64,000 bases of DNA from Abyssibius alkaniclasticus (GCF_020447305.1 NZ_CP095732.1:806001-870000), one strand, 5' to 3'. Counted from the stretch's first letter, positions 1-64,000 are shown. Program-made: numbers and translations. Notes: generated by a model not told the origin, from the sequence alone.

Positions 1-1
1 C

Positions 2-652
2 AGCGCCGATGCGCCCAATGCTTTTGCCACGGGGCGTAACCCCGATAACGCCACGGTTGCCGTGACAACCGGCCTGCTGGCCATTCTGGACCGCGACGAG
101 CTTGCCGGTGTGATCGCGCATGAGCTTGCGCATATCGAGCAGCGCGACACGCTGACCATGACCATTGCCGCCACGGTTGGCGGGGCAATCTCGATGCTGG
201 CGCAGTTTGCGCTGTTCTTTGGTGGCGGCCGCGACCGGGGGGCTTTCGGGATCATCGGTGTCATTCTGGGCGCAATTCTGGCCCCGATTGCCGCCATGCT
301 GATCCAGATGATGGTATCGCGCGGGCGCGAATATGTGGCTGACCGGCGCGGGGCGGAAATTTCGGGCGCACCGCTGGCGCTGGCCTCGGCCTTGCAAAAA
401 CTTTCCGCGCGCGCCGGGCGTATTGAAATGGAAACCGCCGAACGCGCGCCCGCATCTGCGCATCTGTTCATTGTGAACCCGCTGAGTGGCGCGCGCATGG
501 ATAACCTGTTCTCGACCCATCCGAACCCCGAAAACCGCATCGCGGCTTTGCGGGCGCTGGCCGAAACCATGCCGCGCCGGCAACCGCGTGAAACGGCGCG
601 GCGCGCCGGGTCCGTTCCCCTTGTGCGCCGTCGCAAGGGTCCTTGGGCATGA
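2..652 (+). CDS. htpX: Zinc metalloprotease HtpX, 3' part (5' end outside window)
   Basis: Membrane-bound M48-family protease that degrades misfolded inner-membrane proteins. The frame is open from the first bases of the window, so the start lies upstream. The zinc motif HELAH is at 119-133, and the third-ligand glutamate of the EYVADR element is at 329-331. Between them lie hydrophobic stretches typical of the HtpX transmembrane hairpin. The end of the frame carries the conserved [13 protein letters not shown] tail. Its stop overlaps the start of rsmB (ATGA at 649-652), so the two are probably translated together. A housekeeping gene; identification is firm although the N-terminus is missing. 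Confidence 0.93.
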
Positions 653-1947
653 GCGCAGACGCTCCCGGCCTGGCCGCGCGCCGCGCCGCCCTTGGCCTGC
701 TGCACGCCGTGCAGGTTGAAGGGCAGATGCTTGACGAGGTGGCCGCACCCTTTGCCCGGCTGGAACCATCCGAAAAGGCGCGCGCGCTAAGCCTTGCGCG
801 CGGGGTGTTGCGCGATGTCGGGCGGCTCGATGCGGTGCTGGCGCGCTATATGGAGCGCCGCCCCGAGCCGGCAACACTGGATATTCTGCGCCTCGCCGCC
901 TGGGAATGCCTGCGCGACGGGGTGGCCGCCCATGCGGTTGTCGATAGCGCCGTGCAACTTGCGCAAGGCGCGGGCCGCACACGCCGCACAGCAGGATTGG
1001 TGAATGCCGTCGCCCGCCGCGTTGCCGCCGATGGCCTGCCCGCCGATTGGCAGGAACTTCCGCTGCAAGACCTGCCCAAACCGCTTTCCGGCCCGCTGGC
1101 GCGCAGCTATGGCAAAGCGGCACTGGCCGAGATGATGCGCGTGCAGGCCGAACTGCCGCCGCTGGATATTTCGCTGAAAGAGCCTGCTCGGGCCGCCGAA
1201 TGGGCTGAAAAACTCGGCGCGGACATCCTGACCCCCACGACCTTGCGGCTGCGCGACTGGGGGCAGGTCAGCGCGCTGCCCGGCTTTGAAAGCGGCGATT
1301 GGTGGGTCCAGGATGTCGCCGCCGCCCAGCCCGTGCGGCTTGCAGGCGATGTTTCGGGGCTGCGTGTGCTTGACCTTTGCGCCGCACCGGGGGGCAAAAC
1401 CCTGCAACTGGCCGCCGCCGGGGCCGATGTCACCGCGCTTGACAATTCCGAACACCGTCTGCTGCGGCTGCGCGAAAACCTTGCCCGCACCGGGCTTTCC
1501 GCCAAAATCATCGCCGCCGATGCGCAAATATGGGCGCCACAAGTGCCGTTCGATCTGATCTTGCTCGATGCGCCCTGTTCGGCCAGCGGCACGATTCGCC
1601 GCCACCCCGACCTGCCCTTCATCAAAACGATGGAGGACATTCGCCCGTTGCTGGAGCTTCAGGCCGCGCTGCTCAACCGCGCGCTGGGCTGGCTTGCCCC
1701 GAACGGCCGGCTGATTTACTGCACCTGCTCGCTTTTGCCCGCCGAGGGCGAGGCGCAGATCACCAGGCTTCTGGCCAAACGGCGCAAGTTTCCACAGATC
1801 CGCCCCGCCCTGCCCGAAGGGCTGGAGCCCGGCTGGATGGATGCGGCGGGCAATTTGCGCCTGCGCCCGGACTATTGGGCGGCCAAGGGGGGGATGGACG
1901 GCTTCTTTGCTGCTGTGCTACAGGCCGGGTCAGCACCACAGCCCTAG
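649..1947 (+). CDS. rsmB: 16S rRNA (cytosine-C5)-methyltransferase RsmB
   Basis: SAM-dependent m5C967 methyltransferase of 16S rRNA. The first ~130 residues form a NusB-like RNA-binding domain. The C-terminal Rossmann domain shows the SAM loop [12 protein letters not shown], the DAPCSASG motif (Cys310) and the YCTCS motif (Cys358 and Cys360), matching the two-cysteine mechanism of RsmB/NSUN enzymes. I chose ATG 649, which overlaps the htpX stop as ATGA; an in-frame TTG at 643 is an alternative. Length of 432 residues is normal for the family. Confidence 0.92.
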
Positions 1948-2016
1948 CGGTGCAAACCACGAATTCCGGCACGTTCAAGACGTGCAGAACAACCAAAGCA
2001 AGGCCGCCGCACCCCT

Positions 2017-3744
2017 ATGGCGCACAAGCATGTTTCAACGGCATCCCCCAACCGCAATGGGCTGCGCAACAAACTGGCGGCGCGGCTGGCTGCTTTGGGG
2101 CGGGCGCCGCGCGTGTTCAGCTATCATCTGGAGCCGCGCAGCATAGGCTCCTACGCGGTGGGCAGGCAGTTGATGAGCGGGAATTTCCTGTTCGCCGGGC
2201 AGTTGGTGGAAGCGCCCGGCAGCTCGATCTGGGCGATCGACCCGCCTTCCGAAGATTTCGCCGCCGCCCTGCAAGGCTTTGGCTGGCTCGATGATCTGGC
2301 GGCGGTGGGCGATGCCCCGGCGCGCAAACTGGCACAGCGCTGGCTGTTTGAATGGATCGCCACGGCCGGCGCGGGCAAGGGCGAAGGCTGGCGCCCCGAT
2401 CTGGCCGGGCGGCGGCTTATCCGCTGGTGCAGCCATGCGCTGTTCATCCTCAAGGGCCTGTCGCCCGCGCAATCGCGCAGCATTTTCCGTGCGCTTGGCC
2501 GGCAGGTGCGCTATTTGCGCCGCCGCTGGCCCAGTGCCGCGCCGGGGCAGGAACGGTTCGAGGCGCTGACCGGCCTGCTTTATGCGGGCATTTCGCTGGA
2601 TGGCTGCGCGCCGCTGGTTGCGCCCATTTCAGCGACAATCGGGCGTGAATGCGAGCGGGTGATCGATGCGCATGGCGGGTTGCCCACCCGCAACCCCGAG
2701 GCTTTGATGGAAAGCTTTGTGCTGCTCACATGGGCGGCGCGCACGCTGGCCGAAGCGCGGCGCGTGGTTGACAAACGCCACCAGGCCGCCTTGCTGCGCA
2801 TGGCGCCCACCCTGCGCGGGTTGCGCCTTGGCGATGGCGCCTTGGCGCGGTTCCACGGCGGGCGACGGGGCGAGCCGGGGCGGCTTGACCAGGCCCTGGC
2901 CGATGCCAGTTTGCGCCCCGTGCCGCGCCAGGAAAACCTGATGGGGTTTGAACGCCTGTCCGCCGGGCGCCTGACAATTGTCATGGATTGCGCCCCACCC
3001 CCCAAGGGCGCGCTGGGGATCAACGCCCATGCCTCGACCCTTGGGTTTGAAATGTCCTCCGGGCGGCGGCCGATCCTGATGAATTGCGGTGCGGGCGGTC
3101 GGTTCGGGGCCGATTGGCGCCGCGCCTGCCGGGCAACGGCGGCGCATAATACCGTGGCGCTCGAACGCGTATCCTCCAGCACCATCGGTGCGGGCAATCA
3201 TGGCCAGCTTGTCGCGGGGCCGCAAAATGTGGATGTCACCCGCGCCCAGGACATGAGCGGCACCTGGCTGGCCGCCAGCCATGACGGATATGCGGCTTCC
3301 TTCGGGCTCAAGCATGAACGCCGGCTGTTTCTGTCCTTTGACGGGCGCAGCTTCAAGGGCGAAGATGCCTTGCGCGCCGATGACCCCGCCCAGCGCGCGC
3401 GCTTCACCGAATCGCTTGGCGATACACCCACGCTTGGCGTGGCCTTTGTGGCGCATTTCCATATTCACCCCGATGTGACGCCCTCGATCGACCTTGATGG
3501 TCAGGCGGTGTCGCTCACGCTCAAAAGCAACGAAGTCTGGGTGTTCCGCCAGGAAGGTGGGCTGCTGCGGCTCGAGGATTCGGTGTTTCTGGACCAGCGC
3601 CGCCTGAAGCCACGCATGACCAAGCAGATCGTCGTCATGGGGCGGGCGGTCAACTTTGCGGGCCGCATTTCGTGGAGTTTCATGCGCGCACAGGATGGTG
3701 GCCGCAATACACGCGATATTGCCCCAGAGGATGAAACCACCTAA
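2017..3744 (+). CDS. Heparinase II/III family protein
   Basis: A 575-residue protein with an N-terminal helical toroid-like part and a C-terminal beta-sandwich part (about residues 310-560) typical of heparinase II/III-like polysaccharide lyases. No signal peptide is obvious, unlike classical secreted lyases. Its place between rsmB and purH is, to my knowledge, common in Rhodobacteraceae, which is the main support for the name; the substrate cannot be told. The spacing to purH is 42 bp. The ATG at 2017 has only a distant purine-rich stretch before it, so the start could lie slightly elsewhere. Confidence 0.8.
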   Translation: MAHKHVSTASPNRNGLRNKLAARLAALGRAPRVFSYHLEPRSIGSYAVGRQLMSGNFLFAGQLVEAPGSSIWAIDPPSEDFAAALQGFGWLDDLAAVGDAPARKLAQRWLFEWIATAGAGKGEGWRPDLAGRRLIRWCSHALFILKGLSPAQSRSIFRALGRQVRYLRRRWPSAAPGQERFEALTGLLYAGISLDGCAPLVAPISATIGRECERVIDAHGGLPTRNPEALMESFVLLTWAARTLAEARRVVDKRHQAALLRMAPTLRGLRLGDGALARFHGGRRGEPGRLDQALADASLRPVPRQENLMGFERLSAGRLTIVMDCAPPPKGALGINAHASTLGFEMSSGRRPILMNCGAGGRFGADWRRACRATAAHNTVALERVSSSTIGAGNHGQLVAGPQNVDVTRAQDMSGTWLAASHDGYAASFGLKHERRLFLSFDGRSFKGEDALRADDPAQRARFTESLGDTPTLGVAFVAHFHIHPDVTPSIDLDGQAVSLTLKSNEVWVFRQEGGLLRLEDSVFLDQRRLKPRMTKQIVVMGRAVNFAGRISWSFMRAQDGGRNTRDIAPEDETT

Positions 3745-3786
3745 AGCGGGGCGCAACACAACACACCAAACCTGTCCGGAGATGTC

Positions 3787-5376
3787 ATGAGCCTTCCCGT
3801 CACGCCCATCAAGCGCGCCCTGATCTCGGTGTCAGACAAAACCGGACTGGTGGAATTTGCCACCGCACTTGCCGGGCAGGGCGTTGAAATCCTGTCGACC
3901 GGCGGCACGGCGGCGACGCTGCGCCAGGCCGGGCTTGCGGTGCGCGATGTGGCCGAGGTTACGCATTTTCCTGAAATGATGGACGGGCGCGTGAAAACCC
4001 TGCACCCTGCCGTGCATGGCGGGCTTTTGGCGCTGCGCGACAATGCCGAACACCGCGCCGCTATGTCTGCACATAATATTCCGGAAATTGATCTGCTGGT
4101 CGTCAACCTATACCCGTTCGAGGCCACGGTGGCGGCGGGTGCAAGCTATGACGACTGCATCGAGAATATCGATATTGGCGGGCCAGCGATGATCCGGGCT
4201 GCCGCCAAGAATCATGGCTTTGTCAGCGTTGTGGTCGATGTGGAGGATTACGCCGCACTGCTGAATGAGATGGGTGAACATGGCGGCACACGGCTGGCCT
4301 TTCGCCAGGGGCTTGCGCAAACCGCCTATGCGCGCACTGCCGCATATGATGCAGCGGTTTCCACCTGGATGGCGGGTGCAATTGGCGCTGAAAATCCGCG
4401 CTGCCGTGCCCAGGCCGGCACATTGGCCCAAAGTCTGCGCTATGGCGAAAACCCGCATCAGGCGGCGGCCTTCTATACCGATGGCACGGCGCGCCCCGGC
4501 GTGGCCAGCGCCAAACAGCATCAGGGCAAGGAACTGTCTTACAACAATATCAACGATACCGATGCCGCCTTCGAACTTGTGGCCGAATTTGCGCCTGAAG
4601 ACGGGCCGGCCTGTGCGATCATCAAACATGCCAACCCGTGCGGTGTGGCGCGCGCATCGAGCCTGTTGGAAGCCTACCGCGCCGCCTATCATTGCGACCA
4701 GACCTCGGCCTTTGGCGGGATCGTGGCGCTGAATGGCGCGCTTGATGGCGAGACGGCGGCGGCGATCTGCGAGATTTTCACCGAAGTCGTTATCGCCCCC
4801 AGTGTGAGCGAAGCGGCGCGTGAGGTTTTCGCCGCCAAGAAAAACCTGCGCCTGCTGACCACGGGCGGGCTGCCAAATATGCGCGCGGCGGCTCAGGTCT
4901 GGCGGCAGGTTTCGGGCGGCTATCTCGTGCAGGACCGCGACACTGGCCATATCAGCGCCGATGATCTGAAGGTCGTGAGCAAACGCGCGCCAAGCCCGGC
5001 TGAACTGGCCGATCTGCTGTTTGCATGGCGTGTGGCCAAGCATGTCAAATCCAACGCCATCGTCTATGCCAAAGACGGTGCGACCGTGGGCATTGGCGCG
5101 GGGCAGATGAGCCGGGTGGATTCTACCCGCATTGCCGCGCGCAAGGCCGAAGACATGGCGCAGAACCTTGGCCTGAAACAAAGCCCGACCATTGGTTCGG
5201 TTGTGGCATCCGATGCGTTCTTTCCCTTTGCCGATGGGCTGATCACGGCCGCCGAGGCGGGTGCGACCGCCATTATCCAGCCCGGCGGGTCGATGCGGGA
5301 TGACGAGGTGATTGCCGCCGCCGATGCCGCTGGCCTGGCGATGGTCTTCACCGGTATGCGCCATTTCAGGCACTGA
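3787..5376 (+). CDS. purH: Bifunctional AICAR formyltransferase / IMP cyclohydrolase PurH
   Basis: Catalyses the last two steps of de novo purine synthesis (AICAR to FAICAR to IMP) in the cytosol. The N-terminal MGS-like cyclohydrolase domain has [13 protein letters not shown] and [14 protein letters not shown]. The C-terminal transformylase domain carries the Lys-His pair in [10 protein letters not shown] and the [10 protein letters not shown] element. The length of 529 residues is standard. The ATG at 3787 has a GGAG ribosome-binding site just upstream. The downstream MFS gene begins 1 bp after the stop. Confidence 0.97.
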
Positions 5377-5377
5377 C

Positions 5378-6502
5378 ATGCGCAGCCCCCGCCTAGCTGT
5401 TTCTGCCGCCTTCTTTTTGTCCGGCGCGCTGGTCGGGGTCTGGGCATCGCGCATTCCGGCGGTGGCAGGCGCGCTCGACCTTTCAAAAACCACGCTTGGC
5501 CTGCTGCTGCTCTGCATCGCGGCGGGGGCGATCATCTCCTTCCCGCTGGCTGGCTGGGGGTCGGACAAATTCGGCGCGGCGCGGCTGACGCGTATTCTTG
5601 CGGCGTTTTACTGTGCAACGCTTCTTGTGGTGGCGATTGCGCCCAATGTCTGGGTGCTGGCCGTGGCCTTGCTGTTCTTTGGCGCGGGCCACGGCGCGCT
5701 GGATGTGGCGATGAACACCTGGGCGGCGGCGGTCGAACGCAAGATGGGCAAGGCGATCATGTCGTCTTTTCATGCGATTTTCAGCCTTGGTGCCGGGGTG
5801 GGCGCGGCGGCGGGCTATGGGGCCGTGGCCTTTGATCTTTCGGTGCCGGTGCATTTCCTGCTGGCGGTCATTTTGCTGGGCGGGCCGGTTGGCTGGCTCG
5901 TAATGGTGCCCTGGCAAGACCTGCCGCCGGGCGCCCAGAAGAAAGCCCCGCTTTTTGCCCTGCCCAAAGGGCCGCTGGTGGCGGTGGGCATCATGGCGCT
6001 TTGTGCCTCGATGGGCGAAGGCGCGATGACCGATTGGAGCGCGATTTTCCTGATCGCCGTGGGCGGTGTGACCGAGGCCAAGGCCGCGCTTGGCTATGCG
6101 GTGTTTTCCGCCGCGATGGTGGCCATGCGGCTGATGGGCGATAGGCTTGTCGGCCGGTTCGGCATGGTGGGCGTGGCGCGTGCATCGGGCGCCGTGGCCT
6201 TTATCGGCACGCTTGTGGCGGTGTTCGTGCCCGGCTTCATTCCCACGCTTGTCGGTTTTGCGCTGATGGGGCTTGGCTATGCCACAATCTTTCCGCTCGC
6301 CTTTTCGCGCGCTGCAAACGATCCGCATATCGGCCCCGGCGCGGGCATTGCCAGCGTGGCCACGCTTGGCTATGGCGGCATTCTGCTTGGACCGCCGATC
6401 ATCGGCTTCATTGCCGATGCCACCAGCCTGTCGACCGCCTTTCTGGTGCTGAGCGTGCTGGCCCTGGCCATTGTGCTGCTGGGCGGCGCGCTTCGGCGCT
6501 AG
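5378..6502 (+). CDS. MFS transporter
   Basis: A 374-residue, strongly hydrophobic protein with about 12 membrane helices, in the pattern of YbjJ/FucP-like major facilitator proteins. The [15 protein letters not shown] segment of the first helix and [14 protein letters not shown] are typical of this subgroup. The substrate is unknown. ATG 5378 follows the purH stop by 1 bp, so translation is likely coupled. The stop shares a CTAG palindrome (6499-6502) with the stop of the convergent Trm112-like gene. Confidence 0.85.
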
Positions 6503-6693
6503 TCTTCAATCCGCCGCGCCTCGTCCACCAGCATGACCGGGATGCCGCTGCGAATGGGAAAGGCCAGATGCGTTGTCGGGCTGACAAGCTCGTTCGTGTC
6601 CGGCTCGTAAATCAGCGTGGCGCGGGTAATCGGGCAGACAAGCGCCTCCAGCAGGCGCGCATCGATGCGGGTGTCCTGGGTTTCGTCGCTCAT
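6499..6693 (-). CDS. Trm112 family protein (small zinc-ribbon-like)
   Basis: A 64-residue protein of the Trm112/YcaR family. It shows LLEALVCPITRATLIY and the LAFPIRSGIPVMLVDEARRI core. Only one cysteine of the usual zinc ribbon is present, as in many proteobacterial members. Eukaryotic and archaeal Trm112 activate methyltransferases; the bacterial role is less clear. It overlaps the upstream Lon-N gene by 4 bp (ATGA at 6690-6693), so it is probably co-translated. Confidence 0.85.
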   Translation of the reverse strand: MSDETQDTRIDARLLEALVCPITRATLIYEPDTNELVSPTTHLAFPIRSGIPVMLVDEARRIED

Positions 6694-7358
6694 TGCAGCG
6701 GGCTTTCATCATCAGGGCCGCGCACTGCAAATTCCAGCAGGGTTTGCAGGGTTTCGCGGCGGTTTGTCAGGCTTGGGGCTTCCAGCAGCGCCTGCTTTTC
6801 ATCGGTTGAGAACGGGCACAGCACCGAAAGCGCGTTGATCAGCAACGGGGCCGGTGCGGCTTTCAGCGATTCCCAGTCGGGCGCATAGCCCGTGGCCTTG
6901 AAATAGCGCGCAAGCTGGTCCAGAAACTCGGCACGGTCAAAGGCGATATCGGTTGCTTCGGCGTCGAGGTCTTCGGCAAAACTGTCCCAACTGACCTTGT
7001 GGCGCAGATAGGGGCTGAAACTGTCGATCGCCGCGCCAAGCCGAAAGCGCGACACACCGCCAAGCGTGATCCGGTAGCGGCCATCATCGGTTTCCATAAA
7101 GGCCACGATCCGCCCCGCACAGCCAATGCGCTGCAAACGGCCCTTGGCGTCAATCCCTTCAGGGGCGGCCATCGGCTGGATCATCCCGATCAGCCGATGG
7201 TCGGTTTTCAGCACATCATCGACCATTGCCAGATAGCGCGGCTCGAAAATATTCAGCGGCAGGCGGGCATGTGGCAAGAGCAGCGCGCCGGGCAGCGGAA
7301 ACAGCGCAAGCGTTTCGGGCAGCGGCCCCAACGTATGCGCGCGCGCCATGCTAGGCAA
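6690..7358 (-). CDS. LON peptidase substrate-binding domain protein
   Basis: A 222-residue protein that consists only of the Lon N-terminal (substrate-binding) domain. LFPLPGALLLPHARLPLNIF followed by EPRYLAMV is the family signature. No AAA+ or protease domain follows, as in other stand-alone Lon-N proteins of alphaproteobacteria. It may recognise proteins or peptides, but no activity can be deduced. It overlaps the thioredoxin gene before it by 8 bp and the Trm112-like gene after it by 4 bp. An internal ATG at 7349 is another possible start. Confidence 0.86.
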   Translation of the reverse strand: MPSMARAHTLGPLPETLALFPLPGALLLPHARLPLNIFEPRYLAMVDDVLKTDHRLIGMIQPMAAPEGIDAKGRLQRIGCAGRIVAFMETDDGRYRITLGGVSRFRLGAAIDSFSPYLRHKVSWDSFAEDLDAEATDIAFDRAEFLDQLARYFKATGYAPDWESLKAAPAPLLINALSVLCPFSTDEKQALLEAPSLTNRRETLQTLLEFAVRGPDDESPLQ

Positions 7359-8253
7359 AGGCCAGCGATGACAGGCGACGACGGCCCTTCAGCGCCAGCG
7401 GGTCTTTTGGCCCGAGCGAGTCGAACACCTTGATGAGCTGGGTCTTGGCGGCGGCCTCGTTCCAGTCCCGGTCGCGGCGGTAAAGTTCGAGCAACTGCTC
7501 GATTGCGGCTTCGGTCTGACGGTTGGCAAGCATGGCTTCGGCCAGTTCAAACCGGGCCTGATGGTCGCTTGCATCGGCATCGACCCGTGCCTGAAGCTCG
7601 CCAAGATCGCCCGCGCCAGCGGCAGCTTCTGCAAGGTCGATCTGCGCCCTAACCGCCAGAATGGCGGCATCATTGGCCTTCTGCATCGGGGCTTTGTCGA
7701 GAATGCCCCTGGCATCGTCCAGCAAGCCCTGGGCGACATAGCAGCGCGCAAGCCCGGCAATCGCGGCGACATTGCCCTCATCCTCGCCCAGAATGGCGGC
7801 GTAGGTTTGCACGGCATCGTCAATTTCGCCCGCCTCAAGCATTTGCGCGGCCGCCTCCAGCGCCTCGTCGAGCCCGTCATCGGCGCCGGCGGGAGACTGG
7901 GCCACAACGCGGGCGATGAAAGCGTCGATCTGGGCCGGGGTTTGCGCGCCGGTAAACCCGTCGACCGGCTGGCCGTTCACAAAGGCATAGACGGTGGGAA
8001 TGGACTGGATGCGCAACTGCCCGGCAATGCCCTGGTTCTGGTCCACATCGATCTTGACCATCTTGACCTTGCCGCGCGCCTTGGTCACCGCGGCTTCCAG
8101 CGCCGGGCCAAGCGTTTTGCACGGGCCGCACCAGGGGGCCCAGAAATCGACAATCACCGGCACGGTTTTCGAGGTTTCGACCACGTCGGCCATGAAGTTC
8201 GCCTCGTTGCCGTCTTTGATCAGATCGGCGGGCACATTTGCAGTAAGGTCCAT
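7351..8253 (-). CDS. Thioredoxin family protein with TPR tail (CnoX/YbbN type)
   Basis: A 300-residue protein. The N-terminal thioredoxin domain has WCGPC at residues 41-45. The remaining two thirds is alanine-rich helical TPR-like sequence, as in CnoX/YbbN (holdase co-chaperones for GroEL/DnaK). Unlike E. coli CnoX it keeps both active-site cysteines. I chose ATG 8253 because a GGAG site lies 6-8 bases before it; the in-frame ATGs at 8298 and 8280 lack such a site and would add residues not expected in the family. First gene of the thioredoxin / Lon-N / Trm112-like operon. Confidence 0.88.
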   Translation of the reverse strand: MDLTANVPADLIKDGNEANFMADVVETSKTVPVIVDFWAPWCGPCKTLGPALEAAVTKARGKVKMVKIDVDQNQGIAGQLRIQSIPTVYAFVNGQPVDGFTGAQTPAQIDAFIARVVAQSPAGADDGLDEALEAAAQMLEAGEIDDAVQTYAAILGEDEGNVAAIAGLARCYVAQGLLDDARGILDKAPMQKANDAAILAVRAQIDLAEAAAGAGDLGELQARVDADASDHQARFELAEAMLANRQTEAAIEQLLELYRRDRDWNEAAAKTQLIKVFDSLGPKDPLALKGRRRLSSLAFA

Positions 8254-8334
8254 TTCGGCTCCGTAATTTTGCGGGCGCATCTGCCGCCCATTATGCACAG
8301 TTTGAAAGGTAAGTGCGCCTTCATGTTGCGCGGG

Positions 8335-8967
8335 TCAAGGGTTGAGCCCGGCAAATAATGCGTTATGGCGCGCCACAAACGCATCGCGCGCGGCGCGCGG
8401 CGCCAAGGGGGCCAGGCGGATCTGGGCCGTTGCCGCATCGGGTTTGCCGAACAGGCGGTTGGCTTCGGGTGCATCGAAGCCGGCAATCTGGGTGGCCTCC
8501 AGCCACGCCGAAAGCCTGTCGGCCTTCTTGATCTGGGTTTTGATGCGCGGCGGAATAACCCGCCCCAGGCCAAAGCGCAGCAGCACGGCCTCCATTAGCC
8601 GGTCATCCAGCGCACCATAGCCCGGCCCGACGGCAGATTTGACGGGCGATATCATATCGCCGATCACATATTCCGGCGCATCGTGCAAAAGCGCCATCAG
8701 CCGCGCGGCGGTGGTCGCACGCGGGTTCAGCTTGGCAAACAGCCGTTCCACCAGCAGCGAATGTTCGGCCACCGAATAGGGGTATTCGCCATGTGTCTGC
8801 CCGTTCCAGCGCGCCACAAAGGCAAGCCCGTGGGCGATATCCTCGATCTCGATATCCAGCGGCGAGGGGTCGAGCAGATCAAGCCGACGGCCCGAAAGCA
8901 TACGCTGCCAGGCACGTGGCGGGGCGGATTTGGCAGGGCTGCGCGGTTTAGTGATAGGACAACTCAC
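8335..8967 (-). CDS. HD-domain hydrolase (YfbR-like)
   Basis: A 210-residue HD-superfamily protein. Visible metal-ligand motifs are the H in SVAEHSLLVERL, the HD pair in ALLHDAPEYVIGD, and the later D of GALDDRLMEAV. The arrangement resembles YfbR-type 5'-deoxynucleotidases. It starts with GTG at 8967 and its first 20 bases overlap the end of the sulfotransferase-like gene, so the two are likely coupled. The precise nucleotide substrate is not shown by the sequence. Confidence 0.8.
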   Translation of the reverse strand: MSCPITKPRSPAKSAPPRAWQRMLSGRRLDLLDPSPLDIEIEDIAHGLAFVARWNGQTHGEYPYSVAEHSLLVERLFAKLNPRATTAARLMALLHDAPEYVIGDMISPVKSAVGPGYGALDDRLMEAVLLRFGLGRVIPPRIKTQIKKADRLSAWLEATQIAGFDAPEANRLFGKPDAATAQIRLAPLAPRAARDAFVARHNALFAGLNP

Positions 8968-9715
8968 TCATCAGGTTTGCATCGAGTTCGGCCAGAACAT
9001 GCGCCTTGTCCGCATCGGTGTAACCCGCCCAGGGGTCCATCGCAATGCGCGCCTTGTAGGTATGATAGTCGGTCTTGTCCGGCATGAAGCTGCGGGCATT
9101 GGCGATGGGCACAAACAGCTCCGTGCGCGCACGGCGCGCCAGGGGCAGGGCTGCAAGCGTGGGCTCGAAGGCTTCAACCAGCGTTTCATAGCGGATCAGG
9201 CGCACATTTTCACGCGCCCGGTTTGCACGGTGAAACAGCCGGTTCTTCTGCACCCAAAGCGCCACAGGGCTGGGCAGCAAGGCAATGTCCAGGTCATCGC
9301 GCAAGCGCGTTTGCCAGGGCTGGCGGATGAAGTCTGAAAAGGCTTTTGCAGCGGGGCCAACCATGTGAAACGGGGCGCGGTGCATTGCGCGCAGCCATGT
9401 GGCCGGGTGGCGGGTGATGCACAGGAACAACACGCCGCGCGTTTGCGAAAACCGATCGAGCGCATCTATGTGCAAGGCGGCGTGTTTCCAGCCACCGTTG
9501 AGCATGGCCTGTTCCAGATGCAGGGCGTCGAGCAGCTTTTCGGTAAGCAGCGCGCGCGCCTTGGGCGTGGGTTCGGCCTGAACCTGCAGGCTTTGCGCCC
9601 GGCTCAGCCTGCCGGATTCCAGATGCACATGCGCGGTAAAGTTCTGATACACGGCTGATTGCAGGAAATTGGTGCCGCTATTGCGCTCGCCCATGATCTT
9701 GACCGATTCATACAT
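8948..9715 (-). CDS. Sulfotransferase-like P-loop protein
   Basis: About 255 residues. The start [14 protein letters not shown] resembles the PAPS 5'-phosphosulfate loop of sulfotransferases, and [16 protein letters not shown] fits the 3'-phosphate-binding segment (arginine, then Ser/Thr helix). The acceptor is unknown; polysaccharide or protein are the usual ones. I prefer ATG 9715, immediately before the P-loop strand; an in-frame ATG at 9766 would add 17 basic residues and lacks a ribosome-binding site. Its stop lies inside the HD gene. Confidence 0.65.
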
Positions 9716-9809
9716 ACGCGCCCAACCCGATTCATGCCGCCGTTTGGCTGACCTGCCCTGCGTCATTCAATATCGCGCCGCGGGGGCTGCGGCAAGATCA
9801 CCCCAAGCC

Positions 9810-9838
9810 TTGCCGTAGGGCTGCGCACAGGTTACATC
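9810..9838 (+). promoter_or_regulatory. Candidate sigma-70 promoter of ahcY
   Basis: TTGCCG (9810-9815), a 17-bp spacer, then TACATC (9833-9838), 29 bp before the ahcY ATG. Inferred from spacing and consensus only. Confidence 0.4.
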
Positions 9839-9867
9839 TTCGCGCGAAACAGAATAGGGAACCACCC

Positions 9868-11259
9868 ATGCCTGCCGATTACATTGTCAAAGACATTGCG
9901 CTCGCCGCCTATGGCCGCAAAGAGCTGGATATTGCCGAAACCGAAATGCCGGGCCTGATGGCGTTGCGCGCCGAATTTGGCGAAAGCAAACCCTTGAGCG
10001 GCGCGCGCATCGTCGGCTCGTTGCATATGACCATCCAGACCGCCGTGCTGATCGAAACCCTGGTGGCTTTGGGGGCCGATGTGCGCTGGGCAAGCTGCAA
10101 CATCTTCTCGACCCAGGACCATGCGGCTGCGGCGATTGCGCAATCCGGCGTGCCGGTTTTTGCCATCAAGGGCCAGAGCCTGACCGAGCATTGGGACTAT
10201 CTTGACCGCTCGTTCATGTTCCCCGAAGGCGCGAACCTCATTCTTGATGATGGCGGCGATGCCACGCTTTACGTGCTGCTGGGTGCGCGCGTTGAAGCCG
10301 GTGAAACCGATCTTATCGCCGTGCCGACCTCGGAAGAAGAAGAGGCGGTATTTGCGCAGATCAGGAAGCGCATGGCCGCCAGCCCCGGCTGGTTCACCAA
10401 AACCCGCGAGGCCATTCAGGGCGTTTCCGAGGAAACCACCACGGGTGTGCATCGGCTTTATGAACTGGTGAAGCAGGGACAACTGCCCTTCCCGGCGATC
10501 AATGTGAATGATTCCGTCACCAAATCGAAATTCGACAATAAATATGGCTGCAAGGAATCGCTGGTCGACGGTATTCGCCGCGCCACCGATACGATGATGG
10601 CCGGCAAGGTTGCCGTCGTTTGCGGCTATGGTGACGTTGGCAAAGGTTCCGCCGCCAGCCTGCGCGGTGCCGGTGCGCGCGTGAAGGTGACAGAGGTCGA
10701 CCCGATCTGCGCGCTTCAGGCCGCGATGGACGGGTTCGAGGTTGTGCTGCTGGAAGATGTCGTTGCCAGCGCCGATATTTTTGTGACCACAACCGGCAAC
10801 AAGGATGTCATCCGCATCGAGCATATGCGCGAGATGAAGGATATGGCGATTGTCGGCAATATCGGCCATTTCGACAATGAGATTCAGGTGGCCGCGTTGC
10901 GCAACCACAAATGGACCAATATCAAGGACCAGGTGGATATGGTCGAAATGCCATCCGGCAGCCGGATTATCCTGCTTTCCCAGGGCCGTTTGCTGAACCT
11001 TGGCAATGCCACGGGCCATCCGAGCTTTGTGATGTCGGCCAGTTTCACCAATCAGGTTCTGGCGCAGATCGAGCTTTGGACCAATGGCGATGCCTATAAG
11101 AACGAGGTCTATATCCTGCCCAAGCATCTGGATGAAAAGGTTGCGCGCCTGCATCTGGACCGGATTGGCGTGAAGCTGACCAGGCTTGACAAGGCACAGG
11201 CCGATTATATCGGCGTATCGCCCGAAGGGCCGTTCAAGCCCGAACATTACCGCTATTAA
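9868..11259 (+). CDS. ahcY: Adenosylhomocysteinase AhcY
   Basis: Hydrolyses S-adenosylhomocysteine to adenosine and homocysteine, closing the methyl cycle. At 463 residues it is the long bacterial form with the insertion around residues 150-190. The NAD-binding loop [10 protein letters not shown] begins at residue 253, and [22 protein letters not shown] and the C-terminal KPEHYRY are canonical. ATG 9868 has AGGGA upstream. It stands alone, followed by a clear terminator. Confidence 0.97.
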
Positions 11260-11274
11260 GCGGGCAAGCACTGC

Positions 11275-11307
11275 GGCCGGGGTGGGAAACTGCCCCGGCC
11301 TTTTGTT
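11275..11307 (+). terminator. Rho-independent terminator of ahcY
   Basis: Perfect 8-bp stem GGCCGGGG / CCCCGGCC (11275-11282 and 11293-11300) with a 10-nt loop, followed by TTTTGTTT. It lies 16 bp after the ahcY stop. Confidence 0.9.
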
Positions 11308-11352
11308 TACTTCGGGTTAAAAACGGCCCGCATATTTGCGTCAAATGCTGCC

Positions 11353-11580
11353 TATAATCTGCTTGTGCATTTGCGGGCAGTTGCGCGATAAACGGGCCTA
11401 GATGCCGAAGAATTCGGGCCGGGCAACCGGTTGATGGGTGAAGCCCATCGGGAGAATCCCCAAAGTTACAAATCCTTTACGCCATTTGCCCCAAGGGGCA
11501 TTCACGTGGGCGAGGCACCAGCTTTTGATGGCGGTGCTGGGGTGCGGGAGGGCGCGTAGGCCGCGCTCTCCCGTTTCATT
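11353..11580 (+). ncRNA. Candidate structured non-coding RNA between ahcY and the M42 peptidase
   Basis: The 389-bp gap after ahcY has no convincing gene. It has a perfect TATAAT at 11353-11358, with no clear -35, which suggests transcription from about 11365. Several hairpins follow: GATGGG..CCCATC (11431-11447 area), CCGG-GCAA-CCGG, TGCCC..GGGCA, and GCACCAGC paired with GCTGGGGTGC. The last is a 12-bp stem with one G-U pair (11545-11556 with 11562-11573) followed by TTTCATTT, which looks like a terminator. A separate promoter for the next gene lies after it. I could not match it to 6S RNA, tmRNA, SRP RNA or RNase P RNA by eye. The small reading frames here look like shadows. Confidence 0.5.
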
Positions 11581-11589
11581 TGCGGCTGG

Positions 11590-11618
11590 TTGCACCCGTT
11601 TGGGCGCGGCGCTAGGCT
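11590..11618 (+). promoter_or_regulatory. Candidate sigma-70 promoter of the M42 peptidase gene
   Basis: TTGCAC (11590-11595), 17-bp spacer, TAGGCT (11613-11618), 30 bp before the ATG at 11649. Its position after the hairpin at 11545-11573 supports separate transcription of the upstream RNA. Confidence 0.45.
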
Positions 11619-11648
11619 GGGCGGAATTTTCCAGATAGCGGAGCCATT

Positions 11649-12695
11649 ATGAATATCGAACTTCTGCGCAGCCTGTGCGAAACCCCCGGCGTGCCCGGCC
11701 GCGAAGACCGCGTGCGCGCGCTGATCATGCGCGAGGTCGAGGGCCTGTTTGACGAGGTCACAACCGATGCGATGGGCAACCTTCTGTGCCGCCGCGCCCC
11801 GACCAAACCCGCCAATGGCGAGGTGCAGCGCGTAATGCTGGCCTGCCATATGGATGAGATCGGCTTTCTGGTCAGCCATATCGATGCCGATGGGTTCATC
11901 TATGTCGACCCGGTTGGCGGGTTCGACCCGCGCAACCTGTTTTCGCGCCGTGTGCGCATTTGCACACCCGATGGCGACTACCCCGCCGTGATGAATCCCG
12001 GCGGCCGGCCGATCCATATTTCCACGCCCGAAGACCGCAAGAAAATCCCTCAGGTTTCGGAATTCATGCTCGATTGCGGCATGGGCAAGGCGACGGCTGA
12101 CAAGATCCAGATCGGCGATTATGTCGTGATGGAGGAACCCTTTGTCGATATGGGCGAAAAGGTGGTGTCCAAGGCGCTGGACAACCGTATCGCCTGCTGG
12201 CTGGGGATCGAGGTGATCCGCAAGCTGGTGGCCGATCAGGCGACACATGAATGCGAAATCTGGGTGGCCTTTACCTGTCAGGAAGAGGTTGGCCTGCGCG
12301 GGGCGCGCACCTCGGCCTACCATATCAAGCCGCATATCGGTTTCGGCATCGATGTGACCCTGGCCTGCGATACACCCGGCGTGCCCAAGCAGGACACGGT
12401 TACCGTGCAGGGCGAAGGCGTTGGCCTGCATGTGAAAGACAGCAGCTTCATTTCCGACATCGCGCTGGTGGAAGAGGTCGAGGCGCTGGCCAAGGCGCGC
12501 AACATTCCGTTTCAGCGCACGATCTTGCGCGCCGGCGGGCAGGATGGCGCGGCGGCACAGCAGGCCGCGGCCGGTGCGCGCGCAATGGGGATTGTGGTTG
12601 GCACCCGCTATATTCACACGGTCACGGAAATGGCGGCCAAATCCGACCTGGTGGCCGCGCGCGATATTCTGGCGGCCTGGCTGGGCGCGCATTAG
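11649..12695 (+). CDS. M42 family metallopeptidase
   Basis: A 348-residue dinuclear-metal aminopeptidase of family M42 (FrvX/YsdC/glutamyl aminopeptidase type). Metal-binding and catalytic elements are ACHMDEIGFLV (His, Asp), DNRIACWLGIEV (bridging Asp), CQEEVGLRGA (Glu pair) and the Asp of the DVTLACDTPG segment. The final metal-ligand His is in RYIHTVTEM. Such enzymes usually form large dodecameric cytosolic complexes that trim peptides. GGAG lies 5 bases before the ATG. A single-gene unit, convergent with the DMP19-like gene. Confidence 0.9.
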   Translation: MNIELLRSLCETPGVPGREDRVRALIMREVEGLFDEVTTDAMGNLLCRRAPTKPANGEVQRVMLACHMDEIGFLVSHIDADGFIYVDPVGGFDPRNLFSRRVRICTPDGDYPAVMNPGGRPIHISTPEDRKKIPQVSEFMLDCGMGKATADKIQIGDYVVMEEPFVDMGEKVVSKALDNRIACWLGIEVIRKLVADQATHECEIWVAFTCQEEVGLRGARTSAYHIKPHIGFGIDVTLACDTPGVPKQDTVTVQGEGVGLHVKDSSFISDIALVEEVEALAKARNIPFQRTILRAGGQDGAAAQQAAAGARAMGIVVGTRYIHTVTEMAAKSDLVAARDILAAWLGAH

Positions 12696-12726
12696 GCGCT
12701 GTTCAGCGCCCAGACCCACGACCAAG

Positions 12727-12815
12727 GCTGGGGGTTTCACACCCCCAGACCCGATGCTGGAAGCTGGGGGTTTCACACCCCCAGACCCCCGTGGGATATT
12801 TGAGAGCAAAAGATG
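12727..12815 (+). repeat. Two tandem copies of a dispersed hairpin repeat plus conserved tail
   Basis: CTGGGGGTTTCACACCCCCAG occurs twice at a 36-bp period (from 12727 and from 12763). Each copy is a 7-bp stem with a 7-nt loop. The second copy continues into a GGGATATTTGAGAGCAAAAG-type tail. The same unit recurs at 61303. It lies between convergent genes, so a role in transcription termination is likely. Confidence 0.8.
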
Positions 12816-12816
12816 A

Positions 12817-13398
12817 TCAGGCGGGGTTTGTCTGCCGGTGTTTTGCGGCATAGGCATCGGCGGGCCCCAGGTAGAGCGCGGCGCCGCCGATGAGGTTATG
12901 GTTGCCGGTTTGGGCCTTGAACCTGGCGGTTTCTTCAAACTTCATGCGCGCCGTGTCGAATTTGATGCGCTGCTGGCGGGCTTCAAGTTCGAGCGGGAAG
13001 GGCGTGGCGAGCCTGTCCATTGCTGATTGAAGTGTTGCGGCAACCTCTTCCATGCCGATGGCGGCAAAACCGTCGCGCGCCTCGGGCGCGAGAAGGCCGG
13101 TGGGGCTGTTGAAGAATTGCGAAAACCCGCCCGCCGTGACCTCGGTAAAAGCCCAGTGCAGCGCGTAGAGATCCAGCGCGGCTTGCGGCACGCCGGCTTT
13201 GGATGCTTCCCAGGCCGCGGGGCCGTGATAGGGGTCGAGCTGGTCGTAAAAGGGGGTGTAGATATCGGTATAGCCGGGCTGTCTCACCAGCTTGATATTG
13301 ATCAGCCGCAGGATGATGATGAAGGGCACCATCAGCAGCAGGCCAATGGTTGCCGGGATGACCATCAGCAGGTTGAAGGCGGATTTCAGGTGTTTCAT
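12817..13398 (-). CDS. DMP19 family protein (DUF4375)
   Basis: A 193-residue protein. Residues about 8-30 form a membrane helix. The later segment WAFTEVTAGGFSQFFNSPTG followed by LAPEARDGFAAIG matches the DUF4375/DMP19 signature. DMP19 of Neisseria is a DNA-mimic protein, but this member has an N-terminal membrane anchor, so transfer of that role is uncertain. It starts 4 bp after the DUF1761 gene, and both are in the minus-strand run below tsaD-gpsA-EVE. Confidence 0.72.
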   Translation of the reverse strand: MKHLKSAFNLLMVIPATIGLLLMVPFIIILRLINIKLVRQPGYTDIYTPFYDQLDPYHGPAAWEASKAGVPQAALDLYALHWAFTEVTAGGFSQFFNSPTGLLAPEARDGFAAIGMEEVAATLQSAMDRLATPFPLELEARQQRIKFDTARMKFEETARFKAQTGNHNLIGGAALYLGPADAYAAKHRQTNPA

Positions 13399-13401
13399 GC
13401 C

Positions 13402-13809
13402 CTATGCGACCGCCGGAAAGGCGCCGAGAACCGCGCCCATGATCATGCAGCCGATTGTGGAATAGCTGCCATCGATCAGCGTCAGGGCGCGCGGCTTCAT
13501 GCCGAACATGTTGTTCATCACTGTCCAGGGCGTGGCGATAAACAGGCCAAGGCCAAGCCCGGCGAGCGCGCCGCCGCCGATTGTCTGGATTTGCGCACCG
13601 TAAAAGATGTGGCGCATCATGCCGGCCACCGCAACGCTGCACAAAAAGGCGACCACGAAGGTGAAGGCGCCACCGCCCTTGCCCTCGGCGCGCAGCTTTT
13701 CAACGTCGATGCCCGCAGCCGCCTGCCAGGGTTTGGCCAGCGCGATATACCAGACGGCACCAAAGGCAAAACTGGCCAAAGCCGCACCCAAAACGATAAT
13801 ATATTCCAT
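13402..13809 (-). CDS. DUF1761 family membrane protein
   Basis: A 135-residue protein with about four membrane helices. It begins AALASFAFGAVWYIALAKPW, the usual DUF1761 opening, and contains GLGLGLFIATPWTVMNNMFG. No biochemical function is known for the family. It lies between the EVE-domain gene (20-bp gap) and the DMP19-like gene (3-bp gap), which suggests one transcript. Confidence 0.8.
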   Translation of the reverse strand: MEYIIVLGAALASFAFGAVWYIALAKPWQAAAGIDVEKLRAEGKGGGAFTFVVAFLCSVAVAGMMRHIFYGAQIQTIGGGALAGLGLGLFIATPWTVMNNMFGMKPRALTLIDGSYSTIGCMIMGAVLGAFPAVA

Positions 13810-13829
13810 GCTTTATACCTTTCAGACTA

Positions 13830-14249
13830 TTAACCGCGATAGCCGCCCATAGCGCAGACGATCTGCCATTCCTCGGGCGTGACCGGCTGCACCGACAGGC
13901 GCGTGTTGTTGACAAGCACCATATTTGCCAGCCGCGGTTCGGCCTTGCAATCATCAAGCGTTACCGGCTTGGGGAAGGGGCCGACGGCGGCAATATCCAC
14001 GCATTCCCAGCGCGGATCATCGGTGGAGCTGTCGGGATGGGCGCGCGCGATGACCTTGACCACCCCGACCACGCGCTTTTCCTTGATCGAGTGGTAGAAG
14101 AACCCCAGATCGCCCAGCTGCATGGCGCGCATATTGTTGCGGGCCTGATAGTTGCGCACGCCGTCCCATTCCTCGCCAGCTTCGCCGCGCGCGACCTGCG
14201 CATCCCAGCCCCATGTCTCGGGTTCCGATTTGAACAGCCAGTAGTTCAT
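13830..14249 (-). CDS. EVE domain-containing protein
   Basis: A 139-residue protein made of one EVE (PUA-like) domain: YWLFKSEPETWGWD at the start, GVRNYQARNNMRAMQLGD and the YHSIKEKRVVGVVKV core. EVE domains bind modified bases in DNA or RNA; YTH and ASCH are relatives. The gene begins directly against the gpsA stop (14250), so it is co-transcribed with tsaD and gpsA. The target base cannot be read from the sequence. Confidence 0.88.
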   Translation of the reverse strand: MNYWLFKSEPETWGWDAQVARGEAGEEWDGVRNYQARNNMRAMQLGDLGFFYHSIKEKRVVGVVKVIARAHPDSSTDDPRWECVDIAAVGPFPKPVTLDDCKAEPRLANMVLVNNTRLSVQPVTPEEWQIVCAMGGYRG

Positions 14250-15218
14250 TCACGCCTCGTTTGATTTGAGAGGGCGGGCGAGCAACTCGCTCATCGCGCC
14301 GGTAATGTTGATCTGTCCTTCTAGCACGGCGGCGACGGCGGCTGCGATAGGCATTTCCACCCCGCATGTGCCCCCGAGTGCCACGGCAGCGCGCGCCGTG
14401 GCAACACCTTCCTGGGTTTTGCCCGCCGGGCGCGGCAGGCCCTGGCCCAGCGCCAGACCGGCGGCGAAGTTGCGCGACTGGGCCGAGGCGCAGGTGAGCA
14501 TGAGATCGCCAAGGCCGGACAGGCCCGCAAAGGTTTCCGCATCTGCGCCAAGGGCCACGCCAAGCCGGCGCATTTCGGCAAAACCGCGGGTGACAAGCCC
14601 GGCGCGTGCGCTTTCGCCAAGCCCGGCGCCAATGGCCATGCCCGCGGCGATGGCAACGACGTTTTTGAGCGCGCCGCCAAGCTGCGCGCCGGTCGTATCG
14701 GCCGACAGGTAGAGGCGCAGCCGGTCGGTTGAAAGCCGCGTTTGCAGGCTGTGCGCCAGCGCGTTGTCGGCACAGGCCAGCACCAGCGCGGCGGGCAGGC
14801 CACGGGCGATTTCACCTGCAAAGCCGGGGCCGGTCAGCACGGCCAGCGGCGCGCTGGTATGGCGCGCGGCAATATCGGTCTGTGTGGCGAAATGTGTTGC
14901 ATCAATGCCCTTGGCGCACAGCACAAGCGGCGCATCGGGCAGGTTCTGCGCCTGTTCGGCAAGGAATCCATCGCTTTGCTGAGCGGGCAGCGCCAGCAAA
15001 ATGGCCCTGGTTTGCGCAAGATCAGCCAGTGTGGCGGTGGGGTTCAGGCTTGCGGGCAGGCTGACACCCGGCAGATAGCGGGTATTTTCGCGCGCCTGTG
15101 CCATTTCGGCCATAGCTGTTGCATTTCGGCCCCAAAGCCGCACATCCACCCCGTTGCGCGCTATGGCAACGGCAAGGGCCGAGCCGAATGCGCCGGCGCC
15201 AATCACCGCGATGCTCAT
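14250..15218 (-). CDS. gpsA: NAD(P)H-dependent glycerol-3-phosphate dehydrogenase
   Basis: Makes sn-glycerol 3-phosphate from dihydroxyacetone phosphate for phospholipid synthesis. The N-terminal Rossmann loop is [12 protein letters not shown], the conserved CAKGI motif is present, and [19 protein letters not shown] holds the catalytic lysine. [12 protein letters not shown] closes the substrate region. Its length of 322 residues is normal. It overlaps the tsaD stop by 4 bp (15215-15218). Confidence 0.95.
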
Positions 15219-16297
15219 GCTTTAGGCCCCTTCTTGCCATAGCCGAGCATGGGCGCGGCGATTGCGTCCAGCGGCCAGCGCGGGCGGGCGGAAAAGGCCA
15301 GGCCATCGGGGCCACGCCGGGCCAGCTGCTCGTGGCCCGCCCAGGCGATCATGGCGGCATTATCGGTGCAGAGCGGCAGCGGCGGCAACACAAGCCCGGC
15401 GCCCGCCTCGGCCGCAACCGCGCCAATGGCGGCGCGAATGGTTTCATTCGCGGCGACGCCCCCCGCCACGGCCAGCCGCGCCGCATTGCCAAAGCGGTGT
15501 TCAAATTCCTGCAACGCCGCGCGGGTTTTGGCGGCCAGGCTTTCGGCCACAGCCGCCTGAAAGCCTGCGCAAATATCGGCAATGTCTTGCGGGTAAAGCC
15601 CGCCTTGGTCTGCCTCCAGCTTTTCGCGCAGCCGCCGCACAGCGGTTTTGAGGCCGGAAAAGGACATATCGCAACCGTCACGGTCGGCCAGCGGGCGGGG
15701 GAGCTTGAAGCGGGTCGCATCGCCGGACCTGGCCGCCGCCTCGACCAATGGCCCGCCGGGATAGCCCAGGCCCAGCAGGCGGGCGACCTTGTCAAACGCC
15801 TCGCCCGGGGCATCGTCGATCGTGCCGCCAAGCCTATGAAAGCTTTCGGCGCTGCTAACGGCAATAAACTGGCAATGCCCGCCAGAGACGAGCAACATCA
15901 GGTAGGGATAGGCAAGCCGGTGCGTCAGCCGCGGGGTCAGCGCATGGCCCGCCAGATGGTTCACCGCAATCAGCGGCTTGCCCGTGGCCGCGGCCAGCCC
16001 CTTGGCGAACATCACGCCCGACAGCACGCCGCCGATCAGCCCCGGCCCGGCGGTTACGGCCAGCGCGTCGACATCGCCCAGCTTCAGCCCCGCCTTGTCC
16101 AACGCGGCCTGCGTGGCAATATCCAGCCGTTCGGCATGGGCGCGGGCGGCAATTTCCGGCACGACACCGCCAAAGCCTTCGTGCAGGGCATTCTGCCCCA
16201 TCACAATGCTGGCCAGCACGCTGCCATCGCTGCGCACAAGGGCGGCGGCCGTGTCATCGCACGAGCTTTCAATGCCAAGGATCGTCTTGATCAACAT
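15215..16297 (-). CDS. tsaD: tRNA N6-threonylcarbamoyladenosine synthase subunit TsaD
   Basis: Transfers the threonylcarbamoyl group to A37 of ANN-reading tRNAs, together with TsaB and TsaE. An ASKHA-fold protein of 360 residues. It shows [14 protein letters not shown] at the start, TAGPGLIGG, the iron-binding HLAGH (His114, His118) and [12 protein letters not shown]. The start at 16297 is 52 bp from the divergent hemC start. First gene of the tsaD-gpsA-EVE run. Confidence 0.96.
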
Positions 16298-16313
16298 GCG
16301 GCCATTCCGGCAA

Positions 16314-16342
16314 TTGCACCAAAGTCACTATCGGGGTAACAC
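16314..16342 (+). promoter_or_regulatory. Candidate promoter of hemC (possibly giving a leaderless mRNA)
   Basis: TTGCAC (16314-16319), 17-bp spacer, TAACAC (16337-16342). The expected transcription start falls at about the hemC ATG (16350), and no ribosome-binding site precedes that ATG. Confidence 0.42.
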
Positions 16343-16349
16343 CCAGCCT

Positions 16350-17282
16350 ATGGGCATTCAATACAACACATCCAGACTTCTGAAAATCGGCACGCGCGGC
16401 AGCCCGCTGGCGCTGGCACAGGCGCATGAAACCCGCGACCGGCTGATGGCGGCGCATGGCATGGCGGCCGCGCAGTTCGAGATTGTGGTGATCAAGACCA
16501 CGGGCGACGCTGTGCAAGACCGATCGCTGAGCGAAATTGGCGGCAAGGGGCTGTTTACCAAGGAAATCGAAGAGGCGCTGCTGGATGGAAGCATCGACAT
16601 CGCCGTGCATTCGATGAAGGACATGCCCACATTTCTGCCCGATGGGCTGGCGCTCAGCACCTATCTGCCGCGCGAAGACATGCGCGATGCGTTCATTTCA
16701 CGGCGGTTTGCGGGCATTGCCGAGCTGCCAATGGGCGCCGTGGTTGGCACATCGAGCCTGCGACGGCGCGCCCAGCTTTTGGCCCGTCGCCCCGATTTGC
16801 GGGTGGTGGAGTTTCGCGGCAATGTGCAAACCCGCCTGCGCAAGCTCGATGAAGGTGTGGCCGAGGCGACGTTTCTGGCCTGTGCCGGGCTGAACCGGCT
16901 GGGGATGGCGGAAATCGCCAAACCCATTGATGCGCGCGATATGCTGCCCGCCGTTGCCCAGGGCGCGATTGGCATTGAACAGCGCATTGGCGATGATCCT
17001 GTCTTTAGGCTGCTTGCTTTGCTCGACCACGGTGAAACCCGGCTGCAACTGGCGGCGGAACGCGCGTTTCTGGCGGCGCTCGATGGTTCCTGCCGCACGC
17101 CGATCGCCGCATTGGCGCAGCGTGTGGGCGACAGGTTGCAGCTTCACGGTGAAATTCTGCGCCCCGATGGCAGTATCCGCCATGCCGGGGTGTGGGACTG
17201 CGCCCCCGATGAGGCGGCCGCAATGGGTGCAGCGGCTGGCCAAGAGCTGAAACAGCGCGCCGGGCCGGGCTTCCTTGACTAG
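16350..17282 (+). CDS. hemC: Hydroxymethylbilane synthase (porphobilinogen deaminase)
   Basis: Condenses four porphobilinogen units into hydroxymethylbilane in tetrapyrrole synthesis. 310 residues. KIGTRGSPLALAQAHE opens the protein, GGKGLFTKEIEEALL and AVHSMKDMP are present, and the dipyrromethane-cofactor cysteine is Cys248 in LDGSCRTPIA. I chose ATG 16350; the frame stays open far upstream, but that part lies opposite tsaD and is not coding. hemD overlaps the end by 8 bp. Confidence 0.96.
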   Translation: MGIQYNTSRLLKIGTRGSPLALAQAHETRDRLMAAHGMAAAQFEIVVIKTTGDAVQDRSLSEIGGKGLFTKEIEEALLDGSIDIAVHSMKDMPTFLPDGLALSTYLPREDMRDAFISRRFAGIAELPMGAVVGTSSLRRRAQLLARRPDLRVVEFRGNVQTRLRKLDEGVAEATFLACAGLNRLGMAEIAKPIDARDMLPAVAQGAIGIEQRIGDDPVFRLLALLDHGETRLQLAAERAFLAALDGSCRTPIAALAQRVGDRLQLHGEILRPDGSIRHAGVWDCAPDEAAAMGAAAGQELKQRAGPGFLD

Positions 17283-17958
17283 AACGCTGCTTCTAACCCG
17301 GCCCCTGGCCGATTCGCAGGCCTTCGCCGCCCGCCTGCCCCAAGGCTGGCGCGCCCATATCGCACCCATGCAGGACATGCGCGACCTGCCCGCTTCGCCC
17401 GATTTCGCACAGGCTGATGCGCTGGTCTTCACCTCGCAAAACGGCGTGCGCAGCTTTGCATCGCGCTGGGCGCTGCGCGATTTGCCCGCCTTTTGTGTGG
17501 GTCCGGCCACGGCAGACATGGCCGAAAGCCTTGGCTTGCGTGCGATTGCCGCGCAGGGCGATTTGCCGAGCCTTGCCGCCCTGTTGGCGCTACAGCCCGC
17601 GCAAAACCTGCTTTATCTGCATGGCAGGCATGTCAGCGGCGATTTGGCACAGGCGCTGGCGGGCAGCGGCCATTTCTTGCAAAGCCACGCAATTTACGAC
17701 CAGCAGGCCCGTGGGCTGGATGCGGCGACACAGCGCGCCCTGACGGCGGGAAAGATCCATGCGGTTGCCCTGTTTTCGCCCCGTTCCGCGCGGCTTCTGG
17801 CCGAATCCCTGCCCGATGGCGCTTTGCTGCATTGCTTTTGTTTGTCGCAGAATGTGGCAGATGCGGCGCAAGGCCTTGGCACAAGCAGCGTTGCCGCCGA
17901 ACCAAGCGCGGCGGCGCTATTGGCGATAATCGGCGCAAGTGCGGGCCGATTTCGCTGA
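17275..17958 (+). CDS. hemD: Uroporphyrinogen-III synthase HemD
   Basis: Closes and inverts ring D of hydroxymethylbilane to give uroporphyrinogen III. 227 residues of the poorly conserved HemD fold: TRTLLLTRPLADSQAFA at the start, DALVFTSQNGVRSF and CVGPATADMAESLG in the middle, and ALFSPRSARLL later. The start is TTG at 17275, inside the end of hemC, which implies translational coupling. Assignment rests on the motifs and on adjacency to hemC. Confidence 0.9.
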   Translation: MTRTLLLTRPLADSQAFAARLPQGWRAHIAPMQDMRDLPASPDFAQADALVFTSQNGVRSFASRWALRDLPAFCVGPATADMAESLGLRAIAAQGDLPSLAALLALQPAQNLLYLHGRHVSGDLAQALAGSGHFLQSHAIYDQQARGLDAATQRALTAGKIHAVALFSPRSARLLAESLPDGALLHCFCLSQNVADAAQGLGTSSVAAEPSAAALLAIIGASAGRFR

Positions 17959-17985
17959 AAACAGCGTTTTGCCGCAAGCCCCGCC

Positions 17986-18014
17986 TTGTTGCTGCGCGGC
18001 CTAGCCCCTAAACT
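17986..18014 (+). promoter_or_regulatory. Candidate promoter of the Mic60-HemY pair
   Basis: TTGTTG (17986-17991), 17-bp spacer, TAAACT (18009-18014), 44 bp before ATG 18058. It suggests transcription separate from hemCD. Confidence 0.35.
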
Positions 18015-18057
18015 TAGCTAAACCGGCACATTCGTGCCCGATGAGCAAAGGCGCGCA

Positions 18058-19293
18058 ATGAGCGGAAGCGACGAGTCCAGCACACGTGGTGAAGACGTGG
18101 TTCAAGAGGCGAATGAGGTTCAGGCGGTTGAACATCATGACATCGACGAGGATGAGGGCGAGCTTGACGAGCATCATGTATCGCTGGCCGCGCGCAGCCT
18201 GCAAATTCTGGCCATTCTCGTGGTGGGTGGCGCGCTGGCGCTTTGGGCCGGCCCGCGCCTTGCCCCGAACCTGCCCAGCGGCATGGGGGCGGTGGCCCGC
18301 TGGCTGACCCCGGGCGCCAGCCTTGCCGAAGCACAGGTTGCCGAATTGCGCAGCACGTTTGAAGCCCGGCTCGCCGCGCAAGCCCCGCAAATTGATGCAG
18401 GCGCGATTGATGCGCGCATCGCGGCTTCCCCCAATCTGGCCGGCATGGCGGCAGAAATCGCGGCGCTGAACGAAAAGCTGAGCGCGCTCGAAACATTGCC
18501 CGCCGATCTGGATGACCGGATTGCGCTTGTCGAATCGCGCCTTGAAGCCGCCGAGGCGATGGAAGCCCGGCTTGAAACGCAACTGCGCGATCTGGTGACA
18601 GCGGGCATGGCGGGCGACAGCCAGGCCGCCGCCGATATTACCGCCTATGGCGCAACGATCGAGGCGCTGCGCAGCCGCATTGCCGACCTTGATGAACAGC
18701 TTGCCGCTCAGGCCGCGCGCATGGATGCGATTACCGCTGAAATCCGCAACGAGGCGGAAACCGCCATTGCCGATGCCACCGCCGCGCGCGCCAGTTCCGA
18801 GCTTCAGGCCGCGCTGATCGCGCTGGAAGCCGCCCTGGCCGATGGCCTGCCCTATGCGGGCACGCTGGAATGGCTGAACGCCATGCAGGGCGCCGAAATT
18901 CCGGCCGAACTTGCCGCGCAGGCCGCCAGTGGCGTGACCAGCACCGCCGAATTGCTCGACAGTTTCCCCAGCTTGGCGCATGAGGCGATTCGCATCGACA
19001 TTCGCCGCACCGGGGCTGAAACGACGCTTGGCCAGTTTGGCGCCTTCCTGGAATCGCAGGTCGCCAGCCGCTCGCTGACCCCGCAGCAGGGCGATAGCGT
19101 CGATGCCATCCTCAGCCGCGCCGAGGCTGCCTTGCGCGCCGATGATCTGGCCGCAGCAATTGGTGAAATGCAAAGTCTGCCCGCCCATGCGCAAGCTGTG
19201 TTTGCCGGCTGGATGGAGGCCGCCGCGCAGCGCCAGGCGGTTCTGGCCGATTACAGCACGCTCAAATCCACCCTGCTGGAGGGCGCGCAATGA
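18058..19293 (+). CDS. Mitofilin/Mic60-like inner-membrane protein
   Basis: About 411 residues. An acidic cytoplasmic N-terminus (about 40 residues) is followed by one membrane helix (LQILAILVVGGALALWAG), then a long alanine- and glutamate-rich coiled coil, and a C-terminal region like the mitofilin signature. This is the alphaproteobacterial homologue of mitochondrial Mic60, which shapes intracytoplasmic membranes and sits in the hem operon of Rhodobacter. ATG 18058 is preceded by AAAGG; a GTG at 18034 lacks a site. The stop overlaps the next gene by 4 bp. Confidence 0.85.
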   Translation: MSGSDESSTRGEDVVQEANEVQAVEHHDIDEDEGELDEHHVSLAARSLQILAILVVGGALALWAGPRLAPNLPSGMGAVARWLTPGASLAEAQVAELRSTFEARLAAQAPQIDAGAIDARIAASPNLAGMAAEIAALNEKLSALETLPADLDDRIALVESRLEAAEAMEARLETQLRDLVTAGMAGDSQAAADITAYGATIEALRSRIADLDEQLAAQAARMDAITAEIRNEAETAIADATAARASSELQAALIALEAALADGLPYAGTLEWLNAMQGAEIPAELAAQAASGVTSTAELLDSFPSLAHEAIRIDIRRTGAETTLGQFGAFLESQVASRSLTPQQGDSVDAILSRAEAALRADDLAAAIGEMQSLPAHAQAVFAGWMEAAAQRQAVLADYSTLKSTLLEGAQ

Positions 19294-20783
19294 TCTGGTC
19301 TATCCTCAAGATGGCGCTGTTCGTGGCCATTGCCGCCGCGCTCGCCTGGGGCGCTGCCTATGTGCAGGACACGCCCGGCGTGATCACCTTCGCCTTTGCC
19401 GGGCGCGAGCGTGAGCTGACGCCACTGGCCTTTCTCATCGCGCTTTTGGTGCTGTTTGTGGCTTTCTGGCTGGTCATCAAGCTTGTCGGGCTGGTGCTGG
19501 CCGTGTTGCGCTTTCTCACCGGCGATGAAACCGCGCTGAGCCGCTATTTCGACAAATCGCGCGAACGGCGCGGCTATGCGGCCCTGTCAGATGGCATGAT
19601 CGCGCTGGCTGCGGGCGATGGCGCGCGTGCCACGGCCCGTGCCGCCAAGGCCGACCGTTTGCTTGCCAGGCCCGAGCTTACCCGCATTCTGGCCGCCCAG
19701 GCGGCCGAGCTTTCGGGCGATACCAGCGGCGCACAAGAGCATTACAAGGTGCTTTTAGCCGATAAATCCACCCGCTATGTGGGCATTGTCGGGCTGATGA
19801 AGGCGCGGCTGGCCGCAAATGATACCAAAGCCGCTCTGCAACTGGCCGAGCGCGCCTTTGCCCTGCGCCCGCGCGACAAGCTGATGCAGGACACGCTGTT
19901 CGATCTGCAAATCAGGGCCGGTCATTGGGGCGGGGCGCGCCAAACGCTGCGCTACAAGGTGAAATCCGGCACATTGCCGCGCGATGTTGCGCAGCGGCGC
20001 GAGGCGGTTTTGCTGCTGGGCGATGCGATGAAGGCCCATGCCGCCGGCGATGGCCCGCGCGCCCGTGCCGACGCACTTTCGGCCAACCGCGCCGCCCCCG
20101 GCCTTGTGCCCGCCGCCGTGCTGGCCGCGCAAGTTCATGCGGGCGATGGGAATATGCGCGCCGCCACGGCCGCTTTGCGCAAGGCCTGGGGCCAGCAGCC
20201 CCACCCCGACCTTGCCGCCGCCTGGGATGGTCTGGCCGATGATGCAGATGCTCAGGCGCGTATTGCGCGCTTTCAACCGCTGCTCAAGCTTGCCCCCGAC
20301 CATGCGGAATCGCGCATTCTGGACTGTGAATTGCAGCTTGCAGCCGAAGATTTTCCCGCCGCCCGCCGTGCGCTTGGTAACCTTGCCAGCACCAGCCCGA
20401 ACGGGCGCGTTCTGTCGCTGATGGCGGCCATCGTGCAGGGCGAAGGCGGTGAGGAACACGAGGTGCGCGCCTGGCTCGCCCGCGCGCTTGCCGCCCCGCG
20501 CGGCGAAACTTGGGTCTGCGAAAGCTGCAACCATCTGCACGCCAAATGGGCGCCGCTTTGCGAAAACTGCCAAGGGCTCGACACCCTGCACTGGGCCCTG
20601 CCACCGGAAGGCAGCGCCGCCGAGCTTTCCCCCTCGATGCTTGCCCTTCTGGCCAAAAGCCAGACCCTTCAGGCTGCGGATGAAGACACGCCGCTCGATG
20701 CCGAGATCATGCCCGAGGATGAGGAGCCGGAGGCTTCCGATGGCACCGCAGCCGCGGATGAGGCGGAGAACCGGCAGACCTGA
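19290..20783 (+). CDS. hemY: HemY-like membrane protein with TPR repeats and C-terminal Cys pairs
   Basis: 497 residues. Two N-terminal membrane helices (about residues 3-20 and 44-75) belong to the HemY_N domain, followed by TPR-like helices. Near residue 410 there is CxxC-x10-CxxC (CESC and CENC), a zinc-ribbon-like element recalling the rubredoxin-like tail of LapB. It is not the protoporphyrinogen oxidase also called HemY; this family is named from its place in hem operons and its function is unclear. Start overlaps the Mic60-like stop as ATGA. Confidence 0.85.
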   Translation: MIWSILKMALFVAIAAALAWGAAYVQDTPGVITFAFAGRERELTPLAFLIALLVLFVAFWLVIKLVGLVLAVLRFLTGDETALSRYFDKSRERRGYAALSDGMIALAAGDGARATARAAKADRLLARPELTRILAAQAAELSGDTSGAQEHYKVLLADKSTRYVGIVGLMKARLAANDTKAALQLAERAFALRPRDKLMQDTLFDLQIRAGHWGGARQTLRYKVKSGTLPRDVAQRREAVLLLGDAMKAHAAGDGPRARADALSANRAAPGLVPAAVLAAQVHAGDGNMRAATAALRKAWGQQPHPDLAAAWDGLADDADAQARIARFQPLLKLAPDHAESRILDCELQLAAEDFPAARRALGNLASTSPNGRVLSLMAAIVQGEGGEEHEVRAWLARALAAPRGETWVCESCNHLHAKWAPLCENCQGLDTLHWALPPEGSAAELSPSMLALLAKSQTLQAADEDTPLDAEIMPEDEEPEASDGTAAADEAENRQT

Positions 20784-20857
20784 CGCGGGGCGCTGCTGGA
20801 ACCACCGGCGCAATGGTCAAGATCGGGCCAATATCGGGCAGTGCGGTATCAGGAAAA

Positions 20858-20933
20858 TGGTGCCCCAAGACGGATTCGAACCGCCGACCTACTATTTACG
20901 AAACAGTTGCTCTACCGGCTGAGCTATTGGGGC
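20858..20933 (-). tRNA. tRNA-Thr (anticodon CGU)
   Basis: Cloverleaf on the minus strand with 7-bp acceptor stem GCCCCAA/TTGGGGC, D arm GCTC..GAGC, anticodon loop TTCGTAA giving anticodon CGU (reads ACG), T arm GGCGG-TTCGAAT-CCGTC, and the 3' CCA encoded in the DNA. 76 nt. Confidence 0.95.
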
Positions 20934-20947
20934 TTTGCGGCTGTTCG

Positions 20948-20974
20948 TTTATACGCTTCGCGCACACCGTGCAA
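20948..20974 (-). promoter_or_regulatory. Promoter of tRNA-Thr
   Basis: On the minus strand TTGCAC (20969-20974), 15-bp spacer, TATAAA (20948-20953), about 15 bp before the tRNA 5' end. Confidence 0.5.
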
Positions 20975-21032
20975 GGCGGAATCCGATGCGGTCTGGTGGC
21001 CGGGCCTTGCCGGGGCATTGCACGCCGGCCTG

Positions 21033-22439
21033 CTAAGCTCCGCCATTGCCAAGCAGGTCTTCGCTTGCATCCTGCTTGTCCAGCACGGTCTGGCTTTCGA
21101 TATCCTGGGTTTCGGCGGTCAGGTCTTGTTCCGCCTCTGAAAGCATTGGCGCGGCGGGTTTTGCCGGGGCGGTTGGCGAGGCAGTTGACGGGGCGGTTGG
21201 CGGGGCGGCGCCGGGCGCGGCTTCATCCATCTTGATAAACGGCACCCCTTGCGGGAAGATCACTTCGCGCGCCTCGTCGGGCATTGAGACGCCGGCTTCG
21301 CTCAAGGCGCCCATGATCATCCGCAACAGCGCCGATTTGATCTTGAGCGATGAGTAGGCGTGCCCGTCAAACCAGTAATAGACCCGCATATTCACCGTCG
21401 AGGCACCCAGATTGTCGATCAGCGCCATCGGGGGCGGGTCGTTCAGCACCGCCTGATGGTCTTGCAACACCGCAAGGATGATCTGCTGCACATCGGAAAT
21501 CACCGCATCATAACCCACCCCAATCACGAAATCGCCCCGGCGCTGGGCATCGGCCGTGAAATTCTCGATCGTGCTTTTGAAAATCGTCGCATTGGGAATT
21601 TGAATGTGGTTGCCCTCGACCGATATCAACAGGGTGCTGCGGGTGGTCATGCTTTTCACCACGCCCTGCTGGCCATCGACCTTGATGAAATCGCCGCGCT
21701 TGAAGGGGCGCTGCACGCTCAGCAGCAGGCTGGCAAGGAAGTTTTCGGCAATGTCGCGAAAGGCAAAACCGATGACGATACCCAGAATACCGGCACCGCC
21801 AACCAGCGACAGTGCAAGCTGCGTAAGCCCCGCCACCTGCAAAACAATGTAAAGCCCGATCAGAAATACCGGGAATGATATGGCCCGCGCCACGATGCTG
21901 CGCAAAAACGGCGAACTGATCCGCCGCGCGAAAACCCAGCGCATGAGCCGCGCCACCAGATGGGCAATATACCAGGCCAGTGGCAGAACGACCAGGGCCA
22001 GCAGCAAAACCGGCAGGGCCGCGGCGCTGCTTTCCACCAGGCGGCGCAGTTCCTTCACGGCGGGGTCGAAATTCCAGTCAATCTCGGCGGCAATTTCGAT
22101 CTGGTTGACAACGGCGACAACCCCGTCGGTTTTATTGGCCAGATCGCGCGCCCAGGCCTTCTGCGCCTCGCTGCCCGCTGTGCCATTCAGAAAGACAATG
22201 CCGTTTTCAACCCGCACATCCAGCGCATCATACCAGCCGGTCGCCGCCAGAATATCGGCGATGCGCGCGCCGATGCGCAGATCCGGTGCAATCGGATCGA
22301 CCGTGACATTCTGATCGGATGCGGTGATCTCGGCATCGGGTTCGGCAGGGGCATCCTGTGCAACAAGCGGTGTGGCGACAAGTGTCAAAAGCGCAGCGGC
22401 CACCATGACAAGGCTATGAAAAGAGAAGCGAATAGGCAT
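21033..22439 (-). CDS. Mechanosensitive channel (MscS family) with N-terminal BON domain
   Basis: 468 residues. Signal peptide (about 1-27), then a BON domain (about 50-118: RIADILAATGWYDALDVRV, NGIVFLNGTAGS), then about four membrane helices, and the MscS channel core with GGAGILGIVIGFAFRDIAEN and the beta domain (GDFIKVDGQQGVVKSMTTRSTLL). The C-terminal ~70 residues are a Pro/Ala/Thr-rich, then acidic, low-complexity tail. BON-MscS fusions are known in proteobacteria. It probably releases solutes on hypo-osmotic shock. Divergent from the YihY gene. Confidence 0.9.
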   Translation of the reverse strand: MPIRFSFHSLVMVAAALLTLVATPLVAQDAPAEPDAEITASDQNVTVDPIAPDLRIGARIADILAATGWYDALDVRVENGIVFLNGTAGSEAQKAWARDLANKTDGVVAVVNQIEIAAEIDWNFDPAVKELRRLVESSAAALPVLLLALVVLPLAWYIAHLVARLMRWVFARRISSPFLRSIVARAISFPVFLIGLYIVLQVAGLTQLALSLVGGAGILGIVIGFAFRDIAENFLASLLLSVQRPFKRGDFIKVDGQQGVVKSMTTRSTLLISVEGNHIQIPNATIFKSTIENFTADAQRRGDFVIGVGYDAVISDVQQIILAVLQDHQAVLNDPPPMALIDNLGASTVNMRVYYWFDGHAYSSLKIKSALLRMIMGALSEAGVSMPDEAREVIFPQGVPFIKMDEAAPGAAPPTAPSTASPTAPAKPAAPMLSEAEQDLTAETQDIESQTVLDKQDASEDLLGNGGA

Positions 22440-22502
22440 TCAGACCGTCCCGTTGTTTTGCGCCACTATGCCCAAACGCTGGCGCGGTGTCACCACAGGG
22501 CT

Positions 22503-22613
22503 GTGCGGGCCCGAAGTGTTTTTGCTTTGCTGGTGGCCATCGCCGCGCTTGTGGTGATAATGGCGCCAACCCCACAAACTGCCGTCAGGCAGTGCAAGGA
22601 CATCGTCGCGTGA
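22503..22613 (+). CDS. Possible 36-residue membrane peptide coupled to the YihY gene
   Basis: GTG start at 22503 and TGA at 22611-22613. The peptide has a basic start (VRARS), one strongly hydrophobic stretch (FALLVAIAALVVIMA) and a short polar tail with one cysteine. Its stop overlaps the GTG of the next gene (GTGA at 22610-22613), the way coupled genes overlap. The ribosome-binding site is poor (AGGG too close to the start), so this is only a possibility. Confidence 0.35.
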   Translation: MRARSVFALLVAIAALVVIMAPTPQTAVRQCKDIVA

Positions 22614-23497
22614 ACAGATCGCAGCATAAAAGGCGCAAGCCGCAGGTCAGCCCCAGGGTCTGGTGGCGGGTTTTGCGCCGGGTCATGGCGGCGGCAGACC
22701 GGTTCAACCTGGGGCCCTTGGCGGCGGGTGTCGCCTTTTATGCGATGCTGTCCATTTTTCCGGCGCTGGCCGCAACCATCGGCATCTGGGGCTTTGTGGC
22801 CGATCCGCTGGTCATGCAAGACCAGTTGGAACTGGCCCGCCAATTGTTGCCCGATGATGCGTTCAAGCTGCTGAACGATCAGGTTTCGGCCCTGATTGCC
22901 GCCAATAATTCGACATTGCAACTGGCCAGTATCCTGTCGATTCTGCTGGCCATCTGGACAGCGCGCAACGCGGTTGCGACGGTCATTCGCGGGCTCAATG
23001 TCATCTATCGCGCAGACCATCATACCGCGCTCAAACGCTATGCAATGGCGCTGGGGCTGACCTTTTTGCTGATCCTCATCGCCCTTCTGGCCTTTGCCGC
23101 CGTGGTGGTCATTCCGGCAATTCTGGCCTATGTGCAAATTCCGGTCGGGCTGGAAATGACCATCACCACCGCCAAATGGCTGGTCTTGCTGGTGGCGGTG
23201 TTTTTCGGCATTGGGCTGCTCTATCGCTTCGGGCCCAACCGGCGCGCGGCAAAGCCGGGCTTTGTTACGCCGGGCGCGGTTCTGGCGCTGGTCGTCTGGG
23301 CGGCCGGGTCATTCGCCCTGTCGACCTATTTGCGGAATTTCGGCAGTTTCAACGAGGTTTACGGCTCGCTCGGGGCCATTGTCGGGCTGCTGTTCTGGTT
23401 CTATATCAGCGCCTATATCGTTCTGCTGGGCGCGCTCCTGAATGCCGAGTTGGAGCGTTCAGCCCTCCAGACCACCGCAGATGTTGACGGCAGCTGA
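22610..23497 (+). CDS. YihY/BrkB family membrane protein
   Basis: A 295-residue protein with about six membrane helices. AAGVAFYAMLSIFPALAATIG is the usual first-helix motif of the YihY/BrkB (once 'ribonuclease BN') family, and YGSLGAIVGLLFWFYISAYIVLLGALLNAELE is the last, shown here only by its ends: YGSLGAIVG and LLGALLNAELE. The function is unknown; some members are linked to serum resistance or lipid transport. I chose GTG 22610 with AAGGA 8 bases before it. Confidence 0.85.
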   Translation: MNRSQHKRRKPQVSPRVWWRVLRRVMAAADRFNLGPLAAGVAFYAMLSIFPALAATIGIWGFVADPLVMQDQLELARQLLPDDAFKLLNDQVSALIAANNSTLQLASILSILLAIWTARNAVATVIRGLNVIYRADHHTALKRYAMALGLTFLLILIALLAFAAVVVIPAILAYVQIPVGLEMTITTAKWLVLLVAVFFGIGLLYRFGPNRRAAKPGFVTPGAVLALVVWAAGSFALSTYLRNFGSFNEVYGSLGAIVGLLFWFYISAYIVLLGALLNAELERSALQTTADVDGS

Positions 23498-23518
23498 CTT
23501 CGCTGGCAAGGCTTTGGA

Positions 23519-24154
23519 ATGTGCAACCACCCCATATTCTGGAGCTTCCGGCGCTGCCCCTATGCGATGCGCGCGCGGCTTGCCGTTCTTGGTGCGGGCC
23601 TGAAGGTCGAACTGCGCGAGATCGTGCTGCGCGACAAGCCGCAGGCCTTTCTAAACACCTCGCCAAGCGCCACCGTGCCGGCCTTGCGGCTGGGAGACAA
23701 GGTGCTGGATGAAAGCCTCGATATCATGGTCTGGGCGCTGAAGCAGCGCGACCCGCAGCGCCTGCTGGACATGCCCGACGAGGGCTGGCAGTTGATTGCG
23801 CGCAATGACGGCCCGTTCAAGGCGGCGCTCGACCACACCAAATATGCCGTGCGCTACCCCGATCTTGACCCGCGCGCCGAACGTGCCAAGGCCGCAGCCG
23901 TGCTGGATGATCTGAATGCGCGGTTGCAAGGAAAGCCCGCATTGTTTGGCGCGCGCGACACGATGGCCGATCTGGCTGTCCTGCCCTTCTTGCGCCAATT
24001 CGCCCATATCGACCGCGCCTGGTTTGCGGCGCAGCCCTGGCCCGGTTTGCACGCCTATCTGAACCGCTTCATGGCAAGCGATGCCTTTGCGCGGATCATG
24101 CCAAAATATGCTCCCTGGCGGCCGGGTGCCGCCCCGCTATGGTTTGGCGGCTGA
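23519..24154 (+). CDS. Glutathione S-transferase family protein
   Basis: A 211-residue protein with an N-terminal thioredoxin-like domain (FWSFRRCPYAMRARLAVL, with a Cys in the position used by omega/beta-like GSTs, and the SATVPALRLGDKVLDESLDI element that binds glutathione) and an all-helical C-terminal domain. The substrate is not known. It follows the YihY gene by 21 bp on the same strand. Confidence 0.85.
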   Translation: MCNHPIFWSFRRCPYAMRARLAVLGAGLKVELREIVLRDKPQAFLNTSPSATVPALRLGDKVLDESLDIMVWALKQRDPQRLLDMPDEGWQLIARNDGPFKAALDHTKYAVRYPDLDPRAERAKAAAVLDDLNARLQGKPALFGARDTMADLAVLPFLRQFAHIDRAWFAAQPWPGLHAYLNRFMASDAFARIMPKYAPWRPGAAPLWFGG

Positions 24155-24173
24155 TCAAATCTCGAAAGTCGGT

Positions 24174-25376
24174 CTATGCCAGCAGCCCGGCCAGCTCCGG
24201 CAAGACACTGGCCGTATCCTCGCCGCGCAATGCGTCGAGCTTTTTGGTCATCTTGCGGAATTCGCGGCGCAGATAGTCGATATGCGCAGGCCAATAGCCG
24301 ATGGATTCAGGCTCCAGCCGCGCGATGAACTTGCGAAACCGCGCGGGCATCACGCTGCCGGTATGGCGCGCGGCATGGTCGCGCCCAAGTGCTGCCAGAT
24401 CCACCGCCGCCTTTTCGCGCAGATCGGCGGGCAGGATCGTCACATCGTAAAAGGCGGGCAGTTGCAATGCGTGGAACTTCACCTTGTCATGGCTGATGCC
24501 GCAATCACGTTCAAGCGCCACAAACAGCTCTGCCAGCCGCGCAAGGTTGAGCGCCGAAACCGTGACCCCGGCCGTCAGCCTGACATGCGGGCAGGCCTTG
24601 CGCAATTGCGCGATATTGGCGACGAATTGCGCCCAGTCAAACCCGCTGCGCACAAGGGCACCGGCCGCATGGGCGGCATCAACGCTCGCCTCGATGCTGA
24701 CACTCTTGAACCGGTTCCACAGCGGCAGAAGCGGGGTTTTTTCCACCTCCAGCACCGAAAGATTGCTGTTATAGGCTAGGTTGATATCGGTGCGGCCCTC
24801 ATCGATCAGCCATTGCAGCATGTCGGCATTCTGGCGTTCGAGCAGCGGCTCGCCACCGGCAAAATAGAGCGTGCGCACCTCGTTGCCGATTTTTTGGAAC
24901 TGCGCCAGCCCGTCCTGAGCCGAGGAAAACGCCGAAAGCAGCGGCGTATCGCCCAGGTTGATCCCCAGCGCCCTGGCATCGGCAAACCAGCGCGACGATG
25001 CGCCGTGATGGCAGCTTCGGCAGCGAAAATTGCACAGGTTTGAATAACGCAGGTCCAGATGCACGGGGTTTTTCGGGCGTTGCCCGTCTTCCAGAATATC
25101 GGCAAAATTGCGGTTGAAATCCATGCGCAAACTGTTCAGCCCGGCATCTTCGGCCGACCAGCATTTCCAGCAGGCCTTTATCTTTTCGCCGCGCTCCATT
25201 GCGGCGCGAAGCTCGGCAAAGGGTTTGCCGTTCCAATGGCTTTCCATATCGCCATCGCGCAGCTTGCCAAGGTCGCCCTCATACAGACAACAGGGCCGCA
25301 CCTGCCCGGACGCGTTGACCGAAATCGACCCGAAGGGGGCGGCGCAAAGCGGGCGTTTGGGGCTGCTGTCACTCAT
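24174..25376 (-). CDS. Radical SAM protein with auxiliary Cys cluster (twitch/SPASM-like)
   Basis: 400 residues. The radical SAM motif CNFRCRSC gives Cys115, Cys119, Cys122 (CxxxCxxC). Before it lie further cysteines (Cys11, Cys29, Cys30, Cys69, Cys72) in the CAAPFGSISVNASGQVRPCC and KACWKCW context, a layout like the auxiliary-cluster 'twitch' region of peptide- or sugar-modifying radical SAM enzymes. Its ATG overlaps the stop of the glycosyltransferase gene by 4 bp (25373-25376), so the two are co-translated. The substrate is unknown; no precursor peptide was recognised nearby. Confidence 0.78.
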   Translation of the reverse strand: MSDSSPKRPLCAAPFGSISVNASGQVRPCCLYEGDLGKLRDGDMESHWNGKPFAELRAAMERGEKIKACWKCWSAEDAGLNSLRMDFNRNFADILEDGQRPKNPVHLDLRYSNLCNFRCRSCHHGASSRWFADARALGINLGDTPLLSAFSSAQDGLAQFQKIGNEVRTLYFAGGEPLLERQNADMLQWLIDEGRTDINLAYNSNLSVLEVEKTPLLPLWNRFKSVSIEASVDAAHAAGALVRSGFDWAQFVANIAQLRKACPHVRLTAGVTVSALNLARLAELFVALERDCGISHDKVKFHALQLPAFYDVTILPADLREKAAVDLAALGRDHAARHTGSVMPARFRKFIARLEPESIGYWPAHIDYLRREFRKMTKKLDALRGEDTASVLPELAGLLA

Positions 25377-27550
25377 GCCACCGCCTCGTGCTGGCGGCGG
25401 GTATAGGCCAGATCGGCAATGTAGCGCGCGGCAATTTCCGCGCCGTTTTCATTGCCAAGCCGCGCACAAGCGGCGCGCATATCGGCGCGGGCCGTCTCAT
25501 CCAGCAATGCCGACAACCCGTCATCCACCGCATGAATGTCAAAGCTCGACGCATGAAGCGCCATGCCGTTGATGGCGGCATATTGCGCGCGCCGGGCCTG
25601 CTCATCCTGCTCGCCCGCCTCGTTGGGAATGAACAGGCTGGGCAGGCCCGCGGCCAGAAGGTCGTGGTAAGAGTTATAGCCGACCGCGCTGATCGAACAG
25701 TCAAACCCCGCAAACAGCCGCGGCAGCGGAAATTCCTGCAAGCGCGTGACACCGGCGGGCAGATCTTGCGTTTTCTCGGCGATCAGCCAATCGGCAAGAA
25801 CCACATGCAGGCCATCGGTTGCGGCCAGCCGGTTCAGCACATGGGCGCGGACGCGCGACATGTCAAAATTATTGCCCGCGCCAAGCTGCACCAGCACAGC
25901 CAGACCGTCATCCGGCAGGCCCAGCGCGGCGCGTGCCTCGGCGCGGCTGAGAAGCTCCTCATCCTTCAGATAGCGCACCGGCGGCACGGCAAAGGTTTTG
26001 GCGCGGTGCCTGGTGGTTATGCCCCTGTCCCAGCTTTGCGCAATGTCCTGTGGTTCGATCACCGCGTCAAACGCTGCTTCGCGGCCAATCGTCTCCTCGC
26101 CCGTGCCGGGGGCCCAAAAGCCGCGCCGCATCCAGACTTTCCACAGATTCGCGTGCCGTGACAGGGCCGCGAGCATTCCGCCATAGGGCACATTGCCGTC
26201 GAACATGAAAACATCGGGCCGGTGAAAGGTCAGCGCCGCCTGCACCTCGCGTTCCAGATGGATGTTCCACTCCTCGAACGGCATCCCGATGGATTTGTGA
26301 TAGGGCAGATATTCGGCGTGAATCCCGTCGCGCGCCGCAAGGCCAAAGGCTTTGGACAGAGTCAGGAATACGGGTTCAACCCGTTCGGGCAGCCGCCGTG
26401 CCAGTGCCAGCGAGCGGGTCAGATGCCCCATGCCCACCCCGTTTGAGGTAAAGAACATCACCTTTGGCGCGCGGCCTGGCCGCTGCGGTGCCGCCACCTG
26501 CCGGCCTTTTGGCGGGCCGATCAGGTTTTTGACGCGCGCAACCAGCAGCTTTATGTCGCCAAATTCGCGCGCCCAGGCGGTGCTGCGCTCGGCCTGGGCC
26601 AAAAAGCGCGGCGGGCTGGAATGCAGGTCCAACACCGTATCGCGCACGGCATCCGGCGTGCAGTAAACCGCGCCATCGCCAAAAAGCGGGCGGAAATGCG
26701 GGGCCAGAACCGGCACGGCACCGCTGGCCATCGCCTCCAGAATCGAGCGGCCATAGGCCTCGACCCAATGCGGATGGTGGTGGTAGACGAACATATCGAC
26801 CTGCGCCAGAAAGGCGCGCGGGCTTTGGGCGTTGAAGGGCGAAACCTGCCAGTTGCGCGGCAGCCGGCCCACAATCGCCTCCAGCTCCGGCCCCCAGCCC
26901 ATAAGCCGCACATCAATGCGCGGATCATCGGGATAGGCGGCCAGAAAGCTTTCACGGTCCTGCGGCCATTTCATCGGATCGGGGCGCGAATGGCGGCCAA
27001 TGCGCGGCCTTGCCCCCATGAAGCCCGCGCGCGGCAGCGCCCAGGTATCGCAATCCACCACATTCAGCCAGTCTTGCGCATGAAGTTTGGGGGCATTGGC
27101 GGCGCGGGCAAACTGCGCACGCACCTTTGGGCCGACCGGCGCCCATTCAACATCGCCAAACAACGCGGTGGTGACCGTATCGATCTGCGCCCAGTCGTAA
27201 TAGGGGGTGCCGGTCGCATCCATCAGCGGATGATGGGCGACAAGAAGGGTTCGCCCGGCCTTGATGCGCGGCGGGGTCTGCGGCCAGCGCGTAAAAACCT
27301 GCGGGTGGTGCAAAAGGCAAAGCCGCGCCTCGACCGCGGTATCGGGCGGCACCAGCCAAGCCTTGCCCGCATCAAGCAGCGCGCGAATTTCGGGGTGAAC
27401 CGGGTGCGGATAGCGCAGCACCTCGCCCGCCATCGCCATAAGCGCCACACGATAGCCCGCATTGGCAAGTGCTGCCAGCTCGCCTGCCAAAGCGGTCGAG
27501 CTACCGCCGGGAAAGCGCAGATCACCAACCGCGATAATGTCAAAATGCAT
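25373..27550 (-). CDS. Two-domain glycosyltransferase
   Basis: 725 residues. The N-terminal half (to about 330) resembles GT4-like enzymes: FDIIAVGDLRFPGGSSTALAGE at the start, shown in part as DLRFPGGSSTAL, and HHHPHWVEAYGRSILEAMAS, the donor-site E-x7-E-like segment. The second half is a GT-B/GT28 (MurG-like) domain: FFTSNGVGMGHLTRSLALA, then ISAVGYNSYHDLLAAGLPSL. I set the start at ATG 27550. The frame stays open to 28081, but that extension is low-complexity and lies opposite a better plus-strand gene. Two active sites suggest addition of two sugars. Confidence 0.75.
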   Translation of the reverse strand: MHFDIIAVGDLRFPGGSSTALAGELAALANAGYRVALMAMAGEVLRYPHPVHPEIRALLDAGKAWLVPPDTAVEARLCLLHHPQVFTRWPQTPPRIKAGRTLLVAHHPLMDATGTPYYDWAQIDTVTTALFGDVEWAPVGPKVRAQFARAANAPKLHAQDWLNVVDCDTWALPRAGFMGARPRIGRHSRPDPMKWPQDRESFLAAYPDDPRIDVRLMGWGPELEAIVGRLPRNWQVSPFNAQSPRAFLAQVDMFVYHHHPHWVEAYGRSILEAMASGAVPVLAPHFRPLFGDGAVYCTPDAVRDTVLDLHSSPPRFLAQAERSTAWAREFGDIKLLVARVKNLIGPPKGRQVAAPQRPGRAPKVMFFTSNGVGMGHLTRSLALARRLPERVEPVFLTLSKAFGLAARDGIHAEYLPYHKSIGMPFEEWNIHLEREVQAALTFHRPDVFMFDGNVPYGGMLAALSRHANLWKVWMRRGFWAPGTGEETIGREAAFDAVIEPQDIAQSWDRGITTRHRAKTFAVPPVRYLKDEELLSRAEARAALGLPDDGLAVLVQLGAGNNFDMSRVRAHVLNRLAATDGLHVVLADWLIAEKTQDLPAGVTRLQEFPLPRLFAGFDCSISAVGYNSYHDLLAAGLPSLFIPNEAGEQDEQARRAQYAAINGMALHASSFDIHAVDDGLSALLDETARADMRAACARLGNENGAEIAARYIADLAYTRRQHEAVA

Positions 27551-27639
27551 ACTTGCCCCGGGCCATGTGTCGCGCCATCCTGTTGCAATATTATGCCAGA
27601 AATCCATCAGGACCAAACACCAAACCGGGGCCGCGCCAC

Positions 27640-28107
27640 ATGACAGCACTTGGCAAGAGATTTGCCGCCGCATTGGAGGCCGCCCGCGCGGCGCGCGCAG
27701 CCAACATCCCGGCCAGCGCCCCCGCCAGCACTTCCGCCACGCCAGCCGAAGCACCCCCGCTGAACAGTCGCCGCATGGTGGTTGCCCTGATGTTCGGCCA
27801 AACCCCGGCAGAGGTGGAAACCGCGCTGCTGGCCTTGCGCAAGATCGCGGCGGAAAACGATCATGGCATTGTGATCGTGACCGACCGGCAGGATATAGAA
27901 ATTTTCCAGCACCCGGATTGTATTGCCGAATATCTGCCTGCAATTGACAGGCTTGCCAGCCTGCCCAACCCGCATGACCCCTATCTCTATCTGCAAGACC
28001 GGCTGGCGATTTTGCTGCGCAAATGGGAGCCGGTGCAGGTGCTGCCTTTTGGCGACCGCTCCGTTGATATGTTTGCCGCATTTAAGGCCGCGCAGCCCAG
28101 GGCGTAG
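27640..28107 (+). CDS. Conserved-looking protein of unknown function
   Basis: 155 residues. An Ala/Ser/Pro-rich N-terminal region (about 1-45) leads to a compact alpha/beta stretch: MVVALMFGQTPAEVETALLALRKIA, of which the core VVALMFGQTPAEVETAL is most regular, then HGIVIVTDRQDIEIF, a Rossmann-like strand-helix-strand pattern. It ends with a basic/aromatic helix. It diverges from the glycosyltransferase with 89 bp between starts, so they may share control. I recognise no family; a link to glycan synthesis is only suggested by position. An ATG at 27553 would overlap the glycosyltransferase region and is less likely. Confidence 0.6.
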   Translation: MTALGKRFAAALEAARAARAANIPASAPASTSATPAEAPPLNSRRMVVALMFGQTPAEVETALLALRKIAAENDHGIVIVTDRQDIEIFQHPDCIAEYLPAIDRLASLPNPHDPYLYLQDRLAILLRKWEPVQVLPFGDRSVDMFAAFKAAQPRA

Positions 28108-28160
28108 CCGAAAAATTTTTGTCGCTATATATTAAATGCGCGAAATAGATGGTAATATCG

Positions 28161-28190
28161 CCCGATTGAAGCCCTGACGGGGCAATCGGG
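28161..28190 (+). promoter_or_regulatory. Hairpin overlapping the ribosome-binding region of the next gene
   Basis: Perfect 8-bp stem CCCGATTG / CAATCGGG (28161-28168, 28183-28190) with an inner CCC/GGG stem. It ends 7 bp before ATG 28198 and includes part of the G-rich stretch that would be the ribosome-binding site. Confidence 0.5.
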
Positions 28191-28197
28191 GGCAGTC

Positions 28198-28521
28198 ATG
28201 GCCAAGAAAATTTCAGCATGGGCAATGGTCTTGCGGGCGTTCTTGCTGACGCTGTTTACCGGCTCGCAGCTCAGCCAGACGCAGGCGCAGGGCAACCCCG
28301 ATAACCAGGCCTGGACCTATGCCGCCTCGATTGGCACAGCAGCGGCGATGCGCGAATATCTGCGCATGTATCCAAACGGTGCCCATATAGAGGAAGCCAT
28401 TCGCGTGCTTATTGCAAGTGGTGAGATTGGGCCTGGAACAACGCCCTATGTTCGTCCGGTTGAACAGCTGAGCGCGCCGCCGAATCTTGTTCCGCCCATC
28501 GTCGCAGAGACGCCATATTAA
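28198..28521 (+). CDS. Small secreted protein with a YL-x-x-YP motif
   Basis: 107 residues. A signal peptide (about 1-31, ending QTQAQG) is followed by WTYAASIGTAAAMREYLRMYPNG, whose key part is REYLRMYPNGAH. That W..A...GT..A...YL..YP.G pattern is a tandem-repeat module I associate with secreted caspase-domain (C14) and Sel1 proteins of proteobacteria. The rest is Pro-rich. Only one copy of the module is present. A caspase-Sel1 gene lies 3 kb away on the other strand. The function is unknown. Confidence 0.65.
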   Translation: MAKKISAWAMVLRAFLLTLFTGSQLSQTQAQGNPDNQAWTYAASIGTAAAMREYLRMYPNGAHIEEAIRVLIASGEIGPGTTPYVRPVEQLSAPPNLVPPIVAETPY

Positions 28522-28543
28522 AGCGCAATCTCGGGAATTGGTC

Positions 28544-29182
28544 ATGAAAAGAACCTCACTACGGATTACGTCTTTCATGCTAATTGCAGTCGCCGTGGCT
28601 GGCTGTGATTTTCGTATGGTTGATGATCAAATGCGAGATCTTTCAACCTATTACGAGGAGGGGCGAAAAACGCCAGAGAATGGTCAACTGATTTCGCTTG
28701 AGGGTAGCTACACACAGGCTTTCAATACAGCCGTGCGCAATCTGCGCGCTCAGGACTTTCAGATTGTTGAAGCAGATGTATCCGCAGGGCGGATTGTAGC
28801 CCGTAGCAATAAAACAAACCTGGTTTCCTGCGGAGCGTTGCAATCCGGTCCATTGGGCAGCGTCGCAATTTATGCGGCCAATGCGCCCGTCTCCATTATC
28901 GAAGTGCCGGGCGCTCGTGGGGGCTCGACTTTTGTTCGCCGTGAGTTTTCAAGCATGAGCGATGTGACAATCTTGATTCGCGCTGACGCGACACAAGGCG
29001 GTGCAATCTTTGCAACAATAGCGGAACAGCATAGTGCTACAATCCGAACGGTCCAGCTCAACGACAATGCCGTTATCTACAATGAAACCTTGACGTTTGA
29101 CGGGGCAAGTCGCGCCAAGTTTTCGCGTGGTGTGATCTGTGGTTCAGCGCGCGCAACCCGCGCTATAATCAGGCAAAGTTAG
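28544..29182 (+). CDS. Putative lipoprotein of unknown function
   Basis: 212 residues. The N-terminal signal ends in the lipobox VAGC (Cys21), so a membrane-anchored periplasmic lipoprotein is expected. The mature part looks beta-rich, with no motif I recognise. Codon use is clearly more A+T-rich than in all neighbours (ATT, AAT, ACA, GTA frequent), which points to recent transfer. It follows the small secreted protein by 22 bp. ATG 28544 is chosen because it gives a proper signal peptide. Confidence 0.65.
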   Translation: MKRTSLRITSFMLIAVAVAGCDFRMVDDQMRDLSTYYEEGRKTPENGQLISLEGSYTQAFNTAVRNLRAQDFQIVEADVSAGRIVARSNKTNLVSCGALQSGPLGSVAIYAANAPVSIIEVPGARGGSTFVRREFSSMSDVTILIRADATQGGAIFATIAEQHSATIRTVQLNDNAVIYNETLTFDGASRAKFSRGVICGSARATRAIIRQS

Positions 29183-29196
29183 CAGTTTTGCGCTAT

Positions 29197-30069
29197 TTAG
29201 CTAGCCGAACGCCCCCAGGCCCAGCGCGCCGCTTCGCGCCAGTTTTCGGCTGAAATCGCCCCGGCGGCCCCCAGCGGCGCATAAATTTCGGCCAGCGCGT
29301 GGTAATGGCCCAGATCGGCAATGGCAAAGCGGTTCTGGCGGAAGAAGGCGGCGTTCTGGCGTGACAGGCGCACAATTTCCAGGCCCAAAGCCGCATTTGC
29401 CCGCCGGGTAAGGTCGTGCAGGCGGTCCTGCATCTTGCGCCCGCCGGCCAATGCAAATTTCTCGCGGCCCAATTCCTGATCCGCGTTTTGGCTGCCTAGC
29501 ATGGCGACAAGCGCACCCAGATGCCACCAATCGGCATAGGGCTGATCGCTGCCATAGCTGGCGGCAATTGTCAGTGCAACCTTGGGCGCGCCCTGTTTCA
29601 GCAGCGCAAGCACGTGGTCAAACCCGGCCAGAAACGCCGGGCGCGAGGCATAGTTGAATGCCCAGTCGCACTGGCATAGCGGCATCGTGGCGCTGGGCGG
29701 CAGGCCGGCCTTGGGCATTTCTTCGCCAATAAAGGCGATCAGGTCGCGCCTCTGCCAAAGCTGCGGGCCGGGGCTGGCGGCAAGCGCGCCGGTAACAGCG
29801 TTGCGCGCAAGCCAGCCAATGCGATAGCCCGCCCGCAGCAGCACGGCATCCGGCTCGACCTGCCCGAATTCGGGTTTTGGCAGCACATCGGGCGGCATCA
29901 TCACAACATAGGCCCCCTCCATCGCCTTTAGCGCCGCCAATTGCGCATTGCGGCTGGATGAAGGCACCAGATGGGCGCGCGGCAGGGCCTGACGCAGACG
30001 AAAGCCATAGCCGCGTGGCGGGTTGGGCGGCATCAGCGCAAGGGCTTCAAACCTGGCCAGGGGCTTCAT
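29197..30069 (-). CDS. Unknown protein, last gene of the caspase/glycosyltransferase operon
   Basis: 290 residues, no signal peptide and no recognisable domain. It has alternating hydrophobic strands at the start (GAYVVMMPPDVL) and a helical, Arg/Ala-rich C-terminal part. The pattern around residues 20-150 could be a degenerate GT-A-like fold, but no DxD is clear. Its ATG overlaps the preceding glycosyltransferase-like gene by 4 bp, so the two products likely act together. Confidence 0.6.
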   Translation of the reverse strand: MKPLARFEALALMPPNPPRGYGFRLRQALPRAHLVPSSSRNAQLAALKAMEGAYVVMMPPDVLPKPEFGQVEPDAVLLRAGYRIGWLARNAVTGALAASPGPQLWQRRDLIAFIGEEMPKAGLPPSATMPLCQCDWAFNYASRPAFLAGFDHVLALLKQGAPKVALTIAASYGSDQPYADWWHLGALVAMLGSQNADQELGREKFALAGGRKMQDRLHDLTRRANAALGLEIVRLSRQNAAFFRQNRFAIADLGHYHALAEIYAPLGAAGAISAENWREAARWAWGRSAS

Positions 30070-31361
30070 TCGGCATCAGCCAGCGACAGGGGGTCGAACC
30101 CGCGTTCGACCGCCAGCCAGTCCAGCGTGTCGGCGCGCATATTCTCGAACTGGTCATCGGGTGACAGCGCGCGCAGCAGGTTGGCCATATGATGCGGGGC
30201 AAAACGGTCGCCGCGCAAAACCGCCTGTTCATAGAGCGCCAGCGCGGCTTCGGTATCCACCCCGCCATTCTGCCCATGCTCGGCCATGCGGCCAAGATTG
30301 TTGAATGAGGCGGCCACCTCGTTCAGCACGCCCACATCGAACAGGCGGCGTGCGCGGGCGTGGTCGGCGGCAATGCCGTGGCCTTTCAGATACATATAGC
30401 CAAAGCTGTCCGACATCCACCAATCCATCGGCTCGGGCCCGGTTTCCTTGAACATGCGGCTTTCGGCGGCGGATAAGTCAAACACTTCAATGCCGAAATG
30501 CGTGGCAAGCTGCGCGCCAAGGGCGGCGCATTCCTCGGCCAGCTCATCGGGCGACCAGCGAAAGCCGGTATAGCGGCAGGTGGCGCCGCCCTTGGAAAAG
30601 CGCCGCGCGATCAGGTCGGCCCAGAATCTGTCAAACCACGGGTAAGAGTTGATAGTGGTGAAATCCCAGTCGCTTGCCTGGGTCATGAACACGCCAAGCC
30701 GGGTGCCATACATCAGCCACAGCCCGTTTTCGCAATCGGCCCCAACACTGCAACAGGCGACCAGCCGGCGGATCTGCCGGTCGGGCAGGCTGCGCAAATC
30801 CAGCCGATGATGCACGCCACCCCCGCCGCCAAGCGACAGGCGCACCCCTTCGCGAAAGCCGCAGCGGAAGGCGTGGTAAGGGGTCAGTGCCGGGTTCACA
30901 TCGGAATGCACCTCGGGCACATGCACGCGCGGGCTACCCTTGCCCGCCGCCATATGCGCCCCGATCGCATGGTCGATAGACACCTCTCCCTTTGGCGAAA
31001 GCTCGTGCGTGCGCATTTCGCGGATCATCTTGCCGGGCCAGCATTTCAGGCTGCCATTGCCATAGACCTGCCCGTTGACCACATTCCGGCTGGGCCATTC
31101 CACGCGGCAATTCGGGCGGATGAACGCATCCGGCACATCAAGCTCGAAGAAGGACGGGCGCACCAGAGTGTCGGCATCAACGGTTATCACCTGCGCGCCG
31201 CCGCCCGCTTTCAGCGCCGCCTTGTGGCAGGCATCCAACCCGATCACACCATGCACGCGCTTGGCCCAGGGGGCTTTGGCCAGCAGATCGGCCCAGTAGT
31301 CATCGGCCCAGGGCTCGTCGATCGACATGAAGACAATCGGCAGATCACGCACAAGCGCCAT
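30066..31361 (-). CDS. Glycosyltransferase-like protein with Sel1-type tail
   Basis: 431 residues. The N-terminal half reads like a GT-A glycosyltransferase: VFMSIDEPWADDYWADLL, then VITVDADTLVRPSFFEL, with a DxD metal motif (DAD). The C-terminal part has Sel1-like repeats (FGYMYLKGHGIAADHARARRLF and ASFNNLGRMAEHGQNG). This mirrors the Sel1 repeats in the upstream caspase-like protein, 12 bp away. It overlaps the next gene by 4 bp. Sugar donor and acceptor are unknown. The start at 31361 has only a weak ribosome-binding site. Confidence 0.62.
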   Translation of the reverse strand: MALVRDLPIVFMSIDEPWADDYWADLLAKAPWAKRVHGVIGLDACHKAALKAGGGAQVITVDADTLVRPSFFELDVPDAFIRPNCRVEWPSRNVVNGQVYGNGSLKCWPGKMIREMRTHELSPKGEVSIDHAIGAHMAAGKGSPRVHVPEVHSDVNPALTPYHAFRCGFREGVRLSLGGGGGVHHRLDLRSLPDRQIRRLVACCSVGADCENGLWLMYGTRLGVFMTQASDWDFTTINSYPWFDRFWADLIARRFSKGGATCRYTGFRWSPDELAEECAALGAQLATHFGIEVFDLSAAESRMFKETGPEPMDWWMSDSFGYMYLKGHGIAADHARARRLFDVGVLNEVAASFNNLGRMAEHGQNGGVDTEAALALYEQAVLRGDRFAPHHMANLLRALSPDDQFENMRADTLDWLAVERGFDPLSLADAE

Positions 31362-31373
31362 AAATTCGCGGCC

Positions 31374-33431
31374 CTAACGGTTGACGAGGTTGAAATCCAG
31401 AACGCCGTATTCGGCGATCCAGGCTTCGGCCGTGGCGCGCCCGGCTTCAAGCTGTGCGGCGCTCATGCGCGCCTCGAGCGCGGCCATCTTTTCGGCGGCC
31501 GACTCGGCCACCTGGCGCGAACCGCTTGTGTCGCGCAGCAAGCCGCCCTCATAGGCGATCATGTAATTGGCGTAAGCGGCGGGCAGGTCTTCCTCGACCC
31601 CTTCAAACCCGGCCAGCATATCGCCGATGAACTCATAGGCATTCACAAAGTTGCGTTGGGCCGACAGGCGGAAATAGGCCAGCGCCTGGCGGCCATCGGC
31701 ATCAACCCCCCAGCCCTTCATGAACATGCGGCCAAGCTGCAAGGGCGCATAGGGGTTGCCCTCATCCGTGGCGCGGGTCAGCCAGTAAATCGCCTGCGGG
31801 TAGTTGCGCGTAACCCCCTCGCCCCGCAAATAGGCAAGCCCGACATTGTTCATCGCATCTGACTGGCCGTTGGCGGCGGCGCTCAGATAAAAGCCCAGCG
31901 CGCGGCCCTCATCGGCCTCAACGCCCTGCCCGCGGCGGTAAATATCGCCAAGTGCGGTGACGGCATTGACCTGCCCGTTCTGCGCGGCCACCTCGAACCA
32001 GCGGCGCGCTTCGGCATAGCTTTGCGGCACGCCCCAGCCTTCGCGGTAAAACTCGCCCAGCGCCACGCGCAGATTGCCCATGCCCGCCAGCGCGCCAAGG
32101 CGCAGATATTCGGCGGCGCGGGCTTCATCTATTTCCACGCCACGGCCAATGCGATAGGCTTCGGCAAGGTCGCCATAGGCGGTGGCATAGCCCCGATCGG
32201 CGGCAAGCTGGAAGAAGAACAGCGCCTCTTCGTCGCGCCCCGCAATGCTGAGCGCGCGGGCCAAAAGCCCGGTAATGCGGGCATTGCCCGGGTCATCCTC
32301 CAGCGCCTGAATACAGGCACGAATGGCGGCGCGGGTATTGACCAGATCATGCGGCACACCTTCAACAAGCGCATAGGGGTCATTGTCCGGCGTTGCCAGA
32401 ATATCGCATTGGGTTATCAGCTGCGTCAGCCCGCCCGGCACAATCTGCGCGGTGTCATCGGTGGCAATCTCGATGGCGCCCAGCGGCTCGACACCGGATT
32501 CCTCGAGCAATTGCAACTGGCGGCTGGCCACGGGCGCAAGCTGGTCTTCGGGAAAAAGCTCTACGAAAAGCTGAAAATCGGTCTGGTCGGCGCTGGAGCG
32601 AATGGTGTTCCATGTCACCGAGGCAAGGTTGATATTGCCGGTAACCGCGGCCTGGGTTTCGGCGTCAAGCACAATCGCCGGGTTCGGGTCGAGCCAGATT
32701 TCCTCGGTCGCATTGTCAATATACCACGGGGTCTGTTCGCCATTCGTGGCGCGGCGCACCTTGGCGCGCACCAGGCGCAGGACATCGCGAAAATCCTGGC
32801 GCGGGCCTTCCAGCGTGCTGGCCAGCGCGGCGGTGAACGGGCTGTTTGCACCGGCCCCGTCAAGCGCAACAGCGCCGGGCGAGGTGGCGTAGGAAATTAT
32901 CGTATTTGGCGGCGCCTCGGTCAAAGCCAGCCCCACCCCCGAAGCCTGACCTTCGCCAAAGGGTGAATTGCGGCAGGCATCCAGCACGATCACCAGCTTG
33001 TCGGCCTGCAACTGCGCCAGCTGGTCGATAAGCGTGGGCAGCGCAAAGGCCTGTTCCTGCAAGAAGCTGCGCGAGGTCGGGCGGATATCGGCGGGCAGCA
33101 GATAGTTGATGCCTTCATGCTGAACCCCGTGGCCGGCATAGAAAAACAGGCCAAGCTCGGCGCCCTGCTCATTGGCCGCAATCTCGGCAAAGGTGGCGGC
33201 GACATCGGCGCGGGTCGCATCTTCCAGCAGGTAAATCGAAAACCCCATCGATGAAAGCGCCCCGGCCATTGCGCGGGCATCGTTCACCGTATTGGGCAGC
33301 GTCACGATTCCGGGGTCATCATATACCGAATTTCCGACAATCACCGCCCAGCGGCTTTGCGCCTGGCTGGCTGTGCCCAGAATCAGGGCAATGAACAGTG
33401 TGATTGCACGCATGAATGAGAGGCGGAGCAT
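31374..33431 (-). CDS. Secreted caspase family (C14) protease with Sel1 repeats
   Basis: 685 residues. Signal peptide (about 1-25, ending ASQAQ) sends it to the periplasm or outside. The caspase p20 domain follows: WAVIVGNSVYDD, catalytic His101 in FFYAGHGVQ, and catalytic Cys153 in LDACRNSPF. From about residue 390 there are roughly six Sel1 repeats, for example ALGEFYREGWGVPQSYAEA. Such proteins are often called orthocaspases or metacaspase-like. I chose ATG 33431 because GAAGG lies 9 bases before it. It is 86 bp after the UDP-glucose dehydrogenase gene and probably in its operon. Confidence 0.85.
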   Translation of the reverse strand: MLRLSFMRAITLFIALILGTASQAQSRWAVIVGNSVYDDPGIVTLPNTVNDARAMAGALSSMGFSIYLLEDATRADVAATFAEIAANEQGAELGLFFYAGHGVQHEGINYLLPADIRPTSRSFLQEQAFALPTLIDQLAQLQADKLVIVLDACRNSPFGEGQASGVGLALTEAPPNTIISYATSPGAVALDGAGANSPFTAALASTLEGPRQDFRDVLRLVRAKVRRATNGEQTPWYIDNATEEIWLDPNPAIVLDAETQAAVTGNINLASVTWNTIRSSADQTDFQLFVELFPEDQLAPVASRQLQLLEESGVEPLGAIEIATDDTAQIVPGGLTQLITQCDILATPDNDPYALVEGVPHDLVNTRAAIRACIQALEDDPGNARITGLLARALSIAGRDEEALFFFQLAADRGYATAYGDLAEAYRIGRGVEIDEARAAEYLRLGALAGMGNLRVALGEFYREGWGVPQSYAEARRWFEVAAQNGQVNAVTALGDIYRRGQGVEADEGRALGFYLSAAANGQSDAMNNVGLAYLRGEGVTRNYPQAIYWLTRATDEGNPYAPLQLGRMFMKGWGVDADGRQALAYFRLSAQRNFVNAYEFIGDMLAGFEGVEEDLPAAYANYMIAYEGGLLRDTSGSRQVAESAAEKMAALEARMSAAQLEAGRATAEAWIAEYGVLDFNLVNR

Positions 33432-33517
33432 GGCGATTTACCTTCAATCGAATCAATGAAAATGCGAATTTGACCAGCGCCCAGCCTAGCGCGTTGCCTG
33501 AAAAAAATCGAGATTTA

Positions 33518-34807
33518 TCAGGGCCGCCCCAGCGAAACATAGTCAAACCCGGCAGCCCGTGCCGTGGCCGGGTTCAGCAGATTGCGCAGATCGACCAGCC
33601 TTGGATGGCGCATCAGCCCGGCCAGAAGCGCCAGATCAAGCCTTGCGAAATCCGGCCATTCGGTCAGGATGACCAGCGCATCGGCGCCGCGCGCGGCGGC
33701 CTCGGCCCCATCCGCCCAGCCCACCCCCGGCAAGGCGCTGCGCGCCGCGTCCGCGGCCATCGGGTCATAGGCGACCACATCCGCCCCGGCCGCTTGCAGG
33801 GCCGGAAGGATCACCAGCGCCGGGCTGTTGCGCAGATCATCGGTGCCCGCCTTGAAGGTGACCCCCAGAACCGCAATGCGCTGGCCCTGCACATTGCCGG
33901 CGCAATGCGCAACAACCAGCGCCGCCATCCGCGCCATATGCGCTTCGTTGGAGGCGATCACCGCATCGACGATGCCCATATTCTGCCCGGCCGCGCGCCC
34001 CTGCCGGGCAAGCGCGCGAATATCCTTGGGAAAGCATGACCCGCCAATCCCCGGCCCGGCGCGCAGAAACTGCGGCCCGATGCGGCTGTCAAGGCCGACG
34101 CCCTGCATCACCGCATCGATATCGGCGCCCGTGAACCGCGCCAGCCCGGCAATTTCATTGACCAGAGCCAGCCGCGTGGCCAGCAGGGTGTTGGCGGCAT
34201 ATTTCATCAGTTCCGCACTGGCGCTGCTGCATATTTGCAGGCGGTTTTCGGGCAGGGCCATAGGGGCGTAAACCGCCCGGCCCAGCGCGGCCCCCGCCGC
34301 CTCATCCGCGCCAATGACCACGCGTTCGGGCGCAAGAAAATCGTGCAGCGCCGAGCCCTGGCGCATGAATTCGGGGTTGAACAGTGCCACGCCCTGCCAG
34401 TCGGGCCGCCTTGCGCGCAGCCGTGCCGCCAGCGCAGCGGTTGTGCCCACCGGCACGGTCGAGCGGACCATGATGGCATCGGGCAGGCGCGCAAGCCCGG
34501 CCAGCGCATCCAGCGCCGCATGAAGCTGGCGCAAATCGGCGGCGCCGTCGGCCAGGGCCGGGGTGCCGACCGCCAGAATGGCAAGCTCTGCCGACACCGG
34601 CGTGGCGCCAAAATCCAGCGCGCCGCTGGCCATCGTTTCATGCAGCAGCGCATCGAGCCCCGGCTCGTGCAGCGGGCATGTGCCGCCTTGCAGCAGGGCC
34701 AAGCGCGCGGGGTTGGTTTCAACCGCGCTGACCCTGTGGCCGAGTCTGGCACATGCGGCGGCCGTAACCAGACCGACATAGCCGCAGCCGTATACCGCAA
34801 GTCGCAT
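33518..34807 (-). CDS. UDP-glucose 6-dehydrogenase
   Basis: Oxidises UDP-glucose to UDP-glucuronate, a precursor of acidic polysaccharides. 429 residues of the UDPGDH family: Rossmann start VYGCGYVGLVTAAACARLGH, NPEFMRQGSALHDF, and the catalytic Cys258 in GPGIGGSCFPKDI. The C-terminal UDP-binding domain is complete. It leads the minus-strand group with the caspase-like and glycosyltransferase-like genes and is divergent from a sulfotransferase gene, so an acidic, perhaps sulfated, surface glycan is likely. Confidence 0.92.
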   Translation of the reverse strand: MRLAVYGCGYVGLVTAAACARLGHRVSAVETNPARLALLQGGTCPLHEPGLDALLHETMASGALDFGATPVSAELAILAVGTPALADGAADLRQLHAALDALAGLARLPDAIMVRSTVPVGTTAALAARLRARRPDWQGVALFNPEFMRQGSALHDFLAPERVVIGADEAAGAALGRAVYAPMALPENRLQICSSASAELMKYAANTLLATRLALVNEIAGLARFTGADIDAVMQGVGLDSRIGPQFLRAGPGIGGSCFPKDIRALARQGRAAGQNMGIVDAVIASNEAHMARMAALVVAHCAGNVQGQRIAVLGVTFKAGTDDLRNSPALVILPALQAAGADVVAYDPMAADAARSALPGVGWADGAEAAARGADALVILTEWPDFARLDLALLAGLMRHPRLVDLRNLLNPATARAAGFDYVSLGRP

Positions 34808-34884
34808 ATGCGCCCCTTCCGAAACCCGTGGCGAAGCCTGTGAAATGCGCTTCGCGCCGTCAACCCCAAAGCGATGCTTGCCGT

Positions 34885-34913
34885 TTGACCCGCAGGCAGG
34901 GCGCGGCTAGTCT
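34885..34913 (+). promoter_or_regulatory. Candidate sigma-70 promoter of the sulfotransferase gene
   Basis: TTGACC (34885-34890), 17-bp spacer, TAGTCT (34908-34913), 24 bp before ATG 34938. It probably also starts the downstream operon. Confidence 0.5.
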
Positions 34914-34937
34914 GGCGCAAAACAGCCAAGGCGCGCG

Positions 34938-35666
34938 ATGATCATCTCCAACAGCCGCAAATTCATCTTTGTGCATATCCACAAGGCGGCGGGCACCGCG
35001 CTGAAAGTGGCGTTGCAGCCGCATCTGGCCTGGAACGATCTTGTGATCGGCGGCTCGCAGTTTGGCGATGCGGTTGCCCCCGCCTATGAAACCCATTTCG
35101 GGCTGACAAAACATGGCGGCATCCAGCAGATCATCGATCAGTGCGGCGCGGCGCTGGTGAAAGACTATTTCAGCTTTGCCATTGTGCGCGACCCCGTGGC
35201 GCGCTCCGTTTCGCTTTACAACTACATTGCCGAGTTTTTCCGCTACAAGGGCCAGTCCTTGGGCTTGCAGCATGATGATCTGGTGATCGCGGCGCGCCAG
35301 GAACAGCTGGAGATGACCCCGAATTTGAAGTTTCTCGACTGGCCCGCCACGCGCGCCTACTATCTGAGCCCGAATTTCAGCGACTTTATTCGCAGCAAAG
35401 AGCTGGAAAGCGACAGCGGCTTTCAGTTGCAGATCGATGCGCTGCAAAACCAGTCCGGCACGCTGATGGTTGATAAAGTCATCAAATACGAGGCGCTTTT
35501 GCGCGATCTGCCCGCCCTATGGGACAAGATCGGCACGCGCTTCATGCTGCCCGTTGAGAACCGCCCGAAATTCTACCGCCAGCCGCTTGCCGATGTCAGC
35601 GATGATGACCGTGCCTTTTTGCGCACGCGTTTCGCCGATGATTATCTGGCGCTGGATTACGCCTGA
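34938..35666 (+). CDS. Sulfotransferase family protein
   Basis: 242 residues of the carbohydrate-sulfotransferase type (sulfotransfer_2). KFIFVHIHKAAGTALK is the PAPS 5'-phosphosulfate loop, and FAIVRDPVARSVSLYNYI is the 3'-phosphate-binding motif with its Arg and Ser. It likely sulfates a surface glycan, in keeping with the divergent UDP-glucose dehydrogenase gene. It precedes the BKACE gene by 14 bp, but the functional link to that operon is doubtful. Confidence 0.85.
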   Translation: MIISNSRKFIFVHIHKAAGTALKVALQPHLAWNDLVIGGSQFGDAVAPAYETHFGLTKHGGIQQIIDQCGAALVKDYFSFAIVRDPVARSVSLYNYIAEFFRYKGQSLGLQHDDLVIAARQEQLEMTPNLKFLDWPATRAYYLSPNFSDFIRSKELESDSGFQLQIDALQNQSGTLMVDKVIKYEALLRDLPALWDKIGTRFMLPVENRPKFYRQPLADVSDDDRAFLRTRFADDYLALDYA

Positions 35667-35680
35667 ACAAAGCGAACACC

Positions 35681-36607
35681 ATGCAGAATGTCATTCTTAG
35701 CTGCGCCATAACCGGCTCGATCCATACGCCCAGCATGTCGCCCTACCTGCCCTTCGCGGCGGATGATATTGCCAGGCAGGCGGTTGATGCCGCGCGCCAG
35801 GGGGCCGCGATTTTGCACCTGCACGCGCGCGACCCGGCCAATGGCCGCCCCTCTGCCAGCCTTGCACATTGGCGGGGGTTCTTGCCGCAGATCGCCACGG
35901 GCTGCGATGCGGTGATCAACATGACAACCGGCGGCTCGGCCGTGATGAGCATTCAGCAGCGGCTGGCCGCACCGCTGGCGATTGCGCCGGAAATGTGTTC
36001 GCTCAACTTGGGCAGCATGAATTTCGCGCTCTACCCGATGGCCGCAAAAATCACCGATTGGCGGTTTGACTGGGAAAAGCCGTTTCTGGAAAACTCCGAC
36101 GATCTGGTCTTCAAGAACACCCCGCGCGACATTGCGTATATTCTGGCGGAAATGGGCCAGAAGCGCGGCGCGCGATTCGAGTTTGAGTGCTACGATATTT
36201 CCCATCTGGATATGCTGGCGCATTTCGTTGCCCGGGGTCTGGTGCAGGGCAAGCTGTTCATCCAGTTCGTGTTCGGCGTGCTGGGCGGCATGGCGGCGGT
36301 GCCCGAAAATCTGCTTCACATGAAGGCCACAGCCGACCGGCTTTTTGGCGAAGGTTACGAATTTTCGGTGCTGGCCGCGGGCCGCCAGCAAATGCTGATG
36401 GGTGAACAGGCGGTTAAGATGGGCGGCAATGTGCGCGTGGGTCTGGAAGACAATCTGATGCTTGAAAAGGGCGTTTTGGCGCGCAACAACGCCGAATTGG
36501 TCGCAAAAATGCGTTACATTGTAACCGAAAGCGGGCGCGAGCTGGCCTCGGCCGATGAAGCCCGCGCCCGGCTTGGCCTGAAGGGCTGCGCAGCGGTGGC
36601 GCTATGA
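35681..36607 (+). CDS. 3-keto-5-aminohexanoate cleavage (BKACE) family protein
   Basis: 308 residues. BKACE enzymes exchange a beta-keto acid with acetyl-CoA to give acetoacetate and an acyl-CoA. Zinc ligands His46 and His48 are in ILHLHARDP, MTTGG follows, and VRVGLEDN near residue 252 is the family signature. The beta-keto acid used here is unknown; the family covers many (carnitine, beta-keto-adipate and amino-hexanoate types). It overlaps the GNAT gene by 4 bp and leads a five-gene overlapped operon. Confidence 0.9.
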   Translation: MQNVILSCAITGSIHTPSMSPYLPFAADDIARQAVDAARQGAAILHLHARDPANGRPSASLAHWRGFLPQIATGCDAVINMTTGGSAVMSIQQRLAAPLAIAPEMCSLNLGSMNFALYPMAAKITDWRFDWEKPFLENSDDLVFKNTPRDIAYILAEMGQKRGARFEFECYDISHLDMLAHFVARGLVQGKLFIQFVFGVLGGMAAVPENLLHMKATADRLFGEGYEFSVLAAGRQQMLMGEQAVKMGGNVRVGLEDNLMLEKGVLARNNAELVAKMRYIVTESGRELASADEARARLGLKGCAAVAL

Positions 36608-37083
36608 GCGTCCATATCCGCCCTGCCAAAGCAGAGGATCTGGAGGACGTGATGCTGGGCCTGCAATCGCTTGCCGCCGATCTTGGCGATGCCTTCAATG
36701 CAAGCGCGGCCCAGGTGAAAAACGCGCTGTTCGGCCCGCATCCTATTGTGCGCGCGCAGCTTGCCTATCACGGCGCGGCGCTTGTCGGGCTGGCCTATTA
36801 TGCGCCCATGTTTTCAACCCTGCTCGGCACGGCAGGCTGCTATGTGTCGGACCTGTGGAGCCATAAAACCGTGCGTGGCCAAGGGCTTGGCGTGCAGCTT
36901 CTGGCGGCTGTGCAGGCGGATGCTGCGGCAACCTGGAATGGGGGCTTCATCAAGCTCGCCGCCTATCGGGACAATGCAGCAGCCCTTGCCTTTTACCGCA
37001 AGCTCGGCTTTGAGGTTCTGGCAGATGAACACGCGCTGCGCCTGTCGGGTGCCGCCTTGCGCGCATTGGGAGATGCCGGATGA
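36604..37083 (+). CDS. GNAT family N-acetyltransferase (diamine-acetyltransferase-like)
   Basis: 159 residues of one GNAT domain. IRPAKAEDLEDVM is the first strand-helix, VRGQGLGVQLLAAVQ is the acetyl-CoA pyrophosphate-binding motif, and AALAFYRKLGFEV closes the fold. The middle part (YYAPMFSTLLG.., YVSDLWS) recalls eukaryotic spermidine/spermine acetyltransferase (SSAT), so a polyamine or other amine substrate is plausible. Overlaps of 4 bp with both neighbours. Confidence 0.82.
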   Translation: MSVHIRPAKAEDLEDVMLGLQSLAADLGDAFNASAAQVKNALFGPHPIVRAQLAYHGAALVGLAYYAPMFSTLLGTAGCYVSDLWSHKTVRGQGLGVQLLAAVQADAAATWNGGFIKLAAYRDNAAALAFYRKLGFEVLADEHALRLSGAALRALGDAG

Positions 37084-38099
37084 AAGCCTTTGTCGACACC
37101 CGCCAGGCCGCGCATGACCCGCAGCATTTCATGGCCAATGGCCGCATTCAACCCAGCCCCGAAGCCCCTGCGCGGCTGGATGTTCTGCAGGCTGGCGCGC
37201 TGGCGGCGGGCTGCGAATTTGGCGCACCACCCGATGCCGGGCTTGGCCCGATTGCCGCCGTGCATAGCCCGGAATACATTACGTTTTTGCAGAATATCTA
37301 TGCCCGCTGGCAGCGGATTGACGGGGCGGGGGCCGAGGTTATTCCCAATATCCACCCCGCCAACCGCACCGACAGCTACCCGCTTTCAGCCACCGGCCAG
37401 TCGGGCTATCATCAGGCCGACACGGCCTGCCCGATTGGCGAACACACCTGGGCGGCGGCCTATCTGTCTGCCCAATGCGCCATTGCCGGGGCCGATGCGC
37501 TGGCTGAAAACCGCGTCGCCTATGCGCTGTGCCGACCGCCCGGCCACCATGCCTTTGGCGATATGGCGGGGGGGTTTTGCTTTTTGAACAATGCCGCGAT
37601 AGCTGCGCGCCGCCTTGCCGCCCAGGGCAAGCGCGTGGCAATTCTGGATGTCGATGTGCATCACGGCAACGGCACGCAGGGTATTTTCTGGCGCGACCCT
37701 TCGGTGCTGACCGTCTCGCTTCATGCCGACCCTGCCCGCTTCTACCCCTTCTTCTGGGGCCATGCGCATGAGCGTGGCGCGGGTGACGGGCTTGGCCATA
37801 ACCTCAACCTGCCGCTGCCGCGCGGCACTGATAATGCCGCCTATTTGCGCACCCTTGGCAAGGCGCTGGAGCGGATTGCCGCCTTTGGGGCCGATACGCT
37901 TGTCGTGGCGCTGGGGCTTGATGCGCATGAGGCTGACCCGTTCAAGGGATTTGCCATTACCACCGGGGGTTTTGCCGAAATCGCCGCAACCATCGCAGCA
38001 CTGCGCCTGCCCACGCTTTTGGTGCAGGAGGGCGGCTATCTGTCCGAGGATCTGGGCAGGAATCTCACCAGTTTCCTGACGGGGTTTCAGGCAGCATGA
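37080..38099 (+). CDS. Acetylpolyamine amidohydrolase / class II HDAC-like deacetylase
   Basis: 339 residues of the zinc deacetylase fold. The catalytic His pair is His156-His157 in RPPGHHAF, the zinc ligands are Asp192 and His194 in LDVDVHHGNGTQ plus Asp281 in GLDAHEADP, and the catalytic Tyr320 is in EGGYL. The N-terminus (HFMANGRIQPSPEAPARLD) and the GQSGYH..GTW-type segment resemble AphA-type acetylpolyamine amidohydrolases more than histone deacetylases. It likely removes acetyl groups from a small amine. Overlaps of 4 bp with both neighbours. Confidence 0.85.
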   Translation: MKAFVDTRQAAHDPQHFMANGRIQPSPEAPARLDVLQAGALAAGCEFGAPPDAGLGPIAAVHSPEYITFLQNIYARWQRIDGAGAEVIPNIHPANRTDSYPLSATGQSGYHQADTACPIGEHTWAAAYLSAQCAIAGADALAENRVAYALCRPPGHHAFGDMAGGFCFLNNAAIAARRLAAQGKRVAILDVDVHHGNGTQGIFWRDPSVLTVSLHADPARFYPFFWGHAHERGAGDGLGHNLNLPLPRGTDNAAYLRTLGKALERIAAFGADTLVVALGLDAHEADPFKGFAITTGGFAEIAATIAALRLPTLLVQEGGYLSEDLGRNLTSFLTGFQAA

Positions 38100-39214
38100 C
38101 CAGGGCGGATATTCTTGTCATCGGCGGCGGTATCGCCGGTATCAGCGCCGCTGCGCGCTGCGCCGAGGCGGGCGCCAGGGTTGTGGTGCTGGAGCGCGAG
38201 CCAGGCATCGGTGCGCATTCCACCGCGCGTTCGGCGGCGATATTCATTGCCAATTACGGCAATGCCACATTGCGGGCGATCAACGCGGCAAGCGGCCCGC
38301 TTCTGGCCGAACCCGATGGGCTGGCCGACCACCCGCTGCTGACCCCGCGCGGATTTCTGATCTTTGCCGATGAGGCGCGCCTGCCGGAGCTTGCCGCAAT
38401 GCAGGCCGGTGCGACCGGGATGGAGGCGCTCAGCGCGCAGCAGGCCATAGAGCTTGCGCCCATTCTGCGCCCCGAGCGGATTGCCGGCGCGGTTTACGAG
38501 GCCGAGGCGCGGGATATTGACGTTGATTTGCTGCTGAACGGCTTTGCCCGCCTGCTTAGGGCGCATGGCGGGCAGGTTGTTACCGGGGCCGAGGTTCTGG
38601 CGGTTGAGCGCGGGCAGGATTGGACCGTGACATGCAAGGCTGGCAGCTACAGCGCGCCGGTGGTCATCAATGCCGCCGGGGCCTGGGGTGACATTGTGGC
38701 GCAAATGGCCGGGCTGGCCCCGGTCGGGCTGGTGCCGATGCGCCGCTCTGCGGCGATTTTGCCCGCACCGGATGGTGAAAACATTGCCGCCTGGCCGCTT
38801 TTTGGCAGGGTGGATGATGCCTGGTATGCCAAACCGATGGGCGGCAGGCTTATGGTCTCGCCCGCCGAGGAAGACCCGGTCGCGCCGCATGACGCATGGC
38901 CCGATGACATGGTGCTGGCCGAAGGGCTGGACCGCTTTGAGCAGGATGTGACCATGCGGGTCAGCCGGGTGGAACGCAGCTGGGCGGGCTTGCGCAGCTT
39001 TGTGCCCGACCGCACGCTTGTTGCAGGGTTTGATGCCAATGCGAAGGGGTTTTTCTGGCTGGTCGGCCAGGGCGGCTATGGCGTGCAAACCGCGCCCGCA
39101 ATGGCGCAGCTTACCGCCGATCTGTGCATCGGGCGCACCCCCGTTTTGGCCGATTGGGTGGTCAATGCCCTGTCGCCCAACCGTTTTTCAACCCGAAAAG
39201 GAGCAGACACATGA
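38096..39214 (+). CDS. FAD-dependent D-amino-acid dehydrogenase (DauA/D-arginine dehydrogenase-like)
   Basis: 372 residues of the DAO fold. The FAD-binding start is DILVIGGGIAGISAAA followed by VVVLEREPGIGAHSTARSAA. The later AGAWGDIVAQMAGL, ERSWAGLRSFVPD and FFWLVGQGGYGVQT are close, from memory, to Pseudomonas D-arginine dehydrogenase DauA. It would oxidise a basic amino acid to an imino acid, the substrate type of the RidA encoded next (4-bp overlap). The exact amino acid is not shown by sequence. Confidence 0.82.
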   Translation: MTRADILVIGGGIAGISAAARCAEAGARVVVLEREPGIGAHSTARSAAIFIANYGNATLRAINAASGPLLAEPDGLADHPLLTPRGFLIFADEARLPELAAMQAGATGMEALSAQQAIELAPILRPERIAGAVYEAEARDIDVDLLLNGFARLLRAHGGQVVTGAEVLAVERGQDWTVTCKAGSYSAPVVINAAGAWGDIVAQMAGLAPVGLVPMRRSAAILPAPDGENIAAWPLFGRVDDAWYAKPMGGRLMVSPAEEDPVAPHDAWPDDMVLAEGLDRFEQDVTMRVSRVERSWAGLRSFVPDRTLVAGFDANAKGFFWLVGQGGYGVQTAPAMAQLTADLCIGRTPVLADWVVNALSPNRFSTRKGADT

Positions 39215-39561
39215 ACATTGAACGTATCAAAACCGGCGCAAGGATGAGCCAGGCAGTCATCCATAACGGCACGGTTTATCTGGCAGGCCAGGTGGGCAAG
39301 CCCGGTGAGGATGTCGCCCAGCAGACCCGCACGATTCTGGCAGGGATCGATGCGCTGCTGGCCGAGGCAGGCTCGTCCAAAGAGCATATTTTGCAGGCGA
39401 CGATCTGGCTGGCCAGCATGGATGATTTCGCCGCGATGAATGCCGAATGGGATGCCTGGGTGCCCGCAGGCCATGCGCCGGCCCGCGCCACGGGCGAAAG
39501 CGCGCTGGCAACGCCGGATTATCGGGTTGAAATCATCATCATCGCCGCGCAGGCTGCATAG
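39211..39561 (+). CDS. RidA family enamine/imine deaminase
   Basis: 116 residues. RidA proteins speed hydrolysis of reactive imines and enamines to keto acids. The sequence has the trimeric RidA layout ([48 protein letters not shown]). The key Arg position seen in many RidA proteins as PxRxxV reads PARATG here. ATG 39211 follows AAGGAG by 7 bases and overlaps the dehydrogenase stop by 4 bp, fitting an imine product of that enzyme. Confidence 0.88.
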
Positions 39562-39589
39562 CAGCGCAACAGAATCTGGTGAGGGCCGC

Positions 39590-40027
39590 ATGACAGGCAA
39601 AATCTACCTTTTGAACGGCCCGAACCTGAACCTGCTTGGCCAGCGCCAGCCCGAGCTTTACGGCGCCGATACGCTGGAGGAAATCGCCGCGCGGCTGGCA
39701 GTGCAGGCGCAAGCGGCTGGGTTTGCGCTCCGCGCGCTGCAATCCAACCATGAGGGCCAGCTTGTCGACTGGATTCAAGAGGCGCGGCAGGATGCGCGTG
39801 GCATCATCATCAACCCCGCCGCCTATTCGCATACATCCATTGCCATTCTCGACGCGCTTTATGCCTTTGATGGCCCGGTGATCGAGGTGCATATCTCGGA
39901 TATCCATGCGCGCGAGGCGTTCCGCCACCATTCCTATGTATCGGCGCGGGCCGATGAGGTGATCATCGGACAGGGCACCAGGGGCTATGCGATGGCGCTG
40001 GAAAAGCTGGTGGCGCGGCTGGCCTAG
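39590..40027 (+). CDS. aroQ: Type II 3-dehydroquinate dehydratase
   Basis: Third step of the shikimate pathway. 145 residues, the usual dodecameric type II length. It shows [18 protein letters not shown] (catalytic Arg/Tyr loop), [14 protein letters not shown], the [18 protein letters not shown] motif and the C-terminal [17 protein letters not shown] 39590 is preceded by GAGGG. It lies 28 bp after RidA. Its stop shares CTAG (40024-40027) with the convergent GST gene. Confidence 0.94.
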
Positions 40028-40620
40028 GCCGCTGCGGCTTCCATCGCGCGGCGCAATGCGGGGCGGGCGCGCAGACGGGTAAAATATGCGCCGACATTGC
40101 CTTCGGGCAGGTCGAACTTCGCGTTCACCGCCCAGCCGGCGCAATGGCCCAGCAGAATATCGGGCACGGTGATTTTCGCGCCCATCACGAATTCATTCTC
40201 GCCCAGACGGGTGGAAAGTATGCGCATTGCATGGGCGAATTCGGCCTTGGCGGTGGGTTTGATTTCCGGCACGCGCAGCTTTTCGGGCAAGGCAAAACTG
40301 TGCTTGCCCGCCGTCCAGAGCGGGCCATCGACCTCGTCACAGGCGAATTGCGTGAAACTGTCTTGCTGGCCACGCTCGACGCTGCCAGCCGGGAAGGTCA
40401 GCGCGTTATGGCGGTCGGCCAGAAACTGCATGATGGCCACGGAATCGGCAATGGCCACACCATCGACCAGCAGCACCGGCACCTTGCCCGACGGGTTGAT
40501 GGCGCGCGCTTCCTCGGAACCGGGTCTATGGGCGACCAGCTCATAGGGCTGGTTCAGCTCTTCAAGCATCCAAAGCACGCGCATGGTGCGCGAACGCGGA
40601 TGGCCGATAACCTGATACAT
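40024..40620 (-). CDS. Glutathione S-transferase family protein
   Basis: 198 residues. An N-terminal thioredoxin-like domain ([20 protein letters not shown], the Ser after GHPRS being the likely glutathione contact; [26 protein letters not shown]) and a helical C-terminal domain. Only 12 bp separate its start from the holA stop. The substrate is unknown. Confidence 0.85.
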
Positions 40621-40632
40621 GGGGTGTCCTTT

Positions 40633-41661
40633 CTAGCTGTTCTGGCGCAGCATGGCGATGCGCACAAAGGCGCGTTCCAGCATGGCATGGGCAGGAATGG
40701 GGCGCGATGAGCGCAGCGCAAGGTCGGTATCTGTCAGGGTTTTGAGCGCGGCTTCCAGCCGTTCGGGGTGCCAGCCGCGCAGATAGCCCATAAAGCGGTT
40801 GCGGCGCGGCCCGAAAACCGGCGGGCGCACGCTGGCAAGCGCGGCGTCCGGCCCGCCGGAATGGGTGGCCGCGGCGTGGAGCAGGCGAAAATAGCGCTGC
40901 GCGGCCAGCACAAGCGAGACGGGCGATATGCCCTGCGCATCGAGCCGCGTGAGCTGCGGCGCAAGCTCGGCGGCCTTGCCCGCGGCAAGCAGTTCAATCG
41001 CCGCATCGCTTTGCGCCTCGGTGCTGACGGGGGCGACGGCGGCGATATCGGCAACCGATACTGGTTCCGCCTGCCCGCGCGTATAAAGTGAAAGCTTTTC
41101 AACGAGTTGCGCAAAGTCGCCGGGGTCGAGGCTGCTGCCCAGCACATGCAGGTCTTGCCGCGCAGCATTGGCCAGATTGGCAATGTCTGCGGCGGCAAGC
41201 TGGCGGTCGATTTCCTCGGCACTTGGCGGATCATCATAAATGGCGATGGCAAGTGCGGCTTGGTGGCTTTCGATCAGCTTGCGCAAGCCCTTGGCGCCGG
41301 TGCCAAGCTTGCCTGCGGTGATGACCAGCATCGCATCGCCCTGCCGCCAGCCTTGCAGGGCCGATTCGATGGGCTTGGCGCTGGCATCATTGGCATCTTC
41401 CAGCAGCACAACGCGCTGGCCGCCAAAAAACCCCTGTGCCGCCAGCGAATCGGCCAAGGTGGCAGGATCGGCGCGCACAGCACTGGCCGACAGGCGGGTA
41501 AGGCGCATCTCAGCCTCACCCTCGGACCCGATGAGCCGGGCCACCAAGGCCTGCCGTTTGAGCGCGACGCGCATCGCGTCCTGCCCGTAGATCAGCACCG
41601 CCGCGCGCGACAGGTCGGGCTTTTCGAAAAACCGCGCAGCACTGCGGGCATCTGCCTTCAT
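40633..41661 (-). CDS. holA: DNA polymerase III subunit delta
   Basis: Clamp-loader subunit that opens the beta ring. 342 residues: ALVARLIGSEGEAEMRLTRL in the N-terminal domain, LAAQGFFGGQRVVLLEDAND, and the C-terminal collar domain ending RIAMLRQNS. Walker A is degenerate, as usual for delta. Its place after leuS and lptE is the standard alphaproteobacterial order. It overlaps lptE by 4 bp. Confidence 0.9.
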   Translation of the reverse strand: MKADARSAARFFEKPDLSRAAVLIYGQDAMRVALKRQALVARLIGSEGEAEMRLTRLSASAVRADPATLADSLAAQGFFGGQRVVLLEDANDASAKPIESALQGWRQGDAMLVITAGKLGTGAKGLRKLIESHQAALAIAIYDDPPSAEEIDRQLAAADIANLANAARQDLHVLGSSLDPGDFAQLVEKLSLYTRGQAEPVSVADIAAVAPVSTEAQSDAAIELLAAGKAAELAPQLTRLDAQGISPVSLVLAAQRYFRLLHAAATHSGGPDAALASVRPPVFGPRRNRFMGYLRGWHPERLEAALKTLTDTDLALRSSRPIPAHAMLERAFVRIAMLRQNS

Positions 41662-42173
41662 TGGGCGAAATCCGCAGCCGCCACGGCAATGCGCGTGGCG
41701 ATCTGGTCGGCCAGTGAAACGGCAATGCGCCGTTCCGCATCGCGCGCCGCAACGCGGGTGGCATAGGCCGAGGCGGTGGCGGAATAGGCGGTGAAGGCAC
41801 GGGCGCGGGCGGCGAAGACGCGCTCGTCGGTTGTAAGGCTGGTCAGGCTGTATTCGGCCGTGGCACGCAGGTTATAGCGGGTAATGGCGTTGTCTTGCGA
41901 AATCGCCAGCCCCTGTTCTTCAACCGTGGTGGAAATGGTCAGCCGGTAAAGCGGCGATTCGGGCGGGCCAAGCCGCTGTTCGAGCCGCTCGAACATGTCA
42001 AAGCTCAGGCGCGAGTCAAAGGCGGGCAGTGCGATGCGGCCACGCAGACCGGCCGCTGCCGAGCCGGGGCCGTAAACCGGGGTAAAGCCGCAGCCCGCCA
42101 CGCCAAACAGCGCGGCTGCGGGCAACAGCCCCAATAGTTTGCGGCGGGTTGGTGGCTTGCTAGACAACGACAT
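41658..42173 (-). CDS. lptE: LPS-assembly lipoprotein LptE
   Basis: 171 residues. Twin-arginine-like start [15 protein letters not shown] with lipobox VAGC (Cys28), then [19 protein letters not shown], the typical start of mature LptE. It plugs the LptD barrel that inserts LPS into the outer membrane. Its start lies inside the end of leuS (14-bp overlap) and it overlaps holA by 4 bp. Confidence 0.88.
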
Positions 42174-44742
42174 TCACAATTCGCCCCGGCACGACGATAA
42201 GCTTTTTCGGCGGTTTCCCGTCAAGATAGGGCAGAATCGAAGGATGCGCCAGCGCCAGCGCCTCGATCGCCGACCTGTCGGCAGTGGCGGACACCTGCAT
42301 TTCGCCGCGCCGCTTGCCGTTCACCTGAATGGGCAGGGTGATTTCATCATCAACCAGTTGCGCGGCATCGGCCTTGGGCCAGGGGGCTTGCGCAATCAGC
42401 CCGGCGCCGCCGGTCATTTCCCACATGTCCTCGGCCAGATGCGGGGTGATTGGCGCCATAAGCTGCGCCAATGTCTGCACCGCCACGCGTTTATCGGCCA
42501 AAGGCGCGTTTGACCGCCCGATTTGCGCGGTAAACTCATACATTTTGGCAATGGCCTTGTTGAAGGCGAACCCTTCAAAACAGTCGGTGACATCGGCAAT
42601 CGCGCGGTGCATGGCCTTTTTCAGGCTGCGCGCCTCGTCAACCGCCCCCGGGGGGGCGGCCTCCTCGGCGCGCGTGCCGATTTCATCGGCAAACCGCCAG
42701 ACGCGCGACAAATGCTTCAGCGCGGCCTCGGCGCCTGCCGCAGTCCATTCGACATCGCGCTCTGGCGGGCTGTCGGACAGCACGAACCAGCGCGCGGCAT
42801 CGGCCCCGTTCAGTTTGATCTGCTCCATCGGGTCGATCACATTGCGCTTGGATTTCGACATTTTCACCGAAGGCCCGATTTTCACCGCACTGCCATCGGC
42901 CTTCAGCGTGGCGCCATCGGCGCTGCGGTTCACCTCGTCGGGCGCGTGCCAGATTGGCAGGCCGCGGGCGTTTTCGGTGAAATAGGTCTCATGGCAGACC
43001 ATGCCCTGGTTGAACAAGGCGTTGAACGGCTCGATGGCCGTTTGCGGCAAATGCCCGCATTTGACCATAGCGCGCGCAAAGAACCGCGAATAGAGCAGGT
43101 GCAAAATCGCATGTTCCACCCCGCCGATATACTGATCGACATTCATCCAGTGCGCCGCCTCGTCCTTATCGGTCGGCGTGCTGGCACCCGGGGCGGTGAA
43201 GCGGGCGTAATACCAGCTACTGTCGACAAATGTGTCCATCGTATCGGTTTCGCGCTGCGCGGGGGCGCCGCATTTCGGGCAGGCGCAGTTGCGCCAGGTC
43301 GGGTGGCGGTCGAGCGGGTTGCCGGGGGAGTCGAAACTCACATCCTCGGGCAGCACGACGGGCAGGTTTTCCTTTTTCTCCGGCACCACGCCACAGCGCG
43401 CGCAATGCACCACCGGAATTGGGCAACCCCAGTAACGCTGGCGGCTGATGCCCCAATCGCGCAGGCGGAACTTGGTCACGCCCTGGCCAATGCCGCGTTT
43501 CTCGCATTCGGCAATGGCGGCGGTAATGGCCGCTTCGCCGGTTTGCACTTCAGCGCCGGCGAAACCACGCACATAGCGCACAGGCTCGGTTTTCGGCGGC
43601 ACGAAGGCGGTGTCGGTGACGGTTTTGCTAACGGTCGAGCCATCTTCGGGCACGAACACATCGGCCACGTTCAGCCCGTATTTGCGCGCGAAATCAAGGT
43701 CGCGCTGGTCATGCGCGGGGCAGCCGAAAATCGCGCCGGTGCCGTAATCCATAAGGATGAAATTGGCGATATAGACGGGCAGTTCCCAGCTTGCATCCAG
43801 CGGATGCACAACCGTCAGCCCGGTATCCATGCCGCGCTTTTCCGCCGTTTCAAGCGCCTCTTCGCTGGTGCCCATGCGGCGGCATTCGGCGTTGAAGGCG
43901 GCTATCTCGGGGTTGCTTTCAAGCGCGCGGGCCAGCGGATGGTCGGGAGAGATGGCGGCAAAGCTTGCGCCAAGCAGCGTGTCGGGGCGGGTTGTATAGA
44001 CTTCAAGCGCCTCGAACCCCTCGGGCGCGCCCCTGGTTTCAAAGGCAAATTGCAGCCCTTCGGATTTGCCGATCCAGTTTTTCTGCATCAGCCGCACCTT
44101 TTCCGGCCAGTTCTGCAAACCATCCAGCGCGGTGAGCAATTCCTCGGAATAGTCCGATATCTTGAAGAACCATTGCGTAAGCTCGCGCCGCTCGACCAAT
44201 TCACCCGAGCGCCAGCCGCGCCCGTCGATCACCTGTTCATTGGCCAGCACGGTCATATCAACCGGATCCCAGTTCACCTGCGCCGATTTGCGGTAAGCCA
44301 AGCCGGCCTCCAGCATATCAAGGAACAGCGCCTGCTGCTGGCCGTAATAGTCAGGCTCGCATGTGGCCAGCTCGCGGCTCCAGTCAAGCGACAGGCCAAG
44401 GGCGGCGAACTGTTCCTTCATCTGGGCAATGTTGTGCCGCGTCCAGGTGCCGGGGTGGGTGTTATTGGCCATCGCGGCGTTCTCGGCCGGCATTCCAAAC
44501 GCATCCCAACCCATCGGGTGGAACACGCTGAAGCCCTGCGCCGCCTTGTAACGCGCCACAAGATCGCCCATAGAATAGTTGCGCACATGGCCGATATGCA
44601 GCTTGCCCGACGGATAGGGAAACATTTCCAGCACATAGTATTTCGGCTTGTCGGCATCGCGCTTTGCCGCAAACAGGGCCGACTCATGCCATTTTGCCTG
44701 CCATTTCGGCTCTATCGTCAGGGGGTCATAGCGCGTTGCCAT
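42160..44742 (-). CDS. leuS: Leucyl-tRNA synthetase
   Basis: 860 residues, the usual bacterial length. HIGH in [22 protein letters not shown] in [13 protein letters not shown], and the CP1 editing domain between them are all visible. Two zinc-type Cys pairs appear (CARCGVV and CPKCGAP). First gene of leuS-lptE-holA on this strand, divergent from the first porin with 247 bp between them. Confidence 0.97.
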
Positions 44743-44816
44743 AGTTTTTCGCCTTATCGTCTGGGGTTATGCCCTTGTTTTTCGACTAGTATAAGCAGTT
44801 GCGCACACTAACAAGA

Positions 44817-44957
44817 GGGGCAAAAGCCCCCCCCAATGCTCGAAAGTGTTGCATCCCTGCATCAGGGGGGCAAACAAGTTCAACAAAACTATGGGCTTGC
44901 TTGACGGTCGTGGCGGTTTGGCAGAAAACAGCACCACTCCTTCCGGGTGTTCCCGGA
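44817..44957 (+). promoter_or_regulatory. Leader of the first porin with two hairpins
   Basis: The 247-bp gap before porin 1 contains GGGGC-AAAA-GCCCC (44817-44830) and TCCGGG-TGTT-CCCGGA (44942-44957), the latter 32 bp before the ATG. A TATAAG at 44790 could be a -10 element, with a weak -35. Neither hairpin has a T-tract, so they look like untranslated-leader structures. Confidence 0.4.
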
Positions 44958-44989
44958 TGAGGCAATTTAACTCTCACGAGGGAATACAC

Positions 44990-45970
44990 ATGAAAAAAGT
45001 ACTTCTCACGACCTCCGCACTGGTAGCCTTTGCAGGCTATGCCGCTGCTGAAGTGTCGTTCGGTGGCGAAGTCACCGTTGGCTATAACGACATCGAAGAA
45101 TCCGGCTTCTACCTGGAAGGCGAGCTGAACATCACCGGCACCGCCGAGTTCGACAACGGCGTTGCTGTTGAAGTGACCTACGGCCTTGACCTGTATGACG
45201 GCACGTTTGACGATTTCCCGACAGTCACTGTAACCACCCCGTGGGCAACGCTGACCGTTGGCGAAGTGGAATATGCTGGTACCGACATGTTCGCAATCGT
45301 AGACGGCATGAATCCCGGCGCAGACCTGCGTGAAATCAACGAAGAGATGGTTGCACGTGTTGACGCAACCTTCGGCGGTTTCTCGGTTGGTCTTTCGTTT
45401 GACACCAACCTCTTTTCCACCCCGTTTAACAACTACCCGACCAACGAGCTTTCGATTGGTGCAATGGGTGAATTCGGCGCCTTCTCGTTCAGCGCCGTAT
45501 ATGACGATACCAACTCCATGTATGGTGTGCAGGCTGGCACATCCTTCGGTGGCTTCGACATCTCGGTTGCCTATTTGGCTTCTGACGCGACGGGCGATGA
45601 CTCGATCGGTATCGGTCTTGGCACCACCTTCGGCAATGTTGGCCTTGCTGCCTACTACGCGATCAACAATGGCAACGCCGATGAATTTGGCGTTTCGGCA
45701 GACTTCACCGCCGGTGCAGCATCTATCGCTGTTTGGTATGAAGGCGTTGAAGGCGGCGTTGGCGAAGACTTCGGTGTAGACGTTGAATACGCCTATAACG
45801 ACAACATCAACCTTGGCGCTGGCTATTCCGATGTCGACAGCTTCTATGTATTCGGCACAATGATGGTTGGCGATGCAACCATCGGCGTTTCGTATAACGA
45901 CGATGGCGACGGCGACCAGGACGACGATTACAAAGCTGGTGTAGACGTTTGGATGACCCTGCCGTTCTAA
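44990..45970 (+). CDS. Outer-membrane porin (first of a tandem pair)
   Basis: 326 residues. Signal peptide MKKVLLTTSALVAFAGYAAA, cut before EVSFGG, then an acidic 16-strand-type beta barrel with alternating strands and a C-terminal WMTLPF, the usual terminal aromatic signal for barrel insertion. Rhodobacter-type general porin. The high Asp/Glu content suggests cation preference or saline habitat. ATG 44990 follows GAGGGA. The second porin at 46151 shares the signal peptide and most early strands. Confidence 0.92.
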   Translation: MKKVLLTTSALVAFAGYAAAEVSFGGEVTVGYNDIEESGFYLEGELNITGTAEFDNGVAVEVTYGLDLYDGTFDDFPTVTVTTPWATLTVGEVEYAGTDMFAIVDGMNPGADLREINEEMVARVDATFGGFSVGLSFDTNLFSTPFNNYPTNELSIGAMGEFGAFSFSAVYDDTNSMYGVQAGTSFGGFDISVAYLASDATGDDSIGIGLGTTFGNVGLAAYYAINNGNADEFGVSADFTAGAASIAVWYEGVEGGVGEDFGVDVEYAYNDNINLGAGYSDVDSFYVFGTMMVGDATIGVSYNDDGDGDQDDDYKAGVDVWMTLPF

Positions 45971-45992
45971 GCTGAACGCTGGTATCAAGATT

Positions 45993-46023
45993 GGGGCGCG
46001 CCGCCTGGTGCGCCCCTTTTTGT
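45993..46023 (+). terminator. Rho-independent terminator of porin 1
   Basis: Stem GGGGCGCGCC / GGTGCGCCCC (45993-46002, 46007-46016; one G-T pair), loop GCCT, followed by TTTTT. Confidence 0.92.
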
Positions 46024-46085
46024 TGCAAAATTGCACCAAGTTTCGTGCTGTGTCACAGGGCGGACACGTTTTTTCACATTTTTGA

Positions 46086-46113
46086 TTGCAGATAAACGCG
46101 GTTTCCCTATGGT
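46086..46113 (+). promoter_or_regulatory. Candidate promoter of porin 2
   Basis: TTGCAG (46086-46091), 16-bp spacer, TATGGT (46108-46113), 37 bp before ATG 46151, in an A+T-rich stretch. Confidence 0.4.
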
Positions 46114-46150
46114 TCTGACAATAAATTATTAACACAAACCGGAGATAACT

Positions 46151-47122
46151 ATGAAAAAAGTACTTCTCACGACCTCCGCACTGGTTGCCTTTGCAGGCTA
46201 TGCCGCTGCTGAAGTGTCGTTTGGTGGCGAAGTCACCGTTGGCTATAACGATGTTGAAGAAAACGGCTTCTTCCTTGATGGCGAGCTGAACATCACCGGC
46301 ACCGCCGAGTTTGACAACGGTGTCTCCGTTGAAGTGACCTATGGGCTTGACCTGTATGACGGCTCGTTCGACAATTTCCCGACAGTCACTGTAACCACCC
46401 CCTGGGCAACGCTGACCGTTGGCGACGTGGAATATGCCGGCACCGACATGTTCGAAATGGTCGACGGCATGGACGATACGCATGGCTTCCGCGAAGTGAA
46501 CGATGAACTGGTCGTGCGCGTTGACGTTACCTTTGGTGGCTTCACCATCGGTGTTTCGGCTGACACCAATCTTTATACCGGCGCGAATAACAGCTACCCG
46601 ACCAACGAGCTTTCGATTGGTGCAATGGGTGAATTCGGCGCCTTCTCTTTCACCGCCGGTTACGACCAGGCCGAAGATATGATCGGTGTTTCGGTTGGCA
46701 CGACCTTTGGCAATTTCGAAGTCGATCTGGCCTATCTCAACAACACCCATGACGATGATTCAATCGGCCTCGGCGTCGCAACCACCTTTGGCGACATTGG
46801 TGTTTCGGCCTATTACGCCTTCAATAGCGGCGATGACGACGAATATGGCCTGTCGGTAGATTATGCCACTGGCCCCGTCACCATTGGCGCCTATTGGGAA
46901 GCTGATTCCGGCGGCTACAGCAATGTAGGTGTTGATGTCGGCTATGCCGTCAACGACAATATCTCGGTTGCAGCCGGTTACGACCAGGATGATGGCGCCT
47001 ATATCTACGGCCTGATGATGGTTGGTGATGCGACTGTTGGTGCCGGTTGGGCTGAATACACCGAAGCCGGTGACGAAGAAATTCGTGAAGGTGTTTCGGT
47101 TTGGCTGACCATGCCGTTCTAA
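46151..47122 (+). CDS. Outer-membrane porin (second of a tandem pair)
   Basis: 323 residues and a close paralogue of the first porin. The signal peptide is identical at the protein level, the first ~100 residues and the TNELSIGAMGEFGAFSF segment nearly so, while loop regions differ. It ends WLTMPF. GGAG lies just before the ATG. It has its own promoter-like site and terminator, so it is likely expressed independently of the first porin. Confidence 0.92.
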   Translation: MKKVLLTTSALVAFAGYAAAEVSFGGEVTVGYNDVEENGFFLDGELNITGTAEFDNGVSVEVTYGLDLYDGSFDNFPTVTVTTPWATLTVGDVEYAGTDMFEMVDGMDDTHGFREVNDELVVRVDVTFGGFTIGVSADTNLYTGANNSYPTNELSIGAMGEFGAFSFTAGYDQAEDMIGVSVGTTFGNFEVDLAYLNNTHDDDSIGLGVATTFGDIGVSAYYAFNSGDDDEYGLSVDYATGPVTIGAYWEADSGGYSNVGVDVGYAVNDNISVAAGYDQDDGAYIYGLMMVGDATVGAGWAEYTEAGDEEIREGVSVWLTMPF

Positions 47123-47145
47123 GCTGAACACAGGTATCAAGATCG

Positions 47146-47176
47146 GGGCGCGCCACATGGTGCGCCCTTTTCTTTT
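47146..47176 (+). terminator. Rho-independent terminator of porin 2
   Basis: Stem GGGCGCGCC / GGTGCGCCC (47146-47154, 47159-47167), loop ACAT, followed by TTTTCTTTT. Nearly the same hairpin as after porin 1. Confidence 0.92.
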
Positions 47177-47221
47177 GTTCAGGCCCGTGGCACACCAAGC
47201 AAAAGACCAAGGGTGAAGGCG

Positions 47222-47878
47222 ATGGGTTTGGATGATGTTTTGGCGCGCGTGGCGCAGGCGGCAGAAGCAGCGGGCCGCGATCCGGCCGAAATTACGCTGA
47301 TTGCCGTTTCAAAAGTGCAGCCGAATGCGCGGGTGAAGGCGGTTTTGCAGGCGGGCCACCGGGTTTTTGGCGAAAACAAGGTGCAGGAAGCCCAGGGCAA
47401 ATGGCCGGATTTTCGCGCGGCCTTTGCGGGGGTAGAGCTGCATTTGCTTGGCCCGCTGCAAACCAACAAGATCAAACCCGCGCTGGAGCTGTTTGACGTG
47501 ATCCACAGCCTGGACCGCGACAAGCTGGCGCGCAAACTGGCCGATGCCGCACAGGCGCGCGGGGCCTGTCCGCCGCTTTTTGTGCAGGTCAATACCGGGC
47601 GCGAGCCGCAGAAGGCGGGCATTGACCCCGATGATCTGGACGCGTTCATCGCCCGCTGCCGCGATGACTATGCGCTGCCCCTGGCCGGGTTGATGGTCAT
47701 TCCGCCGATGGATGACGCCCCGCGCCCGCATTTTGATGCGCTGGCCGAAATGGCGGCACGCAACGGGCTTGCGGGCCTGTCAATGGGGATGAGCGGCGAT
47801 TTTGAAGCGGCGATAGCCGCCGGAGCCACGCATATCCGCGTGGGTTCGGCCCTATTCGGGGCGCGCGATTACGGCTGA
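47222..47878 (+). CDS. YggS family PLP-binding protein (PLPBP)
   Basis: 218 residues. Binds pyridoxal phosphate and keeps its supply balanced; no catalytic activity is known. Lysine for PLP is in LIAVSKVQP, followed by VFGENKVQEAQGKW, FVQVNTG and the phosphate-binding GMSGDFEAAIAAGATHIRVG end. I chose ATG 47222 with AAGGG 8 bases before it; a GTG at 47213 is an alternative. It overlaps the end of the convergent LD-transpeptidase-like gene by 10 bp. Confidence 0.9.
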   Translation: MGLDDVLARVAQAAEAAGRDPAEITLIAVSKVQPNARVKAVLQAGHRVFGENKVQEAQGKWPDFRAAFAGVELHLLGPLQTNKIKPALELFDVIHSLDRDKLARKLADAAQARGACPPLFVQVNTGREPQKAGIDPDDLDAFIARCRDDYALPLAGLMVIPPMDDAPRPHFDALAEMAARNGLAGLSMGMSGDFEAAIAAGATHIRVGSALFGARDYG

Positions 47879-48366
47879 ATGGCGATGCGGCTGTCGCGGG
47901 TCCAGCCTGCCAGAACGTGCAAAAGATCGTCGCGCGCCAGCGCCACGCAGCCTTCGGTTGGCATATCCGCCCCGCGCCAGACATGCAAAAACACCGCCGA
48001 GCCCGCGCCGGCAACCACAGGGTTCAGGTTGTAATCCATCACGCCAACCAGGTCATAGACCGGGCTGTCGCGCCAAAGCTTCTCATGGTGATACCGATGC
48101 GGCAGGGTGATCTGGCGGTTATAGGCGGGGTCATTTTCATCATCCGACCAGCCATGATGGGGCGCGATCTTGTGCTGGGGCAAAATGCAACGCGGCGCAA
48201 CACGGTCGGCCCGATACCACAGCGCGCGCAGTTCAAACCGGCCAATCGGGGTTATGCCATCCCCCTCGCGGCGCTTGATGCCAATGCCGCCACGCCCAAG
48301 GGCGCAAGGCATGTGACGGCTTCCAAACCGCGCGCCTTGCGGTGAAACCTGTAAATCCGCGCTCAT
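47869..48366 (-). CDS. L,D-transpeptidase family (YkuD) protein
   Basis: 165 residues with a YkuD-type catalytic end: GSAVFLHVWRGADMPTEGCVAL, in which His (FLHVW) and Cys (TEGCVA) fit the H-x(n)-SHGC-type site, with T-E-G-C instead of S-H-G-C. No signal peptide is visible, unlike classical periplasmic enzymes. The family also includes stand-alone proteins with unclear roles. Its ATG overlaps the ribA stop by 4 bp. Confidence 0.8.
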   Translation of the reverse strand: MSADLQVSPQGARFGSRHMPCALGRGGIGIKRREGDGITPIGRFELRALWYRADRVAPRCILPQHKIAPHHGWSDDENDPAYNRQITLPHRYHHEKLWRDSPVYDLVGVMDYNLNPVVAGAGSAVFLHVWRGADMPTEGCVALARDDLLHVLAGWTRDSRIAIQP

Positions 48367-49424
48367 AGCAAATGTCCGGATTTGGCGGCTTTCGTGTCCA
48401 GATATCCGGAATTCTCAACCGTGCGCCCCACGGCCAGCGGCACACGTTCCACCACGTTCAACCCGCAACTGTTCATCCGGGCGACCTTGGCGGGGTTGTT
48501 TGTCATCAGCCGCACGGCGCGAAAGCCCATTTTGCGCAAAATCTGCGCGCCAATGGTGAAGTCGCGCTCGTCATCGGCAAAGCCCAGGCGGTGGTTGGCC
48601 TCGACCGTGTCGAACCCCTGGTCTTGCAAGCCGTAAGCGCGCATTTTATTGGCCAGCCCAATGCCGCGCCCCTCCTGGTTGAGATACAGCAGCACACCCG
48701 CGCCTGCCTGACCGATGGCCGCCAGCGCCGCCTGAAGCTGCGCGCCGCAATCGCATTTCTGGCTGCCGATCACATCGCCGGTAAAGCAGGCCGAATGCAG
48801 CCGTGCCAGCACGGGTTTGGCACGATCCGGCGCGCCGATTTCAACGGCGTAATGCTCCTCATCGCCATGATCGTCGCGAAACACCAGCACCCGCCCGGCG
48901 GCAGAGACATGCAGCGGCACGCGTGCGCCCGCAACCTCGCGCAATTGCGGGGCGGCGGCTTGCGCGATTTCATCCAGCGACAGCATTGTCAGCCCGGCGG
49001 GGGGCGCATCCAGCCGCAACACCAATGCGGCGGGCAGCAAATGCGCGCGGCGCAGCAGGGTCAGCGCCGCGCGGCTGCCCGCCGCATCGGGGTTGTCGCG
49101 CCGGCTTTGATAGGGCCCTTTCATCGGATAATTCAGGTCTGCCGCCGGGTCGGCCGAGGCGTGCAGCCAGCGCAGATTGGCCCCAAGAGGCAAAGCAATG
49201 CGCGCATGATCACCGCTATAGACGCGTGCTTTCAGCGTTTCGGCGCGGGCGGCCGATAGCACCAGATCGGGGGGGCCAAGCGCGCAGATGCCTGAAAACC
49301 CCGCCGCATCCAGCGTTTCAACCGCAGCCACAAGCAGGCCATCGCCCAGTAAAATAGGCAATCCGATGCGCAAATCATGCTGCGCGCGGGCCATGCGGGC
49401 CTGTGGGGTGAGAAAGTTGCTCAT
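48363..49424 (-). CDS. ribA: GTP cyclohydrolase II
   Basis: First enzyme of riboflavin synthesis. 353 residues, with an N-terminal extension of about 150 residues before the catalytic domain. Zinc cysteines are in ACFTGDVIGSQKCDCGAQL, and NQEGRGIGLANKMRAYGLQD carries the catalytic region. I chose ATG 49424 (SNFLTPQARMARA); the frame runs on to 50795, but that part lies opposite the response regulator and soxR. Convergent with nothing but coupled to the LD-transpeptidase-like gene by ATGA. Confidence 0.92.
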   Translation of the reverse strand: MSNFLTPQARMARAQHDLRIGLPILLGDGLLVAAVETLDAAGFSGICALGPPDLVLSAARAETLKARVYSGDHARIALPLGANLRWLHASADPAADLNYPMKGPYQSRRDNPDAAGSRAALTLLRRAHLLPAALVLRLDAPPAGLTMLSLDEIAQAAAPQLREVAGARVPLHVSAAGRVLVFRDDHGDEEHYAVEIGAPDRAKPVLARLHSACFTGDVIGSQKCDCGAQLQAALAAIGQAGAGVLLYLNQEGRGIGLANKMRAYGLQDQGFDTVEANHRLGFADDERDFTIGAQILRKMGFRAVRLMTNNPAKVARMNSCGLNVVERVPLAVGRTVENSGYLDTKAAKSGHLL

Positions 49425-49586
49425 AACGAAGTTGTGTTGCGCAATGTTACAGTTTTGTCGAGTCTGAACCCTCAAACTGAAACATACCACCCCCAAGTGA
49501 CACAGCCGCGTGATGCGCCCCCCACAAGCCTTGCGAAGCGCAGCAATCGCCCGCAATTTAAGCCCATAGTCACGATGGAGGACGAC

Positions 49587-50273
49587 ATGAGCGGTTTGAA
49601 AAAAATTCTGATGGTTGATGATGACGAAGACCTGCGCGAGGCGCTGGCCGACCAGCTGGTGCTGACCGACGAGTTTGACGTGTTCGAGGCGGGCAACGGT
49701 GCCGATGGGCTGAAACGCGCCAAGGAATCGCATTACGATCTGGTGATACTGGATGTGGGCCTGCCCGATATGGATGGCCGCGAATTGTGCCGCCTGATGC
49801 GCAAACAGGGCGTAAAAGCCCCGGTTCTGATGCTGACCGGCCATGATACCGATAGCGACACGATTTTGGGGCTGGATGCCGGCGCCAATGATTATGTGAC
49901 CAAACCCTTCAAATTCCCGGTCTTGCTGGCGCGTATCCGCGCGCAGCTTCGCCAGCACGAACAATCCGAAGATGCGGTGTTTCAGGTTGGCCCCTATACG
50001 TTCAAACCTGCCGCGAAAATGTTGCTCGATGAGTCCGAGCGCAAGATCCGCCTGACGGAGAAGGAAACCAACATCCTGAAATACCTCTACCGCGCTTCGG
50101 ATTCGGTGGTCGCGCGCGATGTGCTGCTGCACGAGGTTTGGGGCTATAACGCGGGGGTGACCACGCATACGCTGGAAACCCATATCTACCGTCTGCGCCA
50201 GAAAATCGAGCCCGACCCGAGCCATGCGCAGATATTGCTGACAGAAAGCGGTGGCTACCGGCTTTCGGCTTGA
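49587..50273 (+). CDS. OmpR/PhoB family response regulator
   Basis: 228 residues. Receiver domain with acidic pocket MVDDDED and phospho-acceptor Asp56 in VILDVGLPDMDG, and the Lys of YVTKPFKFP. A C-terminal winged helix follows (TEKETNILKYLYRAS, LETHIYRLRQKIE). No histidine kinase is adjacent, so it is an orphan here. It looks like the conserved alphaproteobacterial orphan regulator I remember near ribA in Rhodobacter (possibly CenR), which is not proven. ATG 49587 follows GGAGG. Its 3' end overlaps the soxR 3' end by 19 bp. Confidence 0.88.
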   Translation: MSGLKKILMVDDDEDLREALADQLVLTDEFDVFEAGNGADGLKRAKESHYDLVILDVGLPDMDGRELCRLMRKQGVKAPVLMLTGHDTDSDTILGLDAGANDYVTKPFKFPVLLARIRAQLRQHEQSEDAVFQVGPYTFKPAAKMLLDESERKIRLTEKETNILKYLYRASDSVVARDVLLHEVWGYNAGVTTHTLETHIYRLRQKIEPDPSHAQILLTESGGYRLSA

Positions 50274-50713
50274 TCGGGCGAATCGCCCAGCAAATAACGC
50301 GGCCCCGCGCCCTTCAGGCGGGCGCGGTCGCCGGGGTTGTAAAGCGCGCAGTTTGTCATGGAAAGGCAACCGCAGCCAATGCAGCCATCCAGATTGTCGC
50401 GCAGCTTTTCCAGCGCCGCAATCCGCGTGTTCAACTCGTCGCGCAAGTGCAGGCTGATGGCCTGCCAATCCGCGCCCGTTGGTGCATGGCCCTGCGGCAG
50501 GCTGGCCATAAGCTCTTTGATCCGCGCCAGTGAAAAGCCGAATTTCTGCGCGATGATCACGAAGGACAACCGCCGGATATCGGCCTTGGGGTAGCGCCTT
50601 TGCCCGCCCGCATTGCGGTTGGGGGCCAGCAGCCCTTGGGTTTCGTAATAGCGGATGGCCGACACGGCAAGCCCGGTGCGGCTTGCCAGTTGCCCGATGG
50701 AAATTTCTTGCAT
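50255..50713 (-). CDS. soxR: Redox-sensitive MerR-type regulator SoxR
   Basis: 152 residues. MerR-type helix-turn-helix (ISIGQLASRTGLAVSAIRYY) and the [2Fe-2S] cysteines Cys111, Cys114, Cys116, Cys122 in CIGCGCLSMTNC (CxxCxCx5C). It senses superoxide or redox-cycling compounds and activates a divergent promoter. ATG 50713 is chosen; an upstream in-frame ATG at 50755 would lie within the operator. The divergent VOC gene is its likely target. Confidence 0.93.
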   Translation of the reverse strand: MQEISIGQLASRTGLAVSAIRYYETQGLLAPNRNAGGQRRYPKADIRRLSFVIIAQKFGFSLARIKELMASLPQGHAPTGADWQAISLHLRDELNTRIAALEKLRDNLDGCIGCGCLSMTNCALYNPGDRARLKGAGPRYLLGDSPDQAESR

Positions 50714-50731
50714 ATTGCCCCGATAAAATGC

Positions 50732-50761
50732 TTGACCTAAAGTTAGGTTTAGCAATTAGAC
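50732..50761 (+). promoter_or_regulatory. SoxR-box-like operator and promoter between soxR and the VOC gene
   Basis: TTGACCTAAAGTTAGGTTTA (50732-50751) resembles the SoxR box (TTGACCTCAAGTTAACTTGAGG type). TTGACC would be the -35 and TTAGAC (50756-50761) the -10, with an 18-bp spacer, as with MerR-controlled long-spacer promoters. Confidence 0.6.
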
Positions 50762-50793
50762 AGGCAAAATCAAGCAATTTGAAAGGACAGACC

Positions 50794-51177
50794 ATGACTC
50801 AGACCCGCCTTGAACATACCAACATCACCGTTTCAGACCCTGCCAGAACCGCCGCCTGGCTGGCCGAGGTGTTTGGCTGGCAAATCCGCTGGCAGGGCGA
50901 AGCGATCAACGGCGGTTTCACCATCCATATCGGCGCCGATGATCATTACCTTGCCATCTACAACCCCAATGTGCCGCTCGTGCCCGGCAATTCCAGCTAT
51001 ACAATGCGGGGCGGGCTCAACCATGTGGGGATTGTGGTGGATGATCTCGACGCGGTCGAGGCGCGGGTCAAGGCCGCCGGCTTTACCCCCGGAAAACATG
51101 CCGATTACGAGCCCGGACGCCGGTTCTACTTCCGCGACCATGACAATATCGAATTCGAGATCGTCGCCTATGATTGA
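50794..51177 (+). CDS. VOC (glyoxalase/dioxygenase superfamily) protein
   Basis: 127 residues with two beta-alpha-beta-beta-beta halves. HTNITVSDPARTAAWLAEVFGW opens it, with the key part HTNITVSDPARTA; the second half has LNHVGIVVDDLDAVEARVKAAGF and ends YFRDHDNIEFEIVAY (Glu metal ligand). His near the start and of LNHVG are likely ligands. Substrate unknown; methylglyoxal or a redox-active antibiotic are family options. GAAAGGA lies before ATG 50794. Control by SoxR is suggested by the shared operator. Confidence 0.85.
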   Translation: MTQTRLEHTNITVSDPARTAAWLAEVFGWQIRWQGEAINGGFTIHIGADDHYLAIYNPNVPLVPGNSSYTMRGGLNHVGIVVDDLDAVEARVKAAGFTPGKHADYEPGRRFYFRDHDNIEFEIVAYD

Positions 51178-51285
51178 GCAGGCCTGACCGCACCGAAAAC
51201 CAGGCACCGCCAAGGTTGGCCTTTGCGCTTGAATGCCCGCGCGCGGCGCGCGACACTGCGCCGAAATTTCCATAAGGGGCAGAGC

Positions 51286-52071
51286 ATGGCGTTTACATTG
51301 GCAACCTGGAACATCAATTCGGTGCGGTTGCGCCAGGATATCGTGGCAAAACTGCTTGGCGAAAACGCGCCCGACATCTTGTGCCTGCAGGAATGCAAAT
51401 CGCCGGTCGAGCTTATGCCTGCCGAGGCGTTTTCAGCCCTCGGCTACAGCCTGATTGCCCGTGGCCAGAAGGGCTATAATGGCGTAGCGATCCTGTCGCG
51501 CATTCCGGCGGTGGATGCGGGCCACCGCGATTTCTGCGCGAAAGGCGATGCGCGGCATGTGGCGGCTCGGCTGGAAAACGGCGTGACCATCCACAATTTC
51601 TATGTGCCCGCAGGTGGTGATGTGCCCGACCGCGAAGTGAACGAGAAATTCGGCCACAAGCTCGACTTTCTCACCGAGATGCGCGACTGGTTCGCCGCCG
51701 AGGCGCCCGAAAAATCCATCATGGTGGGTGATCTGAACATCGCGCCGCGCGAAGATGATGTCTGGAGCCACAAGCAGTTGCTGAAAATCGTCAGCCATAC
51801 GCCGATCGAGGTTGATCATCTGGCGCAGGTGCAGAATGCGGGCAACTGGGTCGATATTACCCGCGCAAATATTCCCGAAGGCCAGCTCTATTCCTGGTGG
51901 TCCTATCGCTCCAAAGACTGGGATGCTGCCGACAAGGGCCGCAGGCTCGACCATATCTGGGCCACGGCTGACATAGCGGCTTCAGGTCATTCCAGCCATA
52001 TTCTGCGCCAAGCACGCGGCTGGGAAAAACCAAGCGACCACGTGCCGGTTTTTGCGAGCTTCGATCTATGA
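51286..52071 (+). CDS. xth: Exodeoxyribonuclease III
   Basis: AP endonuclease and 3'-5' exonuclease of base-excision repair. 261 residues. Canonical motifs: ATWNINSVRLR, LQECK, MVGDLNIAPREDDVW, RLDHIW and the final SDHVPV. ATG 51286 follows AAGGGG. Its stop overlaps the crotonase gene by 4 bp. Confidence 0.94.
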   Translation: MAFTLATWNINSVRLRQDIVAKLLGENAPDILCLQECKSPVELMPAEAFSALGYSLIARGQKGYNGVAILSRIPAVDAGHRDFCAKGDARHVAARLENGVTIHNFYVPAGGDVPDREVNEKFGHKLDFLTEMRDWFAAEAPEKSIMVGDLNIAPREDDVWSHKQLLKIVSHTPIEVDHLAQVQNAGNWVDITRANIPEGQLYSWWSYRSKDWDAADKGRRLDHIWATADIAASGHSSHILRQARGWEKPSDHVPVFASFDL

Positions 52072-52811
52072 TCGAGGCAAAGCGGCACGGCGATTTCGGC
52101 TATCTGACGCTGAACCGCCCCGCGGCGCATAACGCGCTGACCCGCGATGCAATGGCCAAAATCCAAGCGCAGCTTAGCGCTTGGCAGGGCGATGGCTTAC
52201 GCGCGATCATCCTGACAGGCACCGGCAAGAGTTTTTGCGCAGGTGCAAGTCTGGATGATGTTGCCAACAGCGACTGGGCTGAAAACCCGCTCACCGCGCT
52301 GTGTGACGCTATCGAAGATTTCCCCGCCCCGGTGATTGCCGCGCTCAACGGTGGCGCTTATGGCGGCGGGGTGGAACTGGCGCTGGCGGCCGATTTTCGC
52401 ATTGGCGTTAGCGGAATGCGCGCCTGTGTGCCGCCCGCAAAACTCGGCATCCATTACCCGCCAGCCGGGATAGCGCGGGCAATAGCCCGGCTGGGCAGCC
52501 AGACCGCGCGGCGCATGTTCCTGCTGGCCGAAAGTTTTGATGACAACGCCCTGCTGGCAACGGGCTTTCTTGACGCGCTGGTTGCACCCGCGGATCTGGC
52601 CGACCGCAGCGCTGCGATGGCCGAGCAGATTGCCGGGCTCGCCCCGCTGGCGGTGCAGGGGATGAAGCGCACGATTGTGGAGATGGAGCGCGGCACGCTC
52701 GATGCACCCGCCGCAAAGGCGCGAATCGTTGCCGCCTTCGCCTCGGATGACCATGCCGAAGGGTTGGCCGCACAGCGCGCGAAACGAAAACCGATATTTA
52801 CCGGACGTTAG
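52068..52811 (+). CDS. Enoyl-CoA hydratase/isomerase family protein
   Basis: 247 residues of the crotonase fold. GTGKSFCAGASLDD and ALNGGAYGGGVELALAADFRIG form the oxyanion-hole region. The glutamate usually seen after the latter (PE..LG) is absent: the segment reads PPAKLGIHYPPAG. So plain hydratase activity is uncertain; crotonase relatives do many reactions. It overlaps xth by 4 bp. Confidence 0.82.
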   Translation: MIEAKRHGDFGYLTLNRPAAHNALTRDAMAKIQAQLSAWQGDGLRAIILTGTGKSFCAGASLDDVANSDWAENPLTALCDAIEDFPAPVIAALNGGAYGGGVELALAADFRIGVSGMRACVPPAKLGIHYPPAGIARAIARLGSQTARRMFLLAESFDDNALLATGFLDALVAPADLADRSAAMAEQIAGLAPLAVQGMKRTIVEMERGTLDAPAAKARIVAAFASDDHAEGLAAQRAKRKPIFTGR

Positions 52812-52855
52812 CCACAGGCTTGCACCGCCCCGGGCCTGACCCGGGGCCTCTGGCA

Positions 52856-54127
52856 TCAGCCGTTTTCGCGCAGCACATTGCCCGCAAGATACAGCGAGCC
52901 GCAGATGAGGATGCGGCTGCCGGGGCGGGATTGGGCGAGCGTTGACACCGCGGCCAGCGCATCCTCGGCGGTGCTGGCGTGCAGGCCGACATCGCGCGCA
53001 GCACCGGCGGTTACATCGGCGGGCAGTGTGTTGGCCTCGCCGGGGATGGAGAGGGCGACAAGCGCCTCGGCGACAGCGGCCAGCGGGCGCAAGAATCCCC
53101 TGATATCCTTGGTGTTCAACATGCCGCAGACCATTGCCAGCGGGCGCTGCGGCAATCGGCCCAGCGCCTCGGCCAAGGCCACACCCGCCGCCGCATTATG
53201 CCCGCCATCGAGCCACAATTCGCAGCCCGCAGCCGCCGCGACCAGCGGACCGTGGCGCAGGCGTTGCAGCCGTGCGGGCCATTCGGCCCGCGTGACCGCC
53301 GCTTCACAGGCGGCGCTGTTCTTGCCGAGCGCACGCAAAGCCGCAATCGCCATGCCCGCATTCTGCACCTGATGCGCGCCAATCAGCGCGGGCATGGGCA
53401 GATCGAGCAGGCCCTGTTCATCCTGATAGACCATGCGCCCATGTTCTTCCCAGACATGCCAGTTGCGGCCATGCACCAGCAGCGGGGCGTGCAGGCGGGC
53501 CGCGCGCGCCTCGATCACATCGAGCGCGACATCCTCTTGCGCGCCGACAATACAGGGCACGCCTTCTTTCAGGATGCCGGCCTTCTCACCGGCAATCTCG
53601 GCCAGGGTGTCACCCAGATATTGCTGATGGTCGATGCTGACAGGGGTGATGACCGTAAGCCTTGGAATTTCCACGACATTTGTCGCATCCAGCCGCCCCC
53701 CAAGCCCGACTTCGAGCAGGGTATAATCGGCAGGTATGCGCGCAAAAGCCAGCAGGGCGGCACAGGTGGTGATCTCGAAATAGGTGATGCTGTCGGGCCC
53801 GTTGGCCGCCTCGCATTCTTCCAGCACGGCGAAGAGCGCATCCTCGTCAATCAGCCTGCCCGCAAGGCGGATACGTTCGTGAAACCGCGCCAGATGCGGC
53901 GACGTATAGGCGTGAACGGCGGCACCCGTCGCCTCCAGCCCTGCGCGGAGCATCGCCTGCGTGCTGCCCTTGCCATTGGTGCCCGCGATGTGGATGACCG
54001 GTGGCAGGTGGCGTTCGGGATGGCCAAGCGCTTCGAGCAGCCGCCAGACCCGATCGAGCGTGAGGTCAATGATCTTGGGGTGCAGAGACATCATCCGCGC
54101 AAGGATGATGTCGCTCGGGTTGCTCAC
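52856..54127 (-). CDS. folC: Bifunctional folylpolyglutamate / dihydrofolate synthase
   Basis: Adds glutamates to folates. 423 residues of the Mur-ligase-like fold. P-loop GTNGKGSTQAML, LLEVGLGGRLDATNVV, and the C-terminal CGSLYLAGNVLRENG are typical. Overlaps accD by 4 bp (54124-54127), the usual accD-folC pairing of many proteobacteria. Confidence 0.94.
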   Translation of the reverse strand: MSNPSDIILARMMSLHPKIIDLTLDRVWRLLEALGHPERHLPPVIHIAGTNGKGSTQAMLRAGLEATGAAVHAYTSPHLARFHERIRLAGRLIDEDALFAVLEECEAANGPDSITYFEITTCAALLAFARIPADYTLLEVGLGGRLDATNVVEIPRLTVITPVSIDHQQYLGDTLAEIAGEKAGILKEGVPCIVGAQEDVALDVIEARAARLHAPLLVHGRNWHVWEEHGRMVYQDEQGLLDLPMPALIGAHQVQNAGMAIAALRALGKNSAACEAAVTRAEWPARLQRLRHGPLVAAAAGCELWLDGGHNAAAGVALAEALGRLPQRPLAMVCGMLNTKDIRGFLRPLAAVAEALVALSIPGEANTLPADVTAGAARDVGLHASTAEDALAAVSTLAQSRPGSRILICGSLYLAGNVLRENG

Positions 54128-55101
54128 TTTTTGGCGTCTTTCCTGGGGGCGTCGCCCGCTTTATCTGCGGCTTTCGGCGCGTCTTTCGTGGCCGGAGCGG
54201 GCACAGGCTCGGGCACAGGTTCGGGCTTGGGCAGATCGCCTTTCACCGGCTGCGGGCGGCCGGTGAGCATGTGCAGAATCGAGATCAGCTCGTCGCGCAT
54301 ATCCTTGCGGTCGGTCACGCGGTCAAGCATTCCGTGGTCGAGCAGGTATTCGGCGCGCTGGAAACCTTCGGGCAGTTGCTCGCGGATGGTCTGTTCGATC
54401 ACGCGCGTGCCGGCAAAGCCGATCAGCGCGTTGGGTTCGGCAATTTGCACATCGCCCAGCATGGCGTAGCTGGCGGTCACGCCACCTGTGGTGGGGTGGG
54501 TCAGCACAACCACGTAGGGCAGGCCCGCCTCTTTCACCATTTGCACGGCAATGGTGGTGCGCGGCATCTGCATCAGGCTGAGAATGCCTTCCTGCATCCG
54601 CGCGCCCCCGGCGGCGGAAAACACCACAAAGGGGGCCTTGGCCTTCACGGCCGCTTCGGCCCCCGCCAGCAGGGCATTGCCGACATACATGCCCATCGAG
54701 CCGCCCATGAAGGAAAAATCCTGCGCGGCGGCAACAACCTTCATGCGGCCCATCTCGCCCGAGGCGACGAGAATCGCCTCTTTTTCATTGGTCTTCTTGC
54801 GCGCTTCGCGCATCCGGTCGGGATAGCGTTTCTGGTCGCGAAAATGCAGCGGGTCGGGCGTGGCTTCGGGCACGTCGATCTCGGCAAATACACCCGCATC
54901 GAACAGGTTGCCAAACCGCGCGCGCGGGCTGATCGGCATATGGTGGTTGCAGTTCGGGCAGGTGTTGAGCGCGTCTTTCAGCTCGCGGTGAAACAGCATC
55001 GTGCCGCAGCCATCGCATTTGGTCCACAGGTTTTCGGGCATTTCGCGGCGCGAAAACAGCGAGTTGATGGTCGGTCGGACGTAGTTGGAAATCCAGTTCA
55101 T
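54124..55101 (-). CDS. accD: Acetyl-CoA carboxylase carboxyltransferase subunit beta
   Basis: Part of the first step of fatty-acid synthesis. 325 residues. N-terminal zinc ribbon CDGC-x15-CPNC, then the carboxyltransferase core (GSMGMYVGNALLAGAEAA, FSAAGGARMQEG). The C-terminal ~40 residues are a Pro/Lys/Ala-rich tail with imperfect PVPEPVPAP repeats. Upstream of folC with a 4-bp overlap. Confidence 0.95.
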   Translation of the reverse strand: MNWISNYVRPTINSLFSRREMPENLWTKCDGCGTMLFHRELKDALNTCPNCNHHMPISPRARFGNLFDAGVFAEIDVPEATPDPLHFRDQKRYPDRMREARKKTNEKEAILVASGEMGRMKVVAAAQDFSFMGGSMGMYVGNALLAGAEAAVKAKAPFVVFSAAGGARMQEGILSLMQMPRTTIAVQMVKEAGLPYVVVLTHPTTGGVTASYAMLGDVQIAEPNALIGFAGTRVIEQTIREQLPEGFQRAEYLLDHGMLDRVTDRKDMRDELISILHMLTGRPQPVKGDLPKPEPVPEPVPAPATKDAPKAADKAGDAPRKDAKK

Positions 55102-55131
55102 GGATTGGCGGCTCCCCTAGGCTTTAACCTT

Positions 55132-55794
55132 CTAAATAGAGGGCGGCGGCATGGATTGCAACACGGAGCGGGCGCGGCGTCGTGTGCCTTTGCGGGTGCC
55201 TTTGCGGGTGCCTTTGCGGTAGGCCGCGCGCACCAGTTGGTAACGCCCGTAAAGCGCAAGCTCCAGCGCGGCAGATTGCAGCAGCGCAGGCCAGAGCGCC
55301 GCGAAACGGGCGCGCAGCAGGCGTTGCAGATAACCGCGAAAGATCAGCTCGTCGGTGGCGGATTGCAGCAAGATCACCGCCAGCGCGGGCACGAGCCAGA
55401 CAAGCCAGAGCGGCAGGGCAATGTTTTGGCGCGCCCCATGCCCGCCGGATAGTGCGATAATGGCAAGCTGCGCGGCCAGCACAAGCGCGATGGCGGCAAA
55501 AAACCAGCGCCAGCGTTGCGGGCCGGGGCTGAACAGCCAGCGCAGCGGCAGGCGGTGCAGGATGCGCATGGCCAAAGCCAGCACCGGCAGGCTGGCCACA
55601 ATCGTGCCAAGCATGAAAAGCACGGCCAAGGGCGTGGCCCCATTGCCAAGGCTTGCAACATCAACGCCCCGGCCCGGCGCAAAGGCGCGGGCCAGCACGA
55701 TGAGCAAGACAAGCAGCGCAGCCGGGGTAAGCATGGTCAGCGCGAAGCCCAGAACGATGCGCCACAGCGCCGTGGTCGGGTTTGCGCTAGGCAT
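55132..55794 (-). CDS. Degenerate CPBP-family membrane protein
   Basis: 220 residues. N-terminal membrane helices and a core like the CPBP (CAAX protease/bacteriocin-processing) family: SATDELIFRGYLQ, in which the usual EExxxR is DExxxR (Asp148, Glu149, Arg153). After about residue 185 the family's second and third motifs are missing; the sequence turns basic with three KGTR repeats encoded by a 12-bp tandem repeat. It is therefore likely truncated and inactive, or altered in function. Its start overlaps the intact paralogue by 8 bp. accD begins 30 bp further on. Confidence 0.6.
   Translation of the reverse strand: MPSANPTTALWRIVLGFALTMLTPAALLVLLIVLARAFAPGRGVDVASLGNGATPLAVLFMLGTIVASLPVLALAMRILHRLPLRWLFSPGPQRWRWFFAAIALVLAAQLAIIALSGGHGARQNIALPLWLVWLVPALAVILLQSATDELIFRGYLQRLLRARFAALWPALLQSAALELALYGRYQLVRAAYRKGTRKGTRKGTRRRARSVLQSMPPPSI
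55184..55219. repeat. 12-bp tandem repeat, three perfect copies
   Basis: GTGCCTTTGCGG three times (55184-55195, 55196-55207, 55208-55219) within the degenerate CPBP gene; on the minus strand it encodes KGTR units. Confidence 0.95.
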
Positions 55795-56716
55795 TGTTGC
55801 GCCGCGCCATGAGAATACGAAACAGCAGCCAGGCCAGCGCGAGCGGCAGAAAATGATGCAGCGCGGCGGTTGTTTCACTGCGCGCGGTGCTTTGCAGCAA
55901 GGCCAGCCCCGAGGCACCCGTGCCGGTGGCATGAAGGGCCAGCATGTAAAGACTGTTGCCAAAATGCAGCCCGATGGCCGCGCCAAGGTTGCCTGTGCGG
56001 GCGGTGACATCGGCGGCCAGCGCCCCCAGGGCGGCCATCAGCCCGATATTCAGCCAAAGTTGCAGCGGGGCAGTGCCGGTGCGATAAGAGATAAGACCGA
56101 AAAGCAGCGATGGAATCAGCATCCAGACCAGCGGGCTGGCAAAGCGCGCGGCAAGCTGTTGTTGCAGGTAGCCACGAAAGAACGCCTCTTCGGTGAAGGC
56201 CTGCGCGAAAATCAGCGGCAGGGCGATGAACATGAGCGCGGCCCAGTCGATCGCGGGCATGGCCAGTTGCGGCATGGGGCCAAGCAATGTGGCAGGGCGC
56301 AGCAGGCTGGCCAGCAGCACCACGCCAAAACCCCAGGCCATATGCCGCCAGTTCAGCCGCAATGTCGGGCCGAACAGGCTGCGAAAGGGGCGGTGGTGCA
56401 GCTTTCGCAGCACCAGCCACAGGCTTGGCAGCACGATCAGCACCAAGCCAACCACGAACAGCACGGCGCGCGGGGTCTGGCCGCGGGCAATCTCGGTGCC
56501 AAGCGATGTGGCCCTGACCAGCATCACATAGCCCGCGCCGATCTGCTGCGCCTCGTAATAGGGAATCAGCACATAGTAGAACACCGCCGCCAGCGCCAGC
56601 ACCACAAGGGCTGGCAAAAGCACCACCGCCAGCCCGCCGACAAGCGTGCGCCCGGGCCCGCAATAGGCAACTGCCGGGGCGCAATAGGCGTTGAGCGTGG
56701 GAATTTGCCTGTGCAT
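55787..56716 (-). CDS. CPBP family intramembrane protein
   Basis: 309 residues with about eight membrane helices. EExxxR motif is intact (Glu176, Glu177, Arg181 in FTEEAFFRGYLQ), and the third motif is HFGN (His251, Asn254). The second motif, usually FxxxH, reads FGLIS, with Ser210 in place of His. CPBP proteins are intramembrane proteases or self-immunity proteins; the missing His leaves activity open. ATG 56716 is chosen; an ATG at 56824 would give an implausible basic leader. Paralogue follows with 8-bp overlap. Confidence 0.78.
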   Translation of the reverse strand: MHRQIPTLNAYCAPAVAYCGPGRTLVGGLAVVLLPALVVLALAAVFYYVLIPYYEAQQIGAGYVMLVRATSLGTEIARGQTPRAVLFVVGLVLIVLPSLWLVLRKLHHRPFRSLFGPTLRLNWRHMAWGFGVVLLASLLRPATLLGPMPQLAMPAIDWAALMFIALPLIFAQAFTEEAFFRGYLQQQLAARFASPLVWMLIPSLLFGLISYRTGTAPLQLWLNIGLMAALGALAADVTARTGNLGAAIGLHFGNSLYMLALHATGTGASGLALLQSTARSETTAALHHFLPLALAWLLFRILMARRNNA

Positions 56717-56783
56717 GATCTGCCTGATTGAAATTCTTTTGGCCAGACTAATGCGAAAACTGGCTGGCGCAAGCCTGTGCGGC

Positions 56784-56812
56784 TTGCCCATGCGCGCAGC
56801 TTTGCCTATTGC
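56784..56812 (+). promoter_or_regulatory. Candidate sigma-70 promoter of ilvD
   Basis: TTGCCC (56784-56789), 17-bp spacer, TATTGC (56807-56812), 29 bp before ATG 56842. Confidence 0.45.
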
Positions 56813-56841
56813 TAGGGCAACCATATTTTCGGAGTTCTCTC

Positions 56842-58575
56842 ATGACCACCAGCCGTTTTGACAAGTCCAGACTTCCTTCGCGCCATGTCACCGAAGGGCC
56901 GGCGCGTGCGCCGCATCGCAGCTATCTTTACGCGATGGGCCTGTCGGAAACGGAAATCCACCAGCCTTTGGTGGGCGTGGCCACCTGCTGGAACGAGGCG
57001 GCACCTTGTAACATTGCGCTGAACCGCCAGGCGCAATCGGTCAAGGCGGGCGTGCGCACGGCCCTTGGCACGCCGCGCGAATTCACCACCATCACCGTGA
57101 CCGACGGGATTGCGATGGGCCATGAAGGAATGCGCAGCAGCCTTGCCAGCCGCGAGGCGATTGCCGACACGGTGGAGCTGACCATGCGCGGCCATTGCTA
57201 TGACGCCATTGTCGGGCTTGCGGGTTGCGACAAATCCCTGCCGGGCATGATGATGGCTATGGTGCGGCTGAACGTGCCTTCGGTTTTTCTTTACGGCGGC
57301 TCCATCCTGCCGGGCCGGTATGAGGGCAAGGATGTCACCGTGCAGGATGTGTTCGAGGCCGTGGGCCGCCACCAGGCCGGCGCCAATTCCGACGCGGAAC
57401 TGGATGCGCTGGAACGTGTTGCCTGCCCCAGCGCCGGGGCCTGTGGTGGCCAGTTCACCGCCAATACGATGGCCTGTGTGTCGGAAGCCATAGGCCTTGC
57501 GCTGTTCAACTCGGCCGGTGCGCCCGCGCCTTATGAAAGCCGCGATGCCTATGGCGAGGCTTCGGGCCAAGCGGTGATGAACCTGCTGGAAAAGAACATC
57601 CGCGCACGCGATATCGTCACGCTGAAATCGCTTGAAAATGCCGCGCGTATTGTGGCCTGCACGGGCGGGTCAACCAATGCGGGCCTGCATCTGCCCGCCA
57701 TTGCACACGAGGCGGGGCTGGAGTTTTTCTTGCAGGATGTCTGCGATATTTTCCGCGACACGCCCTATTTCGTCGACCTCAAGCCGGGCGGGCAATATGT
57801 GGCCAAAGACCTGTATGAAGCCGGCGGCGTGCCGGTTGTCATGAAAGAATTGCGCAAGGCCAAGCTGTTGCACGAGGAGTGCATGACCGCCTCGGGCCGC
57901 ACGATTGGCGAGGAGATCGACCTGATCGAGCGCGAGGCCGATGGCCGCGTCATCTACCCCGTTGCCACGCCGATTTCCAATACCGGCGGTGTGGTCGGCC
58001 TGAAGGGCAACCTTGCCCCGGAAGGTGCGATTGTGAAGGTCGCGGGCATGAGCGCCGAAGAGCAGGTATTTACCGGCCCCGCACGGGTGTTTGAATGCGA
58101 GGAAGACGCGTTTGAAGCCGTGAAGGCGCGCTCTTACAAGGAAGGCGAAGTGATCGTCATTCGCAATGAAGGCCCGGCGGGCGGCCCTGGAATGCGCGAA
58201 ATGCTGGCCACCACGGCGGCGCTTTCGGGCCAGGGCATGGGCAAGAAGGTGGCGCTGATCACCGATGGCCGCTTTTCCGGTGCTACGCGCGGCTTTTGCG
58301 TGGGCCATGTCGGGCCAGAGGCTGCGCAATGCGGCCCCATCGCGCTGGTTCAAGACGGCGATCTGATCACGCTCGACGCGGTGAAGGGCGAAATTTCGGT
58401 CGCCGTATCGGATGAAGACATGGCCGCGCGCCGGGCTGCTTGGCGCGGCCCGCGCGATACGATCTATGCCTCGGGCGCTTTGTGGAAATACGCCCAGCAG
58501 GTGGGGGCCACCTATAAAGGCGCCGTCACCCATCCGGGCGGTGCCAAGGAAAAACATTCCTATGCGGATCTATAG
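56842..58575 (+). CDS. ilvD: Dihydroxy-acid dehydratase
   Basis: Branched-chain amino-acid synthesis: dehydrates dihydroxy-acids to keto acids with an Fe-S cluster. 577 residues. Cluster cysteines are in [24 protein letters not shown] and [34 protein letters not shown] is the C-terminal catalytic serine region. CGGAG precedes ATG 56842. Its end overlaps the lipoprotein gene by 14 bp. Confidence 0.95.
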
Positions 58576-59197
58576 CCTATTGCTGAGCTTCACGCTGCTT
58601 GCGGCGTGTTTTTCACCAACGCGCGGCATTGTCACAAGCGCCTCTGTCGTGGCGGGCGGGGTGCCGGTTGTCGTGGCTGGCCCCCCCGGCTTTTGTATCG
58701 ACGAGCGCACGGGCGAACAGAACCGCGCCGGGGCGTTCGTGATTCTGTCGGATTGCGACCAGACCGAGGCCGGGCGCGCCACCATTGCCGATGTGCCGCT
58801 TTCCGCCGTGCTTGTGGCGGCGGTATCCCCCAGCGGCTTGCTCGGGGCGCGCGAACGCGGCATGGGCGGGGCTTTGGCCGATCTGGAGGAATTTCTGCGC
58901 AGCCCGGCGGGGCTCCCCTCGCTTGGCAAGGGGCGCGAACCGGCGGCGGTGAGCATTCTGCGCAGCTATCGCACGGCTGATGCGCTGTATATTCTGGTGC
59001 AGGACCGTGCCGCCCCAACCGGCGCCGGGCTAAGCCAGCGTTTCTGGCGCGCCTTCACCGAGGTGAATGGCCGCCTTGCCTCGCTTTCGGCCAATTCCTT
59101 TGCAAACTCGGATGCCAGCGAAGCCCGGGCCCGCGCGCTGGCCGAAGGCTTTGTGGCCGCCATGCAGGCGGCGAATGCCACCGGCGCGCGCCTGTAG
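58562..59197 (+). CDS. Putative lipoprotein of unknown function
   Basis: 211 residues. Signal peptide [16 protein letters not shown] with lipobox LLAAC (Cys16). The mature part has two conserved-looking cysteines ([17 protein letters not shown]) and no domain I recognise. It begins 14 bp inside the end of ilvD, in another frame, so it may be translated by coupling to ilvD. Confidence 0.7.
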
Positions 59198-61288
<2,091 letters not shown>

Positions 61289-61302
61289 CAATGATGCTGT
61301 TA

Positions 61303-61400
61303 GCCGGGGGTTTCACACCCCCGGACCCCCGTGGGATATTTGTGAGCAAAAGATGAAGGGCACATCTCATCTTTTGCTTGAAAATATCCCCGCCGGAGGC
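61303..61400 (+). repeat. Dispersed repeat with inverted arm
   Basis: A third copy of the unit seen at 12727: CCGGGGGTTTCACACCCCCGG and the GGGATATTTGTGAGCAAAAG tail (61331-61350). The tail then recurs inverted (61367-61390), followed by CGCCGGAGGC. Confidence 0.85.
61331..61390. terminator. Bidirectional terminator-like inverted repeat
   Basis: Arms 61331-61354 and 61367-61390 form a 24-bp stem with three to four mismatches around a 12-nt loop. It lies between the convergent FadH-like and ABC-ATPase genes. Confidence 0.65.
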
Positions 61401-61426
61401 ATCTGCGGCTGCGGCGGGGTGGGGCG

Positions 61427-63076
61427 CTAGATTTTGGCGCTGGCGGCGTCGCCGATATTGTCGACACCGCGTTCGGCCAGCAGGTTTGTCAGCCAGTCCG
61501 GGTCCATTTCCGGCACCGAGGAGAGCAGCAGGTCGGTATAGGCATGGTGCGGGGGTTGGAACATTTCCGCCTTTGGGCCCATCTCCACGACACGGCCATC
61601 TTTCATGACCACCACCTCGTCGGCAATGGCTTTCACTGTCGCAAGATCGTGGGTGATGAACATATAGGCGAGGCCAAGCTCGTCTTGCAGTTTTGCCAGC
61701 AGCTTCAGGATGCCCTCGGCGACAAGCTGGTCGAGCGCGCTGGTCACCTCGTCGCAGATGATGAACTCGGGGTCAGCGGCCAGCGCGCGCGCGATGCCGA
61801 TGCGCTGTTTCTGGCCGCCGGACAGTTCGGAGGGCAGGCGCTCCATATATTCCGCAGGCTCAAGTTCGATCTGTTCCAGCAGTTCGGCCACGCGGGCATT
61901 GCGCGCCTTGCCCGACAGGCCGCGATAGAACTCGACCGGGCGGCCGATGATATCCTTGATCTTCTGGCGCGGGTTCAGCGCGGTATCGGCCATCTGATAG
62001 ATCATCTGCGCGGTGCGGAGCTGTTCCTTGTTGCGCCTTTTGTAGCTTGGCGGCAGGTCTTCACCGTTGAAGGCAATGCTGCCGCGTGTGGGTGGCAACA
62101 GCCCGGTAATGCAGCGCGCGGCGGTGGATTTGCCGGAGCCGGATTCGCCCACCACGGCCACTGTGCGGCCTTTATGGATGTCAAAGCTCACATCATGCAG
62201 CACCGGCACCTTGCCATAGGCGGCCGAGACATTCTGCACGCGCACAACCGGCACGCTGGCCTTGATGACGGCGGGCTTGGCGGGCCGCTCGAAGCTGCGC
62301 ACGGCCCAGAGCGACTTGGTGTAATCCTCGCGCGGGCTGGTCAGCATGGTGCGGGTGTCGTTCTCTTCGACCTCGTCGCCTTTCAGCAGCACCTTGATCC
62401 GGTCGGCCATTTGCGCCACGACCGCAAGGTCATGGGTGATGTAGATGGCGGCGGTGCCGAATTGCTCGACAATGTCGCGGATGGCGGCCAGCACCTCGAT
62501 TTGCGTCGTCACATCGAGCGCGGTCGTCGGCTCATCGAAAATGATCAGGTCCGGGCGGCAGGACATGGCCATTGCCGTCATGGCGCGCTGAAGCTGGCCA
62601 CCGGAAACCTGATGCGGGTAACGAAAGCCGATCTCATCGGGGTTGGGCAGGCGCAGACGGCGGTAAAGCTCCATCGCATCGGCCTCGGAATCCGACTTGC
62701 TGCGCACACCGTGCTGCACGGGCGCTTCGGTATGCTGATCGATGATGCGATGCGCGGGGTTGAAGCTGGCCGCCGCCGATTGCGCCACATAGGCGATGCG
62801 CTTGCCCAGCAAAGCGCGGCGCCGATCACGGCTGACCTTGGCGAGATTGACACCGTCAAATTCGATCGAGCCTGCCGAAATGCGGCAGCCATCGCGGGTG
62901 AAGCCCATTGCGGCAAGCCCGATGGTCGATTTGCCGGCGCCGGATTCACCGATCAGCCCCAGCACCTCGCCGCGCTTCAGATCGAGGTCGACACCATGAA
63001 CGATTTCATTCCATTTCTCATCGGAACGGCCCTCGATACGCAGCCCGCGGATTTTCAGCAAAAGATCGTCGCTCAT
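61427..63076 (-). CDS. Peptide-type ABC transporter, fused double ATPase
   Basis: 549 residues holding two complete ATPase domains, like DppD and DppF joined. First domain: Walker A GESGAGKST and signature VSGGQLQRAM. Second domain: Walker A GESGSGKST and signature LSGGQKQRIGIARAL; each has a Walker B (LIIFDEPTTALD and FIICDEVTSALD). It drives uptake (or export) of oligopeptides or similar ligands. The permease gene ends 4 bp before its start, so they form an operon. The ligand is not shown by sequence. Confidence 0.92.
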   Translation of the reverse strand: MSDDLLLKIRGLRIEGRSDEKWNEIVHGVDLDLKRGEVLGLIGESGAGKSTIGLAAMGFTRDGCRISAGSIEFDGVNLAKVSRDRRRALLGKRIAYVAQSAAASFNPAHRIIDQHTEAPVQHGVRSKSDSEADAMELYRRLRLPNPDEIGFRYPHQVSGGQLQRAMTAMAMSCRPDLIIFDEPTTALDVTTQIEVLAAIRDIVEQFGTAAIYITHDLAVVAQMADRIKVLLKGDEVEENDTRTMLTSPREDYTKSLWAVRSFERPAKPAVIKASVPVVRVQNVSAAYGKVPVLHDVSFDIHKGRTVAVVGESGSGKSTAARCITGLLPPTRGSIAFNGEDLPPSYKRRNKEQLRTAQMIYQMADTALNPRQKIKDIIGRPVEFYRGLSGKARNARVAELLEQIELEPAEYMERLPSELSGGQKQRIGIARALAADPEFIICDEVTSALDQLVAEGILKLLAKLQDELGLAYMFITHDLATVKAIADEVVVMKDGRVVEMGPKAEMFQPPHHAYTDLLLSSVPEMDPDWLTNLLAERGVDNIGDAASAKI

Positions 63077-63080
63077 CGGT

Positions 63081-64000
63081 TTACTCCTTCAGGCCGGAGG
63101 ACCGGTGCAGCATCCAGTCGACCACGAAATTTACCGCGATTGTCAGCAAGGCAATGGCACCGGCGGCCATCAGCGGCAGGGCGGCAAGGCTGAAATTGAT
63201 GCTGGCGAAGTTGATGAAGCCCGACAGGTCGCGCACCATGCTGCCCCAGTCGGCCAGGGGTGGCTGGATGCCGACACCAAGGAAGGACAAAGCGGCGATG
63301 GACAGGAACACAAAGCAGAAGCGCAAGCCGAATTCGGCCAGCAGGGGTGCCACCGCATTGGGCAGAATTTCGCGGAAAATCAGGTAAGGCAGGGTTTCGC
63401 CACGCAGTTTTGCCGCCTCGATATAGTCCATGACCACGATATTCACACCCACCGCGCGCGCCAGCCGGAACACGCGCGTGCTGTCAAGCACGGCAAGGAT
63501 GAGGATCATGTTGATGGTCGACTGCCCAACGATGGTGATGAGCAGCAGCGCGAAAATCAGCTGCGGTATGGCCATAAGCACATCAACCGTGCGGCTCAGC
63601 AACTGATCAACCCAACCGCCCAGCGTGGCGGCGAGAAAACCAAGCGTGGCCCCCAGCACGAAGGTGAGCAGCGCGGTGACGAGCGCGATGCCGACCGTGT
63701 TGCGCGCGCCGTAAATCAGGCGGGTGAGCAGGTCGCGGCCGATCTGGTCGGTGCCAAGGATATGGCCTTCGACTTGACCGGGAAAGGCGTTGGTGGCGGC
63801 GAATATCTGCGCCTCGCCATAGGGTGCGATGACCGGCGCGCCGATGGCGACGATGGCATAGAGCAGAATGACGAATATGCCGAAGGCGGCGGTCAGCGGC
63901 ATCTGGCGAAAGAGCTTGCGGCTGGCGGCCGTGCCCGCGGAGCGGCCCAGCAGGCGAAAGGCGAAAGCCAGCGCGATGCAGCCCGCAATGGTGAGCGCGA
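63081..64000 (-). CDS. Peptide-type ABC transporter permease (DppC-like), 5' end beyond window
   Basis: The frame is open from the stop at 63081 to the window edge. It has about six membrane helices. HILGTDQIGRDLLTRLIYGAR near the N-terminus and AAKLRGETLPYLIFREILPN, the EAA loop that contacts the ATPase, are typical of DppC/OppC. An in-frame ATG at 63902 would give 273 residues, but upstream of it the frame continues with a basic stretch and another hydrophobic segment (ALTIAGCIALAFAF), so the true start is probably outside. Confidence 0.85.
   Translation of the reverse strand, partial: ALTIAGCIALAFAFRLLGRSAGTAASRKLFRQMPLTAAFGIFVILLYAIVAIGAPVIAPYGEAQIFAATNAFPGQVEGHILGTDQIGRDLLTRLIYGARNTVGIALVTALLTFVLGATLGFLAATLGGWVDQLLSRTVDVLMAIPQLIFALLLITIVGQSTINMILILAVLDSTRVFRLARAVGVNIVVMDYIEAAKLRGETLPYLIFREILPNAVAPLLAEFGLRFCFVFLSIAALSFLGVGIQPPLADWGSMVRDLSGFINFASINFSLAALPLMAAGAIALLTIAVNFVVDWMLHRSSGLKE

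Follow-up and report, generated by a model that had tools for sequence, protein, structure and literature searches.

Bacterial caspases are common and, to our knowledge, few have an assigned job beyond cell death. The closest described proteases are the prokaryotic caspase homologues or orthocaspases (MEROPS C14; MALT1-like paracaspase fold), and the published work on them, as far as it was accessible, is centered on cyanobacteria and cell death. The caspase reported here has in common with them the p20-type domain and a catalytic dyad placed in AGHG and LDACRN motifs. Unlike them, it is predicted to be exported, is fused to Sel1 repeats and is linked to glycosyltransferase genes, often also to genes of the type VI secretion system (T6SS), a contractile weapon. 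T6SS accessory and effector islands (vgrG, DUF2169, PAAR/DUF4150, TagF) form a second point of comparison. At 12 of 32 loci, the gene cassette described below is embedded in or adjacent to such an island, but it is neither required for nor restricted to T6SS and contains no structural or delivery domain. Among described transferases, the PBCV-1 capsid transferase, the fucosyltransferase WrtF and the beta-1,4-galactosyltransferases share the GT-A fold and the DxD motif with one glycosyltransferase of the locus, from which they differ in sequence (6–14% identity) and in its Sel1 tail, present in this clade. The other transferase, GT300, resembles two-domain GT4 + GT28/UGT transferases, since each of its halves matches GT-B enzymes by profile; here, however, the fusion is conserved with a caspase. 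AlgK/ExoR-type Sel1 proteins of exopolysaccharide systems are a further parallel, as they too are exported, carry Sel1 repeats and belong to a glycan locus, although the NCBIfam matches are weak, the repeats are here on a protease, and alginate or succinoglycan genes are absent. A Wzx/Wzy or ABC-type polysaccharide locus was considered and rejected, as the cassette genes (24174–34807) encode no flippase/polymerase, ABC exporter or priming transferase. The parts are therefore of known kinds, and their combination and T6SS linkage appear undescribed within the literature searched. No account of a caspase/glycosyltransferase cassette at T6SS came up in a full-text search, most subscription journals being outside its coverage, and the full texts of a plasmid T6SS survey, a T6SS review and a Rhizobium etli T6SS study mention neither a caspase nor a glycosyltransferase.

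The locus is located in the 3.2-Mb, single-contig genome of Abyssibius alkaniclasticus and was analyzed within a window, a DNA stretch of 64,000 nucleotides. Four ORFs without internal stops lie on the minus strand. They encode UDP-glucose dehydrogenase (UGDH; 33518–34807, 429 aa, Pfam UDPG_MGDP_dh domains), a caspase-Sel1 protein (31374–33431, 685 aa), a GT-A glycosyltransferase with C-terminal Sel1 repeats (30066–31361, 431 aa) and a 290-aa protein (29197–30069), with gaps of 86, 12 and −4 bp. Re-reading of the sequence together with Pfam confirmed these ORFs and junctions and the presence of the catalytic residues named by the first-pass annotation, as well as the identities of UGDH and of the caspase with its Sel1 repeats. 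The genes at 24174–29182 belong to the same neighborhood. A SPASM/radical-SAM enzyme (24174–25376, minus strand; Pfam SPASM E = 6e-9) overlaps by 4 bp with GT300 (25373–27550, minus strand, 725 aa), whose start codon was chosen by homologues. Across an 89-bp gap, and divergent from GT300, lies the gene of the small conserved protein h325 (27640–28107, plus strand). It is followed on the same strand by the genes of a small protein with a predicted signal peptide and the motif WxxA...YLxxxPxG (28198–28521) and of a lipoprotein with the lipobox AVAGC (28544–29182). On the other side, a sulfotransferase-like protein (34938–35666, plus strand; Pfam Sulfotransfer_2) is encoded next to UGDH; in one relative, G254, a homologue of it lies directly beside the caspase. 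The first-pass annotation contained neither the genes at 24174–29182 nor any link to T6SS. Promoter and terminator scans of 28000–35700 gave signals at or below chance and were therefore not used to place operon boundaries. In addition, repeats flanking the cassette resemble chance matches, and the G+C profile shows no clear island edge.

Comparison with relatives identifies the locus as one instance of a cassette that is conserved among alphaproteobacteria and whose core consists of the caspase-Sel1 protein and GT300, commonly with h325. The GT-A transferase, its degenerate copy, the small secreted protein, the lipoprotein and the SPASM radical-SAM enzyme are lineage additions. Scans of genome contigs with the GT-A and caspase sequences gave no usable relatives; searches of plasmids and of the family with GT300 and the caspase added Rhizobium, Sinorhizobium, Shinella, Paracoccus zhejiangensis and further family members. 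Of the 32 loci examined in Rhodobacteraceae and Rhizobiaceae, 30 have caspase and GT300 no more than 4 kb apart, the two exceptions being a 9.5-kb contig and an odd match in genome G075. Homologues of h325 occur beside GT300 in loci of both families, and weakly similar radical-SAM homologues adjoin the cassette in P. zhejiangensis and two further genomes (G113 and G008). The transferase partner that accompanies the caspase across families is GT300, which lies outside the interval considered earlier. Of the unit proposed there, the conserved association of caspase and glycosyltransferase holds, but its boundaries were misplaced, as the core extends leftwards to GT300 and h325. By PDB profile comparison, the C-terminal half of GT300 is GT28/UGT-like (E = 2e-9) and the N-terminal half GT4-like (E = 5e-3).

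Caspase and GT300 are correlated in their pairwise distances (Mantel r = 0.61, 0 of 5000 permutations), a value that partly represents shared species history and on its own cannot tell co-evolution from common ancestry. The clade of the A. alkaniclasticus cassette is monophyletic in both the caspase and the GT300 trees. That the four ORFs are merely neighbors within a general polysaccharide region is hardly credible: close spacing is common in itself and UGDH is not conserved beside the cassette, yet the linkage of caspase and GT300 in 30 loci of two families and their correlated distances already contradict a random arrangement. The dehydrogenase itself, the sole UGDH of the genome, had been counted as a member of the unit, a position it loses because none of the other eight GT-A loci has UGDH beside the cassette. 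Only in P. zhejiangensis does a nucleotide-sugar dehydrogenase adjoin the cassette, and this is a different enzyme (31% identity) on the opposite strand.

The caspase matches Peptidase_C14 (E = 5e-34) and contains four Sel1 repeats (Sel1 E = 2e-30). Of 17 aligned homologues, 16 retain its dyad, His101/Cys153; the exception is a Sinorhizobium meliloti copy, which has lost it. Among solved caspase folds, MALT1 paracaspases are the nearest match to the caspase profile (E = 5e-23), ahead of caspase-7 (E = 2e-8). MALT1 cuts after Arg. By analogy with the MALT1-like profile and this general knowledge, the caspase would be expected to cleave after a basic residue. Moreover, the protein carries a Sec-type signal peptide and is predicted to be exported to the periplasm. 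Signal peptides and the lipobox were read directly from the sequences, including those of the caspase homologues.

The product of 30066–31361 is predicted to be a GT-A fold glycosyltransferase (domain at aa 4–311) with a DxD motif (D62-A-D64). The motif is invariant in nine bacterial GT-A sequences, and both Asp residues are invariant in 59 GT-A sequences (that of the window and 58 viral ones). An AlphaFold2 model built from the same window and viral sequences has a domain at residues 1–310 with pLDDT mostly above 90, and its VIA comparison with GT-A enzymes gives Z of about 9–10.6 over about 145 residues. Sel1 repeats start after about residue 300; they score 28.5 bits in the single protein, just below the Pfam cut-off of 30.7, and at the level of the family profile the match to solved Sel1 structures reaches E = 9e-18. 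The DxD and Sel1 features claimed for the transferase are thus both present. The adjacent ORF, previously an "unknown protein", is indeed there and can now be identified as a GT-A paralogue (E = 6e-7) that has lost the DxD motif, the aligned position reading MPPD. Its AlphaFold2 model (pLDDT 72, pTM 0.49) gives weak GT-A-type matches (Z about 6–8).

GT-A occurs in seven other genomes among 394 family genomes, each with caspase and GT300 beside it (7/7), and the ninth GT-A locus is that of Rhodobacter sp. CZR27. The adjacency of caspase and glycosyltransferase in relatives, on which the first-pass annotation had staked its proposal, is kept in all nine GT-A loci, where the two genes are within a few kb of each other. 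In five of them (A. alkaniclasticus, G254, G267, G386 and G141), which form a clade of their own, caspase and GT-A are head to tail. The remaining four (CZR27, G263, G242 and G412) represent a second subtype, in which GT-A has no Sel1 repeats. The lipoprotein has homologues in the four relatives of the first clade, and the other subtype also has lipoproteins. The small secreted protein has homologues in G254, G141 and G386 and analogues in all four loci of the second subtype. The presence of Sel1 repeats in both proteins had been taken as a sign of partnership. A direct Sel1–Sel1 partnership of caspase and GT-A is unlikely, as the caspase has a signal peptide while GT-A has none, and GT-A of the sister subtype is devoid of Sel1.

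T6SS genes are found within 10 kb of the cassette in 12 of the 32 loci, representing at least five separate lineages, and several of these cassettes directly adjoin vgrG. The direct neighbor of GT300 is vgrG in R. etli CIAT 652, R. beringeri and R. lentis. The caspase and GT300 genes of CZR27 continue into DUF2169/PAAR genes, and in P. zhejiangensis the cassette is followed by a T6SS cluster. Annotated records with vgrG and PAAR (DUF4150)/DUF2169 neighbors also include Sinorhizobium americanum. Counting genera as independent, TssC is enriched in the GT-A-carrying genomes of the family (8/8 versus 101/394 in the background; p = 1.5e-5) and is present in 11 of 16 full-length GT300 carriers (p = 2.7e-4). 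These observations suggest that the cassette is an undescribed protease-plus-glycan accessory to T6SS. T6SS is not required, however, because TssC is missing in 5 of the 16 GT300 carriers of the family, and plasmid-borne caspase and GT300 genes of Shinella, S. meliloti and Rhizobium sp. 32-5/1 lie on replicons without TssC. Two bacterial orders share the pairing of the caspase with this transferase, repeatedly at vgrG, which points to a concrete, testable physiological role. The T6SS of R. etli matters in symbiosis and competition (PMC10215855, PMC11385963), and sequenced strains of this species carry the cassette adjoining T6SS.

In Rhizobium, Paracoccus and CZR27 the cassette is flanked by or adjacent to vgrG and PAAR/DUF2169 effector genes, a placement that would also suit enzymes that modify an effector or spike before firing, or the cell's own envelope as immunity. 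We regard such a role in cargo preparation or self-protection as decidedly unlikely, given that a Pfam search of the window proteins detects no delivery domain of the PAAR, Rhs or MIX type, that the Sec signal of the caspase argues against cytosolic loading, and that the cassette is single and conserved, unlike polymorphic effector–immunity pairs.

We favor, with a probability of roughly 0.4, the reading that the cassette is an accessory of T6SS or of the surrounding envelope, whose transferases and protease act sequentially on opposite sides of the membrane. Judged from their sequences, the transferases are probably cytosolic, whereas the caspase, the small protein and the lipoprotein are probably exported. 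Soluble cytosolic transferases, fed with UDP-sugars, would glycosylate one or a few proteins with a short glycan; in A. alkaniclasticus, UDP-glucuronate from the neighboring UGDH may be the sugar donor. A short, probably protein-borne glycan made in the cytosol is proposed because the cassette encodes no flippase, polymerase, ligase or oligosaccharyltransferase. The exported caspase would then cleave a target in the periplasm on the C-terminal side of a basic residue, so that the target is matured or a block is released, and the lipoprotein and the small secreted protein are likely candidates for its partners or substrates. Protease and transferases would accordingly act in turn across the membrane and not as a Sel1–Sel1 complex. 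A more specific version ties this pathway of protein glycosylation and proteolysis to T6SS itself: the exported Sel1-caspase would process a glycan-modified T6SS or envelope protein and thereby license or tune firing, with radical-SAM chemistry joining the cytosolic transferases in some lineages. This version is unlikely as it stands; if true, it would give bacterial caspases a new role and define a new type of T6SS control.

The cassettes of Shinella, S. meliloti and Rhizobium sp. 32-5/1, which have no T6SS on the same replicon, can also be read as a T6SS-independent envelope-glycan module that shares genomic islands with T6SS, decorates a surface or periplasmic glycoconjugate and uses the caspase as a periplasmic quality-control or stress protease. 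Heparinase-like and sugar-uptake genes adjoin the Shinella cassettes, and the A. alkaniclasticus copy itself lies outside the T6SS locus, about 350 kb from it, with the sole UGDH adjacent. We consider this module possible though somewhat unlikely, as it leaves aside the T6SS genes near 12 of 32 cassettes in at least five lineages, several directly at vgrG, and as the cassette has no transport or polymerization genes.

At least 582 IMG/VR relatives of the GT-A domain were found on viral contigs, with 32–41% identity in the best 80. Among these best 80 viral loci, 53 contain a radical-SAM homologue within 5.5 kb of GT-A, a count that stands without a random-virus baseline. For GT300, a search for viral relatives found none, and a search of phage records gave no match to GT-A. 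The frequency of GT-A and radical-SAM homologues in aquatic viruses is consistent with anti-phage defense or programmed cell death, in which the caspase would be an abortive-infection protease and the glycosyltransferase and radical-SAM genes phage-derived or phage-countering. PADLOC likewise matches the caspase (caspase model E = 1e-14) and, weakly, the radical-SAM enzyme (viperin, E = 5e-7). Both matches are partial and at superfamily level, however, and no complete known system is matched. The predicted export of the caspase, the SPASM domain and gene context, which suit a modification enzyme better than viperin, and the fact that the cassette encodes no sensor, nuclease or cyclase make a defensive role highly improbable.

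Pfam and PHROGs hold no family for the GT-A domain, either for the bacterial proteins or for five viral ones, the PHROGs match covering the Sel1 part only. GT-A is thus a family without a Pfam or PHROG name that is widespread in aquatic viruses, and this branch of the cassette reveals an unnamed transferase family common to bacteria and aquatic viruses. Bacterial and viral GT-A sequences separate from each other, but the branches that meet between them are long.

The T6SS locus of Abyssibius alkaniclasticus itself (L070) encodes a second caspase, which is shorter (523 aa; G000:C1, approximately 1177316-1178887) and is located about 6.5 kb from the T6SS gene tssC. Six genomes of the family (G005, G007, G009, G013, G254 on contig C5, and G267 on contig C78) likewise have a similar caspase no more than about 10 kb away from tssC. 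Caspases are therefore a recurrent feature of the T6SS loci of Rhodobacteraceae. The T6SS of the own genome (L071) also contains a second TssC-like (VipB) domain (G000:C1:1199914-1200771) within an open frame of 1668 codons, an arrangement shared with many of its relatives.

The Sel1-caspase copy of Sinorhizobium meliloti (L086, 23072-25216) has lost both catalytic residues, and a gene for a caspase-SUMF1-type protein adjoins it. In Rhodobacter sp. CZR27, the gene annotated as 'peptidase M14' (L066, 25361-26431) looks, judging from its sequence, like a GT-B-type glycosyltransferase, and the second cassette subtype, to which this locus belongs, may therefore possess an additional transferase. 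A GT300-like sequence of G075 (L104; G075:C5:576031-577827), 64% identical to the CZR27 protein, has no caspase nearby and lies in an open frame of 14111 codons, possibly an assembly or frame artefact.

Divergent from the UDP-glucose dehydrogenase gene is a sulfotransferase-like gene (window 34938-35666), a homologue of which (37% identity) is found next to the cassette's caspase in G254. Aquatic viruses in IMG/VR carry a large unnamed GT-A family, and among the best 80 of at least 582 relatives (L108-L187), one to four tandem SPASM radical-SAM genes frequently come after the GT-A gene.
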